The notes beneath the pieces were generated by a model. The model saw nothing but the letters and a program-made list of their open reading frames with translations, ran no database searches and was not told the origin of the DNA. Shown one piece after another: positions 1 through 64,000 of a DNA stretch of 64,000 nucleotides (the stretch's first letter is position 1; every line of letters begins with the position of its first letter). Source of the DNA: Desulfomonile tiedjei DSM 6799. GTDB taxonomy: Bacteria; Desulfobacterota; Desulfomonilia; Desulfomonilales; Desulfomonilaceae. The position numbers and the translations under genes are program-made. The stretch lies in assembly GCF_000266945.1 (NCBI RefSeq), contig NC_018025.1, positions 1,426,001 to 1,490,000 of the forward strand, given 5' to 3'.

Positions 1-86
1 AACAGCTATAGACGGCTTTGCGTCGTCCGGAGCGAAGGATACTCTAGACTCGCAGATCATGAAAAGAAAAGCGAATCAGTATTATG
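1..86 (+). repeat. Family A repeat, partial copy
   Basis: The segment carries the family A core GACGGCTTTGCGTCGTCCGG, then GAGCGAAGGATAC and the right end GAAAAGAAAAGCGAATCAGTA, shared with copies near 7.5, 25.8, 39.0 and 48.7 kb. The left part of the element is missing or diverged here. The rest of the gap up to position 412 holds no gene I can support. Confidence 0.7.
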
Positions 87-412
87 ACTTTTGAGAAACA
101 CAGGAACCGTAAATTGAACGTGCTGTTCCCTTTTTCTCTGTGTATCCCTGCAATGTTTGCTTCTGTTGAAGGAGTCAATGAGACACCAAATAACTACAGT
201 TGATGGGTGTATCATTGAGATTGGAACGCACACAAAATGAAAGGTCCGCGTGCATGGTAGGAAACAACCGGACCTTTCCACAAATATATTAAGTAGGTAG
301 GTATTGCTGATGTAGACACTTGCTTGTGATCGGGTGTTCCTGAAAAAGACAATAGCATGCAAAAAATTTTCTTCTCGATTGAGAAAAAAAACAAAAGGGA
401 CATTTCAGGTAA

Positions 413-1726
413 TCAGACCACAGGGGATAAATATTTAGGCAACTCTGAGATATTATTGAGAATTCGTCTCGGCTTCAAAACGGCCAATTCTTCGGGGCTG
501 AAGAAATCACCAGCAATCGCGAACGCGTCGATCCCCGCGTTGCGAGCAGATTCGATATCGATGGGCGCGTCCCCTACATAAATCGTGGTCTCTCTCTCGC
601 CGGAGACTGAGTCCATGAATTCTACAAACATTTCAGGAGAAGGTTTTGCCTTAAACCCGTCCTCCGCGCCTATGATTCGTTTCATCCGGGTTGCGAGTCC
701 CAAATGCTCGGCCAATATGCGCGCATATCTTCCCTTCTTGTTGGTAATAATCCCAATAGTCGCCGTCCCGTTCAGCACGTCCAACATTTCCCGAACACCG
801 GGGATGACGGTGGTTCTTTGAAGAAATATGGTGCCATAGTACTCGCGAAATATTTTTATGCCGATTTCGGATTCTTCCGGCTTGAGGAAGCTCCTCACGA
901 AATCCATGAGAGATATGGACGTCACGCGAATTATCTGGTCCCTTGTCATACGTGGATAGCCCAATTGTGCAAACATGTAATTGAAGGCATCCGTAATCGA
1001 ATCGATAGAATCCACCAGGGTTCCATCCATATCAAACGTGACTGCTTCGATTCTTCGAGTAAGCAGAAGCGGGACTTCGGCAAAGCTTTCCGCACGAATT
1101 GCAGGAATGCCTTTAATAGCGCAATAGTGCCACAGATCTTTTAGCGCAATCACCACGTCTGCATTTTGAGCAGCATGACGGTCTGATTCACCGTCACCGA
1201 TGAGAATGATCTTGTCATAATCGGATCTGAACGACTCGAGAATCTTCAATTTGCAGGTGCCGCAGATTCCGCAATCGGGATTCGCGTAAGGATGCTCGAT
1301 CTTGACTTTTGAGTCTTCGCCGATGATTAGACGGTTTGCAAATATTTCCAAACCTTCTATGCCGTGATTCCTGAACAGGGTACGAATAGTCGCCTCGAAT
1401 CCGTCAGAAACAATTTTTACGTCTATTCCTCGCGAACGAGCCCACCTGAGAAAATCGGGAAAATGAGGGTCCAACTCCGCATGCTCAAGCACGAATTCTT
1501 CGAGTTGCTGCCGACACATGCGCATGAGCGGCGCGACCCCTAGATACGCCTCCCGAGATCCTATGTCACCCCGCAAATACCGCTTCACATGAAATCGCCA
1601 CTCAGGGGAGATACAATGCGATCTCACGAGACGGTTCACCGTATCTTTCACCGATACGGTGCCGTCAAAATCGCAGAGAATCAGAATTTTCTGCGGTAGG
1701 GTTTCATGATATGAAGAGTGCGGCAT
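413..1726 (-). CDS. Two-domain HAD-superfamily phosphatase (HAD-IB plus HAD-IA fusion)
   Basis: The 437-residue protein holds two complete HAD phosphatase units. The N-terminal unit has motif I DFDGT at residues 19-23 and a GDGESD acidic motif near 177-182, typical of phosphoserine-phosphatase/MtnX-like HAD-IB enzymes. It also carries three spaced cysteines (152, 155, 158) in a CGxCGTCK segment. The C-terminal unit has a second motif I FDMDGT at about 231-236, a TNKKG motif and GDAPIDIESA, as in phosphoglycolate phosphatase/PpaX-like HAD-IA enzymes. Each domain should form its own aspartyl-phosphate intermediate; the substrates are unknown. The gene starts 15 bp after greA ends and is probably cotranscribed with it. 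No break between the domains is visible, so I read it as a true fusion. Confidence 0.85.
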   Translation of the reverse strand: MPHSSYHETLPQKILILCDFDGTVSVKDTVNRLVRSHCISPEWRFHVKRYLRGDIGSREAYLGVAPLMRMCRQQLEEFVLEHAELDPHFPDFLRWARSRGIDVKIVSDGFEATIRTLFRNHGIEGLEIFANRLIIGEDSKVKIEHPYANPDCGICGTCKLKILESFRSDYDKIILIGDGESDRHAAQNADVVIALKDLWHYCAIKGIPAIRAESFAEVPLLLTRRIEAVTFDMDGTLVDSIDSITDAFNYMFAQLGYPRMTRDQIIRVTSISLMDFVRSFLKPEESEIGIKIFREYYGTIFLQRTTVIPGVREMLDVLNGTATIGIITNKKGRYARILAEHLGLATRMKRIIGAEDGFKAKPSPEMFVEFMDSVSGERETTIYVGDAPIDIESARNAGIDAFAIAGDFFSPEELAVLKPRRILNNISELPKYLSPVV

Positions 1727-1741
1727 ATTTTCGGTCTACAA

Positions 1742-2215
1742 TCAGGAGACTTCCAGGACTTCGTATTCCTTCAGACCTCCAGGAGTTTTGACTTCCACGA
1801 CGTCATTCACTTCTTTGCCAATCAAGGCTTTTCCGATGGGAGAGTCTATGGAAATAATCCCTTTACTTATGTCCGCTTCGTCCTGGCCGAGAAGTGTGAA
1901 GATTTTTTGATCGCCATTGTCGACATCTTCAATTTTTACGGAACAGCCGAAAACGATTCGATCGCTTTTGGGTCTGTTGTTGAGGTCGATTACCTCACAG
2001 GCAGCCAGTCTTTCCTGCAAGTCGCGAATACGTGTTTCGATCAGCGCCTGTTTTTCTTTTGCATAAGTATATTCGGCATTCTCCGAGAGATCCCCGTGGC
2101 CGAGGGCGATTTCGATTTCTTTGATTACTGCCGGCCGTTCTGTTCGGATCAGCCGGTCCATTTCTTCCTGCAATTTTCTAAGCCCTTCAGGCGATATGGG
2201 TCTCCTGGGCGTCAT
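1742..2215 (-). CDS. greA: Transcription elongation factor GreA
   Basis: The protein of about 157 residues has the usual GreA length. An N-terminal coiled coil rich in Lys/Glu contains the LSENAEY segment, the acidic tip region that stimulates RNA polymerase to cleave backtracked RNA. A C-terminal FKBP-like domain follows, ending in SPIGKALIGKEVNDVVEVKTPGG, the family signature. An ATG at 2224 is in frame, but the ATG at 2215 sits 9 nt after AAAAGG and is preferred. It is the first gene of a probable operon with the two-domain phosphatase. The family acts in the cytoplasm on paused transcription complexes. Confidence 0.95.
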   Translation of the reverse strand: MTPRRPISPEGLRKLQEEMDRLIRTERPAVIKEIEIALGHGDLSENAEYTYAKEKQALIETRIRDLQERLAACEVIDLNNRPKSDRIVFGCSVKIEDVDNGDQKIFTLLGQDEADISKGIISIDSPIGKALIGKEVNDVVEVKTPGGLKEYEVLEVS

Positions 2216-2368
2216 CACTGCCATCCTTTTCAGTCATATCGAAGTAAGGTACGTAAAAACAGGCAACAGCTCACACCCGGAATCGGGTCGTGAGCTGTTG
2301 CATCTCTGAAATTTTTATCAGATTTCGGATTCTAGGTCAACAATCTGTAGCCGCCCGGGACGAAACTT

Positions 2369-4291
2369 TCACGGAGCAGGTATTTCTTCTCCAGTCTTTT
2401 CTACTCCATAGCCGCCAAGATCGTTCACCCGTTTCTTGAATCGATCGCTCCTAACCACATCTATAAGTTTCAAGACTTTTTCATCTTCCATATGTTCCAT
2501 TGGGATCACGAAGTCGTACTGCTCCACTGCAACGGGAACAAAGTCCAGATCGAGCGCTCTTGCTGCTGCGAGCACGCCCATTCCCACGTCTGCCACGCCG
2601 GAAAGAACCGCAACGGCTACGGATGTGTGCGTGTATTCTTCGGTATCATAGCCTTTGATTTCCGCAGCGTCCAAACCGAGCCTCTGAAGATGATAGTCCA
2701 GAAGAACACGTGTTCCGGCGCCGGCCTGGCGATTGATAAAAGTGACGTCTCCCCGCAGCAGATCGTGGAAATCTTTGACGGACTTGGGGTTTCCTTTGGG
2801 AACTATGAAGCCCTGCTCCCTTCTGACTCCATGTATCACTTTCACCGGTATGTCCGGAATGTACCGACGAATGTACGACCAGTTGTAAACGCCGGTTTCC
2901 GTATCGAGGAGGTGAGATGTGGCCATGTGGGATGTTCTGTTTTTCAAAGCCAGCAATCCACCGAGACTGCCCACATTGCTTGACGAAAGGAACACGTTTC
3001 GTTCGATAAGCTCGTCAGCCAGAATATCCAACGTCAAATCGTGGCTGCCGATGATAACAAGCGTGTGTTCTATTTCTGCGATATTTCTCAGCAGTTCCAC
3101 TTGAACTAACGAGGACTGATCCACTCCCTCCTGTGACGAAGGTATACGCAATATTCCGTCTGCTCTGGTAAGCGTGGTTATGGATCCTGCTCCCCTGGGG
3201 AGTGGAGCGGCAATCACGCGGTCGCCCACTTTTCCGAGCTTCATTCGTAAAAACTCTTCCTGTCCGAGTTTCGACGGAATCTTTCGTGCAACCATTGCGT
3301 TAATAGTCGGTCGACGCTGTCTGGGGCGTCCCAACATCTCTCCCAGGAGTGGAAGTCCGAATACCTCGAAAGAGAGCACTGCGGAAACCGGATAGCCAGG
3401 ATTTCCTATGACCGGCTTATCGCCTACGATGCCCAAAATCGTGGGCTTTCCGGGCATCATGGCGACCCCATGGACCAGTACTTCCCCCAATTCTCCGATG
3501 GCCGCAGCGGTATAATCTTCGGAACCCGCGGAAGAGCCTGCATTCACCACTACTACGTGAGCATCCGATTCAACTCCTTTGCGGATTGCATCTTTGATGT
3601 CTTCGAATTCATCCGGAATTATGGTGTGGTGCACCGGCTCACCCCCGGCTTGAGCAACGATGCCGGACAGGATCACCGTGTTGAACTCGAGAGTTTCCCC
3701 TGGTTCCAGAGGGCGTTCACGAAGCACCTCCGGTGAGACGAGTTCAGAACCCGTGGGTATAAAGAGAAACTTGGGCTTGCGCACCACTTCGATGGAAAGA
3801 ACCCCTGCTGCAATGAGGGCTCCCGCTTCATACGGTGTAACCACATGCCTGCTCGGAATGATCATCTCCGAAGCGACAAAATCTTCCCCGACTCTGCGAA
3901 CGTGGCGCCAGGGAACCAGACCCTGCTCGATCTCGAACGTTTCGTCATCGACGAAATTGACGTTTTCGATCATGATCACGGCATCAGTTCCGGTGGGAAG
4001 TGGCCTTCCAGTGTTCACCGGCCAGGCATCACGCCCGATTCTGAGCGTTATCGGACGATCCGGACCCGCTCCAAACGTGGATTCCGCCATGACGGCAAAA
4101 CCGTCCATAGCGGCTGTATGAAAATGTGGGGATGACAAGATAGCATGGACGGGAAGAGCAGTTGTTCTGCCCACAGCGTCCAGAACCGAAATGTTTTCAG
4201 ATCCGGGAAAGCCTTTCCTGCTGAGATGCTGTAAGAACAGGGCAAGCGCTTCTTCCGGCGGTTTCATGTCCAGATAAATATTCCTTCTCAA
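2369..4291 (-). CDS. MoeA-like molybdopterin molybdotransferase fused to a periplasmic-binding-like domain
   Basis: Residues 1 to about 405 are a MoeA unit, which inserts molybdate into adenylated molybdopterin. Visible motifs are PTGTDAVIMIENV, the SxGSEDY-type loop and GNPGYPVSAV. From about 410 to 640 follows a PBP-like domain (LVIIGSHDLTLDILADEL, NRQAGAGTRVLLD), a known but incompletely explained fusion in anaerobes that may sense molybdate, tungstate or cofactor. The chosen start is TTG, directly behind GGAGGGGAG. The next ATG, at 4267, has a poorly placed Shine-Dalgarno. The 5' end overlaps the upstream moeA by 95 bp in another frame, so translational coupling is likely. Confidence 0.85.
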   Translation of the reverse strand: MRRNIYLDMKPPEEALALFLQHLSRKGFPGSENISVLDAVGRTTALPVHAILSSPHFHTAAMDGFAVMAESTFGAGPDRPITLRIGRDAWPVNTGRPLPTGTDAVIMIENVNFVDDETFEIEQGLVPWRHVRRVGEDFVASEMIIPSRHVVTPYEAGALIAAGVLSIEVVRKPKFLFIPTGSELVSPEVLRERPLEPGETLEFNTVILSGIVAQAGGEPVHHTIIPDEFEDIKDAIRKGVESDAHVVVVNAGSSAGSEDYTAAAIGELGEVLVHGVAMMPGKPTILGIVGDKPVIGNPGYPVSAVLSFEVFGLPLLGEMLGRPRQRRPTINAMVARKIPSKLGQEEFLRMKLGKVGDRVIAAPLPRGAGSITTLTRADGILRIPSSQEGVDQSSLVQVELLRNIAEIEHTLVIIGSHDLTLDILADELIERNVFLSSSNVGSLGGLLALKNRTSHMATSHLLDTETGVYNWSYIRRYIPDIPVKVIHGVRREQGFIVPKGNPKSVKDFHDLLRGDVTFINRQAGAGTRVLLDYHLQRLGLDAAEIKGYDTEEYTHTSVAVAVLSGVADVGMGVLAAARALDLDFVPVAVEQYDFVIPMEHMEDEKVLKLIDVVRSDRFKKRVNDLGGYGVEKTGEEIPAP

Positions 4292-5546
4292 GGCTCCCCT
4301 CCATCCAATCGGAAAATAAATAGACCTTTACGAGATCGCCTTTGTACAGCCCCTCGCAATCGGTTTGAATAATGAAATAACCGTGGGCTCTCACCATGGA
4401 AGAAACCATTCCGGATTTGCCCATGACAGGTGTGGCGAAGAGTTGACCGTTTCCTTGTTCGAGCCGCACCCTTACGAAATCGGTGCGTCCCTCCTTTGAC
4501 GGCACATTCCGTCTTAAGTGAGCATGAATGCAAGGATGCAGGAATGGACCTAAAGAGGTTTCACCTTCGAGGCGTCGCATAAGCGGAACCACAAATTGCT
4601 GAAGACACACCATCGCAGAAACCGGATGGCCGGGCAATCCTATGATCGCCTTTCCGTTCACTTGTCCCAGAATCAGCGGTTTACCCGGAGAAATCGACAC
4701 TCCATGCAACAGCACTTCGGAGTCCTCATAGGCAGTGATAGCTTCTATAACATGATCGCGACTCCCCATAGAACTGCCGCCGGAAATGACAATTGCATCT
4801 GCCTCGCTCAAACCGCGGTCAATGTTGGACGCAAGATCTGGAAGGTTGTCCCTGGCAATGCCGATCCACACCGGAGTCGCATGCGCTTCGGTTATCATTG
4901 CCGAGATCGTATGTCTGTTCACGTCTCGCATGCATCCGGGCCGCGGAGTCTCATGAACAGGGACAATTTCGTCACCTGAGCTGAGCACTGCTATCTTCGG
5001 CTTCCGGTAAACAGTAACTTCGCTTTTTCCCATGGCTGCGAGCATACCGAGGTCCTGGGGCCGCAAACGATGGCCGGCAGGAAGCAGGACATCCCCGGCT
5101 TTGAAGTCCTCTCCTTTGCGCACCACATTTTCGTACGGAGCAACCGATTTTAATATTTCAACCGTGGTTCGATCTATCTGCTCCACGTGTTCGATCATGA
5201 CAACCGCATCCGCATTGGGAGGAAGGGCTCCCCCTGTCCAGATGCGAACAGCTTCGCCTTTCTTGAGCTTCATATCCGGAAGTTCGCCCATGGCAATCTC
5301 CCCTGTCAACGTGAACAGGGCAGGGGAACTCTCGGAAGCTCCGAATGTGTCTGCTGCTCGAACTGCAATTCCGTCCATTGTTGACCGATTAAACCCGGGA
5401 ACGTCTTCCTCTGCAATCAAGGGCTCGGCAAGTACGCGAAAGAGCGCATCACACATAGATATCGATTCTTGATGCAGCGGTTCGAACGCCTTGAAAAGTT
5501 CCAGTGCTTCCCCGGGCGAAAGCACCTTGAAAAATGGTTTGAGCAT
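4197..5546 (-). CDS. moeA: Molybdopterin molybdenumtransferase MoeA
   Basis: This 449-residue protein is slightly longer than typical MoeA (about 410). It has the family motifs in order: FNRSTMDGIAV near residue 55, PPNADAVVMIEHV near 115, the GGSSMGSRDHV loop and IGLPGHPVSAMV. The C-terminal MoeA domain IV follows. It should catalyse molybdate ligation to MPT-AMP in molybdenum-cofactor synthesis in the cytoplasm. It is the first gene of a two-gene unit with the MoeA-PBP fusion. Two MoeA paralogues side by side may separate Mo from W, or cofactor variants; that is inference. A strong promoter lies 38-66 bp upstream. Confidence 0.93.
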   Translation of the reverse strand: MLKPFFKVLSPGEALELFKAFEPLHQESISMCDALFRVLAEPLIAEEDVPGFNRSTMDGIAVRAADTFGASESSPALFTLTGEIAMGELPDMKLKKGEAVRIWTGGALPPNADAVVMIEHVEQIDRTTVEILKSVAPYENVVRKGEDFKAGDVLLPAGHRLRPQDLGMLAAMGKSEVTVYRKPKIAVLSSGDEIVPVHETPRPGCMRDVNRHTISAMITEAHATPVWIGIARDNLPDLASNIDRGLSEADAIVISGGSSMGSRDHVIEAITAYEDSEVLLHGVSISPGKPLILGQVNGKAIIGLPGHPVSAMVCLQQFVVPLMRRLEGETSLGPFLHPCIHAHLRRNVPSKEGRTDFVRVRLEQGNGQLFATPVMGKSGMVSSMVRAHGYFIIQTDCEGLYKGDLVKVYLFSDWMEGSLEKEYLSGHETAGRSACPVLTASQQERLSRI

Positions 5547-5583
5547 TGCTTGTTCTCGTGTACGTAACTGTAAGAATAGTCTA

Positions 5584-5612
5584 ACTATACCAATCCACCA
5601 TAGTTATGTCAA
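5584..5612 (-). promoter_or_regulatory. Sigma-70 promoter of the moeA pair
   Basis: On the minus strand TTGACA (5607-5612) and TATAGT (5584-5589) are separated by exactly 17 nt, a near-consensus vegetative promoter. Its -10 box lies about 40 nt upstream of the moeA ATG, so the leader is short and has no room for a molybdenum-cofactor riboswitch. Confidence 0.7.
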
Positions 5613-5682
5613 AAATGTCAAAACCGAGTTTGCAGCCCTAAATGAGGTAATCATTCAGTTACGAGCGGGCACTGGGGATTCT

Positions 5683-6035
5683 GCGCCCTGGAAGGGCGGC
5701 TCAATAGCAGCCACGGGTGTCAACCCGTGGACAGCTTAGAGTATTTTCGGTCGGTTGTTCCTCCGGAACAACTGGAAATAGGCCGGCGATTCATCGCCGG
5801 TTATGGGGAAAATGTGATGATTTTCGAGTCCCCGAGGGACGACTGATTTACTAATCCCCGGCAATGAATTACCGGGCTATTTTCTTTGGTCCCTTTGGGA
5901 CAACAATTGGACTAAGTTAGCGCCTATGCCCTTTCAGGTCTCTGAAGACAAAGGATTTGCCGTATCGCTTCCGTGGGTTTGCACCCACGGCTACAGTTGG
6001 GTAGCCCCTTGGGGGCTGAAGAAAGGTCTCCCATG
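5683..6035 (+). repeat. Family C modular hairpin repeat, copy 1
   Basis: A chain of perfect hairpins: GCCCTGGAAGGGC (5685-5697), CCACGGGTGTCAACCCGTGG, GTTCCTCCGGAAC, CCGGCGATTCATCGCCGG, GTCCCCGAGGGAC, CCCGGCAATGAATTACCGGG, GTCCCTTTGGGAC, then the family-wide linker GAAGACAAAGGATTTGCCGT, CCGTGGGTTTGCACCCACGG and AGCCCCTTGGGGGCT. The two ends match the other C copies, but the middle hairpins are different modules. It fills most of the gap between moeA and the MFS gene. An open frame runs through its right half in phase with the MFS gene and should not be taken as coding. Confidence 0.8.
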
Positions 6036-6138
6036 CGTAACCGAATGGTTGCAAAATGAATGCTTTTTTGCTTCTGAGGACTGCACCGTATCTGTTACTG
6101 TACGTGAACATCACCTGAAAAAAAGAAAGGGGAGGTCC

Positions 6139-7449
6139 ATGCACGAAAGTCTGGCGGGAAGAGTCCTAAAATATCGATGGCTTATTTTTTGGATTATGGC
6201 GCTTGCATACGTGTTCGTTTATTTCCATCGATTGTGCCCCGCCGTTGTTGCAATGGACTTGCAGCAGGCGTTTGCGGCATCCGGCGGTTTCATGGGATTG
6301 CTTGCATCCGCCTACTTCTACCCTTATGCGTTGATGCAGTTTCCTGCAGGCCTCTTGTCAGATTCTCTCGGACCTCGGAAAACCGTAACCGTATTTCTCT
6401 CCATAGCAGCAGCAGGCAGTCTGCTCTTCGGATTGGCCCAAACCATGGAGGTGGCCGTCATCGCACGAGTTATCGTAGGACTCGGAGTCTCCATGGTTTT
6501 TATTCCCACCATGAAACTGCTATCCCAATGGTTCAGAATACGCGAATTCGCGTTCATGACTGCACTTCTGAACACTATGGGAGGCATCGGAGCGCTAACC
6601 GCGGCAACACCGCTGGCACTCATGACAGGATGGATAGGATGGCGCTCGTCATTCCAGATAATCGGGCTCGGAACGCTCACCATCGCGGTACTCGTGTGGC
6701 TTTTCGTAAGAAACAAACCGCAGGACAAAGGATGGCCTTCACTTTCGGAGATCGATCATTCAGGGCCAGGCACTGCGGCTCCTCCTATTACTATTCCGCT
6801 CTGGCAGGGTGCGCGTAAGGTGGTCACGGAAAGATACTTCTGGCCGGTGGCTGCATGGTTCTTTTTCGGGTGCGGCGTATTTTTCGGTTTCGCAGGATTA
6901 TGGGCAGGACCATACCTCATGCACGTGTACAACATGTCCCGCGCGGAAGCAGGAAACATTCTGAACATGATCTCGGTAGGGATGATCTTCGGTAGCCCGC
7001 TGGTGAGTTATTTGTCAGATCGAGTCTTTCACAGCCGTAAAAGAGTGCTCACACTGTGTTCCTCTCTTCTGCTTGCAGAAATGATATTCCTCAACATCTT
7101 TCACTCCGGCCTGCCAACCTGGAGCCTTTACATTATCTTTATCGTCCTTTCCGTTTCATCGTCCGCGATTGTAGTAATAGGATTCACGTCCACGAAAGAG
7201 CTGTTTCCCGTAGAAATAGCCGGTACCTCGGTCGGGACGGTGAACCTGTTCCCCTTCCTGGGAGGAGCCATATTCCAGCCGACCCTGGGCTGGATTCTGG
7301 ATGCATACCCAAAGACGGCTGCAGGCACCTATTCCCTGGAGGGTTACAAAATGCTGCTCCTGGTTCTGCTTTGTGCGTCCGTGCTGACCGTTGCCAGCAC
7401 GTTCTTCATGAAAGAGACGTTTCCCAAGGCTTTCATGGGCGTGAAGTGA
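6139..7449 (+). CDS. Major facilitator superfamily transporter
   Basis: The 436-residue integral membrane protein has about twelve hydrophobic helices. Cytoplasmic loop signatures fit MFS carriers of the sugar-phosphate/nitrate-porter type: SDSLGPRKTV between helices 2 and 3, and SDRVFHSRKRV at the matching site of the second half. The substrate cannot be named. The start at 6139 is chosen because AAGGGGAGG lies just upstream and because the open frame extending to 5926 is family C repeat. The TGA stop falls in the left terminal repeat of the family A element at 7447, which separates this gene from the next one. Confidence 0.85.
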   Translation: MHESLAGRVLKYRWLIFWIMALAYVFVYFHRLCPAVVAMDLQQAFAASGGFMGLLASAYFYPYALMQFPAGLLSDSLGPRKTVTVFLSIAAAGSLLFGLAQTMEVAVIARVIVGLGVSMVFIPTMKLLSQWFRIREFAFMTALLNTMGGIGALTAATPLALMTGWIGWRSSFQIIGLGTLTIAVLVWLFVRNKPQDKGWPSLSEIDHSGPGTAAPPITIPLWQGARKVVTERYFWPVAAWFFFGCGVFFGFAGLWAGPYLMHVYNMSRAEAGNILNMISVGMIFGSPLVSYLSDRVFHSRKRVLTLCSSLLLAEMIFLNIFHSGLPTWSLYIIFIVLSVSSSAIVVIGFTSTKELFPVEIAGTSVGTVNLFPFLGGAIFQPTLGWILDAYPKTAAGTYSLEGYKMLLLVLLCASVLTVASTFFMKETFPKAFMGVK

Positions 7450-7589
7450 CACCATTTCGCAGTTAAGCACATAATGCAGAGAAGGCTGGGGTGTCCTGAG
7501 CGGAGTGATCGGACGGCTTTGCGTCGTCCGGAGCAAAGGATACCTCCAGCCTTCCGGATTTATGAATAGAAAAGCGAATCGGTATGACA
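7447..7589 (+). repeat. Family A repeat, full copy with terminal inverted repeats
   Basis: The left end TGACACCATTTCGC and right end GCGAATCGGTATGACA form an imperfect terminal inverted repeat. Inside, GGCTGGGGTGTCC (about 7486) pairs with GGATACCTCCAGCC (about 7541). Nested within is GGACGGCTTTGCGTCGTCC. The element fills the gap between two genes exactly: its left end contains the MFS stop codon and its right end the annotated ATG of the next gene. Confidence 0.8.
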
Positions 7590-8525
7590 CAGAGCAGTCT
7601 CTTTCCCGGCAATTCCGTCCATGGCGAGATTCTGGTGATCAGATCGGGAGCATTGGGTGACACCATTCTCACCCTCCCGCTGCTTTTCTCCATTGAGAAA
7701 GCGCATCCAGGGTCACAGGTGCTTTTTCTGGGAAACCGCTCGTACAAGGACCTGATTCCGCAGAGAATAAGATTCGGAGCTATTGATGGGAGGGAATGGG
7801 AATGGCTCTTCTCGCCTGAACCAAAGGTTTCCGCTCAAAGTCGCGGTTTTGAAAAGGCGTATGTCATCCTGAATCGCCCCGAGGATGTGGTACGCAATCT
7901 CAAGATTGCGGGAACGGATGCAATTGCGCATACCGGATCGCATCCTCCCCCCGGACGGCACATCGTGGTGCATCTGCACGAATCATTGGGTTTCGAGATT
8001 CCTGCCAAACAACCCCTGTTCCAGCATTCCGGGAAATCCGATCGTCCTTTCATCTGGATTCATCCGGGAAGCGGGGGGCCGCGAAAATGTGTCCCCCTGG
8101 CCGCGGTCGTCGACCTCGTGCAAAGGCTCAAATCGGCAACAGGACTGGATGTCGTCGTCACATCAAGTGAAGACGACGCTTTTCTCAAAGAATCGGCGGA
8201 CTGGCACACGCTGGTTTCTCTGCCGGGAGTGACCCTTGTGGAAGGCCGAGGACTTTCGGAATTGATGACGTCTCTAGGGGGGGCTTTGCTATTCATGGGA
8301 AATGATTCGGGAATAAGCCATTTTGCAGCAAATCTGGGCATACGATCCGTGGTTTTTTTCGTGGCATCGGACCCGAACCAATGGGCGCCGTGGGTGCCTT
8401 CCAGTATGTTGAACATAATTAACCTTAGAAATCAGCAAGTTGATAAGATTTCCTGGAGAGAAAGAGCGACGAAAACCGCATGCGCGCTCCTGCTCGACCG
8501 CGTATTTTTGCCAAGCCATGAATAA
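7584..8525 (+). CDS. Glycosyltransferase family 9 (heptosyltransferase-like)
   Basis: The 313-residue protein begins its homology at about residue 15 (EILVIRSGALGDTILTLPLL), the N-terminal signature of GT9 ADP-heptose:LPS heptosyltransferases. The C-terminal nucleotide-sugar motif FMGNDSGISHFAANLGIRSV is present near 230-250. It probably adds a heptose or related sugar to lipopolysaccharide core on the cytoplasmic face. The ATG used lies inside the end of a family A repeat and has no Shine-Dalgarno; an alternative start is the in-frame GTG 17 codons further on. It shares direction with the MFS gene but is separated from it by the repeat. No other LPS genes are adjacent. Confidence 0.82.
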   Translation: MTQSSLFPGNSVHGEILVIRSGALGDTILTLPLLFSIEKAHPGSQVLFLGNRSYKDLIPQRIRFGAIDGREWEWLFSPEPKVSAQSRGFEKAYVILNRPEDVVRNLKIAGTDAIAHTGSHPPPGRHIVVHLHESLGFEIPAKQPLFQHSGKSDRPFIWIHPGSGGPRKCVPLAAVVDLVQRLKSATGLDVVVTSSEDDAFLKESADWHTLVSLPGVTLVEGRGLSELMTSLGGALLFMGNDSGISHFAANLGIRSVVFFVASDPNQWAPWVPSSMLNIINLRNQQVDKISWRERATKTACALLLDRVFLPSHE

Positions 8526-8702
8526 AAATAATCAACAATAATAAACAGTTTTTAATTTAACATGAAGTAGTATCGAGCTGTGTCTTTTTGGTGCAGAATT
8601 GATGGGTGCGCGCTGTGTAATATAATAGATGTAATAACAACAACTTAAACGTAAAAAATCATCCCGAAATAGGGCTTTTCATAATCTAATTTCTAGTATT
8701 TC

Positions 8703-8740
8703 AAGATAAATTATCTGTTTTAGAAAACATTTATCTTGAC
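8703..8740. promoter_or_regulatory. Palindrome overlapping a -35-like box upstream of the barrel gene
   Basis: AAGATAAAT (8703-8711) and ATTTATCTT (8729-8737) are perfect inverted repeats with GTTTTAGAAAAC between them, in a very AT-rich stretch. The right arm overlaps TTGACA (8735-8740). The -10 box is unclear (TAATTG at 16 nt spacing). It could be an operator or a structured leader for the gene at 8801. Confidence 0.4.
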
Positions 8741-8800
8741 AATAAAAAAGATACGGGTAATTGTCGCTTTCAAGAGATCGTTGTTCCTGGGAGGGAGGGT

Positions 8801-9790
8801 ATGAACTCAAGAAAACCCCGTACGCTATTAGTATGTCTAGTCTTTTTGGTTTCCGTCTTTGCAGTCGATGCACAAGCATGGAATTTTAAAGTGGCCGCTG
8901 CGCCAGATCGCCAAGAAGACCTTTTTTCACCGTCAACTGCACAAAACAAACCGATCGAGAAGATCAAAACCAAGCAGATCGTGAAATGCAAACCTGCGTT
9001 TCCGATCCCGACCTTAGGGCAGGCATATATGCCCTCATGTTTTCTTCCGCAGCAAAAGCAGAGAGGCTGGAAATTTGAAGCGGAAGCATTGTTCGCCCGT
9101 GTCAAAGGTCACGTGAAGTACTCGACAGGATCCGCGTCCTATTATCTGTGGCAGGATGAGATTGACCTGAACTCGGATTTGGGACTGCCCGATCACGCGG
9201 TACTCGGCACTTTCTCTGCAACCTACAAATTTCGCCCTCAATGGAGTCTACGGTATTCTATAATGCCTTTCGCTCTGGATGGCTCTGGAACTATCGGAAG
9301 AAATTTTACCTTCGGCAATTCCAGCTTCACGTCCGGCCAGCCGTCGAGGGTCAAGTGGGAGCGATTGTACCAGAGAATTGGACTCGTATACGACCCGGTA
9401 CAAACCCCGCAAGCAAGAATCGGCATCTTTGCAGATTACGTCAGAATAGATGACAAGCTGAGTGCTTATCAGAGCGGCTGCTGTGCGGATGTCATGAATA
9501 GCGACCTGAACATGGGCATGGCAGGAGTTGAATACGAGCGGTGCCTGAAGACGACTGCGAACTGCAACACTCTGTCGTTTGAATGCCGCGCAGGCGTCGC
9601 CTTCCTGGACGAGGCTTACGGCACGGATATAAGCTCGGCATTGAAATACAGCATTCCCATGAATAACGGACGCTGGGGATTTGTCAAAGGCGGATACAGA
9701 TACATGACCTATAAGAAGAAATACAGTGATGTCCGCTCGTTTGACACCGCAATGGATGGCGGGTTCGTGCAGATGGGATTCCTCTTCTAA
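8801..9790 (+). CDS. Putative outer-membrane beta-barrel protein
   Basis: The 329-residue protein has an N-terminal signal peptide (MNSRKPRTLLVCLVFLVSVF then AVDAQA, cleavage near residue 26). It continues with alternating amphipathic strands rich in aromatic and Gly residues and ends in QMGFLF, the C-terminal Phe of outer-membrane barrels read by the BAM complex. The TYKFRPQWSLRYSIMPFALDG segment resembles small surface-antigen or OmpW-like barrels, but I do not assign a family. GGGAGGGAGG precedes the ATG. It is monocistronic, with an AT-rich upstream palindrome and a strong terminator downstream. Confidence 0.75.
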   Translation: MNSRKPRTLLVCLVFLVSVFAVDAQAWNFKVAAAPDRQEDLFSPSTAQNKPIEKIKTKQIVKCKPAFPIPTLGQAYMPSCFLPQQKQRGWKFEAEALFARVKGHVKYSTGSASYYLWQDEIDLNSDLGLPDHAVLGTFSATYKFRPQWSLRYSIMPFALDGSGTIGRNFTFGNSSFTSGQPSRVKWERLYQRIGLVYDPVQTPQARIGIFADYVRIDDKLSAYQSGCCADVMNSDLNMGMAGVEYERCLKTTANCNTLSFECRAGVAFLDEAYGTDISSALKYSIPMNNGRWGFVKGGYRYMTYKKKYSDVRSFDTAMDGGFVQMGFLF

Positions 9791-9868
9791 GAAACACAGG
9801 GGTGCCGGGACGTCGAGGAGGGAATCCGGCACATCCCACGATTTTTCAGGCCCGGAAAGTTGACCTTG

Positions 9869-9924
9869 AGCCCGACCGGTTCCGTGGCCCCCTCCCAGCA
9901 CTTATAGCCCGGTCGGGCTTTTTT
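9869..9924 (+). terminator. Rho-independent terminator of the barrel gene
   Basis: AGCCCGACCGG (9869-9879) pairs with CCGGTCGGGCT (9909-9919), followed by six T residues. The 29-nt loop is long, but the stem is a perfect 11 bp. Confidence 0.85.
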
Positions 9925-10030
9925 CATTTGTGGGGTACGATTTTCCGCATTCGTTCCGAACGGGCTTTCATGCTCTGGAGCAAAGGACTAAACTACAGAA
10001 GAGAAAAGGTACGCGTGGGTTGGTACATTT

Positions 10031-10819
10031 ATGAATCTCGAACAGGATGTTCTTTCGGTTATTCTCCGGAGTCCAGGCATATCCAAACACCAGCTTTCCC
10101 GCATGTTCGATCTTTCGAGCTATCGTTTGCATCGCGTTTTCCGGCTTCTCCAAAGGGATCTGGAGAACCGCATGCTCATCCATCACGAAAACAACGGTGT
10201 GTGGATTGTGGATATCGATTCTGATTTTTGTCAGGGCGTTGACTGGCATGGTCCGGATAATGGTGGATATCGGCAATGTGGGAGCAGGCCCAAGTTTCCT
10301 GATTACCGCTGTTATATGCATTCCCAGTGGCAATCTTCTGAAATGGCTGCATTCAGAAGAGAGCTGGAATCCCTGGTGAGCCCTTGCGATCCCTCCGCGT
10401 ATCATCTTGGCCAACTGACCTTGACCGTCGTTGAAGATATGTTGCGCAAAATTACCGGTATTCGTCCGGTAACACTACAAGAGGAGCTTGCACGACGCCG
10501 TTTTCAGACAATGCTGAAAAACGCTTTCGCGTTCCTCAGATGGAAAGACATGATGCGTCGAAGGAGACGTGAGCAAGAGATTCCGCCGGAATTCTTCGAA
10601 CGTCATAGATCTTCTTCTGTTCGCCCAATGGAATTCGCGGTGAAGAAGTTCTTTCTTATCCTGGAAGTTCCGCCCACCTCAACGCGCGAAGAAGTTCTCA
10701 AAGCGTGGCGAAAGCTCGCCCGGAAATTCCATCCTGATACGGAAAACGGAGATGAAGAAAAGATGAAGGAGTTGAATCACGCAAAAGACCGCATCTTCCG
10801 CATCAGACGATGGGATTGA
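10031..10819 (+). CDS. J-domain protein with N-terminal winged-helix-like region
   Basis: The last 65 residues of this 262-residue protein form a J domain (FFLILEVPPTSTREEVLKAW, then RKLARKFHPD with the HPD tripeptide at about 236-238), which stimulates DnaK ATP hydrolysis. The first 55 residues (DVLSVILRSPGISKHQLSRM, then YRLHRVFRLLQ) look like a winged helix-turn-helix. The middle contains C-x-x-x-x-R and RRRRRE basic segments but no zinc finger or Gly/Phe region, so this is not DnaJ or CbpA. A DNA- or RNA-tethered co-chaperone is possible (inference). It stands alone between the barrel terminator and a hairpin-rich gap. Confidence 0.7.
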   Translation: MNLEQDVLSVILRSPGISKHQLSRMFDLSSYRLHRVFRLLQRDLENRMLIHHENNGVWIVDIDSDFCQGVDWHGPDNGGYRQCGSRPKFPDYRCYMHSQWQSSEMAAFRRELESLVSPCDPSAYHLGQLTLTVVEDMLRKITGIRPVTLQEELARRRFQTMLKNAFAFLRWKDMMRRRRREQEIPPEFFERHRSSSVRPMEFAVKKFFLILEVPPTSTREEVLKAWRKLARKFHPDTENGDEEKMKELNHAKDRIFRIRRWD

Positions 10820-10904
10820 TGTGTTTTATTCAAGGCTTCCGTTATTCCGGTTTCCAGACAAATTGAGTGACTTATTTTCGAAAAGTTATCCGCGAGTAAT
10901 CGTT

Positions 10905-11010
10905 CAGTTGGACTAAACCGCTTCGCGGTGGTTGCATGCCGAGCGGATAGGCGAAGAGGCTTAGTCTAACTGAGGTTTGTGAGAATGCGCTTCGCGACTC
11001 TCACAAACCT
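10905..11010. repeat. Two strong consecutive hairpins
   Basis: CAGTTGGACTAAACC (10905-10919) pairs with GGCTTAGTCTAACTG (10958-10972), 13 of 15 positions. Immediately after, AGGTTTGTGAGA (10973-10984) pairs perfectly with TCTCACAAACCT (10999-11010), with GCGCTTCGCG in the loop. The position after the J-domain gene fits termination, but there is no T tract. They directly precede a family C copy. Confidence 0.6.
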
Positions 11011-11039
11011 AATAGTTGTGGGTGGGCACTGGGGACTCT

Positions 11040-11267
11040 GCGCCCTGGAAGGGCGAACCAACAGTAGCCACGGGTATAACCCGTGGACAGCGCCATGTCC
11101 ATAAGCATGGTTCAACGACCCTGAAAGGGTCGACCAACAGGCAATGATTTCCAAATGTCATTGGCAGACCCTTTCAGGGTCCTGAAGACAAAGGATTTGC
11201 CGTATCGTTTCCGTGGGTTTGCACCCACGGCTACTGTTGGGAAGCCCCTTCGGGGCTGAAGAAACCT
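11040..11267 (+). repeat. Family C modular hairpin repeat, copy 2
   Basis: Consecutive hairpins: GCCCTGGAAGGGC, CCACGGGTATAACCCGTGG, CCATGTCCATAAGCATGG, CGACCCTGAAAGGGTCG, a CAATGA/TCATTG pair, GACCCTTTCAGGGTC, the linker GAAGACAAAGGATTTGCCGT, CCGTGGGTTTGCACCCACGG and AGCCCCTTCGGGGCT. It is nearly identical to the copy at 61000. It ends about 45 bp before the leuA promoter. Confidence 0.85.
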
Positions 11268-11310
11268 CTCTGATGCGTACGTGAATGGTTGCATCCACGC
11301 GATTTTGCAA

Positions 11311-11339
11311 TTGACAGCGAATAAACCTGAAGGTAGTCT
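11311..11339 (+). promoter_or_regulatory. Promoter of the leuA leader
   Basis: TTGACA (11311-11316) and TAGTCT (11334-11339) are separated by 17 nt. The inferred start of transcription is about 20 nt upstream of the leader peptide ATG, leaving room for its Shine-Dalgarno AAGGA at 11357. Confidence 0.6.
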
Positions 11340-11367
11340 AAGGAGCACTAAAGCTCAAGGACTGGTC

Positions 11368-11463
11368 ATGTTGTTGTCCCTTCTTCTTCTTCTGCTGCTG
11401 CTGCTGCTTAGCCTACGGGCTGACGTCTGGGGACTCCATGCCTTTCCTGTGCGGGTGACGTAA
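11368..11463 (+). CDS. leuL: Leucine attenuator leader peptide
   Basis: A 31-codon reading frame encodes Met-Leu-Leu-Ser, then ten consecutive Leu codons (four CTT, five CTG, one CTT), Ser-Leu and a short tail to TAA. AAGGA lies 6 nt before the ATG. Such a run is diagnostic of translation-controlled attenuation: ribosomes stall on the Leu codons when charged leucyl-tRNA is scarce. The sequence CCATGCCTTT (11436-11445) inside the frame can pair, with one bulged base, to the 5' arm of the downstream terminator and so serve as the antiterminator. The promoter, leader, terminator and leuA are in the expected order. Confidence 0.88.
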   Translation: MLLSLLLLLLLLLLSLRADVWGLHAFPVRVT

Positions 11464-11490
11464 AGAACAAGAACACAAACGTGAAAGAGC

Positions 11491-11529
11491 AAAGGCCATG
11501 GGTCCCAACCCCATGGCCTTTTTGTTTTT
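11491..11529 (+). terminator. leuA attenuator (regulated terminator)
   Basis: AAAGGCCATGGG (11491-11502) and CCCATGGCCTTT (11510-11521) form a perfect 12-bp stem with a 7-nt loop, followed by TTGTTTTTT. The 5' arm can instead pair with CCATGCCTTT inside the leader peptide frame. Readthrough should occur when the ribosome stalls on the Leu run. Confidence 0.9.
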
Positions 11530-11684
11530 TCGGACTGAAGAGACTGTGCGGACCTGGATCGAAGGGAGGTGATGAGGCATGGGGCTCGATGGCACACCGG
11601 ATTTACGTAAAGCTCTTGGAGACTTGTACCCATGGGAATTGAAAGGTCTTGGAATTCTAAAGGAACAGAAGAAAGGAAAAGAAA

Positions 11685-13196
11685 GTGAGCCGAAAGATAT
11701 ACGTTTTCGATACTACATTGCGAGATGGGGAACAGGTGCCGGGAGCCAAACTCAACAAGAGGCAAAAGCTGGAAATCGCCCAGCAACTGGCAAAGCTGGG
11801 AGTAGACATTATCGAAGCCGGATTCCCCTGTTCGTCTCCGGGAGATCTTGAGGCCGTTAAGGCCGTATCCGAGCAGGTAAAAGGACCCATAATTACCGGG
11901 CTTGCGCGGGCCGTAAACCAGGACATCGATATGGTGTGGGAAGCAGTGCAACATGCGGAACGTCCGCGCATACACATCTTCCTGGGGTCGTCTGATGTTC
12001 ATCTTTCAAAGAAGTTGCGTCAGGACCGTGAGAGCGCGTTGTCCATGGCTGTGGACGCAGTGCGTTACGCGAAGCGCTTCTGCGAAGATGTGGAGTACTC
12101 TACCGAAGATGCTTCCAGAACGGATTTCGAATACCTCTGCCGGATTGTAGATGCTGTTATTCGTGCCGGTGCCACTGTAGTCAACATACCGGACACTGTC
12201 GGCTACGCTGTGCCCGAGGAATTCGGAGATCTTATTCGCAGGTTAAAAGAAAATGTCCAGGCTTTGGACAAAATTGTACTCAGTGTGCACTGTCATAACG
12301 ATCTGGGTCTTGCTGTTTCCAATAGTATGGCAGCCATAAGAAACGGCGCGAACCAGGTCGAATGTACCATCAACGGGATGGGCGAACGGGCCGGAAATGC
12401 TTCTCTGGAAGAGATCGTCATGCTCCTCAGGACCCGTCATGCCAGTTACGGCGCTCACACCGACATCCGCACGGAAGAGATCTATCGTACCAGCAGACTG
12501 GTGAGCAGGCTCATGAACATTCCGGTTCAACCAAACAAAGCAATTGTTGGAAGCAATGCATTTGCCCATTCTTCGGGCATTCACCAGGATGGCATACTCA
12601 AGGATAGAACTACCTACGAAATCATGAAGCCCGAAGACGTCGGCGTTCGCCAGAATAAGATTGTTCTCACAGCGCGTTCCGGGAGGGCGGCGCTCAGACA
12701 TCGCTTAAACGATCTGGGCTACACCCTGGAATCGGACCAGTTCGAGCGTGTCTACAACCGTTTCCTGAATGTAGCGGATCGAAAGAAGGAAATCGCGGGG
12801 CAGGACCTGAGAAGCATTGTAGAGATCGAATTGACCAAGGTGACGGAAACCTACAGTTTCCACAGTCTCCAAATTATGAGCGGGAATACCATGGTTCCGA
12901 TGGCTTCAGTGACACTGACCAGGGAAGGCAAACAACATACCGATGCGGCCGCAGGCAACGGTCCGGTGAACGCTGTCTTCGCGTGTATAGATCGCATTGT
13001 AGGTCAGCAGGGAATCCTCACGGACTATGATCTTAAGGCGGTAACCATGGGGAAAGACGCTCTGGGAGAAGCCATGGTGAGGGTGGAAATCGGGGATGTG
13101 GTCTATTCAGGTATCGGAACGAGTCCCGATGTTATCGAGGCGAGTGCTCGCGCGTATCTGAATGCATATAATCGCTTCTTCGCAAACTCGCATTAA
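11685..13196 (+). CDS. leuA: 2-isopropylmalate synthase
   Basis: The 503-residue enzyme condenses acetyl-CoA with 2-ketoisovalerate, the first committed step of leucine synthesis. The HMGL-like catalytic domain starts with FDTTLRDGEQVPG (residues 8-20) and contains the metal-binding HCHNDLGLAVSN segment and the NGMGERAGN signature. The C-terminal LeuA dimer domain (about 360-500), the leucine feedback site, is complete. The start is GTG behind AAAGG. An ATG at 11579 with GGGAGGTGATG upstream opens a different frame that overlaps the first 55 codons. No leuB, leuC or leuD follows. Expression should be set by the leucine attenuator and activity by leucine inhibition. Confidence 0.95.
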   Translation: MSRKIYVFDTTLRDGEQVPGAKLNKRQKLEIAQQLAKLGVDIIEAGFPCSSPGDLEAVKAVSEQVKGPIITGLARAVNQDIDMVWEAVQHAERPRIHIFLGSSDVHLSKKLRQDRESALSMAVDAVRYAKRFCEDVEYSTEDASRTDFEYLCRIVDAVIRAGATVVNIPDTVGYAVPEEFGDLIRRLKENVQALDKIVLSVHCHNDLGLAVSNSMAAIRNGANQVECTINGMGERAGNASLEEIVMLLRTRHASYGAHTDIRTEEIYRTSRLVSRLMNIPVQPNKAIVGSNAFAHSSGIHQDGILKDRTTYEIMKPEDVGVRQNKIVLTARSGRAALRHRLNDLGYTLESDQFERVYNRFLNVADRKKEIAGQDLRSIVEIELTKVTETYSFHSLQIMSGNTMVPMASVTLTREGKQHTDAAAGNGPVNAVFACIDRIVGQQGILTDYDLKAVTMGKDALGEAMVRVEIGDVVYSGIGTSPDVIEASARAYLNAYNRFFANSH

Positions 13197-13241
13197 TGGA
13201 GAGATTCAGGACTGAGTAGAACAGACTGAATGGCGAGGCTC

Positions 13242-13270
13242 AGAAACGGGGATCGGATGTCCCCGTTTCT
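13242..13270. terminator. Hairpin between convergent leuA and the CGP-rich gene
   Basis: AGAAACGGGG (13242-13251) pairs perfectly with CCCCGTTTCT (13261-13270) across a 9-nt loop. It sits between the two convergent genes. No T tract follows on either strand, so efficiency is uncertain. Confidence 0.6.
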
Positions 13271-13282
13271 CATGCAGATCGA

Positions 13283-13861
13283 TTACCAGTAGGCTCCGAA
13301 AATGCTACCTGCCGGAGCTGCGAGGTGCTGCTCGGGAGCGGTTCTTTCTTTGGCAAAGGGAGCGAATCTTTTTGATCTCGGGGGGCCGTACCCCATTCCC
13401 ACCGGTCTCCCCGGAGGATACATCCCTGGAGCACACGGTGCCGGTCCGCACATGGGGGGCGCAGGCGGCATGCAGGCCGCAGGTGCCGGGCCCTGGTAAG
13501 CCGGACCGCATTTGGGAGGACCGCTCAGGCCTTCTATTACGCAATCAACCAATTTGAATGGCAGGGCAACTACGCCGCAGGCCACCATAATGGTTCCGTT
13601 CACGATTTTGGCGAGAGGTGTTTCTCTGCAGTTGCGAGGCGGAGGCGGTCCGCACATGGGACCCGGAGGTGGGCACGCGGCCAGCGGCGGGCATGGAGTG
13701 GGCCCGCAAATGGGCAGCGGTCCGCACATTGGCGGTGGTGGGGCGCACACAGGTCCGCACATCTTCGGGGGGCATACCGGACCACCCGCGAATGCCGATA
13801 CACCGGTAAATAGTACAAACAGACCGACCAAGGCAAGTCGAAGAACGACAACTCTTCCCAT
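13283..13861 (-). CDS. Exported Cys-Gly-Pro-repeat protein
   Basis: The 192-residue protein has a signal peptide (hydrophobic stretch to ALA/FAGG near residue 26). Low-complexity segments follow in which the unit M-C-G-P, or C-G-P with Pro runs, recurs more than ten times in the N- and C-terminal parts. The central stretch ETPLAKIVNGTIMVACGVVALPFKLVDCV is a single hydrophobic, possibly membrane-associated helix. The many regularly spaced Cys could bind metal or form disulfides. I know no functional assignment. The smaller exported protein at 16168 also has a Pro/Cys-rich tail. The gene is convergent with leuA. Confidence 0.65.
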   Translation of the reverse strand: MGRVVVLRLALVGLFVLFTGVSAFAGGPVCPPKMCGPVCAPPPPMCGPLPICGPTPCPPLAACPPPGPMCGPPPPRNCRETPLAKIVNGTIMVACGVVALPFKLVDCVIEGLSGPPKCGPAYQGPAPAACMPPAPPMCGPAPCAPGMYPPGRPVGMGYGPPRSKRFAPFAKERTAPEQHLAAPAGSIFGAYW

Positions 13862-14127
13862 GCGAATCCTCCTCTAAACGGGGCCGCAATGACAGCTCAC
13901 CATTTACTAATCAGCGTCTCCCTCCGTTAAGGAACGCCAGCACCATTGCATGTAAATACCACAATGAGTCGACCATATCAGCACGGGCCGGTGGATGTCA
14001 ATGAATAAGACACCTTCCAGAACGCGACCGGTGTAGTGATACAATTTCATCCAATTTGTGGAACAGTTAATACAGTGATTCTGAAATGTATCGCGGATTA
14101 TCAAGAGCCATTCTTCGGAATTGGTAG

Positions 14128-14149
14128 CCACCGGCCTCCGTGCCGGTGG
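14128..14149. repeat. Perfect GC-rich hairpin beside a family B element
   Basis: CCACCGGC and GCCGGTGG form an 8-bp stem with a 6-nt loop (CTCCGT). It abuts the left end of the family B copy at 14158 and resembles that family's own internal arms. The rest of the 13862-14468 gap holds no supported gene. Confidence 0.5.
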
Positions 14150-14157
14150 ACAATATG

Positions 14158-14341
14158 TAGAGCGACTGCCAGAAATTCTGACGCTTACTTCGCACTTGAA
14201 TACAAGCTATTGGTGGGGACCAACGTCTCTGCCGTTCAATTCTGGTGATATCATTGATCATATTGAACATGTGCCGGCACGGAGGCCGACACCCACCAAT
14301 ATTCTTGATCTTCAATCGGACATTAATTTCTGCAATTTTTA
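14158..14341 (+). repeat. Family B MITE-like repeat, copy 1 (184 bp)
   Basis: The element is bounded by TA on both sides. Its left end GAGCGACTGCCAGAAATTCT and right end AATTTCTGCAATT are inverted versions of each other. The centre holds GATATCATTGATCATATTGA and the paired arms TATTGGTGGGG / CCCACCAATA. The same architecture and length recur at 21047, 43489 and 50871. Confidence 0.85.
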
Positions 14342-14468
14342 AGAGAGCGTATGAAAATTGAGCCGAGAGGAAGGATGGTTCCACTCGTAAAGGATTGCGC
14401 ATTAATCCGATGAACAAAATGGGTGCTTATACGTCTGAAGCGGTCAAGCGAGACTACTCCTAGAAATT

Positions 14469-15749
14469 TTACTCTTTCTCTTCCCACACGGGGTCTTCAT
14501 CTTTGATTTCCGCGTCAGGTTTTCTGGGGAATCCGATCCTCCCACAGCCCAGATCGGGAGTTTTGACAGCTCCGAGGTTTTCCAGGGTCTGCCGAGCATA
14601 GGATTGTCCGGAGACAGTCCATTTGTGAACAGACATTTCCAGGACAGGTTCATGATTCTTGTCAAAAGAGAGCTTGCCTCTGGGGCCTCCTTCCAGGGCG
14701 ACGTCGGAAACGGCCTTCACCAGTGCTTCGTGCTTGGTTATTTCTCCTTGCACTTTTTGGGCAGCCTCGAGGACTACTCGGGCAATATCATATCCTTCTG
14801 CAGCACGCGCCGCGTCCGGGACATCGATCGACAAGGCTCGTTTTATACGGGCTGCGAACTCCTGCGGATCTACAAGAGGCGAGGCCGTTATCAGCGAACA
14901 GTTGGTACCCTTTATTAATTCCAGCGTCCCCGGATAGGAAGAAAGGCAATCGGGACCGAGTATTACCTGTTTGGGTGAGGGAACAGCCTTAAAAAAAGCC
15001 TTCAGAAATCCCGAAGCCTTTTTTCCCGAAAAGCCCGCAAAGATGGCATCTGCCTTCGAGGTCTTCACCGCGTCGATAATCTGGGTGAAGTCCGTTGCGT
15101 CTTCATCCACCATGATGCGATCGACGAATGTCCCACCGGATCGTTCAAACCCATTTGCGAAAAAATCTATGCTTCCGTTCATCTCGGGACTGTCTTCTCC
15201 ACACAGGAAGACCGTTTGCCCGACGTTCTTAATCGCCCAGGGGCCCAGCGGATATCCGGTCTGATACGTGTTTGTGCAAACACGAAATCCCGTTGGAATG
15301 CACATTTCACCGGATACCAGGCGCACCGAAGGGTTGGTTACGAATAGCACGCGATTGGCACTACCTAACCCATGGATAATCTGTTCCGATCCTTTGGTCG
15401 AGGGCGTGGCTACGATAAAACGTAAATCTTCGATCGCGAGAAGCTGTGCCAGTCCGGGAAGAGTGGCCCCATCATCCGGGCCTGAATTTTTTTCGATAAT
15501 CTGAACTTGGAACGGACCGGATTTCTTCTCTTCGAGATAGAGCCTGAAACCCGCGAGCAGTGACCTAGACTCATCTGCTAGAGGCCCTTCTACCGGGAGC
15601 ACGAATCCGACTTTCACTGATTGCTGTGATTGAGCTACCGAGAAGGTGCCGCACATGAGGGCTGCAAGAGAAGCACCGGAAGCAACCAGAAATTGTCGCC
15701 GTCCGAGCAGTGACCGGTTCGATTCTTGGGAAGAACTAAGTCCGTGCAT
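14469..15749 (-). CDS. Periplasmic ligand-binding protein (branched-chain amino acid receptor family), probably Tat-exported
   Basis: From the ATG at 15749 the protein has 426 residues. Its N-terminus has SLLGRRQFLVASGASLAALM and ends near SVAQS, a twin-arginine-like signal peptide. The mature part starts VKVGFVLPVEGPLADESRSL, the typical opening of Peripla_BP_6 (LivK/amide/urea receptor) proteins. Two Rossmann-like lobes follow, with DDGATLPGLAQLLAIEDLRF and FVTNP. The ligand is unknown and no ABC permease or ATPase genes are near, so it may work with a distant transporter or a sensor. An in-frame extension to 15875 lacks a good start context and is not included. Confidence 0.8.
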   Translation of the reverse strand: MHGLSSSQESNRSLLGRRQFLVASGASLAALMCGTFSVAQSQQSVKVGFVLPVEGPLADESRSLLAGFRLYLEEKKSGPFQVQIIEKNSGPDDGATLPGLAQLLAIEDLRFIVATPSTKGSEQIIHGLGSANRVLFVTNPSVRLVSGEMCIPTGFRVCTNTYQTGYPLGPWAIKNVGQTVFLCGEDSPEMNGSIDFFANGFERSGGTFVDRIMVDEDATDFTQIIDAVKTSKADAIFAGFSGKKASGFLKAFFKAVPSPKQVILGPDCLSSYPGTLELIKGTNCSLITASPLVDPQEFAARIKRALSIDVPDAARAAEGYDIARVVLEAAQKVQGEITKHEALVKAVSDVALEGGPRGKLSFDKNHEPVLEMSVHKWTVSGQSYARQTLENLGAVKTPDLGCGRIGFPRKPDAEIKDEDPVWEEKE

Positions 15750-16109
15750 GAGATAACCTTGGCTAATGGTGCATTTCGGAACGGCAAACGAAAAAACCGA
15801 ACCGTTATTGTACGAAATCCGATTGAGATTCACCGGCATCGGTCGCGTACCATCATACGTGCAATCGTTCAACATTTGTCAGCGGCTTGTGGGGCTCGCC
15901 GAATTACAAAAGAAATGCGACCAATGCCGCGGCATCCTACATGAAAGCCGAATGCGTGTAAAGAAAAGCAATTATGCTGACTGCCATGGCACGGACTGAA
16001 CTCATCGGCTCCAAGTCGTCTCGAGCGTAAAAGAGAATTTCCCGACATTGCGTGGGCTTCCGCAAAACTGAATGCTGCACGGCAAATGAGAGACCGGTCA
16101 TCGTACAAA

Positions 16110-16137
16110 TCAAAAGCCCCTCATATCTAAGGGGCTT
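16110..16137 (-). terminator. Terminator of the small exported protein gene
   Basis: Read on the minus strand, AAGCCCCT and AGGGGCTT form a perfect 8-bp stem with an 8-nt loop, followed by TTGATTT. It lies about 30 bp past the stop of the gene at 16168. Confidence 0.8.
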
Positions 16138-16167
16138 GATTGCATTCCACGGACCGAGGGGAGAATG

Positions 16168-16491
16168 TCACGGCATGGGGCGACCGTAAGATGCGGGATA
16201 GCCATGGCTCACTTTGGTTTTGTACGGTTTCTTCATAGGGGGCGCACAAACCGGGGGGGGACACTCGAGCCGGACTGAAACCACCTTACAGCTAGGCGGT
16301 ACAAACGAGTCCTGAGAGCACTTCACTACCGCCATTTCGCTGGCATGACCAGGTGTGGGACCGAATCCCTGATATAACGCTCCCCTGAAGTTCTTGGCAG
16401 TCGCCACGAAAACTCCGCCGGCCTGGCAAGTTGCCGCAAACATGAACATCACTGCCAATCCGGCTATTACAACGATGAACTTCCTATTCAT
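16168..16491 (-). CDS. Small exported protein with Cys/Pro-rich tail
   Basis: This 107-residue protein has a clear signal peptide (MNRKFIVVIAGLAVMFMFAA, cleavage near TCQA-GG). The mature part GGVFVATAKNFRGALYQGFG is Gly/aromatic-rich. After it come three cysteines in KCSQDSFVPPSCKVVSVRLE and CPPPVCAPP, then a basic tail. No family recognised. GxFxATAxNxRG-type repeats suggest a small secreted, possibly disulfide-bonded protein. It has its own terminator, and three TGACT-type inverted motifs lie upstream, so it may be specifically regulated. Confidence 0.7.
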   Translation of the reverse strand: MNRKFIVVIAGLAVMFMFAATCQAGGVFVATAKNFRGALYQGFGPTPGHASEMAVVKCSQDSFVPPSCKVVSVRLECPPPVCAPPMKKPYKTKVSHGYPASYGRPMP

Positions 16492-16547
16492 TTCATACCT
16501 CCGTGTGTAGAAAACATTAAACTAAAATTTGCGTTCAGTCCAACAAA

Positions 16548-16668
16548 TTTGACTTACTGACCTCAAAAAAGTTCCTTCTAATCACGTTTATTTGACTTTG
16601 TCAGTCAAAAAAGTCGATATTTTAGCACTGAATACTTGATAGCTCGCTCTCATGTTAAGTCAGTCAAC
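16548..16668. promoter_or_regulatory. Cluster of TGACT/AGTCA inverted motifs
   Basis: Three related sites lie in the AT-rich gap: TTTGACTTACTGA (16548-16560), the perfect palindrome TTTGACTTTGTCAGTCAAA (16591-16609) and GTTAAGTCAGTCAAC (16654-16668). The spacing of roughly 43-63 bp and the shared half-site suggest a multimeric operator upstream of the exported protein gene at 16491. Confidence 0.45.
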
Positions 16669-16684
16669 AATCATGCTGTGATTA

Positions 16685-17965
16685 TTATGGTTTAAAGGAT
16701 GGTTGACCTGTAGCCTCCAAGACACTGCTCCAGAGTTTCCCATCCAGCTCCACCTGTTTACGTCCTGTTATCACAAGATCCACAGGAATGTAAACATACT
16801 CGTCGCGCCAGTTACCTACTACCATGTTGGTTTTACCGGCCATTCCTGCGTGCACCGCGTTTTGAGCCAGAAACGTGCAGAAGATGGCGTCATCCGAAGT
16901 GGCTTCTACGGAACGAATCGTATAGCTCGGATCGATGTATTTAAGGTTCAGTTCGATGCCTTTTCCTTTGAAATATTCGTCTATCGCTTCTTTTAGGAAA
17001 ATTCCGATATCGCCCAGGCGCGGATTTCCTGATTCATCCGTGCCTTCACCGTGAGCATACTGCTGTCCTGCACCTTCGGCTACGACTATAACGGCATGCT
17101 TGCGGTCGAGAATTCGTTTTTCCAGGACAGCCAGGAATCCGTGGGGCCCCTCCAGGTCGAAATCGGATTCCGGGATGAGAACAAAATTCGCGTCCCGCTT
17201 GGCCAAAGCGGCGTATGAGGCAATGAACCCCGCGCGCCGTCCCATGAGTTTTACCAGTCCGATACCATTTGGAGAACCGGTAGCTTCAACGTGTGCGGCG
17301 GTAATCACTTCAGCAGCTACTGTCACAGCAGTGTTGAAACCGAAGGAGCGAGACATGTAACTGATATCGTTATCTATCGTCTTGGGGATTCCTATGACGG
17401 ATATCTTTGCATTGCGATTTCTTATCCCTTCGCAGATTTTGGAGACAGCCCGCATGGTGCCGTCTCCGCCAATGGCGAAGAGAATGCCGACATTCATCCG
17501 TTCCAGTGCATCCACCATGTCTTCGACGCTTTGAGGTCCTCGAGACGATCCGAGCACTGTTCCACCGAGTTCCGCAATGTCTCCCACAGACTTCGGGGTA
17601 AGCTCCAGTATGGGATGTCCGTACTGAGGAACAAGCCCCTGGAAACCATATCGTATTCCCAGGACATTTCGTACGCCGTACGAGTAATACAGTGTCAGGA
17701 CGATAGCCCGGATAACGTTATTCAGGCCGGGACACAAGCCACCGGCCGTTACTACTGCGCATTTGAGCTTGCTCGGGTCGAAATACATAAAGTCTCTGGG
17801 ACCGGCCTTCATGAAAGAGACTGGCGTTTGGCCTTCTCGAATTTGCTGCTCCACGTTTCTTGCAGAGGAATCGTAGAGAATGCATTCATCATCCGTTACA
17901 TGCTGAACATGCTTTAATGGTGAGGGGATCCGAGCAACTCCCAGGCTTTCTATTGCGGTATCCAT
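16685..17965 (-). CDS. pfkA: 6-phosphofructokinase, long ATP-type
   Basis: The 426-residue enzyme phosphorylates fructose 6-phosphate in glycolysis. It carries AGGLCPGLNNVIRA (74-87), GGDGT (166-170), PKTIDND (194-200) and MGRRAGFIA, the ligand-binding signature. The fourth residue of GGDGT is Gly, which in this family indicates ATP rather than pyrophosphate use. The Lys of PKTIDND is the residue usual in pyrophosphate enzymes. This Gly/Lys combination is known from the long group that includes trypanosomal and plant ATP enzymes. The roughly 65-residue N-terminal extension is also typical of that group. The YchF-like gene lies 90 bp upstream on the same strand. Confidence 0.88.
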   Translation of the reverse strand: MDTAIESLGVARIPSPLKHVQHVTDDECILYDSSARNVEQQIREGQTPVSFMKAGPRDFMYFDPSKLKCAVVTAGGLCPGLNNVIRAIVLTLYYSYGVRNVLGIRYGFQGLVPQYGHPILELTPKSVGDIAELGGTVLGSSRGPQSVEDMVDALERMNVGILFAIGGDGTMRAVSKICEGIRNRNAKISVIGIPKTIDNDISYMSRSFGFNTAVTVAAEVITAAHVEATGSPNGIGLVKLMGRRAGFIASYAALAKRDANFVLIPESDFDLEGPHGFLAVLEKRILDRKHAVIVVAEGAGQQYAHGEGTDESGNPRLGDIGIFLKEAIDEYFKGKGIELNLKYIDPSYTIRSVEATSDDAIFCTFLAQNAVHAGMAGKTNMVVGNWRDEYVYIPVDLVITGRKQVELDGKLWSSVLEATGQPSFKP

Positions 17966-18055
17966 ACGTTACTCTATATAAAACTGAGATGTTTCACTCT
18001 TCATAGCTTAAATTGTCAAAAAAATCAATGAGAAACCGTTTGCACGAATGCGACG

Positions 18056-19129
18056 TCAAACATTGAACCGGAAGAGAATGATATCGCCATCTTTTATAAG
18101 ATAATCCCGGCCCTCCAAACGCACTTTCCCGACCTTGTGAGCGGCAGCGAGAGAACCTGCAGCTTTGAAATCGTCGTATGACACGACTTCGGCGCGAATG
18201 AATCCCCGTTCCATGTCCGAATGAACTGTTCCGGCAGCTTTCACCGCAGACATGCCATTCTGAAGCTGCCATGCTCTCACTTCCGGTTCGCCCGCAGTGA
18301 AGAACACTATATAATTGAGCAGCTCGAATGATTTCTTTATGATGCGCTCCTTTGCACCTTCTTCCAGTTCGAGTTCATCCAGGAATTCCCGTGCATCTTC
18401 CTCACTGAGTCTGGCAATTTCGGCTTCAGCATCGGCATTCAGTGAATCGATCGTTATGTTGGGCTGATCCGCCGTAATCTCACGTAGTTCGGTCCGAAGT
18501 CGATCGATTTCCGCCTTTGTCTTGTTCTCGCCCGAATTGATCAACAAGAGCTGCGGTTTTGCCGAAAGAAACGCGAATCCTTTCAGTTTGTCCGATTCGA
18601 CGGCCGGAGGAAAGATTCTCAGTGGTTTGCCCTGCTCTAAAATCTCATAGGCCTCTTTCAGAAGAGAAAGTTCTTCCGCGAGATCCTTCCTGCCTTTTTG
18701 CGCGTCTTTCGACACTCTTTCCAGACGTTTTTCCACGATGGCAAAATCCGAAAGGATCATCTCGTCTTCAACAGCTTTGTAATCGCTTATGGGATTTGCT
18801 GCGCCGGACATTGCCGAGTCATAAAAACGGATGCAGTGGACAAGCGCCTCAGCAGTGCGCGTATGAGCAAGTATCTTGTCGCTGATGGAATGCTGTGCCT
18901 TGCCCTCGCTTCCGACACCCGGAATATCCATGTATTCCACATGAACAGGTGTGATCTTTTTCGGCTTGTAGTGATCGGCAAGCCAATCCAATCGAGGGTC
19001 CGAGACTTTTACCACACCCAATGCAGGTTCAAGATGACCCTTGCGATCCGTAATCTCTATCCCACCGGTGAGAGCCCTGAAAACTGTTGTCTTTCCACTC
19101 CCGGGGAGCCCTATTATCCCAAGTTTCAA
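18056..19129 (-). CDS. ychF: YchF/OLA1-type GTP- or ATP-binding protein
   Basis: The 357-residue protein has the YchF layout: P-loop GLPGSGKTT (7-15), a G3 region with DIPGVG near 68, a coiled-coil insertion in the middle (KRLERVSKDAQKGRKDLAEE), and a TGS-type C-terminal domain with the family end ERGFIRAEV, KVRLEGRDY, DGDIILFRFNV. The nucleotide-specificity loop reads LINSGENK, fitting the NxxE motif that gives YchF proteins ATP preference. The P-loop differs from the usual GxPNVGKST form, so this is a diverged subfamily. YchF proteins associate with ribosomes and stress responses. The gene lies upstream of pfkA on the same strand. Confidence 0.88.
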   Translation of the reverse strand: MKLGIIGLPGSGKTTVFRALTGGIEITDRKGHLEPALGVVKVSDPRLDWLADHYKPKKITPVHVEYMDIPGVGSEGKAQHSISDKILAHTRTAEALVHCIRFYDSAMSGAANPISDYKAVEDEMILSDFAIVEKRLERVSKDAQKGRKDLAEELSLLKEAYEILEQGKPLRIFPPAVESDKLKGFAFLSAKPQLLLINSGENKTKAEIDRLRTELREITADQPNITIDSLNADAEAEIARLSEEDAREFLDELELEEGAKERIIKKSFELLNYIVFFTAGEPEVRAWQLQNGMSAVKAAGTVHSDMERGFIRAEVVSYDDFKAAGSLAAAHKVGKVRLEGRDYLIKDGDIILFRFNV

Positions 19130-19343
19130 TGGAGAATCCCTCCTGATCGACTGGTCCGTTCACCATGGAATGGTGAATGAACGGGGATCATGCCAGATCG
19201 TTTGCCGCATGTGCAAGCGGCTCATGATTTTTTTTATGCAGAAACGGAAGGGGATGCAATGTGACGATATATGAGATTCATCCGAGCGCTTGTTCATTTC
19301 GTGCAAGGGGCAGGCAGATTCAGGAGCTCACACGATCGGGCAA

Positions 19344-19376
19344 ATAAGAACGCGACGGAAGACTTTTCCATCGCGT
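19344..19376 (-). terminator. Terminator of the sigma/anti-sigma operon
   Basis: On the minus strand ACGCGATGG and CCGTCGCGT pair over a 9-nt loop with one G-T pair, then TCTTATTT. It lies 23 bp after the anti-sigma gene. Confidence 0.75.
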
Positions 19377-19398
19377 GGTTGATCGGAACGTTCGCAGA

Positions 19399-20214
19399 CT
19401 ATCGTCTATGTACGAATCGGATGTAGAGGAGTACGTTGTTTCCGTCCTTTTGGGTAGGAGAGTAGCGTTTTTCCTCAGATCCTACTCCTACTGCCAATGC
19501 TCCGTGGTCTACAAGTTCTTTAGTGAGCCGACTGTACGATTCCGAAGGGATAAGAACTGCCAGGACGACATCCCCTGCATTATGAAATCCTTTTTCGTCC
19601 CCTACTATCTTGCCCTGGATGTTTGGGAGAATTTTTTTCTTGAGGGATTCTATGGCAGTGTCGATGCTGTTACTTTCGAGGGTGAGATTGTCTGCGCCTA
19701 TGCTCTCTGCGATGGTTGGGGGGAAGTTTTTGAGGAGGGGGGCTGGCGAAGTGCTGATTGGCGTCGTCTTTGAAGTTGAAACGCGTGACGCCAACCCTCC
19801 GACCTTCTCTCCCGAATGGTAGGATATTGCTTCCGGCTTCGCTGTGGGCATAAACGACAGAGAACTCTTGTAAACGACAAGCCCGATGCACGCAACGAGC
19901 GCAAGTGCCACAACGCCCGCGGGCAAGGGCATGTAAGGCACCGATGTGAAGATGTTCCGAAAAAACTCTATAAAGCTGAAAGAGTGGTTGGGTTCAGAGG
20001 AGATCCTGGCATTCAGTTTAGCTAAAAAGTCCGGCGGTGGGGCTACAGTTTCCAAGCTGCCAAGGGCCTGAACGGTTAACGCGTACCATTTGTATTCTTC
20101 ACGACATCCAGGGCAATTGTACAAATGGTCTTGGACCATAATTTTAGTCTTGCCATCTACTTCATCGCCGTGAAGTTCTCCAAACAGGTCAACGATTCGT
20201 TCGCATTGCTTCAT
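19399..20214 (-). CDS. Putative zinc-finger anti-sigma factor
   Basis: The 271-residue protein begins with an RsiW/ChrR-type zinc-binding segment: His near 31 in VQDHLYNC, then CPGC (H-x3-C-x2-C). A single membrane helix follows at about 98-117 (ALALVACIGLVVYKSSLS), then a long Ser/Thr/Pro-rich linker and a C-terminal periplasmic domain with IPSESYSRLTKELVDHGALA. It should hold the partner sigma factor at the membrane until a signal releases it. Its ATG overlaps the sigma stop codon (ATGA), so the two are translationally coupled. Confidence 0.8.
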   Translation of the reverse strand: MKQCERIVDLFGELHGDEVDGKTKIMVQDHLYNCPGCREEYKWYALTVQALGSLETVAPPPDFLAKLNARISSEPNHSFSFIEFFRNIFTSVPYMPLPAGVVALALVACIGLVVYKSSLSFMPTAKPEAISYHSGEKVGGLASRVSTSKTTPISTSPAPLLKNFPPTIAESIGADNLTLESNSIDTAIESLKKKILPNIQGKIVGDEKGFHNAGDVVLAVLIPSESYSRLTKELVDHGALAVGVGSEEKRYSPTQKDGNNVLLYIRFVHRR

Positions 20215-20918
20215 GACAGGGCCTTCTTCAATTTCTCTTTTACGACCATTCTGGCTCGGTGCAGACGTGACTTGGTCGTTCCTTCCGGAAGATTAAGGAT
20301 TTGCGCAATTTCATCATATGAAAACCCTTCGATATCGCGCAAAATCACGATTTCTTTGTGGTCCGGATCCAAATCCGAAATTGCGTCCTGGACAATTTTC
20401 TGAATCTGTTTACTGGCTAACATCGCCTCCGGATTGGTTGAATAATCTGGTACGGCCTTTTGAGCCGATTCGCGCTCGTCATCGGGTTCCTGCTGGCTTC
20501 TGCTCGCAAAGTACCCCCTGCGTTTCAAGTATTTGAATCGATTTTTGCCTCGATTTGTAGCAATCTGAAAAAGCCATGTCGAAAATTTTGCATCTCCTCT
20601 AAACTTTTTCAGATTCTGATACGCGGCCGTAAATATCTCTTGCGCCAGATCGTTGGCTTCCTCAGGGTCTCCAACGAATCTGTAGGCGAGGTTATAGATC
20701 TTCTTGTAGTACTTTTCCACAAGAATGTCGAAGGACTCTCTGCTTCCTTTGACAGACTGAAGAACGAGGTCCTTATCATCGTCGTTCTCGTGGCCTAATA
20801 CCGACAGTATGATCAAACCTACGCTATTCAGACAAAGCCATTGCAGAATTGTTTCAGGAAAGGCAACCACGATTTGAAATTTTTCCTGTTCAAGAATATC
20901 TGAGAAAAATAAGGGCAA
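20211..20918 (-). CDS. ECF-subfamily RNA polymerase sigma factor
   Basis: The 235-codon frame contains sigma region 2 (FDILVEKYYKKIYNLAYRFV, then DPEEANDLAQEIF for core binding, and FRGDAKFSTWLFQIATN for -10 recognition). Region 4 follows with LDPDHKEIVILRDIEGFSYD and EIAQILNLPEGTTKSRLHRA, a helix-turn-helix for the -35. The first 35-40 residues look unlike a sigma factor and the true start may be a TTG near 20822. It belongs with the adjacent membrane anti-sigma factor and probably directs a cell-envelope or stress regulon. The target promoters cannot be told from this window. Confidence 0.88.
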   Translation of the reverse strand: MPLFFSDILEQEKFQIVVAFPETILQWLCLNSVGLIILSVLGHENDDDKDLVLQSVKGSRESFDILVEKYYKKIYNLAYRFVGDPEEANDLAQEIFTAAYQNLKKFRGDAKFSTWLFQIATNRGKNRFKYLKRRGYFASRSQQEPDDERESAQKAVPDYSTNPEAMLASKQIQKIVQDAISDLDPDHKEIVILRDIEGFSYDEIAQILNLPEGTTKSRLHRARMVVKEKLKKALS

Positions 20919-21046
20919 AGTGCTTCTAAAGTCAAGGAGTATACAAATGCCGGACAGTTGAAATACTCAGCATTCAATTCCCTGTTGTCCCATCGACATT
21001 GTTCGTATCTCTTCCCCCAGGTACCGAGACAAAATAACCGGATAAT

Positions 21047-21230
21047 TACAATCAGTGCCAAAAACTTCTGCCGTTTATCCTGCGTGTGAATTACAGGATA
21101 TTGGTGGGGATCGGTGTCCCTGCCGATCCATTTTATCGATATCATTGATCATATTGAAGACGTGCCGGCACGGAGACACGGCACCTCCCAATACCCTGTC
21201 CTCAATCGGACATTAGTTTCGGCAATTCTA
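21047..21230 (+). repeat. Family B MITE-like repeat, copy 2
   Basis: TA-bounded, 184 bp. Left end CAATCAGTGCCAAAAACTTC, right end TTTCGGCAATTC. The centre reads ATCGATATCATTGATCATAT and is flanked by the arms ATTGGTGGGGATCGG and GGCACCTCCCAAT. It lies in the 739-bp gap upstream of dapL. The rest of that gap shows no supported gene. Confidence 0.85.
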
Positions 21231-21657
21231 TAATACCGAAGAATCAATGATATCGGCCTATTGTTAGTTTTTCTTCCCGAATACAAGAGAGATAGATCTC
21301 ATTCTTTTCCCCCATTGCACCTGCTCTCTCAATTTGCCAAGTCGGAGTCTCACATCGTAAATATTCTGACACTGAAGCATCTAAGTTGTTAGCGCGAGAA
21401 GCATGTAAAATGTTTTTTCTTCGATCTCGAACCAGACTGCGAAGCTCCGAAATACACTTTATGAAGCAGGATTCTTTGCCTCTACGAGAAGCGCTACGCG
21501 CTTGATCTTCTTGAATTTGATTGCTTTCCGGTGTAAATGATAACGGTTGTCTTGCACCTGCTGGAACGATCCTGCGCGACCGTCTTATCCCCGGAGTTCA
21601 AGGCGTAGTGCGTTGTACGCGTGCTCAGGACAGCATTCCATTTCCCGGAGGGTTTAC

Positions 21658-22836
21658 ATGACGTTCTCAAGGCGAGTAATCGATACTCCTCCTTATTTAT
21701 TTCATCTCATTGACGAAAAGCGCAAAGCTGCCGCGCAGAGAGGCGTGGACGTCATTTCGCTCGCGATTGGAGATCCCGATCGTCCTACACCGGACTTTAT
21801 CCTGGACCTCATGCAAGAGGAAATTCACGATCCGAGAAATCATGTGTATCCCAGCTACAAAGGCGAACCGGATTTTTGCGAATCCGTTGCAGCATGGTTC
21901 GAAAAACGCTTTTCCGTGCAACTCGATCCCAAGACAGACATAATGGCCATAATTGGCTCCAAAGATGCCGTTTCACATCTACCGTTCGCGTTTCTGGATC
22001 CAGGAGATTCGGGACTCGTTACCGATCCCGGTTATCCGGTTTATAATGCCGCAATAGGATATGCCGGGGGTCGTGTCGTACGCGTGCCGCTCAGAGAAGA
22101 ATGCGGTTTTTTGCCTGATCTTTCCGCGATCGATCCCGTTGAAGCGGACCGGGCAAAGATCATGTTTGTGAACTACCCGAATAATCCGACGTCAGCAGTT
22201 GCGGACGAAAGCTTCTTTCAAGAGCTGGTGGAGTTTGCAGCAAAGCACGATCTGGTCATTTTATCGGACAATGCTTATTCTGAGGTATATTTTGAGGAAG
22301 CGGACCGACCGATCAGCATAATGAAGATTCCCGGCGCAAAGAACCGCGCCATCGAGATCCATTCATTTTCTAAAACCTTCAACATGACAGGTTGGAGAAT
22401 TGGATTCGTTGTAGGTGGGAAAGAGCTCATAAACGCATTCCTCACGCTGAAATCGAATTTCGATTCCGGCGTGTTCATGGCTATCCAGAGAGTGGCTGCG
22501 CGTGCACTCGGACACCCGCAGGTCGAGCCCTTCTTTCGTGAGCGAACAGCTCTTTTCAAAAGCCGCCGAGATCGCATAGCTGCGGCATTGACCGAACTCG
22601 GGTACCGTTTCCAGTTACCGCGTGCAAGTTACTATTTCTGGGTGAGAATTCCGGAATCGTACGCGTCGTCGGTTGAATTTTGCGCGGACCTGCTGGAAAA
22701 GAAAGGGCTCGTGGTAACTCCCGGAGTAGGATACGGTCCCGCGGGCGAAGCGTTTTTCAGGATTTCCATGACCGCACCGGACCAACGCATTGATGAAGGA
22801 CTGAAAAGGCTGCGGGAATTTCACCGATCCCGATGA
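21658..22836 (+). CDS. dapL: LL-diaminopimelate aminotransferase or close class I/II aminotransferase
   Basis: The 392-residue PLP enzyme has the fold-type I landmarks: SLAIGDPDRPTPDFI near residue 31, NYPNNPTSAVA near 173, SDNAYSEVYFEE near 203 and the PLP lysine in SFSKTFNMTGWRIGF near 236. The pattern fits DapL, which converts tetrahydrodipicolinate directly to LL-diaminopimelate for lysine and peptidoglycan synthesis. Other aminotransferases of this group cannot be fully excluded. The ATG at 21658 follows GGAGGG; the frame extends upstream to 21547 without a plausible start. carA begins 49 bp downstream, so the two are likely cotranscribed. Confidence 0.82.
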   Translation: MTFSRRVIDTPPYLFHLIDEKRKAAAQRGVDVISLAIGDPDRPTPDFILDLMQEEIHDPRNHVYPSYKGEPDFCESVAAWFEKRFSVQLDPKTDIMAIIGSKDAVSHLPFAFLDPGDSGLVTDPGYPVYNAAIGYAGGRVVRVPLREECGFLPDLSAIDPVEADRAKIMFVNYPNNPTSAVADESFFQELVEFAAKHDLVILSDNAYSEVYFEEADRPISIMKIPGAKNRAIEIHSFSKTFNMTGWRIGFVVGGKELINAFLTLKSNFDSGVFMAIQRVAARALGHPQVEPFFRERTALFKSRRDRIAAALTELGYRFQLPRASYYFWVRIPESYASSVEFCADLLEKKGLVVTPGVGYGPAGEAFFRISMTAPDQRIDEGLKRLREFHRSR

Positions 22837-22885
22837 TAATGTCGATATACTTGAGAAGCCTCTCGAACTATTGAAAGGATACGGA

Positions 22886-23995
22886 ATGAGAGCAACACTC
22901 GTGCTTGCCGACGGAACTGTCTTTCGGGGCAAATCCATGGGAGCTACAGGAGAAATAGTAGGTGAAGTAGTCTTTAACACCGCGATCACCGGTTATCAGG
23001 AGATACTGACCGATCCATCGTACCGCGGTCAGATTGTGACCATGACGTATCCTCATATCGGAAACACAGGGGTGAATTTCGAGGACAATGAAGCGGTCGA
23101 GCCTTACCTTGCCGGATTTGTGATCAAAGAGTATTGCCCGCATCCCAGCAACTGGCGCAAGAACCAGGATCTGGAGGAGTTTCTCAAGAAACACGGTATC
23201 ATAGGGATTCATGGAATAGACACGCGCAAGCTCACCCGAAACATTCGTGAAACGGGCGCAAAAAAAGGCATCATTTCGACGGAAGACCACGACGAGCATC
23301 ACCTCTTGAAGAGAGTGCGGGATTATCCGGACATCGAAGGGTTGGATCTCGTCAGAGAAGTCAGTTGCAAGGAGCCGTATGATTGGGACGAAGGAACCTG
23401 GCAATGGAACGCTGTTCCCGAAAAGCGTGAGGGAACTTTTCGCGTGGCTGCTTACGATTCAGGCATAAAACAGAACATTCTTCGCCTTCTGGTGGACGCG
23501 GGCGCAAAGGTTCGGGTTTTTCCGGCATTCGCATCGAGTGATGAAGTGCTTGCATACAATCCCGATGGAATATTCCTTTCCAACGGCCCTGGAGACCCGG
23601 AAGCGGTGCCGTACCTCATCGAGAATGTAAGGAATCTTATCGGAAAGAAACCGATTTTCGGGATTTGTCTCGGACACCAGATTCTCGGATTGGCGCTTCA
23701 CGGAAGAACGTACAAACTGACATTCGGGCACCACGGAGCCAACCATCCGGTACGCAGAATCGAAACCGGACATGTGGAAATAACATCGCAGAATCACAAC
23801 TTCGCGGTGGATCCGGAATCCGTCCGGAGCGAATGCGAGATTACCCACACAAATTTGAACGATGGAACCGTGGAAGGCATGGTGCACAAAAAATACCCCT
23901 TGTTTTCAATCCAATACCATCCCGAGGCATCGCCCGGCCCCCACGATTCACGGTACCTGTTCGAAAAATTCCGCGCGCTGATCGAAAATTCTTAA
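22886..23995 (+). CDS. carA: Carbamoyl-phosphate synthase small subunit
   Basis: The 369-residue glutaminase subunit supplies ammonia from glutamine to CarB for arginine and pyrimidine synthesis. The N-terminal CPSase domain has VVFNTAITGYQEILTDPSY and GIHGIDTRKLTRNIRE. The C-terminal class I amidotransferase has FLSNGPGDPE, the nucleophile Cys in FGICLGHQILGLA, and the His-Glu pair in IQYHPEASPGP. The ATG at 22886 follows AAAGGA and is preferred over the TTG at 22871. No carB is adjacent: a hairpin and a family B fragment follow. Confidence 0.95.
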   Translation: MRATLVLADGTVFRGKSMGATGEIVGEVVFNTAITGYQEILTDPSYRGQIVTMTYPHIGNTGVNFEDNEAVEPYLAGFVIKEYCPHPSNWRKNQDLEEFLKKHGIIGIHGIDTRKLTRNIRETGAKKGIISTEDHDEHHLLKRVRDYPDIEGLDLVREVSCKEPYDWDEGTWQWNAVPEKREGTFRVAAYDSGIKQNILRLLVDAGAKVRVFPAFASSDEVLAYNPDGIFLSNGPGDPEAVPYLIENVRNLIGKKPIFGICLGHQILGLALHGRTYKLTFGHHGANHPVRRIETGHVEITSQNHNFAVDPESVRSECEITHTNLNDGTVEGMVHKKYPLFSIQYHPEASPGPHDSRYLFEKFRALIENS

Positions 23996-24021
23996 TTCCG
24001 GCTCTTGCGAGAAATTTGTCT

Positions 24022-24054
24022 GGATGCTCATTTCCAAATCGACAGTGAGCATCC
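24022..24054 (+). terminator. Hairpin after carA
   Basis: GGATGCTCA (24022-24030) pairs perfectly with TGAGCATCC (24046-24054) 27 bp past the stop codon. It lacks a T tract but is the natural end of dapL-carA. Confidence 0.55.
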
Positions 24055-24074
24055 GACTTGACTCCCATAGGCGT

Positions 24075-24185
24075 TATGAGAATTGCCAAAATCAATTTCC
24101 GATTGAGGATTAGGAATATTGGTGGGTACCGGCCTCCGTGCCGGCACGTCTTTAATATGATCAATGATATCAATATAATGACCCG
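24075..24185 (-). repeat. Family B repeat, truncated copy 3
   Basis: The inverted right half of the element: TATGAGAATTGCCAAAAT, then AATATTGGTGGGTACCGGCC, GCCGGCACGTC and the core ATGATCAATGATATCAATAT. Similarity fades after about 24185. The remaining gap to 24446 includes GTAGGCACTAGGCCTAC, a short palindrome of another common repeat type. Confidence 0.7.
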
Positions 24186-24446
24186 ACAGAGAGAAAGTGT
24201 CTTAAAATCAAAACTTTATCCTGGATCGTGGCACGAATTCCTTATCGTCCTGCTGGCCTGACTATAGGGACGGGCCTAGTTGTCCGCCCAAATAAGGGTA
24301 GGCACTAGGCCTACCCCTACAAAGATGGCGAATCGTGGCACGATTTGTATGTTTTGGATAATTTTGAGACGACCTCGGTTCGCTTCGCTCACCGGCATCC
24401 TACACGCCGATTGTGCCGTTTGAACCGTTTCTCAGTAGATTGAAAA

Positions 24447-25730
24447 TTACAGCGGCTTGTTCGCCCAGCGGTATACTTTTTCGGCAGCCTTGAAATGATG
24501 GGGCGTGTTGAGGACAACGACCATGTGCTCTTTGTCCTTATCCTTAAAGAGAACAACTATGCATCTTCCTGCCTGATTTGTGTACCCGGTTTTCGCACCG
24601 ATGACCGGAAGATTACGACTCAAAAGCTTGTCGTTTGACACGAGAGGATAATCACGCGGGGTGGAATTGCGTGTCCGCATTGTATAGCTCTTGGTGCTGG
24701 ATATTCTGGAAATGAGCTTGTTCTTGAAAGCTTCCCGTGCTATCAAGGCCACTTCTTCCGCGGAGGCCGTATTCGCTTTTCGAGCTTCCAGGTACATTCC
24801 TTCTTTCCTGCCCAGAGTAACTTTCATGTCCAAACCGCTGGGAGTAAAGAAGGTCATGGTAGATGCTCCCAAAGCAGCGGCTTTCCTGTTCATGGCAGCG
24901 ATAAATCCGTCTCTGCCGCTCTTCGGATAAGCGCGAGCGAGAACTTCCGCACAATCGTTTCCCGATTCTATGAGCATCCCGTGAAGCAGGTCGTTGACAG
25001 TCAGCAGATCCCCGGGTTTCAACCCCACGACGTGCCGTTCTACGAGTGCAATGTCCTGAGGGACTTCCAGAATTTTTTCCAGCTCCATTTCCTCAAGGAC
25101 TATCATGGCAGTGACGAGCTTGGTGATACTCGCGATGGGAAGAGGTTCCGAGGTGTTCTCAGCAAACAGAATCTTGTTCGAGGAACAATCGAGGCAGTAG
25201 AGCGCCTTTGCTTTTACGGCAGGTCGAAAACCGACGGCAGATGATTTAACCGGGACAGGGCTCAATTTCGGAACGGGAATCCTTGTCCCATGGGCATCAC
25301 CCTGAGGGACTGCAGTATTGTGCCGTGCCTTAAGTCCCGGAGTAATTCCCCTTTCACGTAGTGCCGGTGTGAGAGGAACGGCCGAAGCACGGTGAATCGA
25401 TGGCTGACTGTGACGTATACTGTGGGGTGCAACGTTCTTTGACATGTTGGACCGATTAGGAGTTACTGCAGAAGCTCCCCTTTCGATCCGCATCTGAGGA
25501 GTCGTGATCTGTCCCGAATGCATGTTCTTGAGCATGGCGTTCACAGCCGCGCCGGAAGTGACTGGTTCCAGAGCCCATGCCACACCTGCATAATAGGAGA
25601 ACAGCCCAAGAAAACAAAGAATTCTCAGAAACAAAAGCCCTCCTGAAGAGAAACTCGACCTTGCAGCGATCACAACCGAATGAACATTGAGATTTTCGGG
25701 AATTGTTCCCATATCCTCGAAGACATACAA
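24447..25730 (-). CDS. D-alanyl-D-alanine carboxypeptidase (peptidase S11)
   Basis: The 427-residue precursor has a hydrophobic export segment at about 31-55 (LLFLRILCFLGLFSYYAGVAWA) and then a 110-residue low-complexity linker rich in Ser, Pro and basic residues. The DacA/DacF catalytic domain from about 160 has the three active-site motifs SITK, SGN (ESGNDCAEVL) and KTG (GAKTGYTNQAGRC). It trims pentapeptide side chains of peptidoglycan in the periplasm. The family's usual C-terminal membrane-anchor domain is missing; the protein ends right after the catalytic fold (YRWANKPL). The long N-terminal linker is unusual and may tether it to the wall. The start could also be the internal ATG at 25712. 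Confidence 0.9.
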   Translation of the reverse strand: MYVFEDMGTIPENLNVHSVVIAARSSFSSGGLLFLRILCFLGLFSYYAGVAWALEPVTSGAAVNAMLKNMHSGQITTPQMRIERGASAVTPNRSNMSKNVAPHSIRHSQPSIHRASAVPLTPALRERGITPGLKARHNTAVPQGDAHGTRIPVPKLSPVPVKSSAVGFRPAVKAKALYCLDCSSNKILFAENTSEPLPIASITKLVTAMIVLEEMELEKILEVPQDIALVERHVVGLKPGDLLTVNDLLHGMLIESGNDCAEVLARAYPKSGRDGFIAAMNRKAAALGASTMTFFTPSGLDMKVTLGRKEGMYLEARKANTASAEEVALIAREAFKNKLISRISSTKSYTMRTRNSTPRDYPLVSNDKLLSRNLPVIGAKTGYTNQAGRCIVVLFKDKDKEHMVVVLNTPHHFKAAEKVYRWANKPL

Positions 25731-25786
25731 TCGAGCGTTACAGAAAATTATAAATAAAACTGATAATTGTCAAGAGAATACGTATG

Positions 25787-25925
25787 ATACCTTTTCGCAG
25801 TTGTGCACATCAGATAGCTAAGGCTGGAGTGTCCTGAGCGCAGTCATTAGACGGCTTTGCGTCGTCCGCGGCGAATGATAGCTCCAACCATCCAGATAAT
25901 GAACAGAAAGGCTAATCGCTACGAG
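25787..25925 (+). repeat. Family A repeat, copy 3
   Basis: Contains TGATACCTTTTCGC at the left, GGCTGGAGTGTCCTGAGCG, the core GACGGCTTTGCGTCGTCCG, ATAGCTCCAACC and a right end GAACAGAAAGGCTAATCG. The two outer stem arms have diverged together less than the flanks. It occupies most of the gap between the carboxypeptidase and folE2. Confidence 0.75.
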
Positions 25926-26057
25926 CGGTTGGCGCGGGTTTTTTTGCGCGGTATGCGAGACTTCACTCCGATGAAAGACCGAAATCATCCACATGGAGAG
26001 GATTGCATGTGATCTTTCACGGTTATCTGCCTTGTATTTAGGGATATTCGGATCGTT

Positions 26058-26981
26058 CTATAAAGCACCATTGTATCTGATGGACGATCCGCCGGTGAAG
26101 CAATCCGGCTCGGGAGAGAAATCCTTTTCTATGGAAGCATAAGCGCTGTGATTATGGATGGACTCAAAATTTTCCGCCTCGATCTTATACCAGGGGAAAT
26201 TGTTCTTCTCTCGCAAACGGGAAAGTGCCAGTCTGACAACATCTTCGACGAACATCGGATTTTCGTAAGCCTTTTCCGTTACGAATTTCTCATCGGGTCG
26301 TTTCAGGAGCGAATAGATTTCGGAACTCACCGAAGATTCAACAACTTCAATGATTTCCTCTATCCAGAAAAGTTTTCGAAAGCGTAATTGAACTCTGACG
26401 ATTCCTCTTTGATTGTGGGCGCCGTACTCGGAAATTTCTTTGGAACAAGGACATACAGTCGTGACGGGGACTTCGACCCCCACAATCAGGTCGAATCGGT
26501 CGGCCAGGGCGCCTCTCATGAAGCAGGTGTACGACATGAGTCCCGGAGTGCCCGTAATCGGTGCATTCTTTTCTATAAAATAGGGAAACTCCACGTTCAT
26601 ATGGGCGCTTTTGGCGTTCAACTTCGATTTTATCTTCTCCAGGATTTCGCGAAACTTCTCCATAGAGATTTCGCCTCGAAACTCATTGAGCACTTCGATA
26701 AAGCGGCTCATATGGGCGCCTTTGAAATCGTGGGGAAGGTTCACGAACAGATCGAACAGCCCGACCGTATGCTGCAATCCCTTCTGGCGATCCTTCACGG
26801 AAATGGGATATCTCAGGCCTTTCACACCCACTTTATCAATGGGAATCTTTCGTTCGTCGGGCAGACTTTGGATATCGGGTAGGGTTGCATAATTCGCGAA
26901 TACTCTCCCGGAATCCACAGCTCCATCGCCATTTGCGGGGAGAGTGCCCGGAACGTGCTGTTCTCTTTTGTGATCTGCCAT
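26058..26981 (-). CDS. folE2: GTP cyclohydrolase FolE2 (type IB)
   Basis: The 307-residue enzyme converts GTP to 7,8-dihydroneopterin triphosphate, feeding folate and queuosine synthesis. Family signatures include KIPIDKVGVKGLRYPISV near 47, the catalytic-site segment VTTVCPCSKEISEYGAHNQRG near 178-198 with the CPCSKEIS motif, and a C-terminal HNHSAYA. FolE2 uses Mn or other metals instead of the strict zinc need of FolE. It follows queD by 9 bp on the same strand, so this operon probably serves queuosine (7-deazaguanine) synthesis as well as folate. Confidence 0.93.
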   Translation of the reverse strand: MADHKREQHVPGTLPANGDGAVDSGRVFANYATLPDIQSLPDERKIPIDKVGVKGLRYPISVKDRQKGLQHTVGLFDLFVNLPHDFKGAHMSRFIEVLNEFRGEISMEKFREILEKIKSKLNAKSAHMNVEFPYFIEKNAPITGTPGLMSYTCFMRGALADRFDLIVGVEVPVTTVCPCSKEISEYGAHNQRGIVRVQLRFRKLFWIEEIIEVVESSVSSEIYSLLKRPDEKFVTEKAYENPMFVEDVVRLALSRLREKNNFPWYKIEAENFESIHNHSAYASIEKDFSPEPDCFTGGSSIRYNGAL

Positions 26982-26990
26982 TTTGTGTAC

Positions 26991-27362
26991 CTAATCTTTG
27001 AGGTAAGTAGCTTTCGAAGTGTCGGATTCCCAAACGGAAACACTGTGGAGCATTGCTCCCTGGTCCCCCAGGTTTTGAGACACTTCACGAAAAATATGCG
27101 CAGCGATATTTTCGGCCGAGGGTTCTATTTCGTCAAATGGTTTGATATCATTGAGATACCTGTGGTCCAATGTGTCAAGTACTTGGTTTGCGGCTTTTTT
27201 CAGGTCTCCAAAGTCAATTACCATTCCGCCCTTTCCTGGGGATGACGAGCGGGCGGCTATCTGTATTTTGTAATTGTGTCCGTGTAGCTGCTCACACTTG
27301 CCGTTGTAGTCTCTGAGACGGTGTGCGGCTGAAAAATTTACGGTAATTTCCACTTCGTACAT
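26991..27362 (-). CDS. queD: 6-carboxy-tetrahydropterin synthase QueD
   Basis: The 123-residue protein is the usual QueD size. Zinc-binding and catalytic residues are visible: His in FSAAHRLRDY, Cys and the HxH pair in KCEQLHGHNYKI, and DHRYLND near the middle, with a Glu near the C-terminus. It converts dihydroneopterin triphosphate to 6-carboxy-tetrahydropterin, the second step to preQ0/queuosine. The second ATG (27362) is chosen because GGAG lies 6 nt before it. It is the first gene of the queD-folE2 pair. queC, queE and queF are not in the window. Confidence 0.93.
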   Translation of the reverse strand: MYEVEITVNFSAAHRLRDYNGKCEQLHGHNYKIQIAARSSSPGKGGMVIDFGDLKKAANQVLDTLDHRYLNDIKPFDEIEPSAENIAAHIFREVSQNLGDQGAMLHSVSVWESDTSKATYLKD

Positions 27363-27546
27363 GAACATCTCCGGCGAGCACAGGGAATTAATAAATCACA
27401 TGAGCAAATGTGAAAAACATCTGGATAGATCGAGATAAAGGATAGAAAAAGCGTTGACACAATCGTATTTCCAGGATTATACCGAATCCACTTCCCGGAT
27501 AGCCGGATTTCGGCTGCCTTCCGGAAACCGTTTAAAGGAGTTTTGT

Positions 27547-28557
27547 ATGACGGTTTTCCGATTCGGATTCATCGTTATCATAGCATGTCTGTTCGTTTTT
27601 TGCTTGTCATCTTTCCGGCTTGCCACCGCTGACGAGCCGATCGTTCGAAAAGCCGCCACACCTTCCGGCGCGGGACTCAATCATGGCAACATCCAATCCA
27701 ACGAGCTCGGCCCCGCGAAGAGAGCTCGCATCGGACTAAACCCAGTTCCGTTCAGACCCGAATTACCGGAACAGAAGCAAGAGCAGGAGCCGGCTCTCCC
27801 GCGGATCGCGTCGTTTCCGGACCTCAGAGAGTTGGTGAAGAAGGTCAACCGCTCTGTGGTATCTATCCGTATGCTGGATTCCGGCTCGTCTTTTTCACTG
27901 GGACCCCTGGGATTTACCGGCGATCCGTCCAGCAAAGCTTTGGGGTACGGTTCGGGATTCATCATCTCCAGCAACGGTCATATTATTACGAATGAACACG
28001 TTTTACGCAATGGTACGCAGACCGAAGTCGAATTACTGGGAGGCAAAAAATTCGTTGCCAAAACATTATTCAAAGATGCGAAAAATGATATCGCTCTCTT
28101 GAAAATCGATGCAACGAACCTCCAACCGGTGTCCCTCGGCAATTCGGATGCCGTGGAACTCGGAGAATGGGTAGTGGGAATCGGCAATCCATATGGTATC
28201 GGTCAATCGCTTATGATCGGGATTGTCAGTGCTCAGAAAAGGATGGTTCCGGGTTCGGGATATCCGCCTTTGATCCAAATCGATGCAGCCATGAATTTGG
28301 GAAACTCGGGTGGGCCCCTGTTCAATATGGAAGGACAGGTTATCGGAATCAACACGATTCTCCTTTGGAAGAGCCAGGGCATCGGTTTTGCCACGCCCAT
28401 CAATGTCGCCAAGGAATTCCTGGAAAAGCGGAGCTATCCTCCCGTGAAAGCGGCAGCCGCAGCTCATGGACCCATGGGACCGGCCGCGGATGAGCCTCGA
28501 TCTATGTCAGAACAGTTTAATCCTCTGGATCCCCCCTGGAAGTTCGGAAAGCAGTAG
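27547..28557 (+). CDS. HtrA/DegP-like trypsin family serine protease without PDZ domain
   Basis: The 336-residue exported protein has a signal peptide (FGFIVIIACLFVFCLSSF, cleavage near residue 28), a charged Pro/Gln linker to about 90, and an S1C protease domain. The catalytic His is in ITNEHVLRNG, Asp in KNDIALLKID and Ser in NLGNSGGPLFN. After the protease fold there are only about 45 residues of Pro/Ala-rich tail, so the PDZ domains of DegP/DegS are absent. Substrate gating must differ from the classical enzymes. The ATG at 27547 is preceded by AAAGGAG. Confidence 0.85.
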   Translation: MTVFRFGFIVIIACLFVFCLSSFRLATADEPIVRKAATPSGAGLNHGNIQSNELGPAKRARIGLNPVPFRPELPEQKQEQEPALPRIASFPDLRELVKKVNRSVVSIRMLDSGSSFSLGPLGFTGDPSSKALGYGSGFIISSNGHIITNEHVLRNGTQTEVELLGGKKFVAKTLFKDAKNDIALLKIDATNLQPVSLGNSDAVELGEWVVGIGNPYGIGQSLMIGIVSAQKRMVPGSGYPPLIQIDAAMNLGNSGGPLFNMEGQVIGINTILLWKSQGIGFATPINVAKEFLEKRSYPPVKAAAAAHGPMGPAADEPRSMSEQFNPLDPPWKFGKQ

Positions 28558-28660
28558 ACTAGAATAGCTTTCCGCGAACACTTCGGAAAAGAAGCGGGGG
28601 ACAGGGATTCCCTGCGTACAGACGTAAGAGAGAATAATTCAGTTGTAAGTGAGGACTCGA

Positions 28661-30097
28661 ATGCCCAGAAAGAAGATTGAGAAGAAAAGCGTCGCCAACG
28701 CCAAAGAATTGAAAGAAAAGCTCTACAAAGAGCCCGTCCGCGTCTGGGATAAATTATCGGATGACGAGAAAAAGCAAGCCCTTCAATATGGTGACGAGTT
28801 TCGCTCTTTCTTGAATGATGCAAGAACCGAACGAGAAGCAATCAAGCAGTTCGCCGAAAAAGCAGGTGCACAGAAATTCAAAGAGTTGAATCAAGGAGCA
28901 AAAGGGGCAAAGGGAGCGAAATTTTTCAAGACTTTGCGAGGGAAAGGTCTTGTTATGGCAGTGCTGGGAAAGAAACCTCTGACCGAGGGATTTCGCCTGG
29001 TGTGCGCGCATGTGGACTGTCCCAGGCTGGATCTGAAACCTAATCCCTTGTACGAAGACACCGGCGTGGCGTTTCTCAAAACCCAGTATTACGGCGGAAT
29101 AAAAAAATACCAGTGGCTCGCTCGGCCTCTTGCTCTCTGCGGAACGATCATTCTCGGGGACGGGTCGGTAATGGACGTGAAAGTCGGCATCAGCCCCGAA
29201 GATCCGGTCTTCACGATCACCGATTTGCTGCCGCACCTTGCCCGGAAGCAGATGGAACAGAAAGCAAACGAATTTGTGCCGGGAGAAAACCTGAATGTGC
29301 TTATGGGCACTCTTCCCTACGGAGAGAAAGACGCAGACGAAAGAGTGAAGCTTGCAGTGCTCGAGCTTCTCAACCGGAAATATGGCATTACAGAAGAGGA
29401 CTTCACCAGCGCGGAACTGCAGTTTGTTCCCGCAGACCCGGCCAGAGATGCCGGAATCGACAGAAGCCTGATCGCAGGGTACGGGCAGGACGACCGTGCA
29501 TGCGCGTACACCTGTTTTACTGCCATCATGAATACGACAAATCCCGAACACACCGCGATTGCAGTTTTCTACGACAAAGAAGAGATCGGCAGCGAAGGCA
29601 ATACAAGTGCCCGCTCTCCATTCCTGGAAACATTCGTCATGGACCTGATGCAGCTCACTGGAGTGGAGCCTTCGGCAAGAAACGTGTATCAGGTATTCAT
29701 GAACAGCAAGGTCATCTCCGCAGATGTTGCCGCAGCGTTTGACCCTACGTATTCGGATGTGTACGAACGCCGAAATAGTGCACGAATCGGATACGGAGTG
29801 ACCATTCACAAGTACACCGGACACGGCGGCAAGTATAACGCGTCGGACGCCAACGCGGAATTCGCAGCATGGATTCGTAAGCTCTTCAATGACAACGGCG
29901 TCGTATGGCAAGCTGCAGGAATGGGGAAAATCGATGAAGGCGGGGGCGGCACGGTGGCAAAATTTCTCGCAATGACCGGTGCAGACGTTATCGACTGCGG
30001 TCCCCCTGTCCTCAGCATGCATTCTCCCCTGGAAGTGAGCGCAAAAGAAGACGTATGGATGTGCCGCAAGGCATTCACCGCGTTTCTGGAAAGCTGA
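28661..30097 (+). CDS. M18-family aminopeptidase
   Basis: The 478-residue zinc aminopeptidase (aspartyl/yeast aminopeptidase I family) has the binuclear metal residues in order: His and Asp in CAHVDCPRLDLKP, Asp in AGYGQDDRACAYT, the Glu-Glu pair in YDKEEIGSEGNTSA, an Asp in SADVAAAFDPTY and a terminal His in PVLSMHSPLEV. It should remove N-terminal residues from peptides in the cytoplasm as a large oligomer. The Lys/Glu-rich first 30 residues are not family-typical. Length matches the family. The ATG at 28661 is preferred over the GTG at 28649. No operon partner. Confidence 0.9.
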   Translation: MPRKKIEKKSVANAKELKEKLYKEPVRVWDKLSDDEKKQALQYGDEFRSFLNDARTEREAIKQFAEKAGAQKFKELNQGAKGAKGAKFFKTLRGKGLVMAVLGKKPLTEGFRLVCAHVDCPRLDLKPNPLYEDTGVAFLKTQYYGGIKKYQWLARPLALCGTIILGDGSVMDVKVGISPEDPVFTITDLLPHLARKQMEQKANEFVPGENLNVLMGTLPYGEKDADERVKLAVLELLNRKYGITEEDFTSAELQFVPADPARDAGIDRSLIAGYGQDDRACAYTCFTAIMNTTNPEHTAIAVFYDKEEIGSEGNTSARSPFLETFVMDLMQLTGVEPSARNVYQVFMNSKVISADVAAAFDPTYSDVYERRNSARIGYGVTIHKYTGHGGKYNASDANAEFAAWIRKLFNDNGVVWQAAGMGKIDEGGGGTVAKFLAMTGADVIDCGPPVLSMHSPLEVSAKEDVWMCRKAFTAFLES

Positions 30098-30239
30098 ATT
30101 GCCGGACGCTAGCGAAGACAGACAAGGCCATGCCTTAGCTCAATTCAGACCACTGAAAGACGTCAGCAGGCAACGATCACCGGGCGAACAATCATGACCG
30201 ATTATGGTGCACGATTTCCTCTGGTCGGCCGTTTTGGGT

Positions 30240-30450
30240 CACGATCGTTCATGGTTCTGTGAATTTCCCGAGTTATAGCAGATGATGTGATTTCTGACCT
30301 TTTGAACACATTCTGCCTTAAATGAACGGTAGAGGCCGGCGTCCCTGCCGGCCCGAACTGGTTGATTTGTATTTGAAAAATGTGCCGACACGGAGGCACG
30401 GCACCTACCAATTGACGAGAAGTGCTTTTCGCAACTGGACACTGTTTTAT
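30240..30450 (+). repeat. Degenerate family B-like repeat, copy 4
   Basis: Arms GTAGAGGCCGGCGTCCCTGC / GCCGGCCCG and ATGTGCCGACACGGAGGCAC / CTACCAATTG match family B module order, but the ends and the centre are eroded. The gap 30098-30501 otherwise shows nothing coding. Confidence 0.45.
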
Positions 30451-30501
30451 ACACTTGCTCTAACTGAGTTTGACTGCACTTTCTCACGTGTCGGCGATAT
30501 A

Positions 30502-31401
30502 TCATTGTTGCAGTAAGGTCGCAAGCGGATCGTCGGCGACCAGTCTCAAAAATTCTTGCTGATACACTGGAAATTTCTTTGATTTAAGGTAAACAGCCCG
30601 CCATTCCAGCCGCACTCCACCTTGCCCCAGCGAAGACGCGCAGAGTTCGCCGCTTTTCAGAAACTTTTTCACAGACCAGCGAGGAAACAAGGCGATCCCG
30701 AAACCTGAACGAACCAGATCGATGATCGCTTGGGGTTGCTCAATGGTCATGAACTGGCGAATTTTGATTCCGGCAGGTGCAAGATAGTATTGATAAAGTA
30801 AATCTTTGGACTTCTCAACGAGAGAAATCATGGTCACACCCTCGAAATCGGATTCGTGTACCGTTTTCTTGGTGCTCATGGGATGAGAATGTGACGAAAC
30901 CGCCACAATTTCATCTTCAAAGAGTCTCACATGCGTCATTTGAGGATGATCGATCGGAAATGCGGTGATCACCAGGTCAAAGGCATCGGATTTCAGGTCG
31001 CGAATAAAAGTGTGAGAGTTGTTGAGCACAAGTTCCACGTGAGGATACATATTGTTAAATTTGCGCATAACACCGGGGAGCCACTGAAAACTTAACACGC
31101 AATGAACCCCGACGCGTATCGTGCCGGTTTCGCCATGCACGGCCTTCGCAATATCGCGCTCCACTCGGTCAAGCTCTGTTAAGACTTTTTCAGCAGCTTG
31201 CCGCACCAGTTTGCCCATTCGGGTGACGATCATCTTTTTCCCGGTGCGTTCAAAAAGTACAGCCCCGAGACGATCTTCCAGTTCCCTCAACTGCTGGCTC
31301 AGAGCGGGTTGGGATACGTGGAACTTCTTAGCTGCACGCGTAAGATTTTCAGTCTCCGTAAGGGCTTTAATTAACCGGAGATGCCGTATCTCGAGAATAC
31401 C
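30502..31401 (-). CDS. LysR-family transcriptional regulator
   Basis: The 299-residue protein has the LysR helix-turn-helix (LEIRHLRLIKALTETENLTR, then AAKKFHVSQPALSQQLRELE) and a C-terminal effector domain with FPIDHPQMTHVRLFEDEIVA. The HTH wording is close to MetR-type regulators. The start at 31401 follows GGTGGAG. A family-style palindrome CTTATC-N5-GATAAG lies just upstream, and the MaoC-domain gene is transcribed divergently, so this regulator likely controls itself and that gene. The inducer is unknown. Confidence 0.9.
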   Translation of the reverse strand, partial: GILEIRHLRLIKALTETENLTRAAKKFHVSQPALSQQLRELEDRLGAVLFERTGKKMIVTRMGKLVRQAAEKVLTELDRVERDIAKAVHGETGTIRVGVHCVLSFQWLPGVMRKFNNMYPHVELVLNNSHTFIRDLKSDAFDLVITAFPIDHPQMTHVRLFEDEIVAVSSHSHPMSTKKTVHESDFEGVTMISLVEKSKDLLYQYYLAPAGIKIRQFMTIEQPQAIIDLVRSGFGIALFPRWSVKKFLKSGELCASSLGQGGVRLEWRAVYLKSKKFPVYQQEFLRLVADDPLATLLQQ

Positions 31402-31425
31402 CATCTTTCTCCACCATAAGAACAA

Positions 31426-31442
31426 CTTATCGTTTTGATAAG
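31426..31442. promoter_or_regulatory. LysR-type operator palindrome
   Basis: CTTATC-GTTTT-GATAAG is a perfect 6-bp inverted repeat fitting the T-N11-A rule for LysR boxes. It is placed between lysR and the divergent MaoC gene, next to the regulator start. Confidence 0.55.
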
Positions 31443-31560
31443 ATCAATATATTTTACTTATTTATTAGAGCAGCCTACGATACGTGTCAATTAGAGAAAG
31501 ACTGGAAGTCAGGCGTCTATTATTTGAGTTGAAAACTTGACACGATAAAGGAAGAGAATA

Positions 31561-32430
31561 ATGCCCACATCCACCATGCAGTTATTCATATCTGTGATAC
31601 GCAACGCTCGCTCACATGGGATGAACCGTGCCATGATCGGGCATACCGTGGACCAGAAATTCCCACCAGTGCCCCGCGAAGCTATAGCAGAGTTCGCTCG
31701 GGCTACTCGCGACGAAAACCCGATCTACAATTCATTGCTGCCCCCGGTACCCCCTTTCTTCATAGGTAAGCTGGTCATTCCACTAGTAAAAGATATCTGG
31801 GCTCATCCGTCCCTCAAGATGAATCTCTTGAGGACAGTCCAAATCTTCCAATCAGTGACGTGGTTCGCGCCTATCCGGGAAGGGGACGAAGTGTCTGTCC
31901 AGGGATGCATAGAGAACATTTGCGCTGCACCAAAGGGTGAAATCATCGAAATATCCGGAACAGGCCGCGTTAAAGGTCAGATTGTCGTGCAAGGTAATAT
32001 AGGATTTCTGGTTAAATCGAAGGTTCGGACTGAGGTTCACGGGAAATCAGATGAAAAAACAAGACCTGAAGCGTTTCGCCTCTTGCTTCCGACTGCAGAG
32101 GGCCAGCAACTCTTGTATGCTAAGGCCAGCGGGGACAACAATTTCATCCATACCAGTGGAGTCCTTGCCCGAATGGCCGGATTCCCGCGTACGATTATGC
32201 ATGGAAACTGCACCCTGGCCATGATCTGTAACGCGCTCTCCAAACGAATGGTTGACAATGACATCGCACAATTGGCCTCATTAGCTTGTCATCTGGGAAA
32301 GCCAGTTTTTCCGGGGGAAACGCTTACTATTGTCGGTTACCGGCCGGAAAACGAGAATACGCTTCCCTTCGCGGTGTTCAACGCCAGGGGGAAGGCGGTA
32401 ATTCATGACGGGATTTTCACTGTCAGATAG
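31561..32430 (+). CDS. MaoC-like double hot-dog dehydratase/hydratase
   Basis: The 289-residue protein contains two hot-dog halves. The N-terminal half (IGHTVDQKFPPVPREAIAEF, then ARATRDENPIYN) matches the FAS1-like/MaoC N-terminal dehydratase family. The C-terminal half has AKASGDNNFIHTSGVLARMA and RTIMHGNCTLAM, with the hydratase D-x4-H motif (Asp in GDNNFIH, then His) expected for enoyl-CoA or (R)-hydroxyacyl hydration. A role in acyl-CoA metabolism is likely; the chain is unknown. AAAGGAAG precedes the ATG. Divergent from lysR, which probably regulates it. Confidence 0.75.
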   Translation: MPTSTMQLFISVIRNARSHGMNRAMIGHTVDQKFPPVPREAIAEFARATRDENPIYNSLLPPVPPFFIGKLVIPLVKDIWAHPSLKMNLLRTVQIFQSVTWFAPIREGDEVSVQGCIENICAAPKGEIIEISGTGRVKGQIVVQGNIGFLVKSKVRTEVHGKSDEKTRPEAFRLLLPTAEGQQLLYAKASGDNNFIHTSGVLARMAGFPRTIMHGNCTLAMICNALSKRMVDNDIAQLASLACHLGKPVFPGETLTIVGYRPENENTLPFAVFNARGKAVIHDGIFTVR

Positions 32431-32610
32431 ATGGAACTGGATCTCTTGTATAATACCACTTTATCGGCCACATCGAGTTCAACACCATGGAATGCGCGTT
32501 TGACATCACAACTTACGCAGCAGCGCAAGAAATTGTGATGATTCTCTTCTGCGCATTTCTAGTCTAGAATGACAAGACTGTTCGCCCTATACAGCGTGTG
32601 AGGTCTTCCC

Positions 32611-33534
32611 CTGATTCACATTCTCAACAGTGTCGTTCCGATATTTGCGCTCATTGCCCTGGGATGTCTCCTGAAGAGACTCTCAATGATAGATGACGCG
32701 TTTCTGCAGGTCTCGGACAGACTCGTCTATTTCATATTCTTCCCTGCGCTGCTTTTCTGGAAAATCGGAAAGCCTGCTCCTTCACTGGGTCTGGATGCAA
32801 ATCTTGTGACTGTGACAACTGGCGCGGTGATTATCGTGTTCGTGCTGTCGCTAGTTTTCGTGTACGCAGCACGAGTGCCGGATCGGGATGTGGGAGCATT
32901 TTGTCAGGGGTGTTTTCGTTTCAACACGTATATAGGGATCGCAGTCATTCTGGCGGTTCTGGGGGAAAGCGCGGTGCGCGTTTTCGGCGTGCTCGTGGGC
33001 ATTCTCATTCCACTTATCAACGTGATGGCAGTGTCGACGCTGATCTGGTTTTCCGGAGAATCATACTCATGGAGCGAGCGGCTGCGTATGCTGGTGATAT
33101 CCATAATTTCCAATCCTCTGATCATAGCGTGCGCCCTGGGGATGGCGTACTCACAGTTACGTATGCCTTTTCCGGTCTTCATAGATAATACCCTGGCGTT
33201 CATGTCAATGCTGGCTTTGCCCATGGCTCTAATCTCAATCGGCGGATCGCTGACTCTGGCGAAACTCGGCGGGCACCTGCGTCTGGCGCTGGTTGCCACG
33301 GTATTCAAGTTCGTTGTGATGCCGGTTACCGGTTACCTGCTCATCAAATTGTTTAACGTCCCAGGAACTGCGGCGTGCATTGCCATGATCTATTTCGCCC
33401 TTCCAACTTCTCCGGCCAATTATATCCTCTCGCAGCAACTCCATAGCAACCCGGATCTGGCGGGTTCGGCGATAATTTTGTCGACAATACTCTCGATCGT
33501 CTCAATTTCAGTAGTCTTGCTGCTTTTTTGCTGA
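32611..33534 (+). CDS. Auxin efflux carrier (AEC) family permease, probable CTG start
   Basis: The membrane protein has about ten hydrophobic helices in two inverted halves. Its C-terminus ANYILSQQLHSNPDLAGSAI and the SIGGSLTL segment are typical of AEC carriers, which export or import small carboxylates. Homology starts before the first ATG (32686): the frame upstream encodes IHILNSVVPIFALIALGCLL, the expected first helix. Between the in-frame stop at 32599 and 32686 there is no ATG, GTG or TTG. CTG at 32611 sits 6 nt after GAGGT and is the best start. If only 32686 were used, helix 1 would be lost. Confidence 0.78.
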   Translation: MIHILNSVVPIFALIALGCLLKRLSMIDDAFLQVSDRLVYFIFFPALLFWKIGKPAPSLGLDANLVTVTTGAVIIVFVLSLVFVYAARVPDRDVGAFCQGCFRFNTYIGIAVILAVLGESAVRVFGVLVGILIPLINVMAVSTLIWFSGESYSWSERLRMLVISIISNPLIIACALGMAYSQLRMPFPVFIDNTLAFMSMLALPMALISIGGSLTLAKLGGHLRLALVATVFKFVVMPVTGYLLIKLFNVPGTAACIAMIYFALPTSPANYILSQQLHSNPDLAGSAIILSTILSIVSISVVLLLFC

Positions 33535-33567
33535 GGAAAAGTCTGGTGCCTCGCGATCCAGGTTAAT

Positions 33568-33981
33568 TCAACCGATCTTTTCCAAAACGGTCTGGAGAGC
33601 TCTCACTGCCACCTCCGCACAATCGCGTTTATCTTCGGGGAGACCTCCGAGATAGTCTATCAGATCGCCTGCTTTGATTTCCGCGGCTTCTGAAATGGGA
33701 AGCCCCTCTGCCATACAGGTGATCGCGCTGACACAGGCCATGGTGGGACCACAACCGTCAGTTACGAAACCTACGCGGTTCACTTTCCCTTCGTAAACCA
33801 AGATGTATATGACAACGGTTTCCCCGCAGGAGCCCTCAATTGCGGCATAATAGTTGAACTCCTGCAGTTGCCCGTAGTTCCTGGGATGCAAGAAGAATTC
33901 TATCAATCTGGGGGAAAAGACTTTTGCAGCGTCCTGGAGTATCATGTCCTGGACTTCGTCGAATGCGTCGTCTGATGACAT
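33568..33981 (-). CDS. IscU/NifU-type iron-sulfur scaffold
   Basis: The 137-residue protein resembles the scaffold domain of IscU/NifU. The three conserved Cys positions are present: GSCGETV, DGCGPTMACVSA and RDCAEVAVRAL. It would assemble Fe-S clusters transiently with a cysteine desulfurase. The pattern (HPRNYG near the start) follows NifU-like family members. No iscS, hscA or ferredoxin gene is adjacent; it lies convergent with the AEC carrier gene. Such stand-alone copies are common in anaerobes. Confidence 0.85.
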   Translation of the reverse strand: MSSDDAFDEVQDMILQDAAKVFSPRLIEFFLHPRNYGQLQEFNYYAAIEGSCGETVVIYILVYEGKVNRVGFVTDGCGPTMACVSAITCMAEGLPISEAAEIKAGDLIDYLGGLPEDKRDCAEVAVRALQTVLEKIG

Positions 33982-34135
33982 ATTAGTTGATCCGATGCCG
34001 AGGTTTATGGAAAATATGTCCCTTGCGCTTTGTTATCCAACCCTATTCGGGCGCGCAAGCGACACGCTTTTCGAAGAATAACCATATCGCGCACGTAAAT
34101 CAAAGCGGATACGATTCTGGAGGGAAGAACTTTCT

Positions 34136-35113
34136 ATGACAATGAACAGGAGCCGACGGCTCATACTTGTGACGGGAGGTGCGGGATTTATCGGAAGCCA
34201 CCTCGTTGAAGGCCTTTTGGAGAGGGGCGAAGCGGTCCGGGTGCTGGATAACCTGAGCACCGGGAAGCAGGAAAATCTCATGGGACTTGGGAACGGTCGA
34301 TGGAATGCGCACCGTGATTTCGAGTTTATCCTTGGGGATATTCGAGACAGGAAGATCGTGCAGACTGCAATGAACGGTGTGGACGCAGTTTTCCACCAGG
34401 CCGCGCTCGGAAGCGTTCCCAGATCTGTTACCGATCCTGTGACCACCCAGGAAGTAAATGCCGATGGTACCTTGAATATTCTTCAGTCAGCCCGGGATGC
34501 TGGAGTCTCCCGAGTAGTGTATGCGTCCTCGTCTTCCGTGTATGGAAATAGTGAATTGCTGCCAAAAAGGGAAGGGGAGGAAGGCTTGACCCTGTCCCCC
34601 TACGCGCTCACAAAAAGGGTCAACGAAGAATACGGGCGATTATTCATGGGGCTTTATGCCTTCGAGACGATCGGTCTACGTTATTTTAACGTGTACGGAC
34701 CCAGACAAGATCCCGAGTCTGAATACGCTGCAGTTATTCCCCGCTTTGTCACTGCATTACTCAAGAAAAGTGAGCCGATCATATATGGAACCGGGCTTCA
34801 GAGCAGAGATTTTACCTTTGTGAAGGACGTGGTACGTGCCAATATTCTGGCATTGGAAGCGCCTCCCTTCGCATGCGGGAGATCCTTCAACATAGGGTGT
34901 GGAACTCAGGCGACTCTCCTTGAACTACTTTCGGCACTGCAGGATCTTTTAGGAACAAACATTGAACCTCGTTTCGAGTCTCCAAGAGCAGGCGATGTAA
35001 TGCATTCTTCTGCGGATACAGGCCTTTCAGAAAAAATGTTGGGATTCAAAGCGGAGTTCGACTTGCGTCTCGGACTGGCCCAAAGTATTGCATGGTATAG
35101 AGAAAATCTGTAA
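34136..35113 (+). CDS. NAD-dependent sugar-nucleotide epimerase/dehydratase
   Basis: The 325-residue extended short-chain dehydrogenase has the N-terminal NAD site GGAGFIGSH (14-22), the catalytic Ser in YASSSSVYGN and the Tyr-x3-Lys pair in SPYALTKRVNEEYG. VYGPRQDP and the C-terminal YGTGLQSRDFTFVKDVVRAN motif fit UDP-glucose/UDP-N-acetylglucosamine 4-epimerases. It supplies sugars for envelope polysaccharide. The exact substrate is uncertain. GGAGGGAAG precedes the ATG. Confidence 0.85.
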   Translation: MTMNRSRRLILVTGGAGFIGSHLVEGLLERGEAVRVLDNLSTGKQENLMGLGNGRWNAHRDFEFILGDIRDRKIVQTAMNGVDAVFHQAALGSVPRSVTDPVTTQEVNADGTLNILQSARDAGVSRVVYASSSSVYGNSELLPKREGEEGLTLSPYALTKRVNEEYGRLFMGLYAFETIGLRYFNVYGPRQDPESEYAAVIPRFVTALLKKSEPIIYGTGLQSRDFTFVKDVVRANILALEAPPFACGRSFNIGCGTQATLLELLSALQDLLGTNIEPRFESPRAGDVMHSSADTGLSEKMLGFKAEFDLRLGLAQSIAWYRENL

Positions 35114-35121
35114 AAGAAAGG

Positions 35122-35204
35122 CTGCACAAAAAATGAAAACCCGGAGCGGGGTCAGGTAGGAGCGCCGGGTTCTCTGCCATGCGCAGCCTCGAAAGCTGGT
35201 TGGT
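35122..35204 (-). ncRNA. Candidate small RNA (about 80 nt) with own promoter and terminator
   Basis: On the minus strand TTGACA (35234-35239) and TACACT (35211-35216) are 17 nt apart. The predicted transcript runs to a terminator whose arms AACCCGG (from 35171) and CCGGGTT (to 35138) are followed by TTTTCATTTTTT. There is no reading frame of note inside. GGCTGC and GCAGCC flank the terminator and may form an outer stem. The family is unknown; the call rests on promoter plus terminator spacing only. Confidence 0.4.
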
Positions 35205-35424
35205 AACTTTAGTGTACCAATATAGGCGCATTATGTCAACTACTACTTGAATAAGAGTGCTGTGCATGAGCGCATTGCTTATGATTTGCGGAATTCTATC
35301 GTTTGCGGAAGATTGAGAAGAACGAAAAAACAGCTCTGTTCCTGTGCTGGAGAGTACAGAAATAGCCAGAAGGTAGCTCCTTATCTGCCGAATCTTGGAT
35401 GTATGCTCTTGGGGGGATGGTGAA

Positions 35425-35511
35425 TAGAAAGAGTCCGACCCTAACCCCTCTACCCTCGTCGGACTCAATGGCAAACCGGACAAAAACCGGCAAATAAAGA
35501 TGTAAAAAACG
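35425..35511 (-). ncRNA. Second candidate small RNA with G-rich hairpin
   Basis: A second minus-strand promoter-like pair, TTGACA (35541-35546) and TATGTT (35518-35523), also with 17 nt spacing, precedes a transcript ending in a perfect 9-bp stem, GAGTCCGAC and GTCGGACTC (35431-35466). The loop is G-rich, GAGGGTAGAGGGGTTAGG. TTTCTATT follows. It lies 250 bp upstream of the first candidate in the same gap. Confidence 0.35.
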
Positions 35512-35764
35512 TTCCTCAACATACACATCTGATCTCCGGTTGTCAATTTAGAATCCACTTTAATAAAAGATTACAACTCTTAGCTTCTACATAGTCCAGT
35601 AGTCTTATTGTATGTCTTGGTTTCTAGTCTAACCTATGATGATTAAGGGATTTGATTATGCATTATTCGAAAAATACGGATGATTCCACAGGGCATGAAT
35701 TCTTCTCGTCCCTCGACGCGCATCGAATTTGAGAGACCGGATCGAAAGGACAGGTGGGGGGCTC

Positions 35765-35810
35765 ATGAAAAACGAAATCGGCCTCCGTGAGATTCACTCA
35801 GCGAAGGCCG
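35765..35810 (-). terminator. Terminator of the FKBP gene
   Basis: On the minus strand CGGCCT and AGGCCG pair at the base, with an inner TGAG/CTCA pair, followed by ATTTCGTTTTTC. It lies 30 bp after the stop codon at 35840. Confidence 0.75.
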
Positions 35811-35839
35811 CTGAACCGATCGAACCGTATATTCATCCG

Positions 35840-36268
35840 CTAAAGTATATTTACAAGCTCTATATCGAAATTCAGGTTTTTTCCTGCAAGCGGATGATTT
35901 GCGTCGAGTGTAACCGTACTATCCGTCAGGTCAGTGACAATCGCGATAAAGACGTATCCATCCGGACGATGCACTTCAACTTGTTGACCGAGCTCTGGGT
36001 TCATGTCTTCAGGCAACCGCTTTCGATCGACGACAATAATCATCTCGTCGTGTCGTTCCCCGTACGCATTCTGAGGGGCAATTTGCGCGGATTTGATTTC
36101 TCCGGGATTCATCCCGATGACTGCTTCCTCGAAACCGGGAATAACCTGGCCCTCACCGATGGTGAACTCAAGGGGATCGCGACCGGAGGAACTGTCAAAT
36201 ACGGATCCGTCGTCCAGTTTGGCAGTGTAGTGCACTGAAACCTTATCCCCTGATTTTGCTTCTTTCAT
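35840..36268 (-). CDS. SlyD-like FKBP-type peptidyl-prolyl isomerase
   Basis: The 142-residue protein matches bacterial SlyD/FKBP: KVSVHYTAKLDDGSVFDSS at the start, then GEGQVIPGFEEAVIGMNPGE, the insert-in-flap chaperone domain with AYGERHDEMIIVV, and the C-terminal HPLAGKNLNFDIELV. It should catalyse proline isomerisation and assist folding in the cytoplasm. The metal-binding His-rich tail of E. coli SlyD is absent. Start at 36268 is preceded by GGAGAAAAGG; an upstream in-frame extension is not used. Confidence 0.92.
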   Translation of the reverse strand: MKEAKSGDKVSVHYTAKLDDGSVFDSSSGRDPLEFTIGEGQVIPGFEEAVIGMNPGEIKSAQIAPQNAYGERHDEMIIVVDRKRLPEDMNPELGQQVEVHRPDGYVFIAIVTDLTDSTVTLDANHPLAGKNLNFDIELVNIL

Positions 36269-36683
36269 CCTTTTCTCCTCTCCCGTAAATCCGGAGCCGT
36301 ACCGGTCCCAAGTGTGCAATCGTGATTACCGGTTCGATGACTCCTCAGATAGATAGTCTTAAAAGTAATTGCTTATGTTCCGTTTGCGAAGAAAAGGCAG
36401 CTCTCATCCCGCTGATAGCAGAGGACAATCCTCGTGCACAATGCTTGCATTCACCTGCCCGACCTTCGCATCTGTCCGGGTGCTTTGCCTTTGGCGGGGT
36501 GCAGCGCATCTTATACGTTTCATAGTAGAAAAGCAAAACCGGAAGGAGCTACTGAGAAGAAAGTGCTCCAACTATGACTCTGTGATTGCTCCATGGATGA
36601 AAGAAACAGCACTCTGATCGAGAGTACTGTCCCTGTGGCACATGGCAACTTGCGTGTCTGATCTTTTGTCCTGAAGGCAGGGG

Positions 36684-37097
36684 TTATTTCTTTTTGCGGA
36701 GACTGTACGAACGGGGATAATAGTTGAAAGGAATATACCTTCCATACTTGCCATAACCATAAGGAAAGTACCCGAATCGTCCGTACCCGTACGGTGAATA
36801 GTATCCATATCGATAGGCTCTTCCATCTTTCCGGTGAGCCCGGTACTCAGGATTGCCCGGGGTAATTTCCCGACCATACTGATCCAGAGGGTAAGTACGC
36901 TGGCTGGGTAATTGAGGAGTCCCGCTAGGAAGCTGAGGAGGATTAACGGCCCACTGCCGAGTGTCAATGGGCTGTTGCTGTACAAACAGCGTGTAATCCG
37001 ATATGGCCGAGTTCGAAAATGGAGATACCACAGAATCCGCGGAAGCAGAGTTTCCAAAACAGAGCAGCAATAGGAGAAGCGTAACAGAAGCTTTCAT
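36684..37097 (-). CDS. Exported Tyr/Gly/Pro-rich small protein
   Basis: The 137-residue protein starts with MKASVTLLLLLLCFGNSASA, a signal peptide. The mature part has PPQLPSGTPQLPSQRTYPLD and a C-terminal half of repeated YGYYSPYGYGRFGYFPYG units with a basic end. No conserved family recognised. The Tyr/Gly repeats resemble small surface or matrix proteins of this group. The 36269-36683 stretch upstream of slyD shows no further gene that I can support. Confidence 0.65.
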   Translation of the reverse strand: MKASVTLLLLLLCFGNSASADSVVSPFSNSAISDYTLFVQQQPIDTRQWAVNPPQLPSGTPQLPSQRTYPLDQYGREITPGNPEYRAHRKDGRAYRYGYYSPYGYGRFGYFPYGYGKYGRYIPFNYYPRSYSLRKKK

Positions 37098-37204
37098 GAT
37101 CGTCGATCCTGTGTATCGTCAATTTCACTACATAAATTAATCACTGGACCTGCCCGGACAAACCCCGGTTGACCTGTCACAAAGGTTTTCATGGCATTAC
37201 TTCC

Positions 37205-38731
37205 TCACGGCGAATCGGATGAGCACACTTTGGTGCCGCACATCGGACAGAACTTCGAAGTCTCCAGCAGCGGATGGTGGCACGCCGTACATCTCCCCGG
37301 TGGTGTGCCATGAGATGCAGGAACAGGTTCGGGGACAACCTCTTCTTCGCTGGGTTCCGCAGGCGGAATCTCGATCATCTCCTCGGAAAGATCGTTCACC
37401 TGACGTGAAGCTGCCCCCCGATATTTGGAGACAATGATGCCACATTGGGGACATTCATCGAATTGGAAAAACTGGGGAAGGTTGCAAGCGGGACACCACC
37501 ACATCTTCGCAGGTTTCGGTTTGACGGCTGGAGGTGTTTCCGAGATTGTCGGACGAGTCCTTGGGGATGATCGGTCAGGTTCGGGTCGGGCCTTCACAGG
37601 GTTTGAATCGGAAGCGATCTGCAGCGAGCCGGTAGCCGGAGCAATTTCTGAAACCGGTCTTTCCTGCACATCTGGTATCTGAAGCATACGTCCATTGCGT
37701 TGGGAGCCCGGAGCCGACAGGGATGCACTCAGAAGTTTTCCGGCATGCTTTCCGGATTCAGTGAGCCTTTCCCCAAGAGCAGGCGATCCTTGCTTTATTA
37801 ATCGAATTGCCTCCGTGCCTATTTCGGAATATCTGGAGCGTGAAATTCCAAGCCATGTAGCTGCTTGCACCAGGAGTTTCTTCTCCAGGCTCTTTACCCG
37901 GCCGTCCGAAGCGGTAAGAAGCATGCCTGCCATGAGAAGCTTTTCCTTGAAAACTGCCGATTGATGTTCGAATACGCCGAGTATCTGTTCCATGGATTCC
38001 GTGGATGCTTCGGATACCATGCGATCCATTTGGGATCGGGAAAGAGCTTCTCCAAGCTTGTCCGTTGCAGAAGAGATGAATCGCTGCTCTGCATCGTGGA
38101 GATCTCCTTCTGCCAGAGAAAGCCTGATGAGAAACTTCACGATTCCGGAATGAACCGGATTGACGTCAATCTCGTCTTCCAGATCGAAGGGATTCTCCGA
38201 AAGATCGAGGTCGAATGGAGTAGGTTCCTCAAACCCGGGCAATTGGCGTGAATCGTCACCGAGGATCATGTCCCGAGTAAGATTCAAGATATCAGCAAGA
38301 GGGTTGAAGAAAATGTCCGCCCGACGCTGGAGATCTTCCGTGAATCGCGTAGCTTGATAGAGTTTTCCGAACGATTTGCTTTCCACCACAATGCTGATCG
38401 GAGCAAGTTTAGGCGCTAGAGAGGGAACCATGCGACTCAATGATTTCAAAGAACATTCAAGCTGTAGTCCGGATGGGAATTCCGGGTCTCGTTCGAGAAA
38501 TTCAAGGATTTCGTTCACGATCACTTTGCCGAAAGCCACGGAACTTCCGCCGCAGACTCGTGTTTCGCTGATAAGCGCACCAATTGCCGTCAACACGTCC
38601 GAATCCGTCAGATGCCGCCGTCTGAACCGATCGAAAAATGCTTCTTCAAAAAGGCCAGCTACCCTGGAGCTCATGAGAGTTAGTTCCAGGTGCGCTTCAG
38701 GCGTAGACATTCGCGTCGATCTTCCGTTCAT
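37205..38731 (-). CDS. TerB-like domain protein with two C-terminal zinc ribbons
   Basis: The 508-residue cytoplasmic protein has no signal peptide. Residues about 190-310 have the helical TerB/DjlA-like pattern (IRLSLAEGDLHDAEQRFI, then MLLTASDGRVKSLEKKLLVQ), in which acidic residues can bind metal. A Pro/Ser-rich linker leads to two zinc ribbons: WWCPACNLPQFFQFDECPQC (about 411-430) and RCTACHHPLLETSKFCPMC (480-498), each with two CxxC pairs. The N-terminal 190 residues are unknown. It may be a scaffold or regulator that senses metal; no partner is adjacent. Confidence 0.65.
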   Translation of the reverse strand: MNGRSTRMSTPEAHLELTLMSSRVAGLFEEAFFDRFRRRHLTDSDVLTAIGALISETRVCGGSSVAFGKVIVNEILEFLERDPEFPSGLQLECSLKSLSRMVPSLAPKLAPISIVVESKSFGKLYQATRFTEDLQRRADIFFNPLADILNLTRDMILGDDSRQLPGFEEPTPFDLDLSENPFDLEDEIDVNPVHSGIVKFLIRLSLAEGDLHDAEQRFISSATDKLGEALSRSQMDRMVSEASTESMEQILGVFEHQSAVFKEKLLMAGMLLTASDGRVKSLEKKLLVQAATWLGISRSRYSEIGTEAIRLIKQGSPALGERLTESGKHAGKLLSASLSAPGSQRNGRMLQIPDVQERPVSEIAPATGSLQIASDSNPVKARPEPDRSSPRTRPTISETPPAVKPKPAKMWWCPACNLPQFFQFDECPQCGIIVSKYRGAASRQVNDLSEEMIEIPPAEPSEEEVVPEPVPASHGTPPGRCTACHHPLLETSKFCPMCGTKVCSSDSP

Positions 38732-38962
38732 ATGTTGTCCCGAGCAAGTGATGATATGAAAACAAGCTTTTCAGTCTTCATTCCACGGCTGTTCCCAGTT
38801 TCGATGCAGCTCGAGGATCTCACGACAGGCTCGTCTGTCCCGCTCTTTCTTGCGGTTCACGTGAGCCCCCGGTTTCGTGTGCAGTCTCATGGAACGGACC
38901 AGCCAAGCTCGAGGCTTAATGCGTTTTTTTCGTATCCTGGACATTTTCTTGTCTCTTGGTCA

Positions 38963-39108
38963 CATACCGATTCGTTTTTCTTTTCATAATCCGGGAGGCT
39001 AGAGGTATCCTTCGCTCCAGACTACGCAAAGCCGTCCAATCACTCCGCTCAGGGCACTTTAGCCTTCGCTATCTTATAGCATGACTGCGAAATCATTCGG
39101 AATCCGAT
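38963..39108 (-). repeat. Family A repeat, copy 4 (reverse orientation)
   Basis: On the minus strand it reads ATTTCGCAGTCATGC, AAGATAGCGAAGGCT, the core GGACGGCTTTGCGTAGTC, GATACCTCTAGCCTCCCGG, GAAAAGAAAAACGAATCGG. The outer hairpin arms have co-diverged (GGCTAAAG with CTCTAGCC). It lies in the gap between the zinc-ribbon gene and the small gene at 39118. Confidence 0.75.
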
Positions 39109-39117
39109 CCGAACCCA

Positions 39118-39312
39118 TCACTTGAGAGGGCCTGATAATTCGGGAGAATCTGCCCTCAGATCTTGTCCGCAACTTGGACAGCGGTCCAACGGCTGCTTGT
39201 ACGTGCTGCTTTCAGGGTCGCCATCGTACCAGACCACCAGAGCCATCGTGTGAACCGATCTCGGCAGAACACGAATAAGAGGATAATTGCAGTCGTGCTT
39301 GTGGTGAACCAT
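39118..39312 (-). CDS. Small zinc-ribbon-like protein (tentative)
   Basis: The 64-codon frame encodes VVWYDGDPESSTYKQPLDRC then PSCGQDLRAD, a half zinc ribbon with CxxC. The composition and the WYDGDPES motif look protein-like, and similar short CxxC proteins occur in this group from memory. Against it: no good Shine-Dalgarno and no homologue that I can verify. It is oriented with its neighbours. Confidence 0.4.
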   Translation of the reverse strand: MVHHKHDCNYPLIRVLPRSVHTMALVVWYDGDPESSTYKQPLDRCPSCGQDLRADSPELSGPLK

Positions 39313-39445
39313 GATGATTCTCGATTATGGGGAACTATTGAGAATTCCGCTCCAGCCTCAGTGCCGATTCTTCTTCGGAGAGAATAGCACGAACCAATTC
39401 AGAATCGAAATATGCTTTTCTTTGAGTGATTCACAGAGTTCGGGT

Positions 39446-39763
39446 TTATGCCAGATCTGCTCCTTCGGATTCCTTTTGCCCCACAGTATAGATTTCCACG
39501 TGTTCGGGAGTCTCCAACAACAGCGCTATTTTCTTCGCAAAAGCTTGTCTTTGTTCACTTGCCAGCCAGGCTTGCCATCCCCTGATATCCGTCCATGTAC
39601 TTATCACCATGAGCTTATTGGGTTCTTCCACAGAAATGAGAGTTTGCCCGGTTACGTAACCTGCTCGAAGCGTGCCAACGGATCTCATCTGCGCCAGGAG
39701 TCGGTAGCCTTCATCTGCCTTGTCTTTCTTGAATTTACGAGTAGTTAACACTTTGACAGCCAT
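39446..39763 (-). CDS. Antibiotic biosynthesis monooxygenase (ABM) domain protein
   Basis: The 105-residue dimeric alpha-beta-barrel-type protein begins VKVLTTRKFKKDKADEGYRL and has the family pattern TLISVEEPNKLMVISTWTDI and a second half LASEQRQAFAKKIALLLETP. ABM domains include heme-degrading IsdG-like enzymes and small quinol monooxygenases; the Asn/His residues that mark IsdG are not evident, so the activity is open. GAGGGGG lies about 8 nt upstream of the ATG. Confidence 0.8.
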   Translation of the reverse strand: MAVKVLTTRKFKKDKADEGYRLLAQMRSVGTLRAGYVTGQTLISVEEPNKLMVISTWTDIRGWQAWLASEQRQAFAKKIALLLETPEHVEIYTVGQKESEGADLA

Positions 39764-40148
39764 GATAGCTACCCCCTCTAAGGTTTCGGAACCGTATTAG
39801 AGCATTCTCAATCTAGTATATAGCCATCCGAAACAAAGAGAAGGAATTATTTCCAATGATCTTCGGTTTTCCTCTCGGGCGGGACATAGGCGTCAACTGA
39901 GGATGGGGCGGACAATTGGGGTGAAAAAGTGCTTCTCGCAAATTGGTGGGTGCCGGCTCATATAACCTGACTGAGGGGTCGCAGTTGCTCAGAATGAGGA
40001 CTTCCAAGTGTCAAAGGGCTATCGACGTTCCACTTTTCTAAGGGATTTCAGTGGCTTGGATCAAAATCCCCCCTCGGCCCCCATAGGAAAAGGGGGGTAA
40101 AAAGTAACACTTATGCCTATGAACAATAGCCTGACAGGCCTGTCGTCC

Positions 40149-40709
40149 TTACAGCATGGTGACGTAATAGGTGCATGTATCTGCACCGTTTCTTCGGCAA
40201 GGCTTTTGCTCGTCGTGCCTCACAAGAATCTCTGTTGTACCGGTAGGCCCGAAACGCTTGGCGAAGCTTTCCAGATATCCTCTCGTGAGCGAACACGGAA
40301 ACGGAGTTGAAGCCGTGACCCGGAACCGTTGAAGCCCCCCGGGTGCCTCGTCCTCCTGAACGTCGTATCCCCCTGCGCTCCCCCCGCGATGAATTTTCTG
40401 GAGCGTGGCATTCATATTGATGAGACATTCTTTGAACGTTTTGACTTCCGGGGGTACGGGTGCTCTTAAAGCAGCTTGTTCACCGACTTGAGATAGAAGA
40501 TGATGGCCGAAGGTTGTCTCAAGTTCCTTCAGAGCATCCAGAACCGGCTGAAGCAAATACCATTTATCGGGTTGAATATCTGCAACACCGTGCTTGACCA
40601 GGACGTTCTTGATTGCTCCCTGGAAATTTTCCGGAAATGCCGCCCAAAGAGACGCAATCATACCTCCAATGAGCTCGCAATTTGGAGAGGAAGCTTTGTA
40701 TTCTGCCAT
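40149..40709 (-). CDS. V4R-like (4-vinyl reductase fold) small-molecule binding domain protein
   Basis: The 186-residue protein shows in its C-terminal half the pattern NPFPC-like TPFPCSLTRGYLESFAKRF, then VRHDEQKPCRRNGADTCTYYV, as in V4R/heme-NO-binding-like ligand sensors with paired Cys and His near the end. The N-terminal half is helical (LIGGMIASLWAAFPENFQGA) and may contact ligands. It could bind a small ligand or metal. The chosen ATG (40709) omits 49 in-frame codons upstream that do not look conserved. The gap 39764-40148 after it contains only a short G/C palindrome near 40070. Confidence 0.55.
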   Translation of the reverse strand: MAEYKASSPNCELIGGMIASLWAAFPENFQGAIKNVLVKHGVADIQPDKWYLLQPVLDALKELETTFGHHLLSQVGEQAALRAPVPPEVKTFKECLINMNATLQKIHRGGSAGGYDVQEDEAPGGLQRFRVTASTPFPCSLTRGYLESFAKRFGPTGTTEILVRHDEQKPCRRNGADTCTYYVTML

Positions 40710-41055
40710 ATTGTGGTTCCCCCACGATCGTGAGTAATCAACGTTTATGAGTCGTTTAAGATCACAAACTGAAAGACAGCCCAGCGTTTTCCCATCTTCT
40801 ATATTTTGGGATTCTATAGGTGCCGGAAGAGAAGATAGCGTCCGGTCAACTCGCATGTCAACAACAATGAAAAACCTGTTAAGAAAAAGATAATCGAATT
40901 TTTGCGTTCAACTGCCGGGAGAGAGAGAACTTCTGCTTTAGAAGCGCTCTTTTTGAAGGACATTCCGAATTGACTCACTTGAGCCATCTTCTTGTCGCTG
41001 TAATTAATGCCAAAGTGCTTTCATAGTTAAGGAATATTGAGAAACCTGTTATTTG

Positions 41056-41101
41056 CCGGTCCCGGCAAATCTCCTTCGCTTCGGAGACATGCCGGGACCG
41101 G
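41056..41101. repeat. Large perfect nested hairpin
   Basis: CCGGTCCCGGCA (41056-41067) pairs with TGCCGGGACCGG (41090-41101) in full; between them TCTCC and GGAGA form an inner stem around TTCGCTTC. It is in the 547-bp gap 40857-41403, which otherwise contains direct repeats of GACGCCATCAA / TACGCCATCAA and one short reading frame (41290-41334). Confidence 0.65.
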
Positions 41102-41340
41102 ATTTGCTAGACGTTACTTCTTTGAACGCTCATTTGTATAAGGTTGACCGTATGACTGTTTATACAAACGGACGCCATCAATTGCCTTACTGTTTACGCC
41201 ATCAAGATCACCTTAGGCCCATAATTTAACTGTATTTTAGGATGTATCTTGGGTTGCGAATGTCATGATGGCGTCGTAAGGAGGAACAAATGTCCTGTGC
41301 GAGAGATTTTCAGAGACAAGGGGGTGCGGAATAAGAAAAG

Positions 41341-41375
41341 GAATTCCCGGCCTCCTCTCGGGGAAGCCGGAGAAA
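41341..41375 (-). terminator. Terminator of the coiled-coil gene
   Basis: On the minus strand CCGGC and GCCGG flank TTCCCCGAGAGGAG, followed by GAATTCCTTTTCTTATT. It is placed 29 bp past the stop at 41404. Confidence 0.6.
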
Positions 41376-41403
41376 AACCGATATATCACAGTGACGAAAG
41401 GAG

Positions 41404-41625
41404 TTATTCTTCCTGATCGTCAGGATTAGCTTTCTTCCTGGAAACTTCATCGATAATTTGATCGAGCTCGGTAAGTCTTGCTTCAGCCATTCGTATATTC
41501 AACTTTAGTTCGTCTATTTGCCTGGGGTTCAACTGAGATCCTGAACTTTCGTCCAGGTCCTGCATTTGCTGCAACTGAATCCTCAGCACCTTTTTTTCTT
41601 CAAGCATAAGATCCAAGTCGTTCAT
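41404..41625 (-). CDS. Small coiled-coil protein
   Basis: The 73-residue highly charged protein is predicted almost entirely helical, with heptad-like Leu/Ile spacing (LEEKKVLRIQLQQMQDLDE, then LKLNIRMAEARLTELDQII). There is no signal peptide or motif. It has its own terminator. The gene at 41850 is divergent. Confidence 0.6.
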   Translation of the reverse strand: MNDLDLMLEEKKVLRIQLQQMQDLDESSGSQLNPRQIDELKLNIRMAEARLTELDQIIDEVSRKKANPDDQEE

Positions 41626-41849
41626 GAGCAGACCTTTCTCTTTTTACGTACATATACAACGGTGTAAAGGCAAAGTTCCGTGCAGCTCTCTCTTTGAGAA
41701 TCACCGTACGGCAGAATCCTGTATTCGAAACTGTCTCAACAAAAAGATCCCACACTATCGTGTTTGGATTGCCGAATGATCGAAACCGGACTAAGATCTG
41801 TTCGACTCGAGCAGTCCATGATGTAATTGTGGGTGAAGGGGGAGAGGTC

Positions 41850-42092
41850 ATGGATACGAAGCGCACTATAAAAGCAAAGGAACTTGTCAGGGATATTAAA
41901 TCCGGGAAAACGGATTTCGAGTTGACAACGAAATACGGTCTTACCGCGCAGGAATTCGACACTGTGTTAGGTTACCTGATGAATGCCGGACTCATCACCA
42001 AGGGACAGCTCGAGGAGCGCCAACAACTCTCGGAGAGCCAGATTATACGAGCATTCGTGGAATCGTGTGAAGATATACAGGTTGTGGATTGA
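41850..42092 (+). CDS. Small protein of unknown function, helix-turn-helix-like
   Basis: The 80-residue protein MDTKRTIKAKELVRDIKSGK continues TDFELTTKYGLTAQEFDTVL and GYLMNAGLITKGQLEER, a possible DNA-binding helical unit (ELTTKYGLTAQEF resembles a helix-turn-helix). The ATG at 41850 is preceded by GGGGGAGAGG. It lies 52 bp before the MNT gene on the same strand and could be its regulator, but this is inference. Confidence 0.6.
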   Translation: MDTKRTIKAKELVRDIKSGKTDFELTTKYGLTAQEFDTVLGYLMNAGLITKGQLEERQQLSESQIIRAFVESCEDIQVVD

Positions 42093-42144
42093 GCGCACTC
42101 AAGGCTGTTAGATCCCCGGCAGACAAGAGGACGGTACGGCGGCA

Positions 42145-42438
42145 ATGAATCGCGATGAAATTCTCAGGAAATTGGAGGAAAACCGAGAGATCATTCGGAG
42201 TTTCGGTGTGCTCCGCCTCGGAATTTTCGGCTCGTATGCCCGGGGGGAACAGCGGGAAACTAGCGATATGGATTTTCTTGTGGAATTTGAGAGCGCCACC
42301 TTTGACAACTATTTCGATCTAAAATTCTTACTGGAGCGTTTGTTTGAGCACCCAGTCGATCTCGTAATATCAGACACCATTAAACCACGAATCCGTTCGT
42401 CGATTCTCAATGAGACTGTCTATGCCCCGGGACTTTAG
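42145..42438 (+). CDS. Orphan MNT-type nucleotidyltransferase
   Basis: The 97-residue protein has the minimal nucleotidyltransferase motif: Gly29-Ser30 in FGSYARGE and Asp41/Asp43 in SDMDFLVEF, then a C-terminal conserved region PVDLVISDTIKPRIRSSI. MNT proteins normally pair with a HEPN RNase toxin and AMPylate it. Here no HEPN gene follows; the next gene is convergent. It may be a relic, or act with a distant partner. The short HTH-like gene 52 bp upstream is the only same-strand neighbour. Confidence 0.85.
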   Translation: MNRDEILRKLEENREIIRSFGVLRLGIFGSYARGEQRETSDMDFLVEFESATFDNYFDLKFLLERLFEHPVDLVISDTIKPRIRSSILNETVYAPGL

Positions 42439-42468
42439 ACTTTGCCTCTTCGGCTAGTCTTATGTCAG

Positions 42469-43698
42469 TCAGAATGTTAGATTCACGGCAATCCCGCCGG
42501 CCAGATTATATCTTCTGTAAACAACATCTCGATCTTCAAGTATTCCGAAAATCAAATTCGGATGGGTTGTGCTGTAACCGCTCTCGAGACGTCCTCCTCC
42601 GCTTGCGGCCATCCAGCCGCCTTTACCCCAGAGACTCAGATGCGTGCTTGCTGCTATGGATATGCGGTACTCGGCGCCGGCCTCGAAAAAATAAGCCATA
42701 CTGTTCATGGTAATGATGTTTTGCGCCAGGAAGTCGTACGAGGGCGCGATGTCAGCTCTGAATCGGGTGCCTACCTTTACCTTGGCGGATCCGAGGATAT
42801 TTCCGATTAGCCTCAGTTTCAGAGCCTCCCCCGCGTATTCCATACCCAAATACGGCAATACGAGATCGCTCATAACGTCACTGGCAAGGAGACTCACATT
42901 CTTGTAAGATCCCACATCCACGCGACTCAGCACACCGGGTTCTTTGACGGTCATGTCAAAATGGTCCCACTTCAATCCTGCCACAAGGCCGATAGGGGGG
43001 CGGAAATAGTAGACAAAGCCTCCTTCCACTTCCAGCCAATCCAGGGGGTACTTTCTTCGCAAACGAGTCTCGGGTTCGCTGTCCACATATCCCGCGAAAG
43101 AAGTGGCGAGATTCTGAACAAGATTCCCCGAACCGCTCATGAACAGTTTGAGAGAGGGCGTAATGCGTGCCTCAATTCCGGCTTCAATAATCCAGAGGTT
43201 CACGTCAGGAAGGCCGAGATTTACGGAATCCCCTTTGTAACTCTCCGTTCCCGGAACAGAGACCTCGAATGGGACGGGAACGCTTACGTGCATTCCCATT
43301 CTTCGATATCCCGATTTGAGCGACGGGATGTACTTGATTTCGCTCAAATCTATTCTAGGCAAGTCAGCTATCCTGGGAATCGCAAGAATGTTCGATGAGA
43401 TAAACCCGCGGGCACTGGTGGGAACCGAATCGGAAGTGCCGAGTTCATGCGCCTGCAGCGGTGATGGATGGAACAGAAATGCAACTATTAGAGGAATTGC
43501 CAAAATTAAGGCCGATTTAGGATTGGCAGTATTGGTAGGTGCCGGCTTCCTTGCCGGAACATCGTCAATATAATCAATGATATCGATAGAATGGACCGGC
43601 AGGGAAGCCGGTCTCCACTGGTATCTTGTATACGAGCGGAGGACAAGCGTCAGAATTCTTAGCAATCGCTCTACAAGAAGTCTACAGGTGCGGTTCAT
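42469..43698 (-). CDS. Outer-membrane barrel protein carrying an in-frame family B insertion in its signal peptide
   Basis: The ATG at 43698 follows AGGAAACG and starts MNRTCRLLV. A 183-bp family B element (43489-43671) then adds 61 codons without a stop. After it the frame resumes IVAFLFHPSPLQAHE, the rest of a perfect signal peptide (cut after LQA). Removing the insert restores MNRTCRLLV joined to IVAFLFHPSPLQA. The mature protein of about 320 residues contains many amphipathic strands and ends in NLTF with the barrel-type C-terminal Phe. A TTG at 43503 could still give a shorter signal without basic residues. Export is therefore uncertain. No family name. Confidence 0.7.
   Translation of the reverse strand: MNRTCRLLVERLLRILTLVLRSYTRYQWRPASLPVHSIDIIDYIDDVPARKPAPTNTANPKSALILAIPLIVAFLFHPSPLQAHELGTSDSVPTSARGFISSNILAIPRIADLPRIDLSEIKYIPSLKSGYRRMGMHVSVPVPFEVSVPGTESYKGDSVNLGLPDVNLWIIEAGIEARITPSLKLFMSGSGNLVQNLATSFAGYVDSEPETRLRRKYPLDWLEVEGGFVYYFRPPIGLVAGLKWDHFDMTVKEPGVLSRVDVGSYKNVSLLASDVMSDLVLPYLGMEYAGEALKLRLIGNILGSAKVKVGTRFRADIAPSYDFLAQNIITMNSMAYFFEAGAEYRISIAASTHLSLWGKGGWMAASGGGRLESGYSTTHPNLIFGILEDRDVVYRRYNLAGGIAVNLTF
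43489..43673 (-). repeat. Family B repeat inserted in frame, TA-flanked (185 bp)
   Basis: TAGAGGAATTGCCAAAATTA at one end and TAGCAATCGCTCTA at the other are inverted ends with a TA at each outer edge. The centre has ATGATATCGATAG and the arms GGTGCCGGCTTCCTTGCCGG. The element length from TA to TA equals that of the copy at 50871. It sits inside the coding sequence of the barrel gene and keeps the frame open. Confidence 0.88.
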
Positions 43699-43785
43699 CG
43701 TTTCCTGCGGCCTTTGCAAGGGGTCTTTACCATCAGTGCGTTGAACAATTTCAGAATACTAGTGTTATTGATACTATTGCGCCAT

Positions 43786-43870
43786 TAAATTCATGAAATC
43801 GGGAGGTCCGGCAGGGACGCGGACCCCACCATGAGACAGTAGCGGCCGGCCTTCGTGCCGGCCAAATTCG
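43786..43870. repeat. Degenerate GC-rich arms related to family B
   Basis: GGTCCGGCAGGGACGCGGACC and GGCCGGCCTTCGTGCCGGCC are two perfect or near-perfect hairpins separated by AGTAGC. They match the arm modules of family B, but no ends are present. Confidence 0.4.
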
Positions 43871-43947
43871 ATCGACAAAGGTGAATTCCTGTAAGTCCCC
43901 CTTCGTTCTAGATCATAGTCTGGCTGTTCACAAATTGTAATCGCTAT

Positions 43948-45990
43948 TCATTTTTTTTCAGACCGGGCAGCCTTCAACCGCTCGATAACATCTTTGGAGC
44001 ACGGTTTGCCTGATTTCTCAGCTTCGTCGCAGAGTTCTTCGACTGCTTCGATTTGCCCGAGATCCAGCAGCAATTGGGCCATGTTCTCGCGCAATCCGGG
44101 AAGATCGGGCTGAACTGTGTAGGCTTTCATAAATTCTTCCAGACTGGTTCGGGAATCTCCCTTACGAGCGTATGCAATGCCGAGCAACCGGTGTGCCTCA
44201 GGGCTCGAAGTAAGGGTCAAAGCCTTTGTGAGGAAACTGATAGCAGTATCGGTGTCTTCCTTTCCTTCCAGGAGAATTGCAGCTCGGTGAATATAGGGAT
44301 TGGCGAAAAAACCATCCAATTCGGTAGCCTTATCAAATGCTGCAAGGGCCTGATCCGTCTCTCCGGCTCTGAATAGAGAAATCCCTAAATCGTTCCAGAG
44401 CACCGGGTCTGCTGGAGAAGCGTTCACCGATTCCCGCGAGAATTCCAAAGCTTCCTGGTACCTGCCTTCTTCCCTGAGCATCGCAGCCAACATGGTCCGG
44501 GCCCCCGGATGTTTGGGACTTACCTCAACGGTCCTCCTAAACATAAGACGGGCATTTTCTCGATCTCCCAGGGCATAGTAGGATCGAGCCATGTTCACGT
44601 ACGCCACATCGAGCGACGGTGCAAGGTCGGCGGCCCGGCCGAAGTACTCCAGTGCTCGCGTGTAATCGCCTCGTTTCATCAACTCAGAGCCGTAATTGCA
44701 GTACGCGGCAGCAGAGGTCTTCGTGATCTTCAGAGTGGCCTCCCAGAGGGCAGCAGGGTCACGCCACAGGAATCCCTGCTTGAAGGACAAAAGAGCAAGC
44801 ACGCACACCAGGGCGTAGAGCACTGCTGTAAGTCCCTCATTGAGCCACCTGCGATTCGCGAGGCGATTGAAAAGCTCCCGGGCACTCTGAGAGACCACGA
44901 TGGCAAGCCCCACCATAGGCAGATACATGAAATGATCCGCAACAAAAGAATGCCCCATGTGGCCGAACGCGACCAGTCCCGACACGGGAAGGAGATTGAT
45001 CAAAAAGAAGAACAGTCCGAAGAGAATGGTGGATTCAAATCTCCGTCGATAGTACACAACAGCCCCGGCGATCAAGACGAGCGCCACGAGCAAAGCGGAG
45101 AATTCCAGGACATGGTCGGCAACATTCCAACGGGGATAAACGAGCACCAGATCTACAGGGTAGAAAAATTTTGAAAGGTAAAACCAGATAGAGGCTGCAG
45201 CCAGCAACGGACGGTGTTCGAGATTCGGAACAACTCCGGGATAGGACACCTCAGTGGATATTACATAAATTCCCCACCCCACCGCACACGCGACCAGCAG
45301 TGCGAGAAGGTAATATCCTTTCCACGATCTTTGATTGGTGGTAACCATCCATGCGGCCATTACCACAGGAAGAGTCACTGCAGCCGGTTTTGAAAGGAGC
45401 CCCGCCAGAAAACAGACAATTACAGCCACCAGATATCGGTTCTTCTCGGAGGAGAGATATTTGATGAAACCGAGCAGCCCGCCGAGATAGAACATTGTGC
45501 AAAGCAGGTTCTTTCGTTCCGCAATCCATGCAACAGTACCCACCTGAATGGGATGCACGGCGAAAACAAGAGCACCAAAGAGCGCAGCTTTTCTTTTTGC
45601 TCCAAGCGTGATGAGGAGAAGAAAAACCAGGAGTGAATTCACCGCGTGGTACAGCACATTCATCAATTTGGATATCCAGGCCTGTGGTTGCGAGCTGTTT
45701 ACCACAAGTGTCTGGTCGATCATGAGACTCAGAAAGTGCAGAGGAGAATAATAAGCAACGTTGGTGTACTTCAAATCGAAGTCCGTAATAATACACCAGG
45801 CTCTGTCAAACGCGGGTTTCCAAACTGCCTTTATGTGCTTGGGATCGTCCCAATTGGTGAAATCCTGATTGACGATCGGTAAGTAGACCGCAACGGCAAT
45901 GATGACAATGAGAATCCCGGCTATAAGATATTCTTTGTCGATCCGGGATGGATCGGGAGCGACCGAACTGGGTTGATCCGACAGGTTCAT
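43948..45990 (-). CDS. Polytopic membrane protein with C-terminal TPR repeats
   Basis: The 680-residue protein has about ten to twelve N-terminal membrane helices (from IAGILIVIIAVAVYLPIV near residue 22 to about 400). At least six TPR motifs follow (for example YCNYGSELMKRGDYTRALEY and WNDLGISLFRAGETDQALAA). The first luminal loop contains NWDDPKHI, an aspartate-type motif as in ArnT/PMT-type glycosyltransferases that use lipid-linked sugars. The likely role is transfer of sugar or lipid in the envelope; TPRs would bind a protein partner. The substrate is unknown. It stands alone in its strand block. Confidence 0.75.
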   Translation of the reverse strand: MNLSDQPSSVAPDPSRIDKEYLIAGILIVIIAVAVYLPIVNQDFTNWDDPKHIKAVWKPAFDRAWCIITDFDLKYTNVAYYSPLHFLSLMIDQTLVVNSSQPQAWISKLMNVLYHAVNSLLVFLLLITLGAKRKAALFGALVFAVHPIQVGTVAWIAERKNLLCTMFYLGGLLGFIKYLSSEKNRYLVAVIVCFLAGLLSKPAAVTLPVVMAAWMVTTNQRSWKGYYLLALLVACAVGWGIYVISTEVSYPGVVPNLEHRPLLAAASIWFYLSKFFYPVDLVLVYPRWNVADHVLEFSALLVALVLIAGAVVYYRRRFESTILFGLFFFLINLLPVSGLVAFGHMGHSFVADHFMYLPMVGLAIVVSQSARELFNRLANRRWLNEGLTAVLYALVCVLALLSFKQGFLWRDPAALWEATLKITKTSAAAYCNYGSELMKRGDYTRALEYFGRAADLAPSLDVAYVNMARSYYALGDRENARLMFRRTVEVSPKHPGARTMLAAMLREEGRYQEALEFSRESVNASPADPVLWNDLGISLFRAGETDQALAAFDKATELDGFFANPYIHRAAILLEGKEDTDTAISFLTKALTLTSSPEAHRLLGIAYARKGDSRTSLEEFMKAYTVQPDLPGLRENMAQLLLDLGQIEAVEELCDEAEKSGKPCSKDVIERLKAARSEKK

Positions 45991-46129
45991 ACGAATGCGC
46001 TTTCAAAGCAGTAATATCCGGGGAACCTTTTTGTCAATGGATTATGCCCTTAGCCAGTTCCGAATTGAAAGCATCGGGCTTTATCGATTGTCATTACACG
46101 GTCTTGGTATTTCGGAGCGCAGTCCGCTG

Positions 46130-46215
46130 TAGGGGCAGGTCTCGTGCCTGCCCGTCTCGGTTGACCTGCACGGAGGCCGTTCGCTAACGGGCACCCACAA
46201 GGGATGCCCCTACCC
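46130..46215. repeat. GTAGGGGCA/TGCCCCTAC hairpin repeat
   Basis: GTAGGGGCAGG near 46131 and ATGCCCCTACC near 46203 are inverted repeats enclosing GCCTGCCCGTC and CACGGAGGCCG. It is the common genome-dispersed type, and related sequence occurs at 24290 and 60890. The 45991-46398 gap has no gene. Confidence 0.5.
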
Positions 46216-46398
46216 GATCCGCATTGTCCCTAATCCACCGGTCCCGGAAAACTTGATTTCTAACAGACTCTCAGACTGAACTCAGGACACAATCCACTTG
46301 TAAAAACGGTTCAGGAAACACTTCTTGGAGAAGGGGTTCTCCTCCTCTTAATCCCGATTAAGAACCGGAACGTTAATACTCCATTTCTCTCGGCCTGC

Positions 46399-47112
46399 CT
46401 ACTGAGCTTTGGGCTTGGATTCCGGAGCTTCCGGGGATTTCTGAGCATCTATAGGTTCAGTCGGTAAAACAGGATTCACTTTTTGTGCGTCCTTGGTTTC
46501 CTGGAGAATCGATTCTTTCACCACATCCGCTGGAGTAGCTTTTTTTTCTTCGTTTGGCTTTGTCGCTTTTGAGGGTCTGTCTTCTGCGCTGATGGAGCGG
46601 TTGAACAACTCGAATCCGCGTTCTCCGGTTTTCCTGTTCACGAAATCGAAAAAACAATCAGGGCCGGATTCTTTTATGTACAGAAACACGTCATTGTCTT
46701 TGACCCTCATCCTCATGGGGTCTTCCCACAGGAATTTTTGCGAATCGAAAAAGGATTTCTTGAGCGCTTGAATCTGTTCCTTTTCTGCAGGCTTGAGGTT
46801 GAAATGAATGAGAAAAAGCCTGTTCTTTTCCGTGAAATGGAATGCCAAATCGGAATAGTACGGATTCTCCGGGAGTGACCAGGTTATTTTTGTTCTGTCC
46901 TCCTGACCCAATTTTTCGCTGGAATGCGAACCGGAACCGGAAATTTTTTTGAGGAGGTCTTCCGAAGAAGATCCCATGTTCAACCCGACAATCTCTTTGG
47001 GCAGCGGCTCCACTTGAGCGAAACCGTGAGAGTTCACCACAATCGAGAGCACCACTGCGATGAATGCCAGGCAACAGATGCTCGTCAGGCTTTGAGAATG
47101 ATTCCGAGACAT
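46399..47112 (-). CDS. Exported protein of unknown function
   Basis: The 237-residue protein starts at the ATG 6 nt after GGAG. A signal peptide (LTSICCLAFIAVVLSIVVNS, cleaved near FAQ) is followed by a globular part containing LPKEIVGLNMGSSSEDLLKK and a beta-rich domain (AFHFTEKNRLFLIHFNLKPA). A Lys/Pro/Glu-rich tail ends the protein. No family recognised. It begins 57 bp after the VKOR-DsbA gene on the same strand and may be a substrate or partner of that pathway, although the protein has only one Cys in the mature part. Confidence 0.6.
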   Translation of the reverse strand: MSRNHSQSLTSICCLAFIAVVLSIVVNSHGFAQVEPLPKEIVGLNMGSSSEDLLKKISGSGSHSSEKLGQEDRTKITWSLPENPYYSDLAFHFTEKNRLFLIHFNLKPAEKEQIQALKKSFFDSQKFLWEDPMRMRVKDNDVFLYIKESGPDCFFDFVNRKTGERGFELFNRSISAEDRPSKATKPNEEKKATPADVVKESILQETKDAQKVNPVLPTEPIDAQKSPEAPESKPKAQ

Positions 47113-47168
47113 TTTCCACTCCAACGAATTTAGGCTAAAATCCCACTCGACATGTACACTTCATGGGA

Positions 47169-48521
47169 TCAGGGTCGTTTCAGTCGAAAATCCTTGTCGT
47201 CAGGATTTTCTGCTTTGGCCAATTCTTCCAGGGCTTCCACGAGATAAGGGCCCCGGAAATTCTCAGGAATTCGCTTTCCTTTGAAGAAAAGCTGTGGTGT
47301 GGAGTTGAGCTTGAGCTTTATGCCGAGCGCCACGTCCTCTTCAATCTTCTTTGCAGCCTGCGATTGAGGTTCCAGCAGTCTTTCGAATCGCGACGTATCG
47401 AATCCGAGTGTTTGTGCGAACTGGAGCCAGGGATTCTTGTTCAGCAACTTTTGACTCTCGAACAGCTTGTCTCCATAACTCCAGAAGCCTTTCGAGCCTG
47501 CCAAGAGAAACGCTGCATAGGCCGCGCGAGCCGCGGGGCAAGCCATAGGATGCAGATTGCCGAGAACGGAAGAATTGCACTCCGTGGACAAAGGAAAATT
47601 CTTGTATACGAGATTTATGACCCCCTGGTTCACGCTTACGATCTTTTTGAGATAACCTTCTGTACGGGCACAGATGGGGCACTGAAAATCGCTGAAAAAA
47701 ATGAGATTGTGCGGGGCGGAGGGGGACCCGTACACTGGGTCGTTCGGCGAAACAGGAATTTCATATGACGGCGAACTTTTGAGCACTGCCGCTATAACCG
47801 CCGGATCGTTTGCAAGCTCCTCGTACTTTACATGCATGTCTTCTACGACCAGCATTTTCTCGAGGGCAGTGGCTACAGCGAATGAGAGCAGCGCCAACGC
47901 TATCCCCAAAGTGACGAAGTAAAAGCGCTCACCAGGAGTGGAGATTTCTTTGAGCAAGAAATTGTCTTTGTTCTTGATCGCCACGACCAGTACTACGGCC
48001 AAAGATGAAAAGTTGACAGCGTGAACTACAATGCACCACGTGCAAATGTAATCGACAACAAACATCATGATGTAAATGTAGTACCAACTGAAACCGATAG
48101 CCGCAAAGAAATAGATAGCCAGGAACGTCCATGCAATCTTTCTCATGCGTTCGTTCCACAGTCCGTTTAGGACAATCCATAGAACAAAGACGAATCCCAT
48201 GAGCCCGAGTGCGGACGATGAAACGAAACCGAGTATGGTCGCGTAATCGTTCATCAAGATCGCATCGCAGTTGATGTTTCCCTGCGCTCGGCACAAAGCC
48301 GATTCAGGAACTCCTCCGGTATTGCTTACCAGGATGAGATGCCTGTACGTGAGAAAACCGGCTGCGAACGTGCCGATAAGAGCAAGAACCAACAAAATCA
48401 GGAATGGTCGGCGACCCGTAAAATACGGTCCGGCTGCGGGATTGTAATCGACAAGCATACTGGAGCGACGGCGAAACCATTCTGAAAGCCCGTTTCGCTG
48501 GGATGAGCTTATGTTTTCCAT
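47169..48521 (-). CDS. VKOR-DsbA fusion (disulfide-forming membrane oxidoreductase)
   Basis: The 450-residue protein combines a vitamin-K-epoxide-reductase domain of five helices (about 40-180) with a C-terminal thioredoxin-fold domain (about 265-440). The VKOR part has the loop cysteines C77 and C85 and the quinone-side CTWC at 160-163. The thioredoxin part has FFSDFQCPIC with CPIC at 281-284, as in DsbA. The domain order allows direct electron flow from substrate dithiols via CPIC to C77/C85 and to quinone, in the periplasm. It replaces the separate DsbA/DsbB pair. The likely exported-protein gene at 46399 follows. Confidence 0.92.
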   Translation of the reverse strand: MENISSSQRNGLSEWFRRRSSMLVDYNPAAGPYFTGRRPFLILLVLALIGTFAAGFLTYRHLILVSNTGGVPESALCRAQGNINCDAILMNDYATILGFVSSSALGLMGFVFVLWIVLNGLWNERMRKIAWTFLAIYFFAAIGFSWYYIYIMMFVVDYICTWCIVVHAVNFSSLAVVLVVAIKNKDNFLLKEISTPGERFYFVTLGIALALLSFAVATALEKMLVVEDMHVKYEELANDPAVIAAVLKSSPSYEIPVSPNDPVYGSPSAPHNLIFFSDFQCPICARTEGYLKKIVSVNQGVINLVYKNFPLSTECNSSVLGNLHPMACPAARAAYAAFLLAGSKGFWSYGDKLFESQKLLNKNPWLQFAQTLGFDTSRFERLLEPQSQAAKKIEEDVALGIKLKLNSTPQLFFKGKRIPENFRGPYLVEALEELAKAENPDDKDFRLKRP

Positions 48522-48649
48522 GTGATATCAACCTGGAATCTTTGTCTCGTCCGGCTACTGTAGTCAAAAACCCTTTCCCGGTCAAGAATAGCCTACGTAA
48601 GTGAGATCGGACGACTTTTCATCAGCAGTTTTATAAATGGAACCTGTCA

Positions 48650-48785
48650 TACCATTTGGCAGCTATGCACATAAGATAGCGAAGGCTGGGGTGTTCCGAG
48701 CTGAGTGATTAGACGGCTTTGCGTCGTCTAGAGCGAAGGATACCTCCAGCCTCCCGGATTGTGAAAAGAAAAGCAAATCAGTATT
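48650..48785 (+). repeat. Family A repeat, copy 5
   Basis: Ends TCATACCATTTGGCAGC and GCAAATCAGTATTA are inverted. Inside, GGCTGGGGTGTTCC pairs with GGATACCTCCAGCC, and GACGGCTTTGCGTCGTC forms the inner hairpin. It fills the gap between the VKOR gene and the small gene that follows. Confidence 0.8.
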
Positions 48786-48825
48786 AATATTACATGAGAT
48801 GGACGAGAAGGAGGCTCAAGCCAGG

Positions 48826-48990
48826 ATGAATGACAAACGAAACGAGAAGAAGCATGTCTGGGTGACGGATAAGGCAGGAAACGAGTATCTCTGCCCTATT
48901 GACGCTCTAAAAGATCCCAAGGATGCGACTCAGGATGAACTTGACAATTGTATTGATGTGGAGTCGCTCAAGCAGTACATAGACGTCTAG
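48826..48990 (+). CDS. Small acidic protein of unknown function
   Basis: From the ATG at 48826 the 54-residue protein contains KHVWVTDKAGNEYLCPIDAL and KDPKDATQDELDNCIDV. Two cysteines and a conserved-looking GNEYLCPIDALKDP segment suggest a real small protein. GAGAAGGAGG lies 11-18 nt upstream; an in-frame ATG at 48799 would add nine residues. It is convergent with the permease gene at 49016 and has a family A repeat directly upstream. Confidence 0.6.
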   Translation: MNDKRNEKKHVWVTDKAGNEYLCPIDALKDPKDATQDELDNCIDVESLKQYIDV

Positions 48991-49015
48991 GGGGGCGGGT
49001 GTGCCCGGAAGACGG

Positions 49016-50248
49016 CTATTCGTAGCGCAATGCGTCTATAGGATGGAGTCGGGAAGCCTTGTAAGCCGGGTAAAAGCCGAAGAATACGCCGACTGCTCCG
49101 GAGAAGACCAGGGCCACAGTTATCGCCGGAGCGCTAATGAGCGCAGGCCAGCCCGTGGTTTTGGCGAAAACGAATGCCCCGCCTACGCCAAGCATTATTC
49201 CAATGAAGCCGCCTGCCATAGAGAGCACCACAGCTTCCACGAGAAACTGGGACAAAATGTCCCCGGATCTGGCTCCTACGGCCATGCGGATTCCTATTTC
49301 TCTCGTTCGTTCCGTGACGGAGACGAGCATTATGTTCATGATGCCGATTCCGCCTACGAGCAGAGAAATAGCCGCAATCGCTCCGAGAAGCGTTGTCATG
49401 ATGTTCAAGCTCTTCTTTGCTGTATCCAGTATTTCTGTCAGATTACGGACGGTAAAATCCTTTTCCTGATTGCGGCCGATCTTGTGACGGCGCGTGAGCA
49501 GCTCGTCAATTTGTTTTTCCGCGTCCGGAATGAATGCTATCTCTTTCGCTTGAACCAGGATTGCCGTTACTTCGTCCGGAAAAGGGGTGCCGAAAAGCCT
49601 GTACTGCGCTGTGCGCAGGGGAACGAATATGGCATCGTCCTGATCGTCCCCACGAGGAGACTGCCCCTTTTTCTCCAGCACTCCGACAACCGTGAAAGGA
49701 ACATTTTTGATGCGTACTACTTTTCCCAGAGGGTAAGTGTCGGTTCCCATGAGGTTTTCCACTACGGTTTTGCCCAGAACTGCAACCTTTGCGGCCCGGG
49801 CTTCCTCTTCTTGCGAGAACAAGCGGCCGTAGTCGATCTTCCACTCACGAACGGGAAAGTAATCTTTTGTGGTACCCGTAACGCGGGTTCGCCAGTTCCG
49901 ATTTCCGTACACGACTTGAGTCACTTCACCCCACACGGGAGCAGCATACCTGACTGCGGATAGCTCTTTTACTATAGCGTCAGCATCCGATGACTTGAGC
50001 GTATGAACAGACCCCGATCCGAGTCTGGCGCCTCCAGACACCGATGCCCCCGGAACAACAAGAATGAGATTGCTCCCGATGGATCGGATTTGTTCTCCGA
50101 TCATCTCACGGGCACCCGCGCCGACGGCAACCATGACGATAACTGCGGCAACTCCGATCACGATGCCTAGCATAGTGAGCAGAGACCGCATGAGGTTCAC
50201 GCGCAGTGCGCCCACAGCAATTTGTAGTCCGTCAAAAGGGCTTATCAT
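49016..50248 (-). CDS. MacB/FtsX-type ABC transporter permease
   Basis: The 410-residue protein has the MacB architecture: one N-terminal helix (SLLTMLGIVIGVAAVIVMVA near 22-42), a large periplasmic MacB_PCD domain, and three C-terminal helices in the FtsX domain (LLGAIAAISLLVGGIGIMNI, then VAVGARSGDILSQFLVEAVV). MacB family proteins act mechanically to export peptides, lipoproteins or siderophores. The ATP-binding partner is missing from this window. The start at 50248 is chosen to avoid overlap with the methyltransferase stop at 50268; Shine-Dalgarno is weak. Confidence 0.88.
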   Translation of the reverse strand: MISPFDGLQIAVGALRVNLMRSLLTMLGIVIGVAAVIVMVAVGAGAREMIGEQIRSIGSNLILVVPGASVSGGARLGSGSVHTLKSSDADAIVKELSAVRYAAPVWGEVTQVVYGNRNWRTRVTGTTKDYFPVREWKIDYGRLFSQEEEARAAKVAVLGKTVVENLMGTDTYPLGKVVRIKNVPFTVVGVLEKKGQSPRGDDQDDAIFVPLRTAQYRLFGTPFPDEVTAILVQAKEIAFIPDAEKQIDELLTRRHKIGRNQEKDFTVRNLTEILDTAKKSLNIMTTLLGAIAAISLLVGGIGIMNIMLVSVTERTREIGIRMAVGARSGDILSQFLVEAVVLSMAGGFIGIMLGVGGAFVFAKTTGWPALISAPAITVALVFSGAVGVFFGFYPAYKASRLHPIDALRYE

Positions 50249-50267
50249 GGGGAACTGATCGAACAGA

Positions 50268-50834
50268 TCAACGAGATTCCTTTCTGGCGAGCACTCGGGA
50301 GATGTTCCGATTCTCTCCCGCATCCGGCTCGTGAACCAGTATATCAAATCCTGAAAAATATTGAACAAGCTCGTCAGGCTGAATCAGGTAATCCTTGTTG
50401 AATCCGGGTCGTACGCTCACATGCCTGGTGTTGTACGTTGCATAGAATAATAGTCCGTTATCTTTGAGCGCCGCAACAATACTCGGCATGAGATCGCGGG
50501 AGAAGAAGTAGAACACAATGATGAGATCGTAATTTTGAAGAGGTAAGGAAAAGTAATCGAGATCGGCAACTATGGGTTGAATCGCAAGATTGCGTAAGAC
50601 TGCTTCTCTGTGAAGCTTCAAAAGCGCCTGATGACTGATGTCAACAGCGTGCACTGTGTAGCTGCATTCGGCCAGGAATATCGAATTTCCCCCCAACCCG
50701 CAGGCAAGATCCAGAGCCAACCCGGTTCTTAGAATCGATGCATGGGTGACAAGAAATTCGTCGGGAGCATTAATGTGATGCTCCCGTTCGTACCGACGGT
50801 TCCATTTTTCCTGATCGGATTTCAAAGCAAACAT
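50268..50834 (-). CDS. Class I SAM-dependent methyltransferase
   Basis: The 188-residue protein has a Rossmann SAM site (LALDLACGLGGNSIFLAECS, motif I), motif II HAVDISHQAL and motif IV DYFSLPLQNYDLIIVFYFF. It is closest to TehB-type or small-molecule methyltransferases. The substrate is unknown. The in-frame TTG at 50885 lies inside family B repeat sequence, so the ATG at 50834 is preferred. It lies 19 bp upstream of the permease gene, on the same strand, and they are likely cotranscribed. Confidence 0.8.
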   Translation of the reverse strand: MFALKSDQEKWNRRYEREHHINAPDEFLVTHASILRTGLALDLACGLGGNSIFLAECSYTVHAVDISHQALLKLHREAVLRNLAIQPIVADLDYFSLPLQNYDLIIVFYFFSRDLMPSIVAALKDNGLLFYATYNTRHVSVRPGFNKDYLIQPDELVQYFSGFDILVHEPDAGENRNISRVLARKESR

Positions 50835-50870
50835 CACCGTTTCGAGAGGCGTCTGACATCTATTCGCTTT

Positions 50871-51055
50871 TATAATCAGTGCCAAGAATTCTGTCGTTTA
50901 TCCCGCGTTTGAATGACAGGATATTGGTAGGGACCGGCGTTCCTGCCGGTCCATTCTATCGATATCATTGATCATATTGAAGATGTGCCGGCACGGAGGC
51001 CGGCACCTACCAACACACCCATCCTCAATCGGACATTAATTTTGGCAATGACTTA
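50871..51055 (+). repeat. Family B MITE-like repeat, copy 6 (185 bp)
   Basis: TA-bounded. Left end TAATCAGTGCCAAGAATTCT, right end AATTTTGGCAATGACT. Arms TATTGGTAGGGACCGGCG and GGCCGGCACCTACCAA flank ATCGATATCATTGATCATAT. A further degenerate GC-rich hairpin block lies at 51065-51130. The gap 51056-51300 holds nothing else that I can support. Confidence 0.88.
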
Positions 51056-51300
51056 ATGAACCAATCTTGGCCGGCACGGAGGCACGGCCACTACCGGCTG
51101 ATGGCAGGGTCCGGCGTCCGGCCGGACCTCTGGGGTCTATCAAATTTAGTGGCGAAATGGTACGAGATGCTCTTTCGCTCATTCGAGGTTAAACATGCTT
51201 GATGATATTAGCATCCATCGGTGAAGTGCCACCAACCTGAATATAGGTCAGTGGCCCCCTTATTCGACAAGATTGACGCTTCTTCCACGTGAAGCGGCAA

Positions 51301-51834
51301 TCAGGCTCCATCGAGCGACGGCTTTTCCTTTTCTATGTACCACGATTTCGGGTCTGTAAGAAACAGCTTCAGATCTTCCAGAGATGCGAAATGCGTGTGC
51401 TCTTCCGCAATCATCTTCTTTATGAACTCGATTTCAAGGGGGTCGGATGCTTTCTTGAGTTCATCCTCATAAAATAGAATCGAACCCTGCTCCATCTGAA
51501 TTCCGATTTCGACTACATCGAGATCCCCTTTGGCAGCTCGAGCTTCGGGTCCAAGCAATCGAATGCGGTCCTGCATAAGATTTCTAAGATTTTCGTTGGT
51601 TCCCTTCAATGCTTTCCAGTCTTCAGTCCAGGGATTGCCGGCTTGAAGAGATTCGCTGATTTGGCGTATGCGCTTGATATGTATTTCTTCTTCGATGACC
51701 AGAGTACTGAATAATTCTTTCCCCGGTGCCACGGAACACTTTTCCGCAGCTTCCCTGTAAAAATTCCGGCCCTGTTCTTCCTTTTCCAGAGCAGCAGCCA
51801 ACATTCGCTCAGGCCGTCCCGCCTCTCCTGCCAT
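51301..51834 (-). CDS. Ferritin-like / rubrerythrin-like diiron protein
   Basis: The 177-residue protein is a four-helix bundle with two E-x-x-H motifs: LVIEEEIHIKRI and MIAEEHTHFASL. Glu residues of the first and third helices (EKEEQGRNFY, IQMEQGSILFYED) complete a likely diiron site. No rubredoxin-type CxxC tail is present, so this is an erythrin-like ferritin-family member. It probably acts in peroxide detoxification or iron handling. The start is the ATG at 51834 in GGAGGATCCGC context. The ferritin gene lies 80 bp upstream; they form a probable operon. Confidence 0.82.
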   Translation of the reverse strand: MAGEAGRPERMLAAALEKEEQGRNFYREAAEKCSVAPGKELFSTLVIEEEIHIKRIRQISESLQAGNPWTEDWKALKGTNENLRNLMQDRIRLLGPEARAAKGDLDVVEIGIQMEQGSILFYEDELKKASDPLEIEFIKKMIAEEHTHFASLEDLKLFLTDPKSWYIEKEKPSLDGA

Positions 51835-51914
51835 GCGGATCCTCCTTTGGTCCTTTATTGCTCGACAATTGCCGAGGGGCATACAGAGATACAATCAATT
51901 GCTCAGAAAAACTG

Positions 51915-52433
51915 CTATTCAGCGCCTTGAGTCGTAGGCATAGTGAATACACGAGTGCCGAGCTCGCGATCTATCATAAACAATCCGCTACCCTGGCCGC
52001 CGGCAAGCTTGAGCTGATTCACCACAGCATCGGCAGATGCTTCCTCCTCGACCTGCTCGTTGACAAACCACTGGAGAAAAGCATTGGAAGCGTGATCCTT
52101 TTCCTGGATCGCCATGTCCACCAGACCGTTTATTAACGCGGTAACCTTCTGTTCGTGCTTGTAAGCTTCTTCAAAAGCCGCCTGAGGAGAGTCCCAGGTA
52201 GTTGGCGGTCCGTCGATTCCGGCCAGTTGTACCCGGCCTCCACGCTCGTTCACGAAAGTAAAGAACTTCATTGCGTGGACTACTTCTTCCTGGGCCTGAC
52301 ACTCCATCCAGTTGGAAAATCCGTTGAGATTAAGAGATTTGAAATACGCCGCCATGGACAGATAGAGATAGGAAGAATACAATTCCGCGTTGATCTGCTT
52401 ATTAAACGCCTCCTCGATTTTGCCGTTGATCAT
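51915..52433 (-). CDS. ftnA: Bacterial ferritin
   Basis: The 172-residue subunit has the ferroxidase residues of FtnA: Glu in KQINAELYSSYLYLSMAAYF, the EEVVHAMKFF segment with Glu and His, and Glu/Gln in NEQVEEEASADAVVNQL. It should build a 24-mer iron store in the cytoplasm. Length and composition are normal. Shine-Dalgarno GGAGGCAAACAC precedes the ATG. It precedes the rubrerythrin-like gene; iron storage and oxidative-stress defence probably go together. Confidence 0.93.
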   Translation of the reverse strand: MINGKIEEAFNKQINAELYSSYLYLSMAAYFKSLNLNGFSNWMECQAQEEVVHAMKFFTFVNERGGRVQLAGIDGPPTTWDSPQAAFEEAYKHEQKVTALINGLVDMAIQEKDHASNAFLQWFVNEQVEEEASADAVVNQLKLAGGQGSGLFMIDRELGTRVFTMPTTQGAE

Positions 52434-52562
52434 TGTGTTTGCCTCCTGACTGTATTTTATCGACTCGAGACCATAATTGCGAGCCGCGCACTTCTCTCAT
52501 GCGAGTAATTGTACAACTAAACATCAAGTGACATCTCGGCAAGTGCGTTCGGTAAACAATCT

Positions 52563-55500
52563 TCAGGACGCGTTTTGTTGCCGATTTCTATAAATCATAT
52601 AATAAATCATCGGAACTACAATAAGCGTAAAAATTGTGGAAGCAAAAACACCGAAAATAAACGACCACGCGAGTCCGGAGAATACCGGATCGAGCGTTAT
52701 TATCCACGATCCGAAAATTGCCGCACCTGCAGTCAAAAGAATAGGAGTGAACCGTACGGACCCGGATTCCACAATCGCCTGTTTCAGATCTTCACCTGCA
52801 GCAACACGCATATGGATGAAATCAATAAGAATAATGGAATTCCTTACCACTATTCCGGCGAGCGCAATCATCCCTATCATTCCTGTTGCAGTGAAGAAGA
52901 TCGCGTCCCGGTACTGTCCGATATCGTGAGCCATAAGCATGTTCAGGAGCGCAAAACCCGGCATGATGCCGATCATGGTCAGGGGAATGGCAACCATAAT
53001 AACCAGAGGAACCGTGAACGATTCCGTCTGCTGGACCAGTAGTATGTAAATCAGAATCAACGCTCCGAGAAACGCAAGCCCCAAATCCCGGAACACCTCC
53101 AGAGTGATTTTCCATTCGCCTTCACCTGCCCAGTTCAGCCGAAATCCCGACGAAAGCGGTTTCTCTTCACTGGCGGAGGTAAGCTGAAGTATCGCATCCA
53201 CAGGGCTGCGACCGGCGGTTTCTCCAGTGACAAAAACCACTCGCTCCATGTTCTTTCGGTAAATGGTTTTGTCCGCAATTGTGGATTTCAGCTCGCCCAA
53301 TTCATGGAACGGCACCATGCTTCCATCCGGAGCCTTTACTCTGATAGGGCCCATATCTTCAGGACGCGAACGGAGGGATCTGGGAAGCCTCAGGTTTACT
53401 TCCAGAGGGGTACGTTCCGTGTCGGTGTGCAGAATTGTGGGGGAGTCACCTCCCAGGAATACCTTTGCAGACCGGGCCACATCCTCTACGGTAATGCCAT
53501 GCAGACCGGCTTTTACTCGATCCACAACGAAATTGTACTGGACCTGATCGGCTTCAACCGAATCGTCCACATCCACCACCTGTGGGGTGGATTCCATCAA
53601 TTTACGCACCCTTGCAGCTTCTTTGATCAAATCCTGGTATGAGGCGGTCGGGGGGCCATAGACTTCCGCCACAATGGTAGAGAATACCGGGGGGCCGGGA
53701 GGCACTTCGACGATCTTGATGTTTGCGCCGTTCTGTTGCGCTATCTTCTCAATATCCGGCCGAATGCGCAATACGATTGCATGGCTTTGTTCCTGGCGCT
53801 CGTGTTTGTCCAGGAGATTGACTCGCACATCCGCGACGTTGCTGCCCTGCCTGAAGTAGTATTGTCTGACCATGCCATTGAAATCGATGGGCGATCCGGT
53901 CCCCACGTACGAAGCAACATCCCGGACCTCATTTACGGTTGTGAGGTAACGCTCCACATCCCGGGCGACCTTGTCAGTATCTTCGAGAGTTGTCCCTTCG
54001 GGCATATCGATGAGAATAAGGAATTCGTTTTTATTATCAAAGGGCAGCATTTTCACAGGAACCAGCTTCACTACAACGAGCAGCATGGAAAAAACGAGAG
54101 CTGCTACAACTCCGCCCAGAAACAGAAGGCTTTTTTTCCGATTCTCCAATAATGGTACAAGCATGCGGCTGTACGTCCGGTAGATCCACCCTGTCTTGAA
54201 ATCATACGGCTTATCCGGCTTGTCGTATTCATGTTTCAGGGCATGGTACGTAGTCCAGGGAGTAACGGTAAACGCTATTACCAGAGACATGATCATAGCA
54301 ATGGGCACATTCAGCGCCATGGGCCGCATATACGGGCCCATCATGCCGGTAATGAAGAAGAGCGGTATGAATGAAGCTATGACCGCGAGTGTGGCCAGGA
54401 TGGTAGGCGGCCTTACCTCGTCTACGGCAAGTAGGGTCGCGTCCAGCGGTGGATGGGTTTTCAATTTGAAATGACGATGAATGTTCTCGACATCCACAAT
54501 CGGGTCGTCCACCAGGAGCCCCAGGGACAAGATAAGCGCAAACAAGGTGACACGGTTGATGGAGTACCCGACCAGGAGATTCGCCAGGAGCGTCACCGCG
54601 AGCGTCATGGGAACCGCAAGGGCCACAATCATGGACTCTCTCCAGCCGAGCATGACCGTCAGCAACGCTATTATGCTGATTACCGCAATTCCCAGATGCT
54701 TCACGAGCTCGTCTACTTTTTCGTCAGCAGTCTTTCCATAATCACGGGTGATGAGCACCTGCATGTCCGAAGGAATCACGGTTGCTTTTAACTCTTGAAT
54801 TTTCCTGATGAGCCCTTCCGAGATCTGTACGGCATTGGTTCCCTTCCGTTTTGAAACCGCAATGGTGACCTGGTTATAGGGGCCGGCCTGCCGACCTGCC
54901 GCGGTACCTGCCGTTTCACGGTCCCGTTCGGCACCGGGGCCGAAGGCGAGACGTGTATAGCCTTGTACCTCTTGCGGGCCGTCCACAACGGTTGCCACAT
55001 CTCGCAGGTACACAGCCTTGCCTTCATTGACCGTAAGAACCACATCCATCACATCGTCGGCACTCTTCAGGAAAGGCCCGGCATCCACCAGTATTTCCCG
55101 GTTGAGCACATCCATGGAACCCGCTCGGAGATTCACGTTTGCAGCTTTTAGCGCACGCTCCATTTCCAGGACGGAAACCTGACGGGTAGCCATTTTTTCA
55201 GGGTCAAGCAGCACTTTCACCTGTCGTTTGCGCCCTCCGAGCACATACGCGCGACCGGTATCAGGGATATTTTGCAGCCGATGCACCAGCTCGTCCGCCA
55301 CCCTGCGCAGTTCATAATCGGAATATACCTTGCTGTACAGGGCAAATGTCACAATAGGAACGTCATCGATCTCGATCGGGCGGACCACCCAACCGGTAAC
55401 CCCCGGAGGAACCTGATCCACGTACGACATGATTTTGCTGTGAGTCTTGAGAATGCTGTTTTCTCTATTCTCGCCCACATAGAAGCGTACCGTCACCACC

Positions 55501-55799
55501 GCAGATCCCGGCATGGATCGCGAATATACGTATTCCACTCCGTCGATTTCCCAGAGCTTGCGTTCCAGATTAATCGTCACCAGATTTTCTATTTCCGCGG
55601 GTGAAGCGCCGGGGAAGTTGATCATAATGTCAATGACCGGCACTACGATCTGGGGCTCTTCTTCCCTGGGGGTGAGAATCAGCGCCGCAACTCCGGCGAG
55701 AATCGATGCAATAATGAATATGATTGGGAGCTTGGAGGTGAGAAACGCCTCGACTATCCGCCCTGTGAACCCGAGATGATACTTGTCGGAAAGACTCAT
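52563..55799 (-). CDS. RND-family efflux pump inner-membrane protein
   Basis: The 1078-residue protein has the AcrB/CzcA fold: one helix, a large periplasmic loop, six helices with the proton-relay motif LSLGLLVDDPIVDVENIHRH in TM4, a second loop and a closing helix set. The first loop contains PGASPAEIENLV, a family hallmark. The sequence is closest to the hydrophobe exporters rather than the heavy-metal CzcA type, but substrate is not clear. The adaptor (MFP) and outer-membrane channel genes are not adjacent; the region upstream is occupied by a family C repeat and IS1182. It is monocistronic in this window. Confidence 0.9.
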   Translation of the reverse strand: MSLSDKYHLGFTGRIVEAFLTSKLPIIFIIASILAGVAALILTPREEEPQIVVPVIDIMINFPGASPAEIENLVTINLERKLWEIDGVEYVYSRSMPGSAVVTVRFYVGENRENSILKTHSKIMSYVDQVPPGVTGWVVRPIEIDDVPIVTFALYSKVYSDYELRRVADELVHRLQNIPDTGRAYVLGGRKRQVKVLLDPEKMATRQVSVLEMERALKAANVNLRAGSMDVLNREILVDAGPFLKSADDVMDVVLTVNEGKAVYLRDVATVVDGPQEVQGYTRLAFGPGAERDRETAGTAAGRQAGPYNQVTIAVSKRKGTNAVQISEGLIRKIQELKATVIPSDMQVLITRDYGKTADEKVDELVKHLGIAVISIIALLTVMLGWRESMIVALAVPMTLAVTLLANLLVGYSINRVTLFALILSLGLLVDDPIVDVENIHRHFKLKTHPPLDATLLAVDEVRPPTILATLAVIASFIPLFFITGMMGPYMRPMALNVPIAMIMSLVIAFTVTPWTTYHALKHEYDKPDKPYDFKTGWIYRTYSRMLVPLLENRKKSLLFLGGVVAALVFSMLLVVVKLVPVKMLPFDNKNEFLILIDMPEGTTLEDTDKVARDVERYLTTVNEVRDVASYVGTGSPIDFNGMVRQYYFRQGSNVADVRVNLLDKHERQEQSHAIVLRIRPDIEKIAQQNGANIKIVEVPPGPPVFSTIVAEVYGPPTASYQDLIKEAARVRKLMESTPQVVDVDDSVEADQVQYNFVVDRVKAGLHGITVEDVARSAKVFLGGDSPTILHTDTERTPLEVNLRLPRSLRSRPEDMGPIRVKAPDGSMVPFHELGELKSTIADKTIYRKNMERVVFVTGETAGRSPVDAILQLTSASEEKPLSSGFRLNWAGEGEWKITLEVFRDLGLAFLGALILIYILLVQQTESFTVPLVIMVAIPLTMIGIMPGFALLNMLMAHDIGQYRDAIFFTATGMIGMIALAGIVVRNSIILIDFIHMRVAAGEDLKQAIVESGSVRFTPILLTAGAAIFGSWIITLDPVFSGLAWSFIFGVFASTIFTLIVVPMIYYMIYRNRQQNAS

Positions 55800-55925
55800 T
55801 ATTCCGTCTCTCGAATGAATATTCCCTCATAGAACGGAAGAATTGACGGACACACTAGCACCGGGTTTGACCGCGGTCAACCGAACTTAGCGCCATTGGG
55901 GTATTCATTTAGTTGTAAGTAGAGG

Positions 55926-56118
55926 AGGTTTCTGCAGCCCCATAGGGGCTACACAACAGTAGCCGTGGGTGCAAACCCACGGAAGCGATACAGGAAGTCC
56001 TTTGTCTTGAAACCCTGGAGGGGGTCGACCAACGACATTTGAGCATTGTCGTCTATTGGTCGACCCTTTCAGGGTCGCTCAATTAGGACTGGGGGCGTGC
56101 CGCTGTCCACGGGTTGAC
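55926..56118 (-). repeat. Family C repeat, copy 3, left part (interrupted)
   Basis: In inverted order it contains AGCCCCATAGGGGCT, CCGTGGGTGCAAACCCACGG, CGACCCTTTCAGGGTCG and the left half of CCACGGGTTGACACCCGTGG, which is cut by the insertion sequence at 56118. The remaining half continues at 57800. Confidence 0.82.
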
Positions 56119-57803
56119 GAAACTGTCTCAAAACTCCATTTTGGGCTCGCGATTTGCCAAGAGATGTACTAGAAAGGAGAGGAATTCAACAACCACGAGG
56201 CTGTCATGGGCAAACAGATCCGGGCCGATTACGAACAGATCTTGATGTTTCCGCCGTCAGTGGAAGACTGGGTGGCTAAGGATCACCCGGCGCGCTTTAT
56301 CCGAGATTTCGTGGATTCCTTGGATCTGTCCGAGTTGGGAATCGAGGTTCCCGACAGCGATACAGGACGTCCTCCGTATGCGCCAGATCTTCTGTTGAAG
56401 GTGTGGCTTTTCGGATACTTCAATCGGATCAGGAGTACCCGTAAGCTTGAGAAGGGTTGCCTTGAGAATATGGGGCTGATTTGGCTGACGGGGATGAATG
56501 CTCCGGATCATAATTCCTTATGGCGATTCTTCAAGGCGAACAAGAAATCATTGAGGCATCTGTTCAGACAGTCGATTCGTGTTGCTCTGAAGGCCGATCT
56601 GATCGGTCTAGCTCTTCATGCCGTGGACGGGACCAAGATCCAAGCCGTCTCATCCAACGACAAGGCTCGGGGTCGTGAGCACCTGGAGAGGTTTCTGGAA
56701 AGTGTTTCGGAGAGATTGGACCGCACGATTGCCGATGCGATGACTGAGATAGAGAGAGCCGAGCGGGAAGAGACCGGTGAGTATCGCCTTCCGCAGTCCA
56801 TGCAAGACGGATTGAAACGGAAACAGCGGATACAAGAGGCTCTGAAGGAGTTGGATGAATCGGACAAGAAGTCAGTTCACCCTTCGGAACCGGAAGCTCG
56901 CTTTATGAAGAATCGCCGGACCAAAGACTTGTCGTACAACGCTCAGGCGGTTGCCGACCAAAAGAGCGGCCTTATCGTGGCCGCAGATGTGGTCACGGAT
57001 GGGGCCGACAACGGGCAATTGGTCCCCATGCTCGACAAGGTGAAAGAGAATCTGGGCGCTGTGGCAGAGGAAAATGTGGCGGACGGGGGATATTTTTCCT
57101 CAGGGCAGATAGGTCTGGCCCATGAGCGAGAATACGGCATTCTTATCGGGAAATCGTCAGGGGAAATTGTTTCCGAGAGAGGTGCGGATGAGGATCTCTA
57201 TCACCGATCCCGGTTCGTCTTTGATCAGGAGCGTGATTGCTTCATATGCCCTGAAGGGCGCTTGTTGCCTTTTCATCAGCGGAAAATTAACGGCAAGAAC
57301 CACAATGAGGTTCGCAGGTATCACTGCAAGGATTTTCTAACGTGTCCCAATCGCTGGAAATGCTCCAAGAGCAAGAACGGACGCCTCATAGACCTCAGCG
57401 TTTACGAGGCGGCCCTAGAACGACACCGCAGCAAGAGGGAAAAACCAGAGAACAAAGAGCGCCTGAAGACTCGAAAGAAGATTATCGAGCCACCGTTTGC
57501 CTGGATCAAGAGCGCATTAAGCTTTCGGCGATGGACCGTGGCCGGAATCGACAACGTAAAGGCCCAGTGGGACCTTATTTGCACGACCATAAATCTCAGG
57601 AAGCTCTACCACCATTGGGTATCCGGCGAGGTGGCATTCACGTAAGCAGCCGGAGGGAGACCATGACCTTATAACGGACAGTACACTCGGATCGAACCTC
57701 GCCTGATCTTCACTTGACGGGACTGCTTTTTTCCCAGAAGCAGGTCCTCCCGTCCGGCTTGCGTGATTCGCCGCAGTGCGCAGGTTTTGAGACGCTTTCT
57801 GAC
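56115..57803 (+). mobile_element. IS1182-family insertion sequence with 4-bp target duplication
   Basis: The element itself runs from 56119 to 57799 (1681 bp). Its ends GAAACTGTCTCAAAAC (56119-56134) and the complement of GTTTTGAGACGCTTTC (57784-57799) match at 14 of 16 positions. TGAC is duplicated at 56115-56118 and 57800-57803. It lies inside family C repeat. The single internal gene is an intact transposase. Joining the flanks at one TGAC restores the hairpin CACGGGTTGACACCC. Confidence 0.88.
56206..57645 (+). CDS. IS1182-family DDE transposase
   Basis: The 479-residue protein starts MGKQIRADYEQILMFPPS, with the DUF772-type N-terminal domain (DLLLKVWLFGYFNRIRSTRK) followed by a DDE catalytic domain. 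The first Asp is in HAVDGTKIQAVS, the second in VADGGYFSS, and Glu in KIIEPPFAWIKSALSFRRW. A cysteine cluster (FICPEG and HCKDFLTCPNRWKC) near 340-390 fits a zinc-binding insertion typical of this family. No frameshift or stop is present, so it may be active. Shine-Dalgarno GAAAGGAGAGG lies upstream of the ATG with a spacing of about 20 nt; another start may be used. Confidence 0.93.
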   Translation: MGKQIRADYEQILMFPPSVEDWVAKDHPARFIRDFVDSLDLSELGIEVPDSDTGRPPYAPDLLLKVWLFGYFNRIRSTRKLEKGCLENMGLIWLTGMNAPDHNSLWRFFKANKKSLRHLFRQSIRVALKADLIGLALHAVDGTKIQAVSSNDKARGREHLERFLESVSERLDRTIADAMTEIERAEREETGEYRLPQSMQDGLKRKQRIQEALKELDESDKKSVHPSEPEARFMKNRRTKDLSYNAQAVADQKSGLIVAADVVTDGADNGQLVPMLDKVKENLGAVAEENVADGGYFSSGQIGLAHEREYGILIGKSSGEIVSERGADEDLYHRSRFVFDQERDCFICPEGRLLPFHQRKINGKNHNEVRRYHCKDFLTCPNRWKCSKSKNGRLIDLSVYEAALERHRSKREKPENKERLKTRKKIIEPPFAWIKSALSFRRWTVAGIDNVKAQWDLICTTINLRKLYHHWVSGEVAFT

Positions 57804-57850
57804 ACCCATGGCTATTATCGGGCCGCCCTTGCAGGGCCGTGCCCGCTCAT
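57800..57850 (-). repeat. Family C repeat, copy 3, right remnant
   Basis: TGACACCCATGGCTATTATC continues the hairpin cut at 56118. It goes on to GGCCGCCCTTGCAGGGC, the module that begins the family in other copies. The rest of 57851-58224 contains no supported gene. Confidence 0.8.
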
Positions 57851-58224
57851 TAGTGAAAGGTTGCCCCGTTAAGTATGCACTCAGTCTTGCGGGGAAGACA
57901 ACTCTTATGGACTGGCATTTGCGAGGAGCAGAACGACAAAGCAATCTCCATGAATATGAGATTACCACGCTTTTCCCTCAATGACATATCTTTCACCGGC
58001 CCCTCTCCGCGCGTGATTGAAGAGATACACCATCGATTCGTACCAGTCTTTCGATCCATCGTATCAATAACACAGTCTTCGTTTGTGTGGAAAAAATGGC
58101 TCGACAGGAAGAGGCTTTTGGGATTATGTTAATGAGGATACAGGGTTGGGGGCGCTTTTTTTCCAGCCCGAAATAACATCGGACTTGACATTAAACCAGT
58201 TTTTCTGGTAACGAGAATATCTTC

Positions 58225-58461
58225 GTGAAGAAGGTCGGCACAACCTGGAAGCTCGTCGGTGACTCGCTCCAGCTCGGTGCGTCGATTGTCTTCGCGATCT
58301 TTATCGGAGCCGGCCTGGGTTATTGGCTGGACGGTAAATTCGGAACATTTCCATATTTGAGTATAATCTTCTTTTGTTTCGGAATTGCGGCTGCCGCCCG
58401 CAATGTCTGGATTGAAGTGCGAAAGCAGCTTCGGTCCGACAGAGATACAGATCGTACATGA
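58225..58461 (+). CDS. atpZ: AtpZ/AtpQ-like F0 assembly protein
   Basis: The 78-residue protein has two membrane helices (LGASIVFAIFIGAGLGYWLD and YLSIIFFCFGIAAAARNVWI) and the GYWLDGKFG motif of the AtpZ/ATPase_gene1 family. These small proteins are found beside atpI and may help F0 assembly or Mg/Ca handling. The start is GTG. Its stop overlaps the atpI ATG by four bases (ATGA). First gene of the F0 operon. Confidence 0.85.
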   Translation: MKKVGTTWKLVGDSLQLGASIVFAIFIGAGLGYWLDGKFGTFPYLSIIFFCFGIAAAARNVWIEVRKQLRSDRDTDRT

Positions 58462-58841
58462 ACCTTGAAAGAATCCCTGGAATCTGGTTTTTGCTTTCCG
58501 GTGCGGTGTACGTCGTGGGGCTCCCCTTATGTTTTGCATTTGCCCCTCGAGAATTCGCCATCGGATTTGCCGCAGGTGGAGCGCTTGTGCTGCTGAATGC
58601 CTGGGTTTCTGCAAGAAGAATCAAGAAAGCCGATTTCCCTAACAGAGGCCGTGTCACAGCATCGTTATTGGGTGGCTTTTACGTGCGGCTCATCATGCTC
58701 GGAATTTGTTTGTACGCGTTTATTGCTTACGTTCACGTCGATCCCGTAGGTCTGGTGACCGGCTTGTCGGTAGTGCCTGCCGGCCTGTTGTTTATGCTGG
58801 TCCTTATCTACGTAGCGAATAGAAGACCAGAGGAGGTCTAA
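58458..58841 (+). CDS. atpI: ATP synthase protein I
   Basis: The 127-residue protein has four hydrophobic segments (WFLLSGAVYVVGLPLCFAFA, FAAGGALVLLNAWVSA and two near the end) typical of AtpI, which aids assembly of the c-ring. It overlaps atpZ and ends 3 nt before atpB. Low conservation is normal for this family. Confidence 0.82.
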   Translation: MNLERIPGIWFLLSGAVYVVGLPLCFAFAPREFAIGFAAGGALVLLNAWVSARRIKKADFPNRGRVTASLLGGFYVRLIMLGICLYAFIAYVHVDPVGLVTGLSVVPAGLLFMLVLIYVANRRPEEV

Positions 58842-58844
58842 TCC

Positions 58845-59564
58845 ATGGCAGATATCCATCCACCCGTGTTGACGGACGTCATCTCCAATCCTGCGTACCA
58901 TTCCATGGAGCCGTTCTGGCACCAGTGGGGCGTAACTCACGCGGATTTGAATAATGTCCTCAATACCTGGCTCGTCATGGGAATTCTCATTGTCGCAGCC
59001 CTCATGGTGAAGAACAAACTGGAGACTGTCCCGAGGGGATCGCAGAACTTCTGGGAGGTGGTGATCTCAACCCTTGAGGACGTTGTGACCCAGACCATGG
59101 GACCCCATGGCCGGGCATATTTTCCGCTGATTGCGTCATTGGCATTGTTCATTCTTTCCTGCAACCTCATTGGTATCCTGCCCTGGTTCCAGTCAGCCAC
59201 CAATAACCTGAATACGACACTGGCGCTCGCGTTGGTGGCATTCGTGACTACCCATGCAGTGGGGATAAAAGAACATGGAGCCAAGTATTACCATCACTTT
59301 CTCGGGCCGGTACCATGGTTGATTCCTCTGATGCTGCCGATCGAGTTGATCGGGCACTTCAGCCGCATACTCTCTCTCAGCTTTCGTCTTTTCGGAAACA
59401 TAATGGGAGAGGATTTGGCCATTATCATTCTTACACTTCTGGTGCCGTACCTGGTACCGCTGCCCATGATGTTCCTGCAAGTGTTTACCTCTTTTATTCA
59501 GACATTGGTATTCATCATGCTGACCATGATGTATATCGTCGGTTCGTTGGAAGAGGCTCACTGA
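58845..59564 (+). CDS. atpB: ATP synthase F0 subunit a
   Basis: The 239-residue subunit has five to six helices. The essential Arg lies in LSLSFRLFGNIMGEDLAIII. The helix after it (PMMFLQVFTSFIQTLVFIML) forms the exit half-channel. It works with the c-ring to pass protons across the membrane. It follows atpI with 3 nt between them and precedes atpE. No atpF, atpH, atpA, atpG, atpD or atpC is in the window, as is common in this bacterial group, where F1 genes are located elsewhere. Confidence 0.95.
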   Translation: MADIHPPVLTDVISNPAYHSMEPFWHQWGVTHADLNNVLNTWLVMGILIVAALMVKNKLETVPRGSQNFWEVVISTLEDVVTQTMGPHGRAYFPLIASLALFILSCNLIGILPWFQSATNNLNTTLALALVAFVTTHAVGIKEHGAKYYHHFLGPVPWLIPLMLPIELIGHFSRILSLSFRLFGNIMGEDLAIIILTLLVPYLVPLPMMFLQVFTSFIQTLVFIMLTMMYIVGSLEEAH

Positions 59565-59590
59565 TATCAGACACAAGGAGGTTTTGATCT

Positions 59591-59917
59591 ATGAAGAGAA
59601 CTGTTGTTACCGCATTGATGATTCTGGGAATTATGCTGATCGCCAGCGTTGCCTTTGCACAGGATGCAGGCAAAGCCGCAATCATTCAGTACACCGTATT
59701 GGCAGCAGGTCTGGCCATCGGACTTGGCGCAATCGGAAGTGGTATCGGTATGGGAACCGCAATCGGTGGAGCCTGCGAGGGAACCTCACGGAATCCGGAA
59801 GCCGGCGGCCGCATTCTGACCACCATGATCATCGGTCTGGCCATGATCGAGTCTCTGACCATTTACGCATTGGTCATAGCACTCATTCTTATGTTCGGTA
59901 ATCCTTACGTGAAATAA
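59591..59917 (+). CDS. atpE: ATP synthase F0 subunit c
   Basis: The 108-residue proteolipid is longer than the usual 80 because of an N-terminal 24-residue extension ([20 protein letters not shown], then AFAQ) that looks like a cleavable signal. Helix 1 has a Gly-rich [19 protein letters not shown]; helix 2 carries the ion-binding Glu87 in [14 protein letters not shown]. The Na+-binding Gln of Na+ type c subunits is replaced by Met54, and the helix-2 Val by Met, so proton coupling is more likely (inference). Shine-Dalgarno AAGGAGG is clear. Confidence 0.93.
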
Positions 59918-59928
59918 CTTGCTTCTTA

Positions 59929-59952
59929 GAGGAGCCTCTTTCGGGGCTCCTC
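59929..59952 (+). terminator. Terminator of the F0 operon
   Basis: GAGGAGCC (59929-59936) and GGCTCCTC (59945-59952) form a perfect 8-bp stem, with the loop TCTTTCGG, 12 bp after atpE. There is little T after it, so efficiency is uncertain. Confidence 0.65.
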
Positions 59953-60091
59953 TCCCCATTCAATTCCCTCTCCTAATTCGTTGACATTGAATTCGTTTCT
60001 GATACCATCCCGCTCGGCGATCTAGAGGTAATGGTTCCATTAGAGGCTTGGAAACACGGAGCCGGGAAAATCCATGTACAAAGGATGACTC

Positions 60092-60613
60092 GTGAAGTTT
60101 TCGGATATAATTCGTGAAAATACCCCCAAGATATTGGATGAACCACAGGAAAAAGACACGTCCCGGAGAACAGCGGCCATGGAATACGGTTCCTCTGGCA
60201 CAGCGCGTAAATACGAAAGCAATTATGGATACGCCAAATCTGCTGTGACCGACGCCCAGGACGAGGTGTCGTATTATGCTGGTGCGTCGGATGATTCTGA
60301 ATTTTCGCGTTTCCAGGATCGCTTGAGGCGAGGCAAAGTGAAAATATGCGACGGGTGCGGCGGATTGATGAATAAGACCTCCAGGAGTATTCTTTCGCCT
60401 CTGGCAGGATTCGTGCTCGTCTTGTTGGGAGTGGGACTGATGACATTCTACGGCATCACTACAAACTTTCTTCAGCCGCCGTGGTTCATAAAATTTGCAC
60501 TCCCTGCCAGCTACTACGTGGGATCCATATTCATCGGAGTCGGAATTCTCTTCTTTTTCATCAGAGAAAAAGTGTGGGTCTGCCACAGGTGCAAAGAAAT
60601 CCGGAAGAGATAA
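60092..60613 (+). CDS. Two-helix membrane protein with zinc-ribbon-like ends
   Basis: The 173-residue protein has a charged N-terminal 85 residues, a CDGC motif (KICDGCGGLMNK) directly before two helices (ILSPLAGFVLVLLGVGLMTF and YYVGSIFIGVGILFFFI) and a second CHRC motif at the end (VWVCHRCKEIRKR). The two CxxC pairs, one on each side of the hairpin of helices, would sit on the same side of the membrane and can share a zinc. The function is unknown; the position after atpE suggests no operon, because a terminator lies between. Confidence 0.65.
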   Translation: MKFSDIIRENTPKILDEPQEKDTSRRTAAMEYGSSGTARKYESNYGYAKSAVTDAQDEVSYYAGASDDSEFSRFQDRLRRGKVKICDGCGGLMNKTSRSILSPLAGFVLVLLGVGLMTFYGITTNFLQPPWFIKFALPASYYVGSIFIGVGILFFFIREKVWVCHRCKEIRKR

Positions 60614-60999
60614 GACTGAAATAGGCGCTAAGACCAGGGCATCCACGTTCAACCTTCTTGTCGGGCGGTGTCCCCGTCCTCCCGCGTTGATGGAAATGTG
60701 CACGTACAGCATAGATCAAACATTGAGCGATCAGATCAATGGCAACATTTGACGGAATTGCTGAATGGGCGGTTCCGATGCTATTCGTGAAGGCAGGATC
60801 ACACCTGCGCTTGCGGCCAAATTTGGGCAATCACGCCTCCTCAATTTCAAGAATGCCGGATCGGCATTCTGAGACAGTCTCCACAGGTGCGCCCCTACCC
60901 AATTAATAGGAATGAAAAAATGAGGTTCGCTGCGCTCACCACTTCTACGCGGGTTATCAACCGGTAATGAATCAGCGATCCATTGACTTCTGTTTCTGC

Positions 61000-61215
61000 G
61001 CCCTGGAAGGGCGGCCCAATAGTAGCCACGGGTGTAACCCGTGGACAGCGCCATGTCCATGAACATGGTTCAACGACCCTGAAAGGGTCGACCAACAGGC
61101 AATGATTCCCAAATGTCATTGGTGGACCCTTTCAGGGTCCTGAAGACAAAGGATTTGCCGTATCGCTTCCGTGGGTTTGCACCCACGGCTACTGTTGGGT
61201 AGCCCCTTCGGGGCT
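61000..61215 (+). repeat. Family C modular hairpin repeat, copy 4
   Basis: Hairpins in order: GCCCTGGAAGGGC (61000), CCACGGGTGTAACCCGTGG (61026), CCATGTCCATGAACATGG (61051), CGACCCTGAAAGGGTCG (61074), CAATGA/TCATTG (61100-61121), GGACCCTTTCAGGGTCC (61124), linker GAAGACAAAGGATTTGCCGT, CCGTGGGTTTGCACCCACGG (61169) and AGCCCCTTCGGGGCT (61201). It lies about 80 bp upstream of the rpsF leader. The part of the gap between 60614 and 60995 contains no supported gene. Confidence 0.88.
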
Positions 61216-61291
61216 GAAGAAACCTCCCCCATGCGTAACTGGGTATTTTTTTCGTCATCCCGTACTTGAAATTCCGTACAAAAGCAGGTAA

Positions 61292-61338
61292 GGTATTTTT
61301 TTTCACCACTCCTTGCCCCCCGAGTGGGGCTTGATACC
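61292..61338 (+). promoter_or_regulatory. Possible S6:S18 leader motif upstream of rpsF
   Basis: The mRNA leader can form an outer stem GGTAT (61292-61296) with ATACC (61334-61338) and an inner stem CCACTC (61306-61311) with GAGTGG (61322-61327), with CCCCCCG in the loop next to the stem. A CCG-containing element just before rpsF is the known autoregulatory site for the S6:S18 complex. The fit is only structural and by position. Confidence 0.4.
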
Positions 61339-61352
61339 CGAAAGGAGCGCCG

Positions 61353-61847
61353 ATGAGACGCTACGAAACTATCGCCGTCCTGGACCCTGATCTCCACGAC
61401 GACGACGTCAAAACATTCACCGAAAAGTACTCGCAGCTCATTATGACTCAGGGCGGGGAAGTCATCAAAGTCGAGGATTGGGGCACCAAGAAACTTGCGT
61501 ACCTGGTGCGCAAGAGAGACAAAGGGCACTACATTCTCTTCGATTACGTCGGAAATCCTGCACTCATTTTCGAGATGGAACGGCAGTTGAAGATTGCAGA
61601 AGACGTCATGAAATACCTCAGCGTTAAACTGGACGATGAGGTCGATCTTGAAGCCTTCAAGCAGCAGGCAAAGCCTGAAGAAGCCGCTCCTGAAGAAGCT
61701 CCTGCCGCAGAAACCGCTGCGCCTGTTGAAGCCGTTGCAGCCCCCGCAGCTGAGGCGCCAGTGGAAGCAGCCCCCGCAGAAGAAACCGAAGAGCCGAAAG
61801 CCGTAGAAGAAGCGGCAACAGAAAGAAAGGAGAGCGAAAATGAGTAA
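61353..61847 (+). CDS. rpsF: 30S ribosomal protein S6 with long acidic C-terminal tail
   Basis: Residues 1 to about 97 are the S6 fold: [20 protein letters not shown], then [20 protein letters not shown] and [11 protein letters not shown]. The C-terminal 65 residues are Ala/Glu/Pro-rich ([20 protein letters not shown] and similar), much longer than in most bacteria. S6 binds the S15-S18 platform of the 30S subunit. AAAGGAG lies 8 nt before the ATG. Its stop overlaps rpsR by 8 bases. A possible S6:S18 autoregulatory leader precedes it. Confidence 0.96.
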
Positions 61848-62082
61848 GCCTCCTAAAAGAAGAAGCTTTCCCCGTAGCAAAGTCTGTCGGTTCTGCGCGG
61901 ATTCTTCTTTGAAGATGGACTACAAGGAACCGAATATTTTACGTGTATTCATCACCGAGCGCGGGAAGATCATTCCCCGGAGGATCTCCGGAAATTGTGC
62001 AAAACACCAGAGACAGCTTACGACAGCCATCAAAAGGGCTCGTAATATAGCCTTGCTGCCTTTTACAGTGCCCAGGCGATAA
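61840..62082 (+). CDS. rpsR: 30S ribosomal protein S18
   Basis: The 80-residue protein has CRFC near the N-terminus (a zinc-ribbon half typical of C+ S18 forms) and the signature [20 protein letters not shown], then [13 protein letters not shown]. It forms a dimer with S6 on the ribosomal platform. AGGAGAGCG lies before the ATG and inside rpsF. rplI follows after 19 bp. Confidence 0.96.
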
Positions 62083-62101
62083 CTGAATTACGGAGGACAC
62101 T

Positions 62102-62575
62102 ATGGAAGTCATACTTCTTGAACATCTGGATGATTTGGGGACTGTCGGGCAGACGGTTAAAGTAAAAGACGGATATGCTCGCAATTATCTGCTCCCGAGA
62201 AAGCTTGCATGTCTCGCAACGCCGCAAAATCTGAATCTCTATCGGACGATCATCGAGGCGAAACAGAAGAAACTCGCTAAAGCGAAATCTGCGGCGGATG
62301 CCCAGGCCGAGCAGATTTCCATTATCGTGCTCGAATTCGTGCGAAAATCCCGGGGACAGGATGGCCGGCTCTTTGGATCGGTCACCAATGCGGATGTTGC
62401 TGCAGAACTTCAGAAACTCGGCTATGAACTGGACAAGAAACGGATATCCCTGTCCGAACCCGTAAAGAAAACCGGCGAATATAAAGCTTCCATACGACTG
62501 CACCCGGAGGTGACTGCTCAGGTGACGATAATCGTCAAGTCAGAGGAAGAATCGGAGAATGTCGCCGGAAAATAA
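62102..62575 (+). CDS. rplI: 50S ribosomal protein L9
   Basis: The 157-residue protein has the two L9 domains joined by a long helix. The N-terminal signature is MEVILLEHLDDLGTVGQTVK, GYARNYLLPRKLA. The helix region AKQKKLAKAKSAADAQAEQI leads to the C-terminal domain with GRLFGSVTNADVA. L9 sits at the base of the L1 stalk. GGAGG lies 6 nt before the ATG. The end overlaps dnaB by 17 bases. Confidence 0.95.
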   Translation: MEVILLEHLDDLGTVGQTVKVKDGYARNYLLPRKLACLATPQNLNLYRTIIEAKQKKLAKAKSAADAQAEQISIIVLEFVRKSRGQDGRLFGSVTNADVAAELQKLGYELDKKRISLSEPVKKTGEYKASIRLHPEVTAQVTIIVKSEEESENVAGK

Positions 62576-63944
62576 CAATACGATCAGAGTCCCCCCACAA
62601 TTCCTTGAAGGCGAACGGGCTATTCTGGGGGGATTGCTGATTGATAACGACGCGATCCCGAAAGTACTTACGGTGCTTTCCCCGGATGATTTCTATCGCG
62701 AAGCTCACCGCATCGTCTTCAAAGCCATTACCGAACTTTTCAATAGAAGCGAACCTGTCGACTGGCTTACCCTGACTGCCGTGCTCAAGGAAACCGGACA
62801 GATGGAGACCGTTGGTGGTCCCGAGTTTCTGACAGAGCTCATCGATGCGGTTCCCAGTGCCGCGAACATTCTCCATTACACGAGAGTTGTCAAAGACAAG
62901 TCCATCCTGAGACAGTTGATTTCCGCATCCACCGAAGTAGTGACCCGCTGTTTCGAAGAGCATGCGAGTATCGACGAGTTCTTGGACGAAGCGGAACAGA
63001 CTATCTTCAAGGTAGGTGAAAGCAGGATTCAAGCAGGTTTTGTCCACATTCAGGATCTCATGAAGGGGAGCTTCGAGACCATCGAACGACTCTACGAACG
63101 CAAAGAGAACATTACGGGAGTCGGTTCGGGATTCAAGGATTTGGACGCGCTTACTGCGGGCTTTCAACCCTCCGACCTGGTTATCATCGCCGGCAGACCA
63201 TCCATGGGGAAGACGTCTTTTGCGCTGAACGTCGGCATGCATGCCGCGATGGAACTGGGTGTTCCTACAGCAGTTTTTTCTCTGGAAATGAGCAAGGAGC
63301 AGATCGCTCTTCGTATTCTCTGTGCAAGGGCCAAAGTTAACCTGAAAACCCTGAGGACAGGGTTCCTGACGTCCGATGACTGGGGAAGGCTGACTCTCGC
63401 TGTCGGGAATATTTCGGAAGCACCTTTTTACGTCGATGACACTCCGGCAATTAACACTCTGGAAATCCGAGCCAAAGCACGTCGTTTGAAAAAGGAACGC
63501 GGCCTCGGACTGGTCATTGTGGATTACTTGCAGCTCATGCGGAGTGCAGTGCGGTCGGATTCACGAGAAAAAGAGATTTCCGATATTTCCAGGTCTTTGA
63601 AGGCGTTGGCGAAAGAAATTTCCGTGCCGGTCATAGCATTGTCTCAGTTGAACAGGAAAGTCGAAGATCGCCCTAACAAACGACCGCAACTCGCGGATCT
63701 CCGTGAATCCGGCGCCATAGAGCAGGATGCGGACGTAATCGTGTTCATCTATCGCGATGAAGTGTACAACAAGAGTCCTGAGAATCCGAAAAAAGGCGAA
63801 GCTGAGATTATCATAGGGAAACAGCGAAACGGCCCCATTGGCACGGTAACAGCGTACTTCGACGCAAAGTTCTCTACCTTCCGGCCCTACACGTCCAGGG
63901 ACGATATGCCCACTGACGATTCCGCTGTGCTCTCCAATATTTAG
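62559..63944 (+). CDS. dnaB: Replicative DNA helicase DnaB
   Basis: The 461-residue helicase has the N-terminal domain (VPPQFLEGERAILGGLLIDN near 11-30) and a RecA-like C-terminal motor with Walker A AGRPSMGKTSFA (211-222), Walker B LVIVDYLQLM and the DnaB sensor/Arg-finger segment KRPQLADLRESGAIEQDAD. It unwinds DNA at the replication fork. The start overlaps rplI, so translation is coupled, a common rpsF-rpsR-rplI-dnaB arrangement. No intein is visible. Confidence 0.96.
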   Translation: MSPENNNTIRVPPQFLEGERAILGGLLIDNDAIPKVLTVLSPDDFYREAHRIVFKAITELFNRSEPVDWLTLTAVLKETGQMETVGGPEFLTELIDAVPSAANILHYTRVVKDKSILRQLISASTEVVTRCFEEHASIDEFLDEAEQTIFKVGESRIQAGFVHIQDLMKGSFETIERLYERKENITGVGSGFKDLDALTAGFQPSDLVIIAGRPSMGKTSFALNVGMHAAMELGVPTAVFSLEMSKEQIALRILCARAKVNLKTLRTGFLTSDDWGRLTLAVGNISEAPFYVDDTPAINTLEIRAKARRLKKERGLGLVIVDYLQLMRSAVRSDSREKEISDISRSLKALAKEISVPVIALSQLNRKVEDRPNKRPQLADLRESGAIEQDADVIVFIYRDEVYNKSPENPKKGEAEIIIGKQRNGPIGTVTAYFDAKFSTFRPYTSRDDMPTDDSAVLSNI

Positions 63945-63945
63945 C

Positions 63946-64000
63946 TACAGAGCGATTGCCAAAAATTCTGACGTTTATCCCACGCTCCGACACACGATAG
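63946..64000 (+). repeat. Family B repeat, copy 7, cut by the window edge
   Basis: TACAGAGCGATTGCCAAAAA followed by TTCTGACGTTTATCCCACGC matches the left end of full copies. The element begins two bases after the dnaB stop codon and continues beyond the window. Confidence 0.75.

Follow-up and report, generated by a model that had tools for sequence, protein, structure and literature searches.

How is leuA controlled at this locus: by a translated leucine leader peptide ahead of the gene, or by a T-box of the kind reported for related bacteria? The window, meaning the whole 64,000-nt stretch of DNA that was analysed, corresponds to positions 1426001–1490000 of a 6,500,104-base contig, in a genome of 6,527,027 bases and two contigs. 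It carries a 2-isopropylmalate synthase gene (leuA) that is apparently a single-gene unit; downstream, the next long gene-like ORF in the ORF list is on the other strand. A second 2-isopropylmalate synthase is encoded elsewhere in the genome (49% identical to the window LeuA), as is a citramalate synthase, and a scan of the 800 bases upstream of the second synthase gene found no Leu leader.

The attenuator upstream of leuA

The features of the region are as follows, with the evidence for each in brackets.

11030–11290, no strand assigned: dispersed repeat, not part of the attenuator (65 own-genome matches; internal inverted repeats)
11311–11339, + strand: promoter-like site, TTGACA-17-TAGTCT (sequence; no site at threshold in the sigma-70 scan)
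11357–11361, + strand: Shine–Dalgarno sequence AAGGA of the leader peptide, which is also segment 1 (sequence, RNA fold)
11368–11463, + strand: leader peptide, MLLSLLLLLLLLLLSLRADVWGLHAFPVRVT and stop codon (sequence; relatives)
11380–11409, + strand: ten consecutive Leu codons, the control codons (sequence)
11410–11421, + strand: small hairpin (AGCC-TACG-GGCT) that follows the Leu codons (folds; position weakly conserved)
11436–11445, + strand: segment 2, the 5' half of the antiterminator, inside the His-Ala-Phe codons (pairing, folds, conservation)
11491–11530, + strand: intrinsic terminator (segments 3 and 4) with T run (terminator scan; relatives)
11564–11571, + strand: near-perfect Shine–Dalgarno sequence GGGAGGTG of ORF2 (sequence)
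11579–11851, + strand: ORF2, MGLDGTPDLRKALGDLYPWELKG..., overlapping leuA in another frame (ORF list; relatives)
11685–13196, + strand: leuA, 2-isopropylmalate synthase, GTG start (TIGR00973 and NF002086 above cut-off; ORF list)

The first-pass annotation had described a complete leucine attenuator at this place, with a promoter, a 31-codon leader containing ten consecutive Leu codons, a terminator with a perfect 12-bp stem, a competing antiterminator half at 11436–11445 and a repeat just upstream of the promoter. All of these were confirmed apart from the promoter, which was borne out in part because, although the -35 element TTGACA (11311–11316) is perfect and lies 17 nt from TAGTCT (11334–11339), the latter matches TATAAT at just three of six positions and the promoter scan of 10800–12000 reported no site. 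The leader ORF extends from an ATG at 11368 to a TAA at 11461–11463 and includes 14 Leu codons among its 31, with codons 5–14 all specifying Leu (CTT four times, CTG five times, then CTT). When the whole window was scanned in six frames, this was the one run of at least eight Leu codons. The terminator, detected by the scan, pairs 11491–11502 with 11510–11521 (12 pairs, loop of 7) and is followed by TTGTTTTTT. Segment 2, CCATGCCTTT, pairs with the terminator 5' arm, AAAGGCCATGG, leaving one bulged C, and in the RNA fold it can also pair with the leader Shine–Dalgarno sequence and start codon. The upstream repeat is real, the 65 matches to 11030–11290 including the repeat itself; it is palindromic, and its 3' end lies about 20 bp upstream of the -35 element in the promoter-like site.

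Classical ribosome-mediated leucine attenuation is very likely the way in which leuA is controlled; we infer translation of the leader, a response to leucine and termination in vivo. The switch would be set by charged tRNA-Leu, through the position of the ribosome on the leader. Given enough leucine, the ribosome would pass the Leu codons and reach the stop codon, covering segment 2, so that the terminator at 11491–11521 would form and transcription would end ahead of leuA. Under a shortage of Leu-tRNA, the ribosome would stall in the Leu run and leave segment 2 free to pair with the terminator 5' arm, and leuA would be transcribed. The mechanism draws strong support from the conservation of its parts, and folds with a stalled ribosome favour the antiterminator.

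Conservation and alternative folds

In a scan of named genome contigs, 80 loci were found, of which 26 encode a LeuA at least 68% identical to that of the window (range 68–88%), while identity in the others is at most 57%. Judged by record titles, these 26 relatives comprise Desulfomonilaceae, Syntrophobacteraceae, Desulfoferrobacter, Desulforhabdus, Desulfosoma, Desulfarculales and further delta-proteobacterial MAGs. A Leu-rich leader occurs at the same place in 25 of the 26; the exception is L075 (on the same contig as L142), which encodes this LeuA yet showed neither leader nor terminator in the scans. The terminator was found by script in 24 of the 25 leader-bearing relatives and by eye in L059. 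It is nearly the same throughout (GGCCATGGG...CCCATGGCC). When the window is compared with 25 relatives, the stem AAAGGCCATGGG/CCCATGGCCTTT shows almost no variation; four of the 12 pairs have both bases replaced in one or more of these 26 sequences. Leader tails of the relatives often encode HAF because the HAF codons form segment 2. Linked changes were seen by eye in L067 (terminator GGCCGCGGG, segment CTCCGGCC) and L066 (terminator GGCCACGGG, segment CCCGATGGC). In these loci the leuA start is 42–322 nt beyond the terminator.

The comparison was extended to 45 rows of the window LeuA lineage, made up of the 26 named relatives, 18 from a phylum sample and the window, and including two repeats (L064 = L140 and L075 = L142). 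A strict Leu-leader test was passed by 36 rows, 35 of which also have a terminator, compared to 1.4 of 45 and 0.0 of 45, respectively, in ten rounds of dinucleotide shuffling of the leuA upstream regions. No other amino acid gave more than four leaders in the 45 rows, and none of those had a terminator. These counts bear on whether a trinucleotide repeat arising by chance could account for the Leu run, with an ordinary terminator behind it. The window run is indeed built of CTT and CTG blocks, but the relatives encode theirs with mixed codons, as in L051 (CTCCTGCTCCTTCTCCTCCTTCTT), and this together with the shuffle counts and the presence of Leu leaders in 25 of 26 relatives led to rejection of a chance origin, which is highly improbable.

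Pairing of the terminator 5' arm with upstream sequence was assessed using 24-nt windows and 60 shuffles per locus at 26 loci. Complementarity is greatest at a single fixed position, in windows that begin 33–30 nt before the leader stop codon, with a mean of -12.4 kcal/mol compared to -9.2 kcal/mol in shuffles, and is near background further away. In 10 of the 26 loci, no more than three of the 60 shuffles reached the real value. Folding of 26 loci with a ribosome mask gave mean upstream pairing of the 5' arm (raw means, without a shuffled control) of 0.66 with the ribosome stalled mid-run, 0.20 with the ribosome at the stop codon and 0.50 with no ribosome. The stalled and stop states differ by more than 0.2 in 23 of the 26 loci, and the stalled value exceeds the unmasked one by 0.2 in 11. 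A hairpin between segments 1 and 2 is present in the window fold; a ribosome-free state of this kind, as modelled, is weakly supported by the folds.

Counted over the alignment, the antiterminator helix has 80.8% of cells paired, and three of the pairs of the small hairpin at 11410–11421 have 59%. The whole named structure has 74.2% of cells paired, compared to at most 57.0% when it is slid along the alignment; 79 of 500 column shuffles reach the same percentage. The segments show so little variation that covariation is not decisive evidence for the antiterminator. Antiterminator z-scores of single loci are mostly weak (-1.1 for the window), and RNAalifold returned no usable consensus for the alignment cut before the terminator 3' arm.

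A covariance model (R1) built from 25 sequences gave the window a score of 98.5 bits, against 33 bits for the next-best independent site of this genome. At E-values up to 1e-8, it matched 37 of 39 genomes in the order of G198 and 10 of 12 in the order of G172. Among the best 30 model R1 loci from 395 genomes of the phylum, 24 have LeuA homology downstream. Matches without such homology (L248, L250, L251, L252, L253 and L254) may be further attenuators, or simply terminators that share this stem. A tandem pair of hairpins with a CCATGGG core precedes leuA at L146 and L147.

T-boxes and other known elements

Passages in two papers describe T-box control of leuA in Geobacter sulfurreducens, G. 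metallireducens and Pelobacter carbinolicus (PMC2494555, PMC2700814). The first-pass annotation had contrasted this with the window and proposed that a translated Leu leader would be a regulatory swap. The first half of the remark agrees with the published cases, but the swap is unsupported. RF00230 T-boxes were detected in six of 198 genomes of the phylum, in every case directly before a leuA, and the LeuA proteins they precede are only 49–53% identical to the window LeuA, which places the T-box in the other LeuA lineage. In the lineage of the window the Leu leader is the usual state, as seen in 25 of the 26 named relatives, and therefore nothing has been swapped locally. The choice between leader-peptide and T-box control of leuA thus largely follows different LeuA lineages inside one phylum. 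The leucine T-box (RF00230) shares with the attenuator both gene and signal (tRNA-Leu charging), but reads the uncharged tRNA directly and has no leader peptide.

Searches of Rfam gave no match at gathering score in the window, and within 11300–11690, at E-values up to 10, yielded three low-scoring matches that are all far under their gathering scores. No Rfam match was found in 40 loci around leuA homologues, RF00230 did not match in the window or elsewhere in the genome, and the Leu_leader model (RF00512) gave no covariance-model match at the window locus. Despite the T-boxes before leuA in other genomes of the phylum, control of this gene by a T-box or another known RNA class was rejected given the lack of Rfam matches, and its probability is negligible.

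Leu leaders are also found in the other LeuA lineage. Among 112 upstream regions, some shortened by contig ends, there were 14 Leu leaders, six of them with a terminator, all six terminators having a GGCC-core stem; shuffles gave 3.0 and 0.0. Leaders before this LeuA were recorded at L007, L009, L011, L014, L023, L222, L246, L247 and L249, and this minority of genomes shows tails such as RPxxxGCP or CPSFLGRH together with the GGCC-core terminator.

The enterobacterial leu attenuator (leuL) has consecutive Leu codons and mutually exclusive antiterminator and terminator structures before leuA, which there heads leuABCD. A short Leu-codon leader, an antiterminator that excludes an intrinsic terminator and a position before leuA are shared by leuL (RF00512) and the present attenuator; the latter differs in that it precedes leuA alone, has a longer Leu run and uses its HAF-type tail codons as segment 2. 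The attenuator is lineage-wide, lies outside Rfam and is known in kind. It adds a well-supported class of leucine attenuator, unmatched in Rfam, in the majority of genomes from at least one order of the phylum. Literature searches on leuA or leucine attenuation in delta-proteobacteria, and on uORFs of leuA, returned nothing on this system, and broader ones gave papers on attenuation and T-boxes in general; we do not claim that the attenuator is unpublished, since it may be listed by Vitreschak (2004) or Lopatovskaya (2010).

A different type of Leu-rich uORF before leuA is the actinobacterial LEU element, which, as outlined in PMC1262725, has a pseudoknot and pairing with the ribosome-binding site in place of a classical terminator. 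Since LEU-type elements with Leu-rich leaders exist, a translational element in which the Leu codons would base-pair with the ribosome-binding site of leuA was considered for the present locus. Each leader, however, is followed by an intrinsic terminator, with the leuA start 42–322 nt further on, and the leuA ribosome-binding site is on average unpaired more often than the sequence around it (mean unpaired fraction over 24 loci of 0.52 and 0.42, respectively, with 0.32 for the ORF2 site), which makes a LEU-type element very unlikely.

The same genome carries a Trp attenuator before trpE (L255), with leader MIPLCNLNNWWWCWIKRTREVCLF and stop codon, four Trp codons and terminator AAAAGGCCATGGGC...GCCCATGGCTTTTTT. 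It is classical-looking and spans about 1387–1540 of the locus (about 4783125–4783278 of G000:C1), with the terminator reading AAAAGGCCATGGGCAGACAGCCCATGGCTTTTTT. This terminator is the only other R1 site in the genome, and it scores higher on the strand opposite to that of trpE (33 bits) than on the trpE strand (29 bits). The trpE and leuA attenuators have nearly the same terminator stem but different leaders, and the former would sense Trp; the common stem hints at a shared design.

An overlapping ORF between terminator and leuA

Downstream of 11311–11529, the stretch to which the original observation was confined, a second small ORF (ORF2) starts at an ATG at 11579 (MGLDGxxDL...) and overlaps the start of leuA by 167 nt (11685–11851). 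The conserved overlapping ORF2 is more surprising than the attenuator itself. Its signature between terminator and leuA, AAAGGAGGTGATG-spacer-ATGGGNCT, is present in 22 of the 45 rows of the window LeuA lineage and in none of the 112 upstream regions of the other lineage. The peptide has no match in NCBIfam.

With the ORF2 start and Shine–Dalgarno sequence chosen without regard to the downstream frame, the frame is open through the leuA start in 22 of 22 rows, compared to five and none for the other two frames and an expectation of 3.9 from base shuffles. A cleaned set of 28 distinct loci (rows L226, L278, L279, L281, L284, L272 and L059 removed, L225 filtered out) gave 28 of 28 open against 5.9 expected, the other two frames being open in seven and none. 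Outside this set, the frame is also open in L225 and in L059, the latter with a non-consensus start (MKL). Codon 3 is Leu in 27 of the 28 loci. In a coding test from which six rows were excluded for codon deletions or unusual starts, seven of 300 column permutations reached the synonymous fraction over the first ten ORF2 codons in the larger group, and 60 of 300 did so in the L071–L081 group. Taken from sequence, ORF2 is probably a real overlapping uORF, and would most likely be translated on antiterminated transcripts.

ORF2 could alternatively encode the true N-terminus of LeuA, the assumed leuA start being too late. Of the 28 loci, 11 have ORF2 in the leuA frame, 16 have it at +1 and one at +2, so that it is out of frame in 17, the window included; the out-of-frame copies end 26–272 nt inside leuA, and leuA starts have their own purine-rich Shine–Dalgarno-like sequence. 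The frame counts reject an N-terminal extension as a general explanation, and it is unlikely overall, though possible in single species.

What an overlapping uORF might do is more tentative. ORF2 may form a second, translational layer that follows the transcriptional one, with leucyl-tRNA setting leuA expression at both steps, although the chances are clearly against it. With plentiful leucine, ribosomes on ORF2 would run across the start of leuA and compete with initiation there, and when leucine is short they would stall at the conserved early Leu codons. Unfolding of a hidden leuA ribosome-binding site by ORF2 is unsupported, as the site is already more open than its surroundings. A plainer reading than competition with leuA initiation is that ORF2 ribosomes would protect the new transcript. 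The conserved ORF2 offers a concrete, testable object for effects of leader uORFs on translation after antitermination. A strict ORF2 DNA pattern, which undercounts because it misses the copy in the window itself, was found in four of 297 genomes of the phylum, each time just behind a leuA attenuator.

Follow-up and report, generated by a model that had tools for sequence, protein, structure and literature searches.

We analyzed a 64,000-bp window of the Desulfomonile tiedjei DSM 6799 genome (2 contigs, 6,527,027 bp in total), comprising positions 1,426,001–1,490,000 of the 6,500,104-bp contig. The locus of interest is a minus-strand gene for an outer-membrane beta-barrel protein, in which a copy of a MITE family is read in frame within the signal peptide (Table 1).

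Table 1. Features of the barrel locus and of the repeat family (plain numbers are window positions; L-numbers denote contigs or stretches elsewhere)
Feature	Position	Strand	Description	Basis
Outer-membrane beta-barrel gene	42469..43698	minus	409 aa with insert, C-terminal Phe	homologue alignment, model, fold matches
Likely ribosome-binding site, AGGA	43703..43706	minus	4 bases before ATG	sequence
IS630-type MITE copy	43489..43673	minus	185 bp TA to TA, 61 codons in frame	family alignment and genome matches
Terminal inverted repeat, 5' end in gene direction, with flanking TA	43657..43673	minus	TAGAGCGATTGCTAAGA	alignment to family consensus
Terminal repeat, 3' end in gene direction	43489..43509	minus	TTA ATT TTG GCA ATT CCT CTA, read as LILAIPL	alignment to family consensus
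Predicted leader	43450..43698	minus	~83 residues, ending LQA before HE	translation and hydropathy (prediction)
Other window copies of the MITE family	14156-14341, 21048-21229, 24075-24192, 30273-30463, 50868-51053, 63946-64000		1 partial, 1 cut by window edge	
IS110-family element inside MITE copies	L099:17812-19269, L117:8913-10371, L136:11208-12668			
Second palindromic repeat in MITE copies	L086:7640-8042, L100:9596-10000, L119:17888-18290, L135:3422-3817			

The host gene and the insertion

The barrel protein matched no family in Pfam or NCBIfam, and a sequence search of the PDB returned noise only. No relatives of the barrel were found in the genome_contigs search, and neither gene nor protein was found in plasmids. 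The predicted model was a barrel in which most strands had pLDDT >90 (residues 26–61 and 77–115 were below 50). The best Foldseek matches were OmpT and Pla, followed by FadL, with E-values down to 3.6e-11 and TM-scores of only ~0.2–0.57; these matches support membership of the barrel fold class but give no grounds for assigning a protease or transport role. A C-terminal Phe occurred in nearly all barrel homologues, and the protein combines the predicted fold with the C-terminal aromatic residue of an outer-membrane beta-barrel.

The MITE copy starts TAGAGCGATTGC and finishes GGCAATTCCTCTA in gene direction. Read in the frame of the barrel gene, MNRTCRLLV is followed by the 61 insert codons and then by IVAFLFHPSPLQAHE, with zero stops; the net insertion is 183 bp. 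The first-pass annotation had given the element these same boundaries and length from TA to TA, a preserved frame and no stops, all of which proved exact by sequence and translation. The residues between the insert and the predicted cleavage site are IVAFLFHPSPLQA, followed by HE. On the DNA level, the insertion TA is flanked by CTTCTTG on one side and ATAGTTGC on the other.

Deleting the insert so that a single TA remained gave the junction MNRTCRLLVIVAFLFHPSPLQAHE and a protein of 348 aa instead of 409. The pre-insertion reading is then MNRTCRLLVIVAFLFHPSPLQA, again followed by HE; that is, the flanks join to a regular 22-residue signal peptide, as had been claimed. It had also been proposed that the element split the signal peptide at the border of its n- and h-regions, but the cut falls instead within the hydrophobic core, between LLV and IVAFLF.

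The 14 homologous proteins from the family (20–52% identical; two of them, L017 and L030, are same-genome paralogues, not orthologues) all lacked the insert and had short N-termini. The nearest homologue, from the same genus, starts MKTLTGSIFALLLAVSSCFCQTTACAH. In our reading of the pre-insertion state, these insert-free homologues stand in for the exact empty site of a close strain.

The repeat family and its probable IS630 origin

The insert was a true repeat, with at least 40 genomic matches at 80–88% identity. A 39-base core occurred 134 times in the genome at ≤3 mismatches, versus 0 occurrences of the reversed control. In an alignment of 30 copies the unit was palindromic and its ends approximated TAKAGCRATTGCCAAAA, and the RNA fold of the element was strong (−72.8 kcal/mol, z −7.7). 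Of 50 well-conserved full-length copies, 44 retained the TA at the 5' end, 34 retained it at the 3' end and 31 had kept both; the in-gene copy is one with TA at either end. The window itself held seven non-overlapping matches.

Several further observations concern the palindromes. At 43769-43836, immediately upstream of the barrel gene, a short palindrome whose arms are GCCGGCC matches the MITE profile weakly and in part. The central palindrome of the in-gene copy (43542-43611) pairs better than the family consensus; both of its arms carry changes (G to T, C to A), which look as if they had been corrected in step. Elsewhere, three MITE copies each carry, at the same central site, a near-identical IS110-family element encoding a DEDD transposase of 316 aa, suggesting that the MITE palindrome is a target of this element; IS110-type elements reportedly target REP sequences. 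At about the same central site, other MITE copies carry a second palindromic repeat with CTGTCTC/GAGACAG-like ends.

The DDE_3 (IS630) transposase had no match anywhere in the D. tiedjei genome, but it was found in most family relatives. In one relative (G012), a frame of 349 aa that carries DDE_3 and HTH domains lies between inverted ends at approximately L077:898 and 2019; the left of these ends, TATAGCGTTTGCCAAAAATAATGTCCGATTGA, matches the MITE end, TATAGCAATTGCCAAAATTAATGTCCGATTGA, at 29 of 32 positions (read by eye). A second relative (G011) contains an element of ~155 bp with similar ends. A third (G004) carries many diverged repeats, 70–94% like parts of the MITE, on many contigs (e.g., L062, L071), and the MITE family is therefore older than the D. 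tiedjei genome.

Because its ends match those of the intact IS630-type element in G012, the most fitting reading of the repeat is that of an IS630-derived MITE that has lost its driver from the D. tiedjei genome. Like IS630/Tc1-mariner-type MITEs, it is a short, multi-copy palindrome with terminal inverted repeats, TA at its ends, and repeats shared with a relative's IS630 transposase element. These features bear out the MITE-like identity with TA ends proposed earlier. The D. tiedjei family differs in that its genome retains no IS630 transposase; an autonomous partner in the same genome is usual, not required, for a MITE.

Rarity of in-gene copies

Our survey covered the window together with 60 stretches of 20 kb each, ~1.26 Mb in all, of which 75% was called coding. 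Of the 126 sampled matches, half-elements included, the barrel-gene copy alone was truly in a gene. Thus, the family is rarely tolerated inside genes despite the high proportion of coding sequence. A genome-wide census covering one reading frame, the insert's own, scored at least 150 matches; the open frame around the barrel copy spanned 429 aa, compared with at most 217 aa for any other match listed. Fourteen other long-frame matches were read out, none of which had coding signal on both sides.

Two apparent in-gene copies were rejected. One (L103:8135-8319) lies in the upstream extension of another frame, which we take to be acyl-CoA dehydrogenase-like, and the other (L098:1896-2076) overlaps the over-extended start of an Hsp20 gene. 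Within its coverage, the census also ruled out a general in-gene habit like that of the Rickettsia elements, although copies sitting within genes beyond the sampled stretches and in a frame other than the insert's own may have escaped it. Among the 50 well-conserved full-length copies, 17 had a frame-keeping length and 4 were open in this frame, and only the barrel copy was both. When all six frames were considered, 4 of the 50 combined a frame-keeping length with an open passage. Because so few copies are readable through, a gene that received a copy of this family would in most cases be destroyed.

The apparently rebuilt core and the probable fate of the gene

The 3' end of the MITE encodes LILAIAI in the family consensus when read in this frame, and LILAIPL in the in-gene copy. 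The new core, preceded by a lysine, consists of a MITE half, ALILAIPL, and the original half, IVAFLF (KSALILAIPLIVAFLFHPSPLQA). We rejected KSALILAIPL as a native signal core, the stretch being alignable to the MITE family end. Hydropathy was higher in the new core than in the pre-insertion core over 11 residues (3.08 versus 2.70) and over 15 residues (2.77 versus 1.65), whereas the 9-residue maximum was slightly lower (3.26 versus 3.52). To judge from these translations, the terminal repeat appears to rebuild the hydrophobic core that the insertion cut, which is the new point of this analysis. That is, because the terminal repeat encodes LILAI in this frame, the element would restore what its own insertion broke. 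Such a rebuilt core offers a plausible reason for the insertion having been tolerated, and with the core replaced by the MITE end, export of the barrel was probably retained.

We propose the following sequence of events. A non-autonomous IS630-type MITE inserted at a TA within the signal peptide's hydrophobic core, and the net 183 bp, free of stops, preserved the reading frame; the sequence shows both steps. Translation most likely still begins at the original ATG, served by AGGA, yielding a leader that would contain, in order, the old n-region, the MITE-encoded residues, the lysine, the hybrid core, and the old cleavage site between LQA and HE. The barrel would probably still be exported, and the insert may be roughly neutral baggage that is removed together with the signal peptide. 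We consider this account as a whole, with frame and core restored and export probably retained, to be probable.

The position of the start codon bears on this account, because translation might instead begin inside or after the insert, which would then be 5' untranslated DNA. A TTG codon (in ATT TTG GCA) does sit just before the core. However, the inserted frame contains no ATG, no clear ribosome-binding site precedes the TTG, the short form would be without a basic n-region, and AGGA is well spaced from the upstream ATG. We judge an internal start very unlikely.

The age of the insertion is relevant to whether the gene is still in use. The private branch of the in-gene copy was 0.19 changes per site, part of which may predate the insertion, compared with a family median of 0.072. 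The probability that an unselected barrel would stay stop-free was 0.12 at 0.07 changes per site and 0.006 at 0.19. The stop-free barrel and the old copy together favour the view that the gene was kept after the insertion. For the insert itself, remaining open after such divergence is not surprising (chance of 0.46 to 0.61 if initially open), and constraint on the inserted residues was not significant (dN/dS ~0.45–0.56, P ~0.18).

These results also bear on the possibility that the insertion crippled the gene, leaving a frame that is open by chance and a barrel that is either a young pseudogene or barely made. The lack of significant constraint on the insert is consistent with this, a frame-keeping open passage does arise by chance in some frame (in the 4 of 50 copies described above), and translation might be reduced by the strong hairpin near the start of the message. 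Nevertheless, 326 barrel codons persist without stop or frameshift despite the old insertion, the coding score of the gene is good, and the new signal peptide is plausible. We therefore regard a crippled gene as unlikely.

The same hairpin could be taken to mean that the long leader was co-opted, with the inserted segment or its RNA tuning translation or export somewhat as in autotransporter leaders. Autotransporters have long two-part signals in which an ordinary signal peptide forms the C-terminal half (PMC2805444), and in the barrel gene the frame was kept despite divergence. Against co-option, we detected no constraint on the inserted residues and found no second genic case; its probability seems to us slight. 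The likeness lies in a long N-terminal extension before a signal-peptide-like part on a protein destined for the outer membrane. Here, however, the extension can be aligned with the MITE family and originates from a mobile element, and the protein lacks a passenger domain, being a plain barrel.

Relation to known in-frame repeats

In-frame MITE insertions are known, above all the RPEs in Rickettsia (PMC10969869, PMC2229807). The RPEs lie repeatedly in genes, and nearly half of the first set was genic (Ogata et al. 2000, reviewed in PMC10969869, PMC2229807). The first-pass annotation had likened the barrel insertion to these elements. As a single event the comparison holds, in that a palindromic mobile repeat is read in frame in a gene that, here on sequence grounds, is apparently still functional. 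It does not extend to the family, which is almost wholly intergenic in D. tiedjei and supplied one in-gene case rather than recurrent in-frame insertions. A close precedent is the YPAL/RU-2 repeat in Yersinia YPO1552, which contributes to the signal of a putative novel protein (Delihas 2007, PMC2759123). In contrast, the D. tiedjei MITE splits the existing signal peptide of a barrel and appears to rebuild its core, and the two elements are unrelated as far as tested. The D. tiedjei case is of the same kind as these published insertions; its distinguishing points are the split and apparently rebuilt core, the readable pre-insertion signal, and the insert-free homologues.

A broader reading is that the terminal repeat of the MITE acts as a portable hydrophobic core that makes insertions into signal peptides self-repairing, and that the leader may also control translation or export; we hold this to be rather improbable. 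If the portable-core reading were true, self-repairing insertions into signal peptides would survive selection. The barrel gene is a well-defined example, amenable to dissection, of a mobile element joining the leader of an exported protein: its pre-insertion signal can be read directly, insert-free homologues exist, and the idea of self-repair is open to a simple export reporter.
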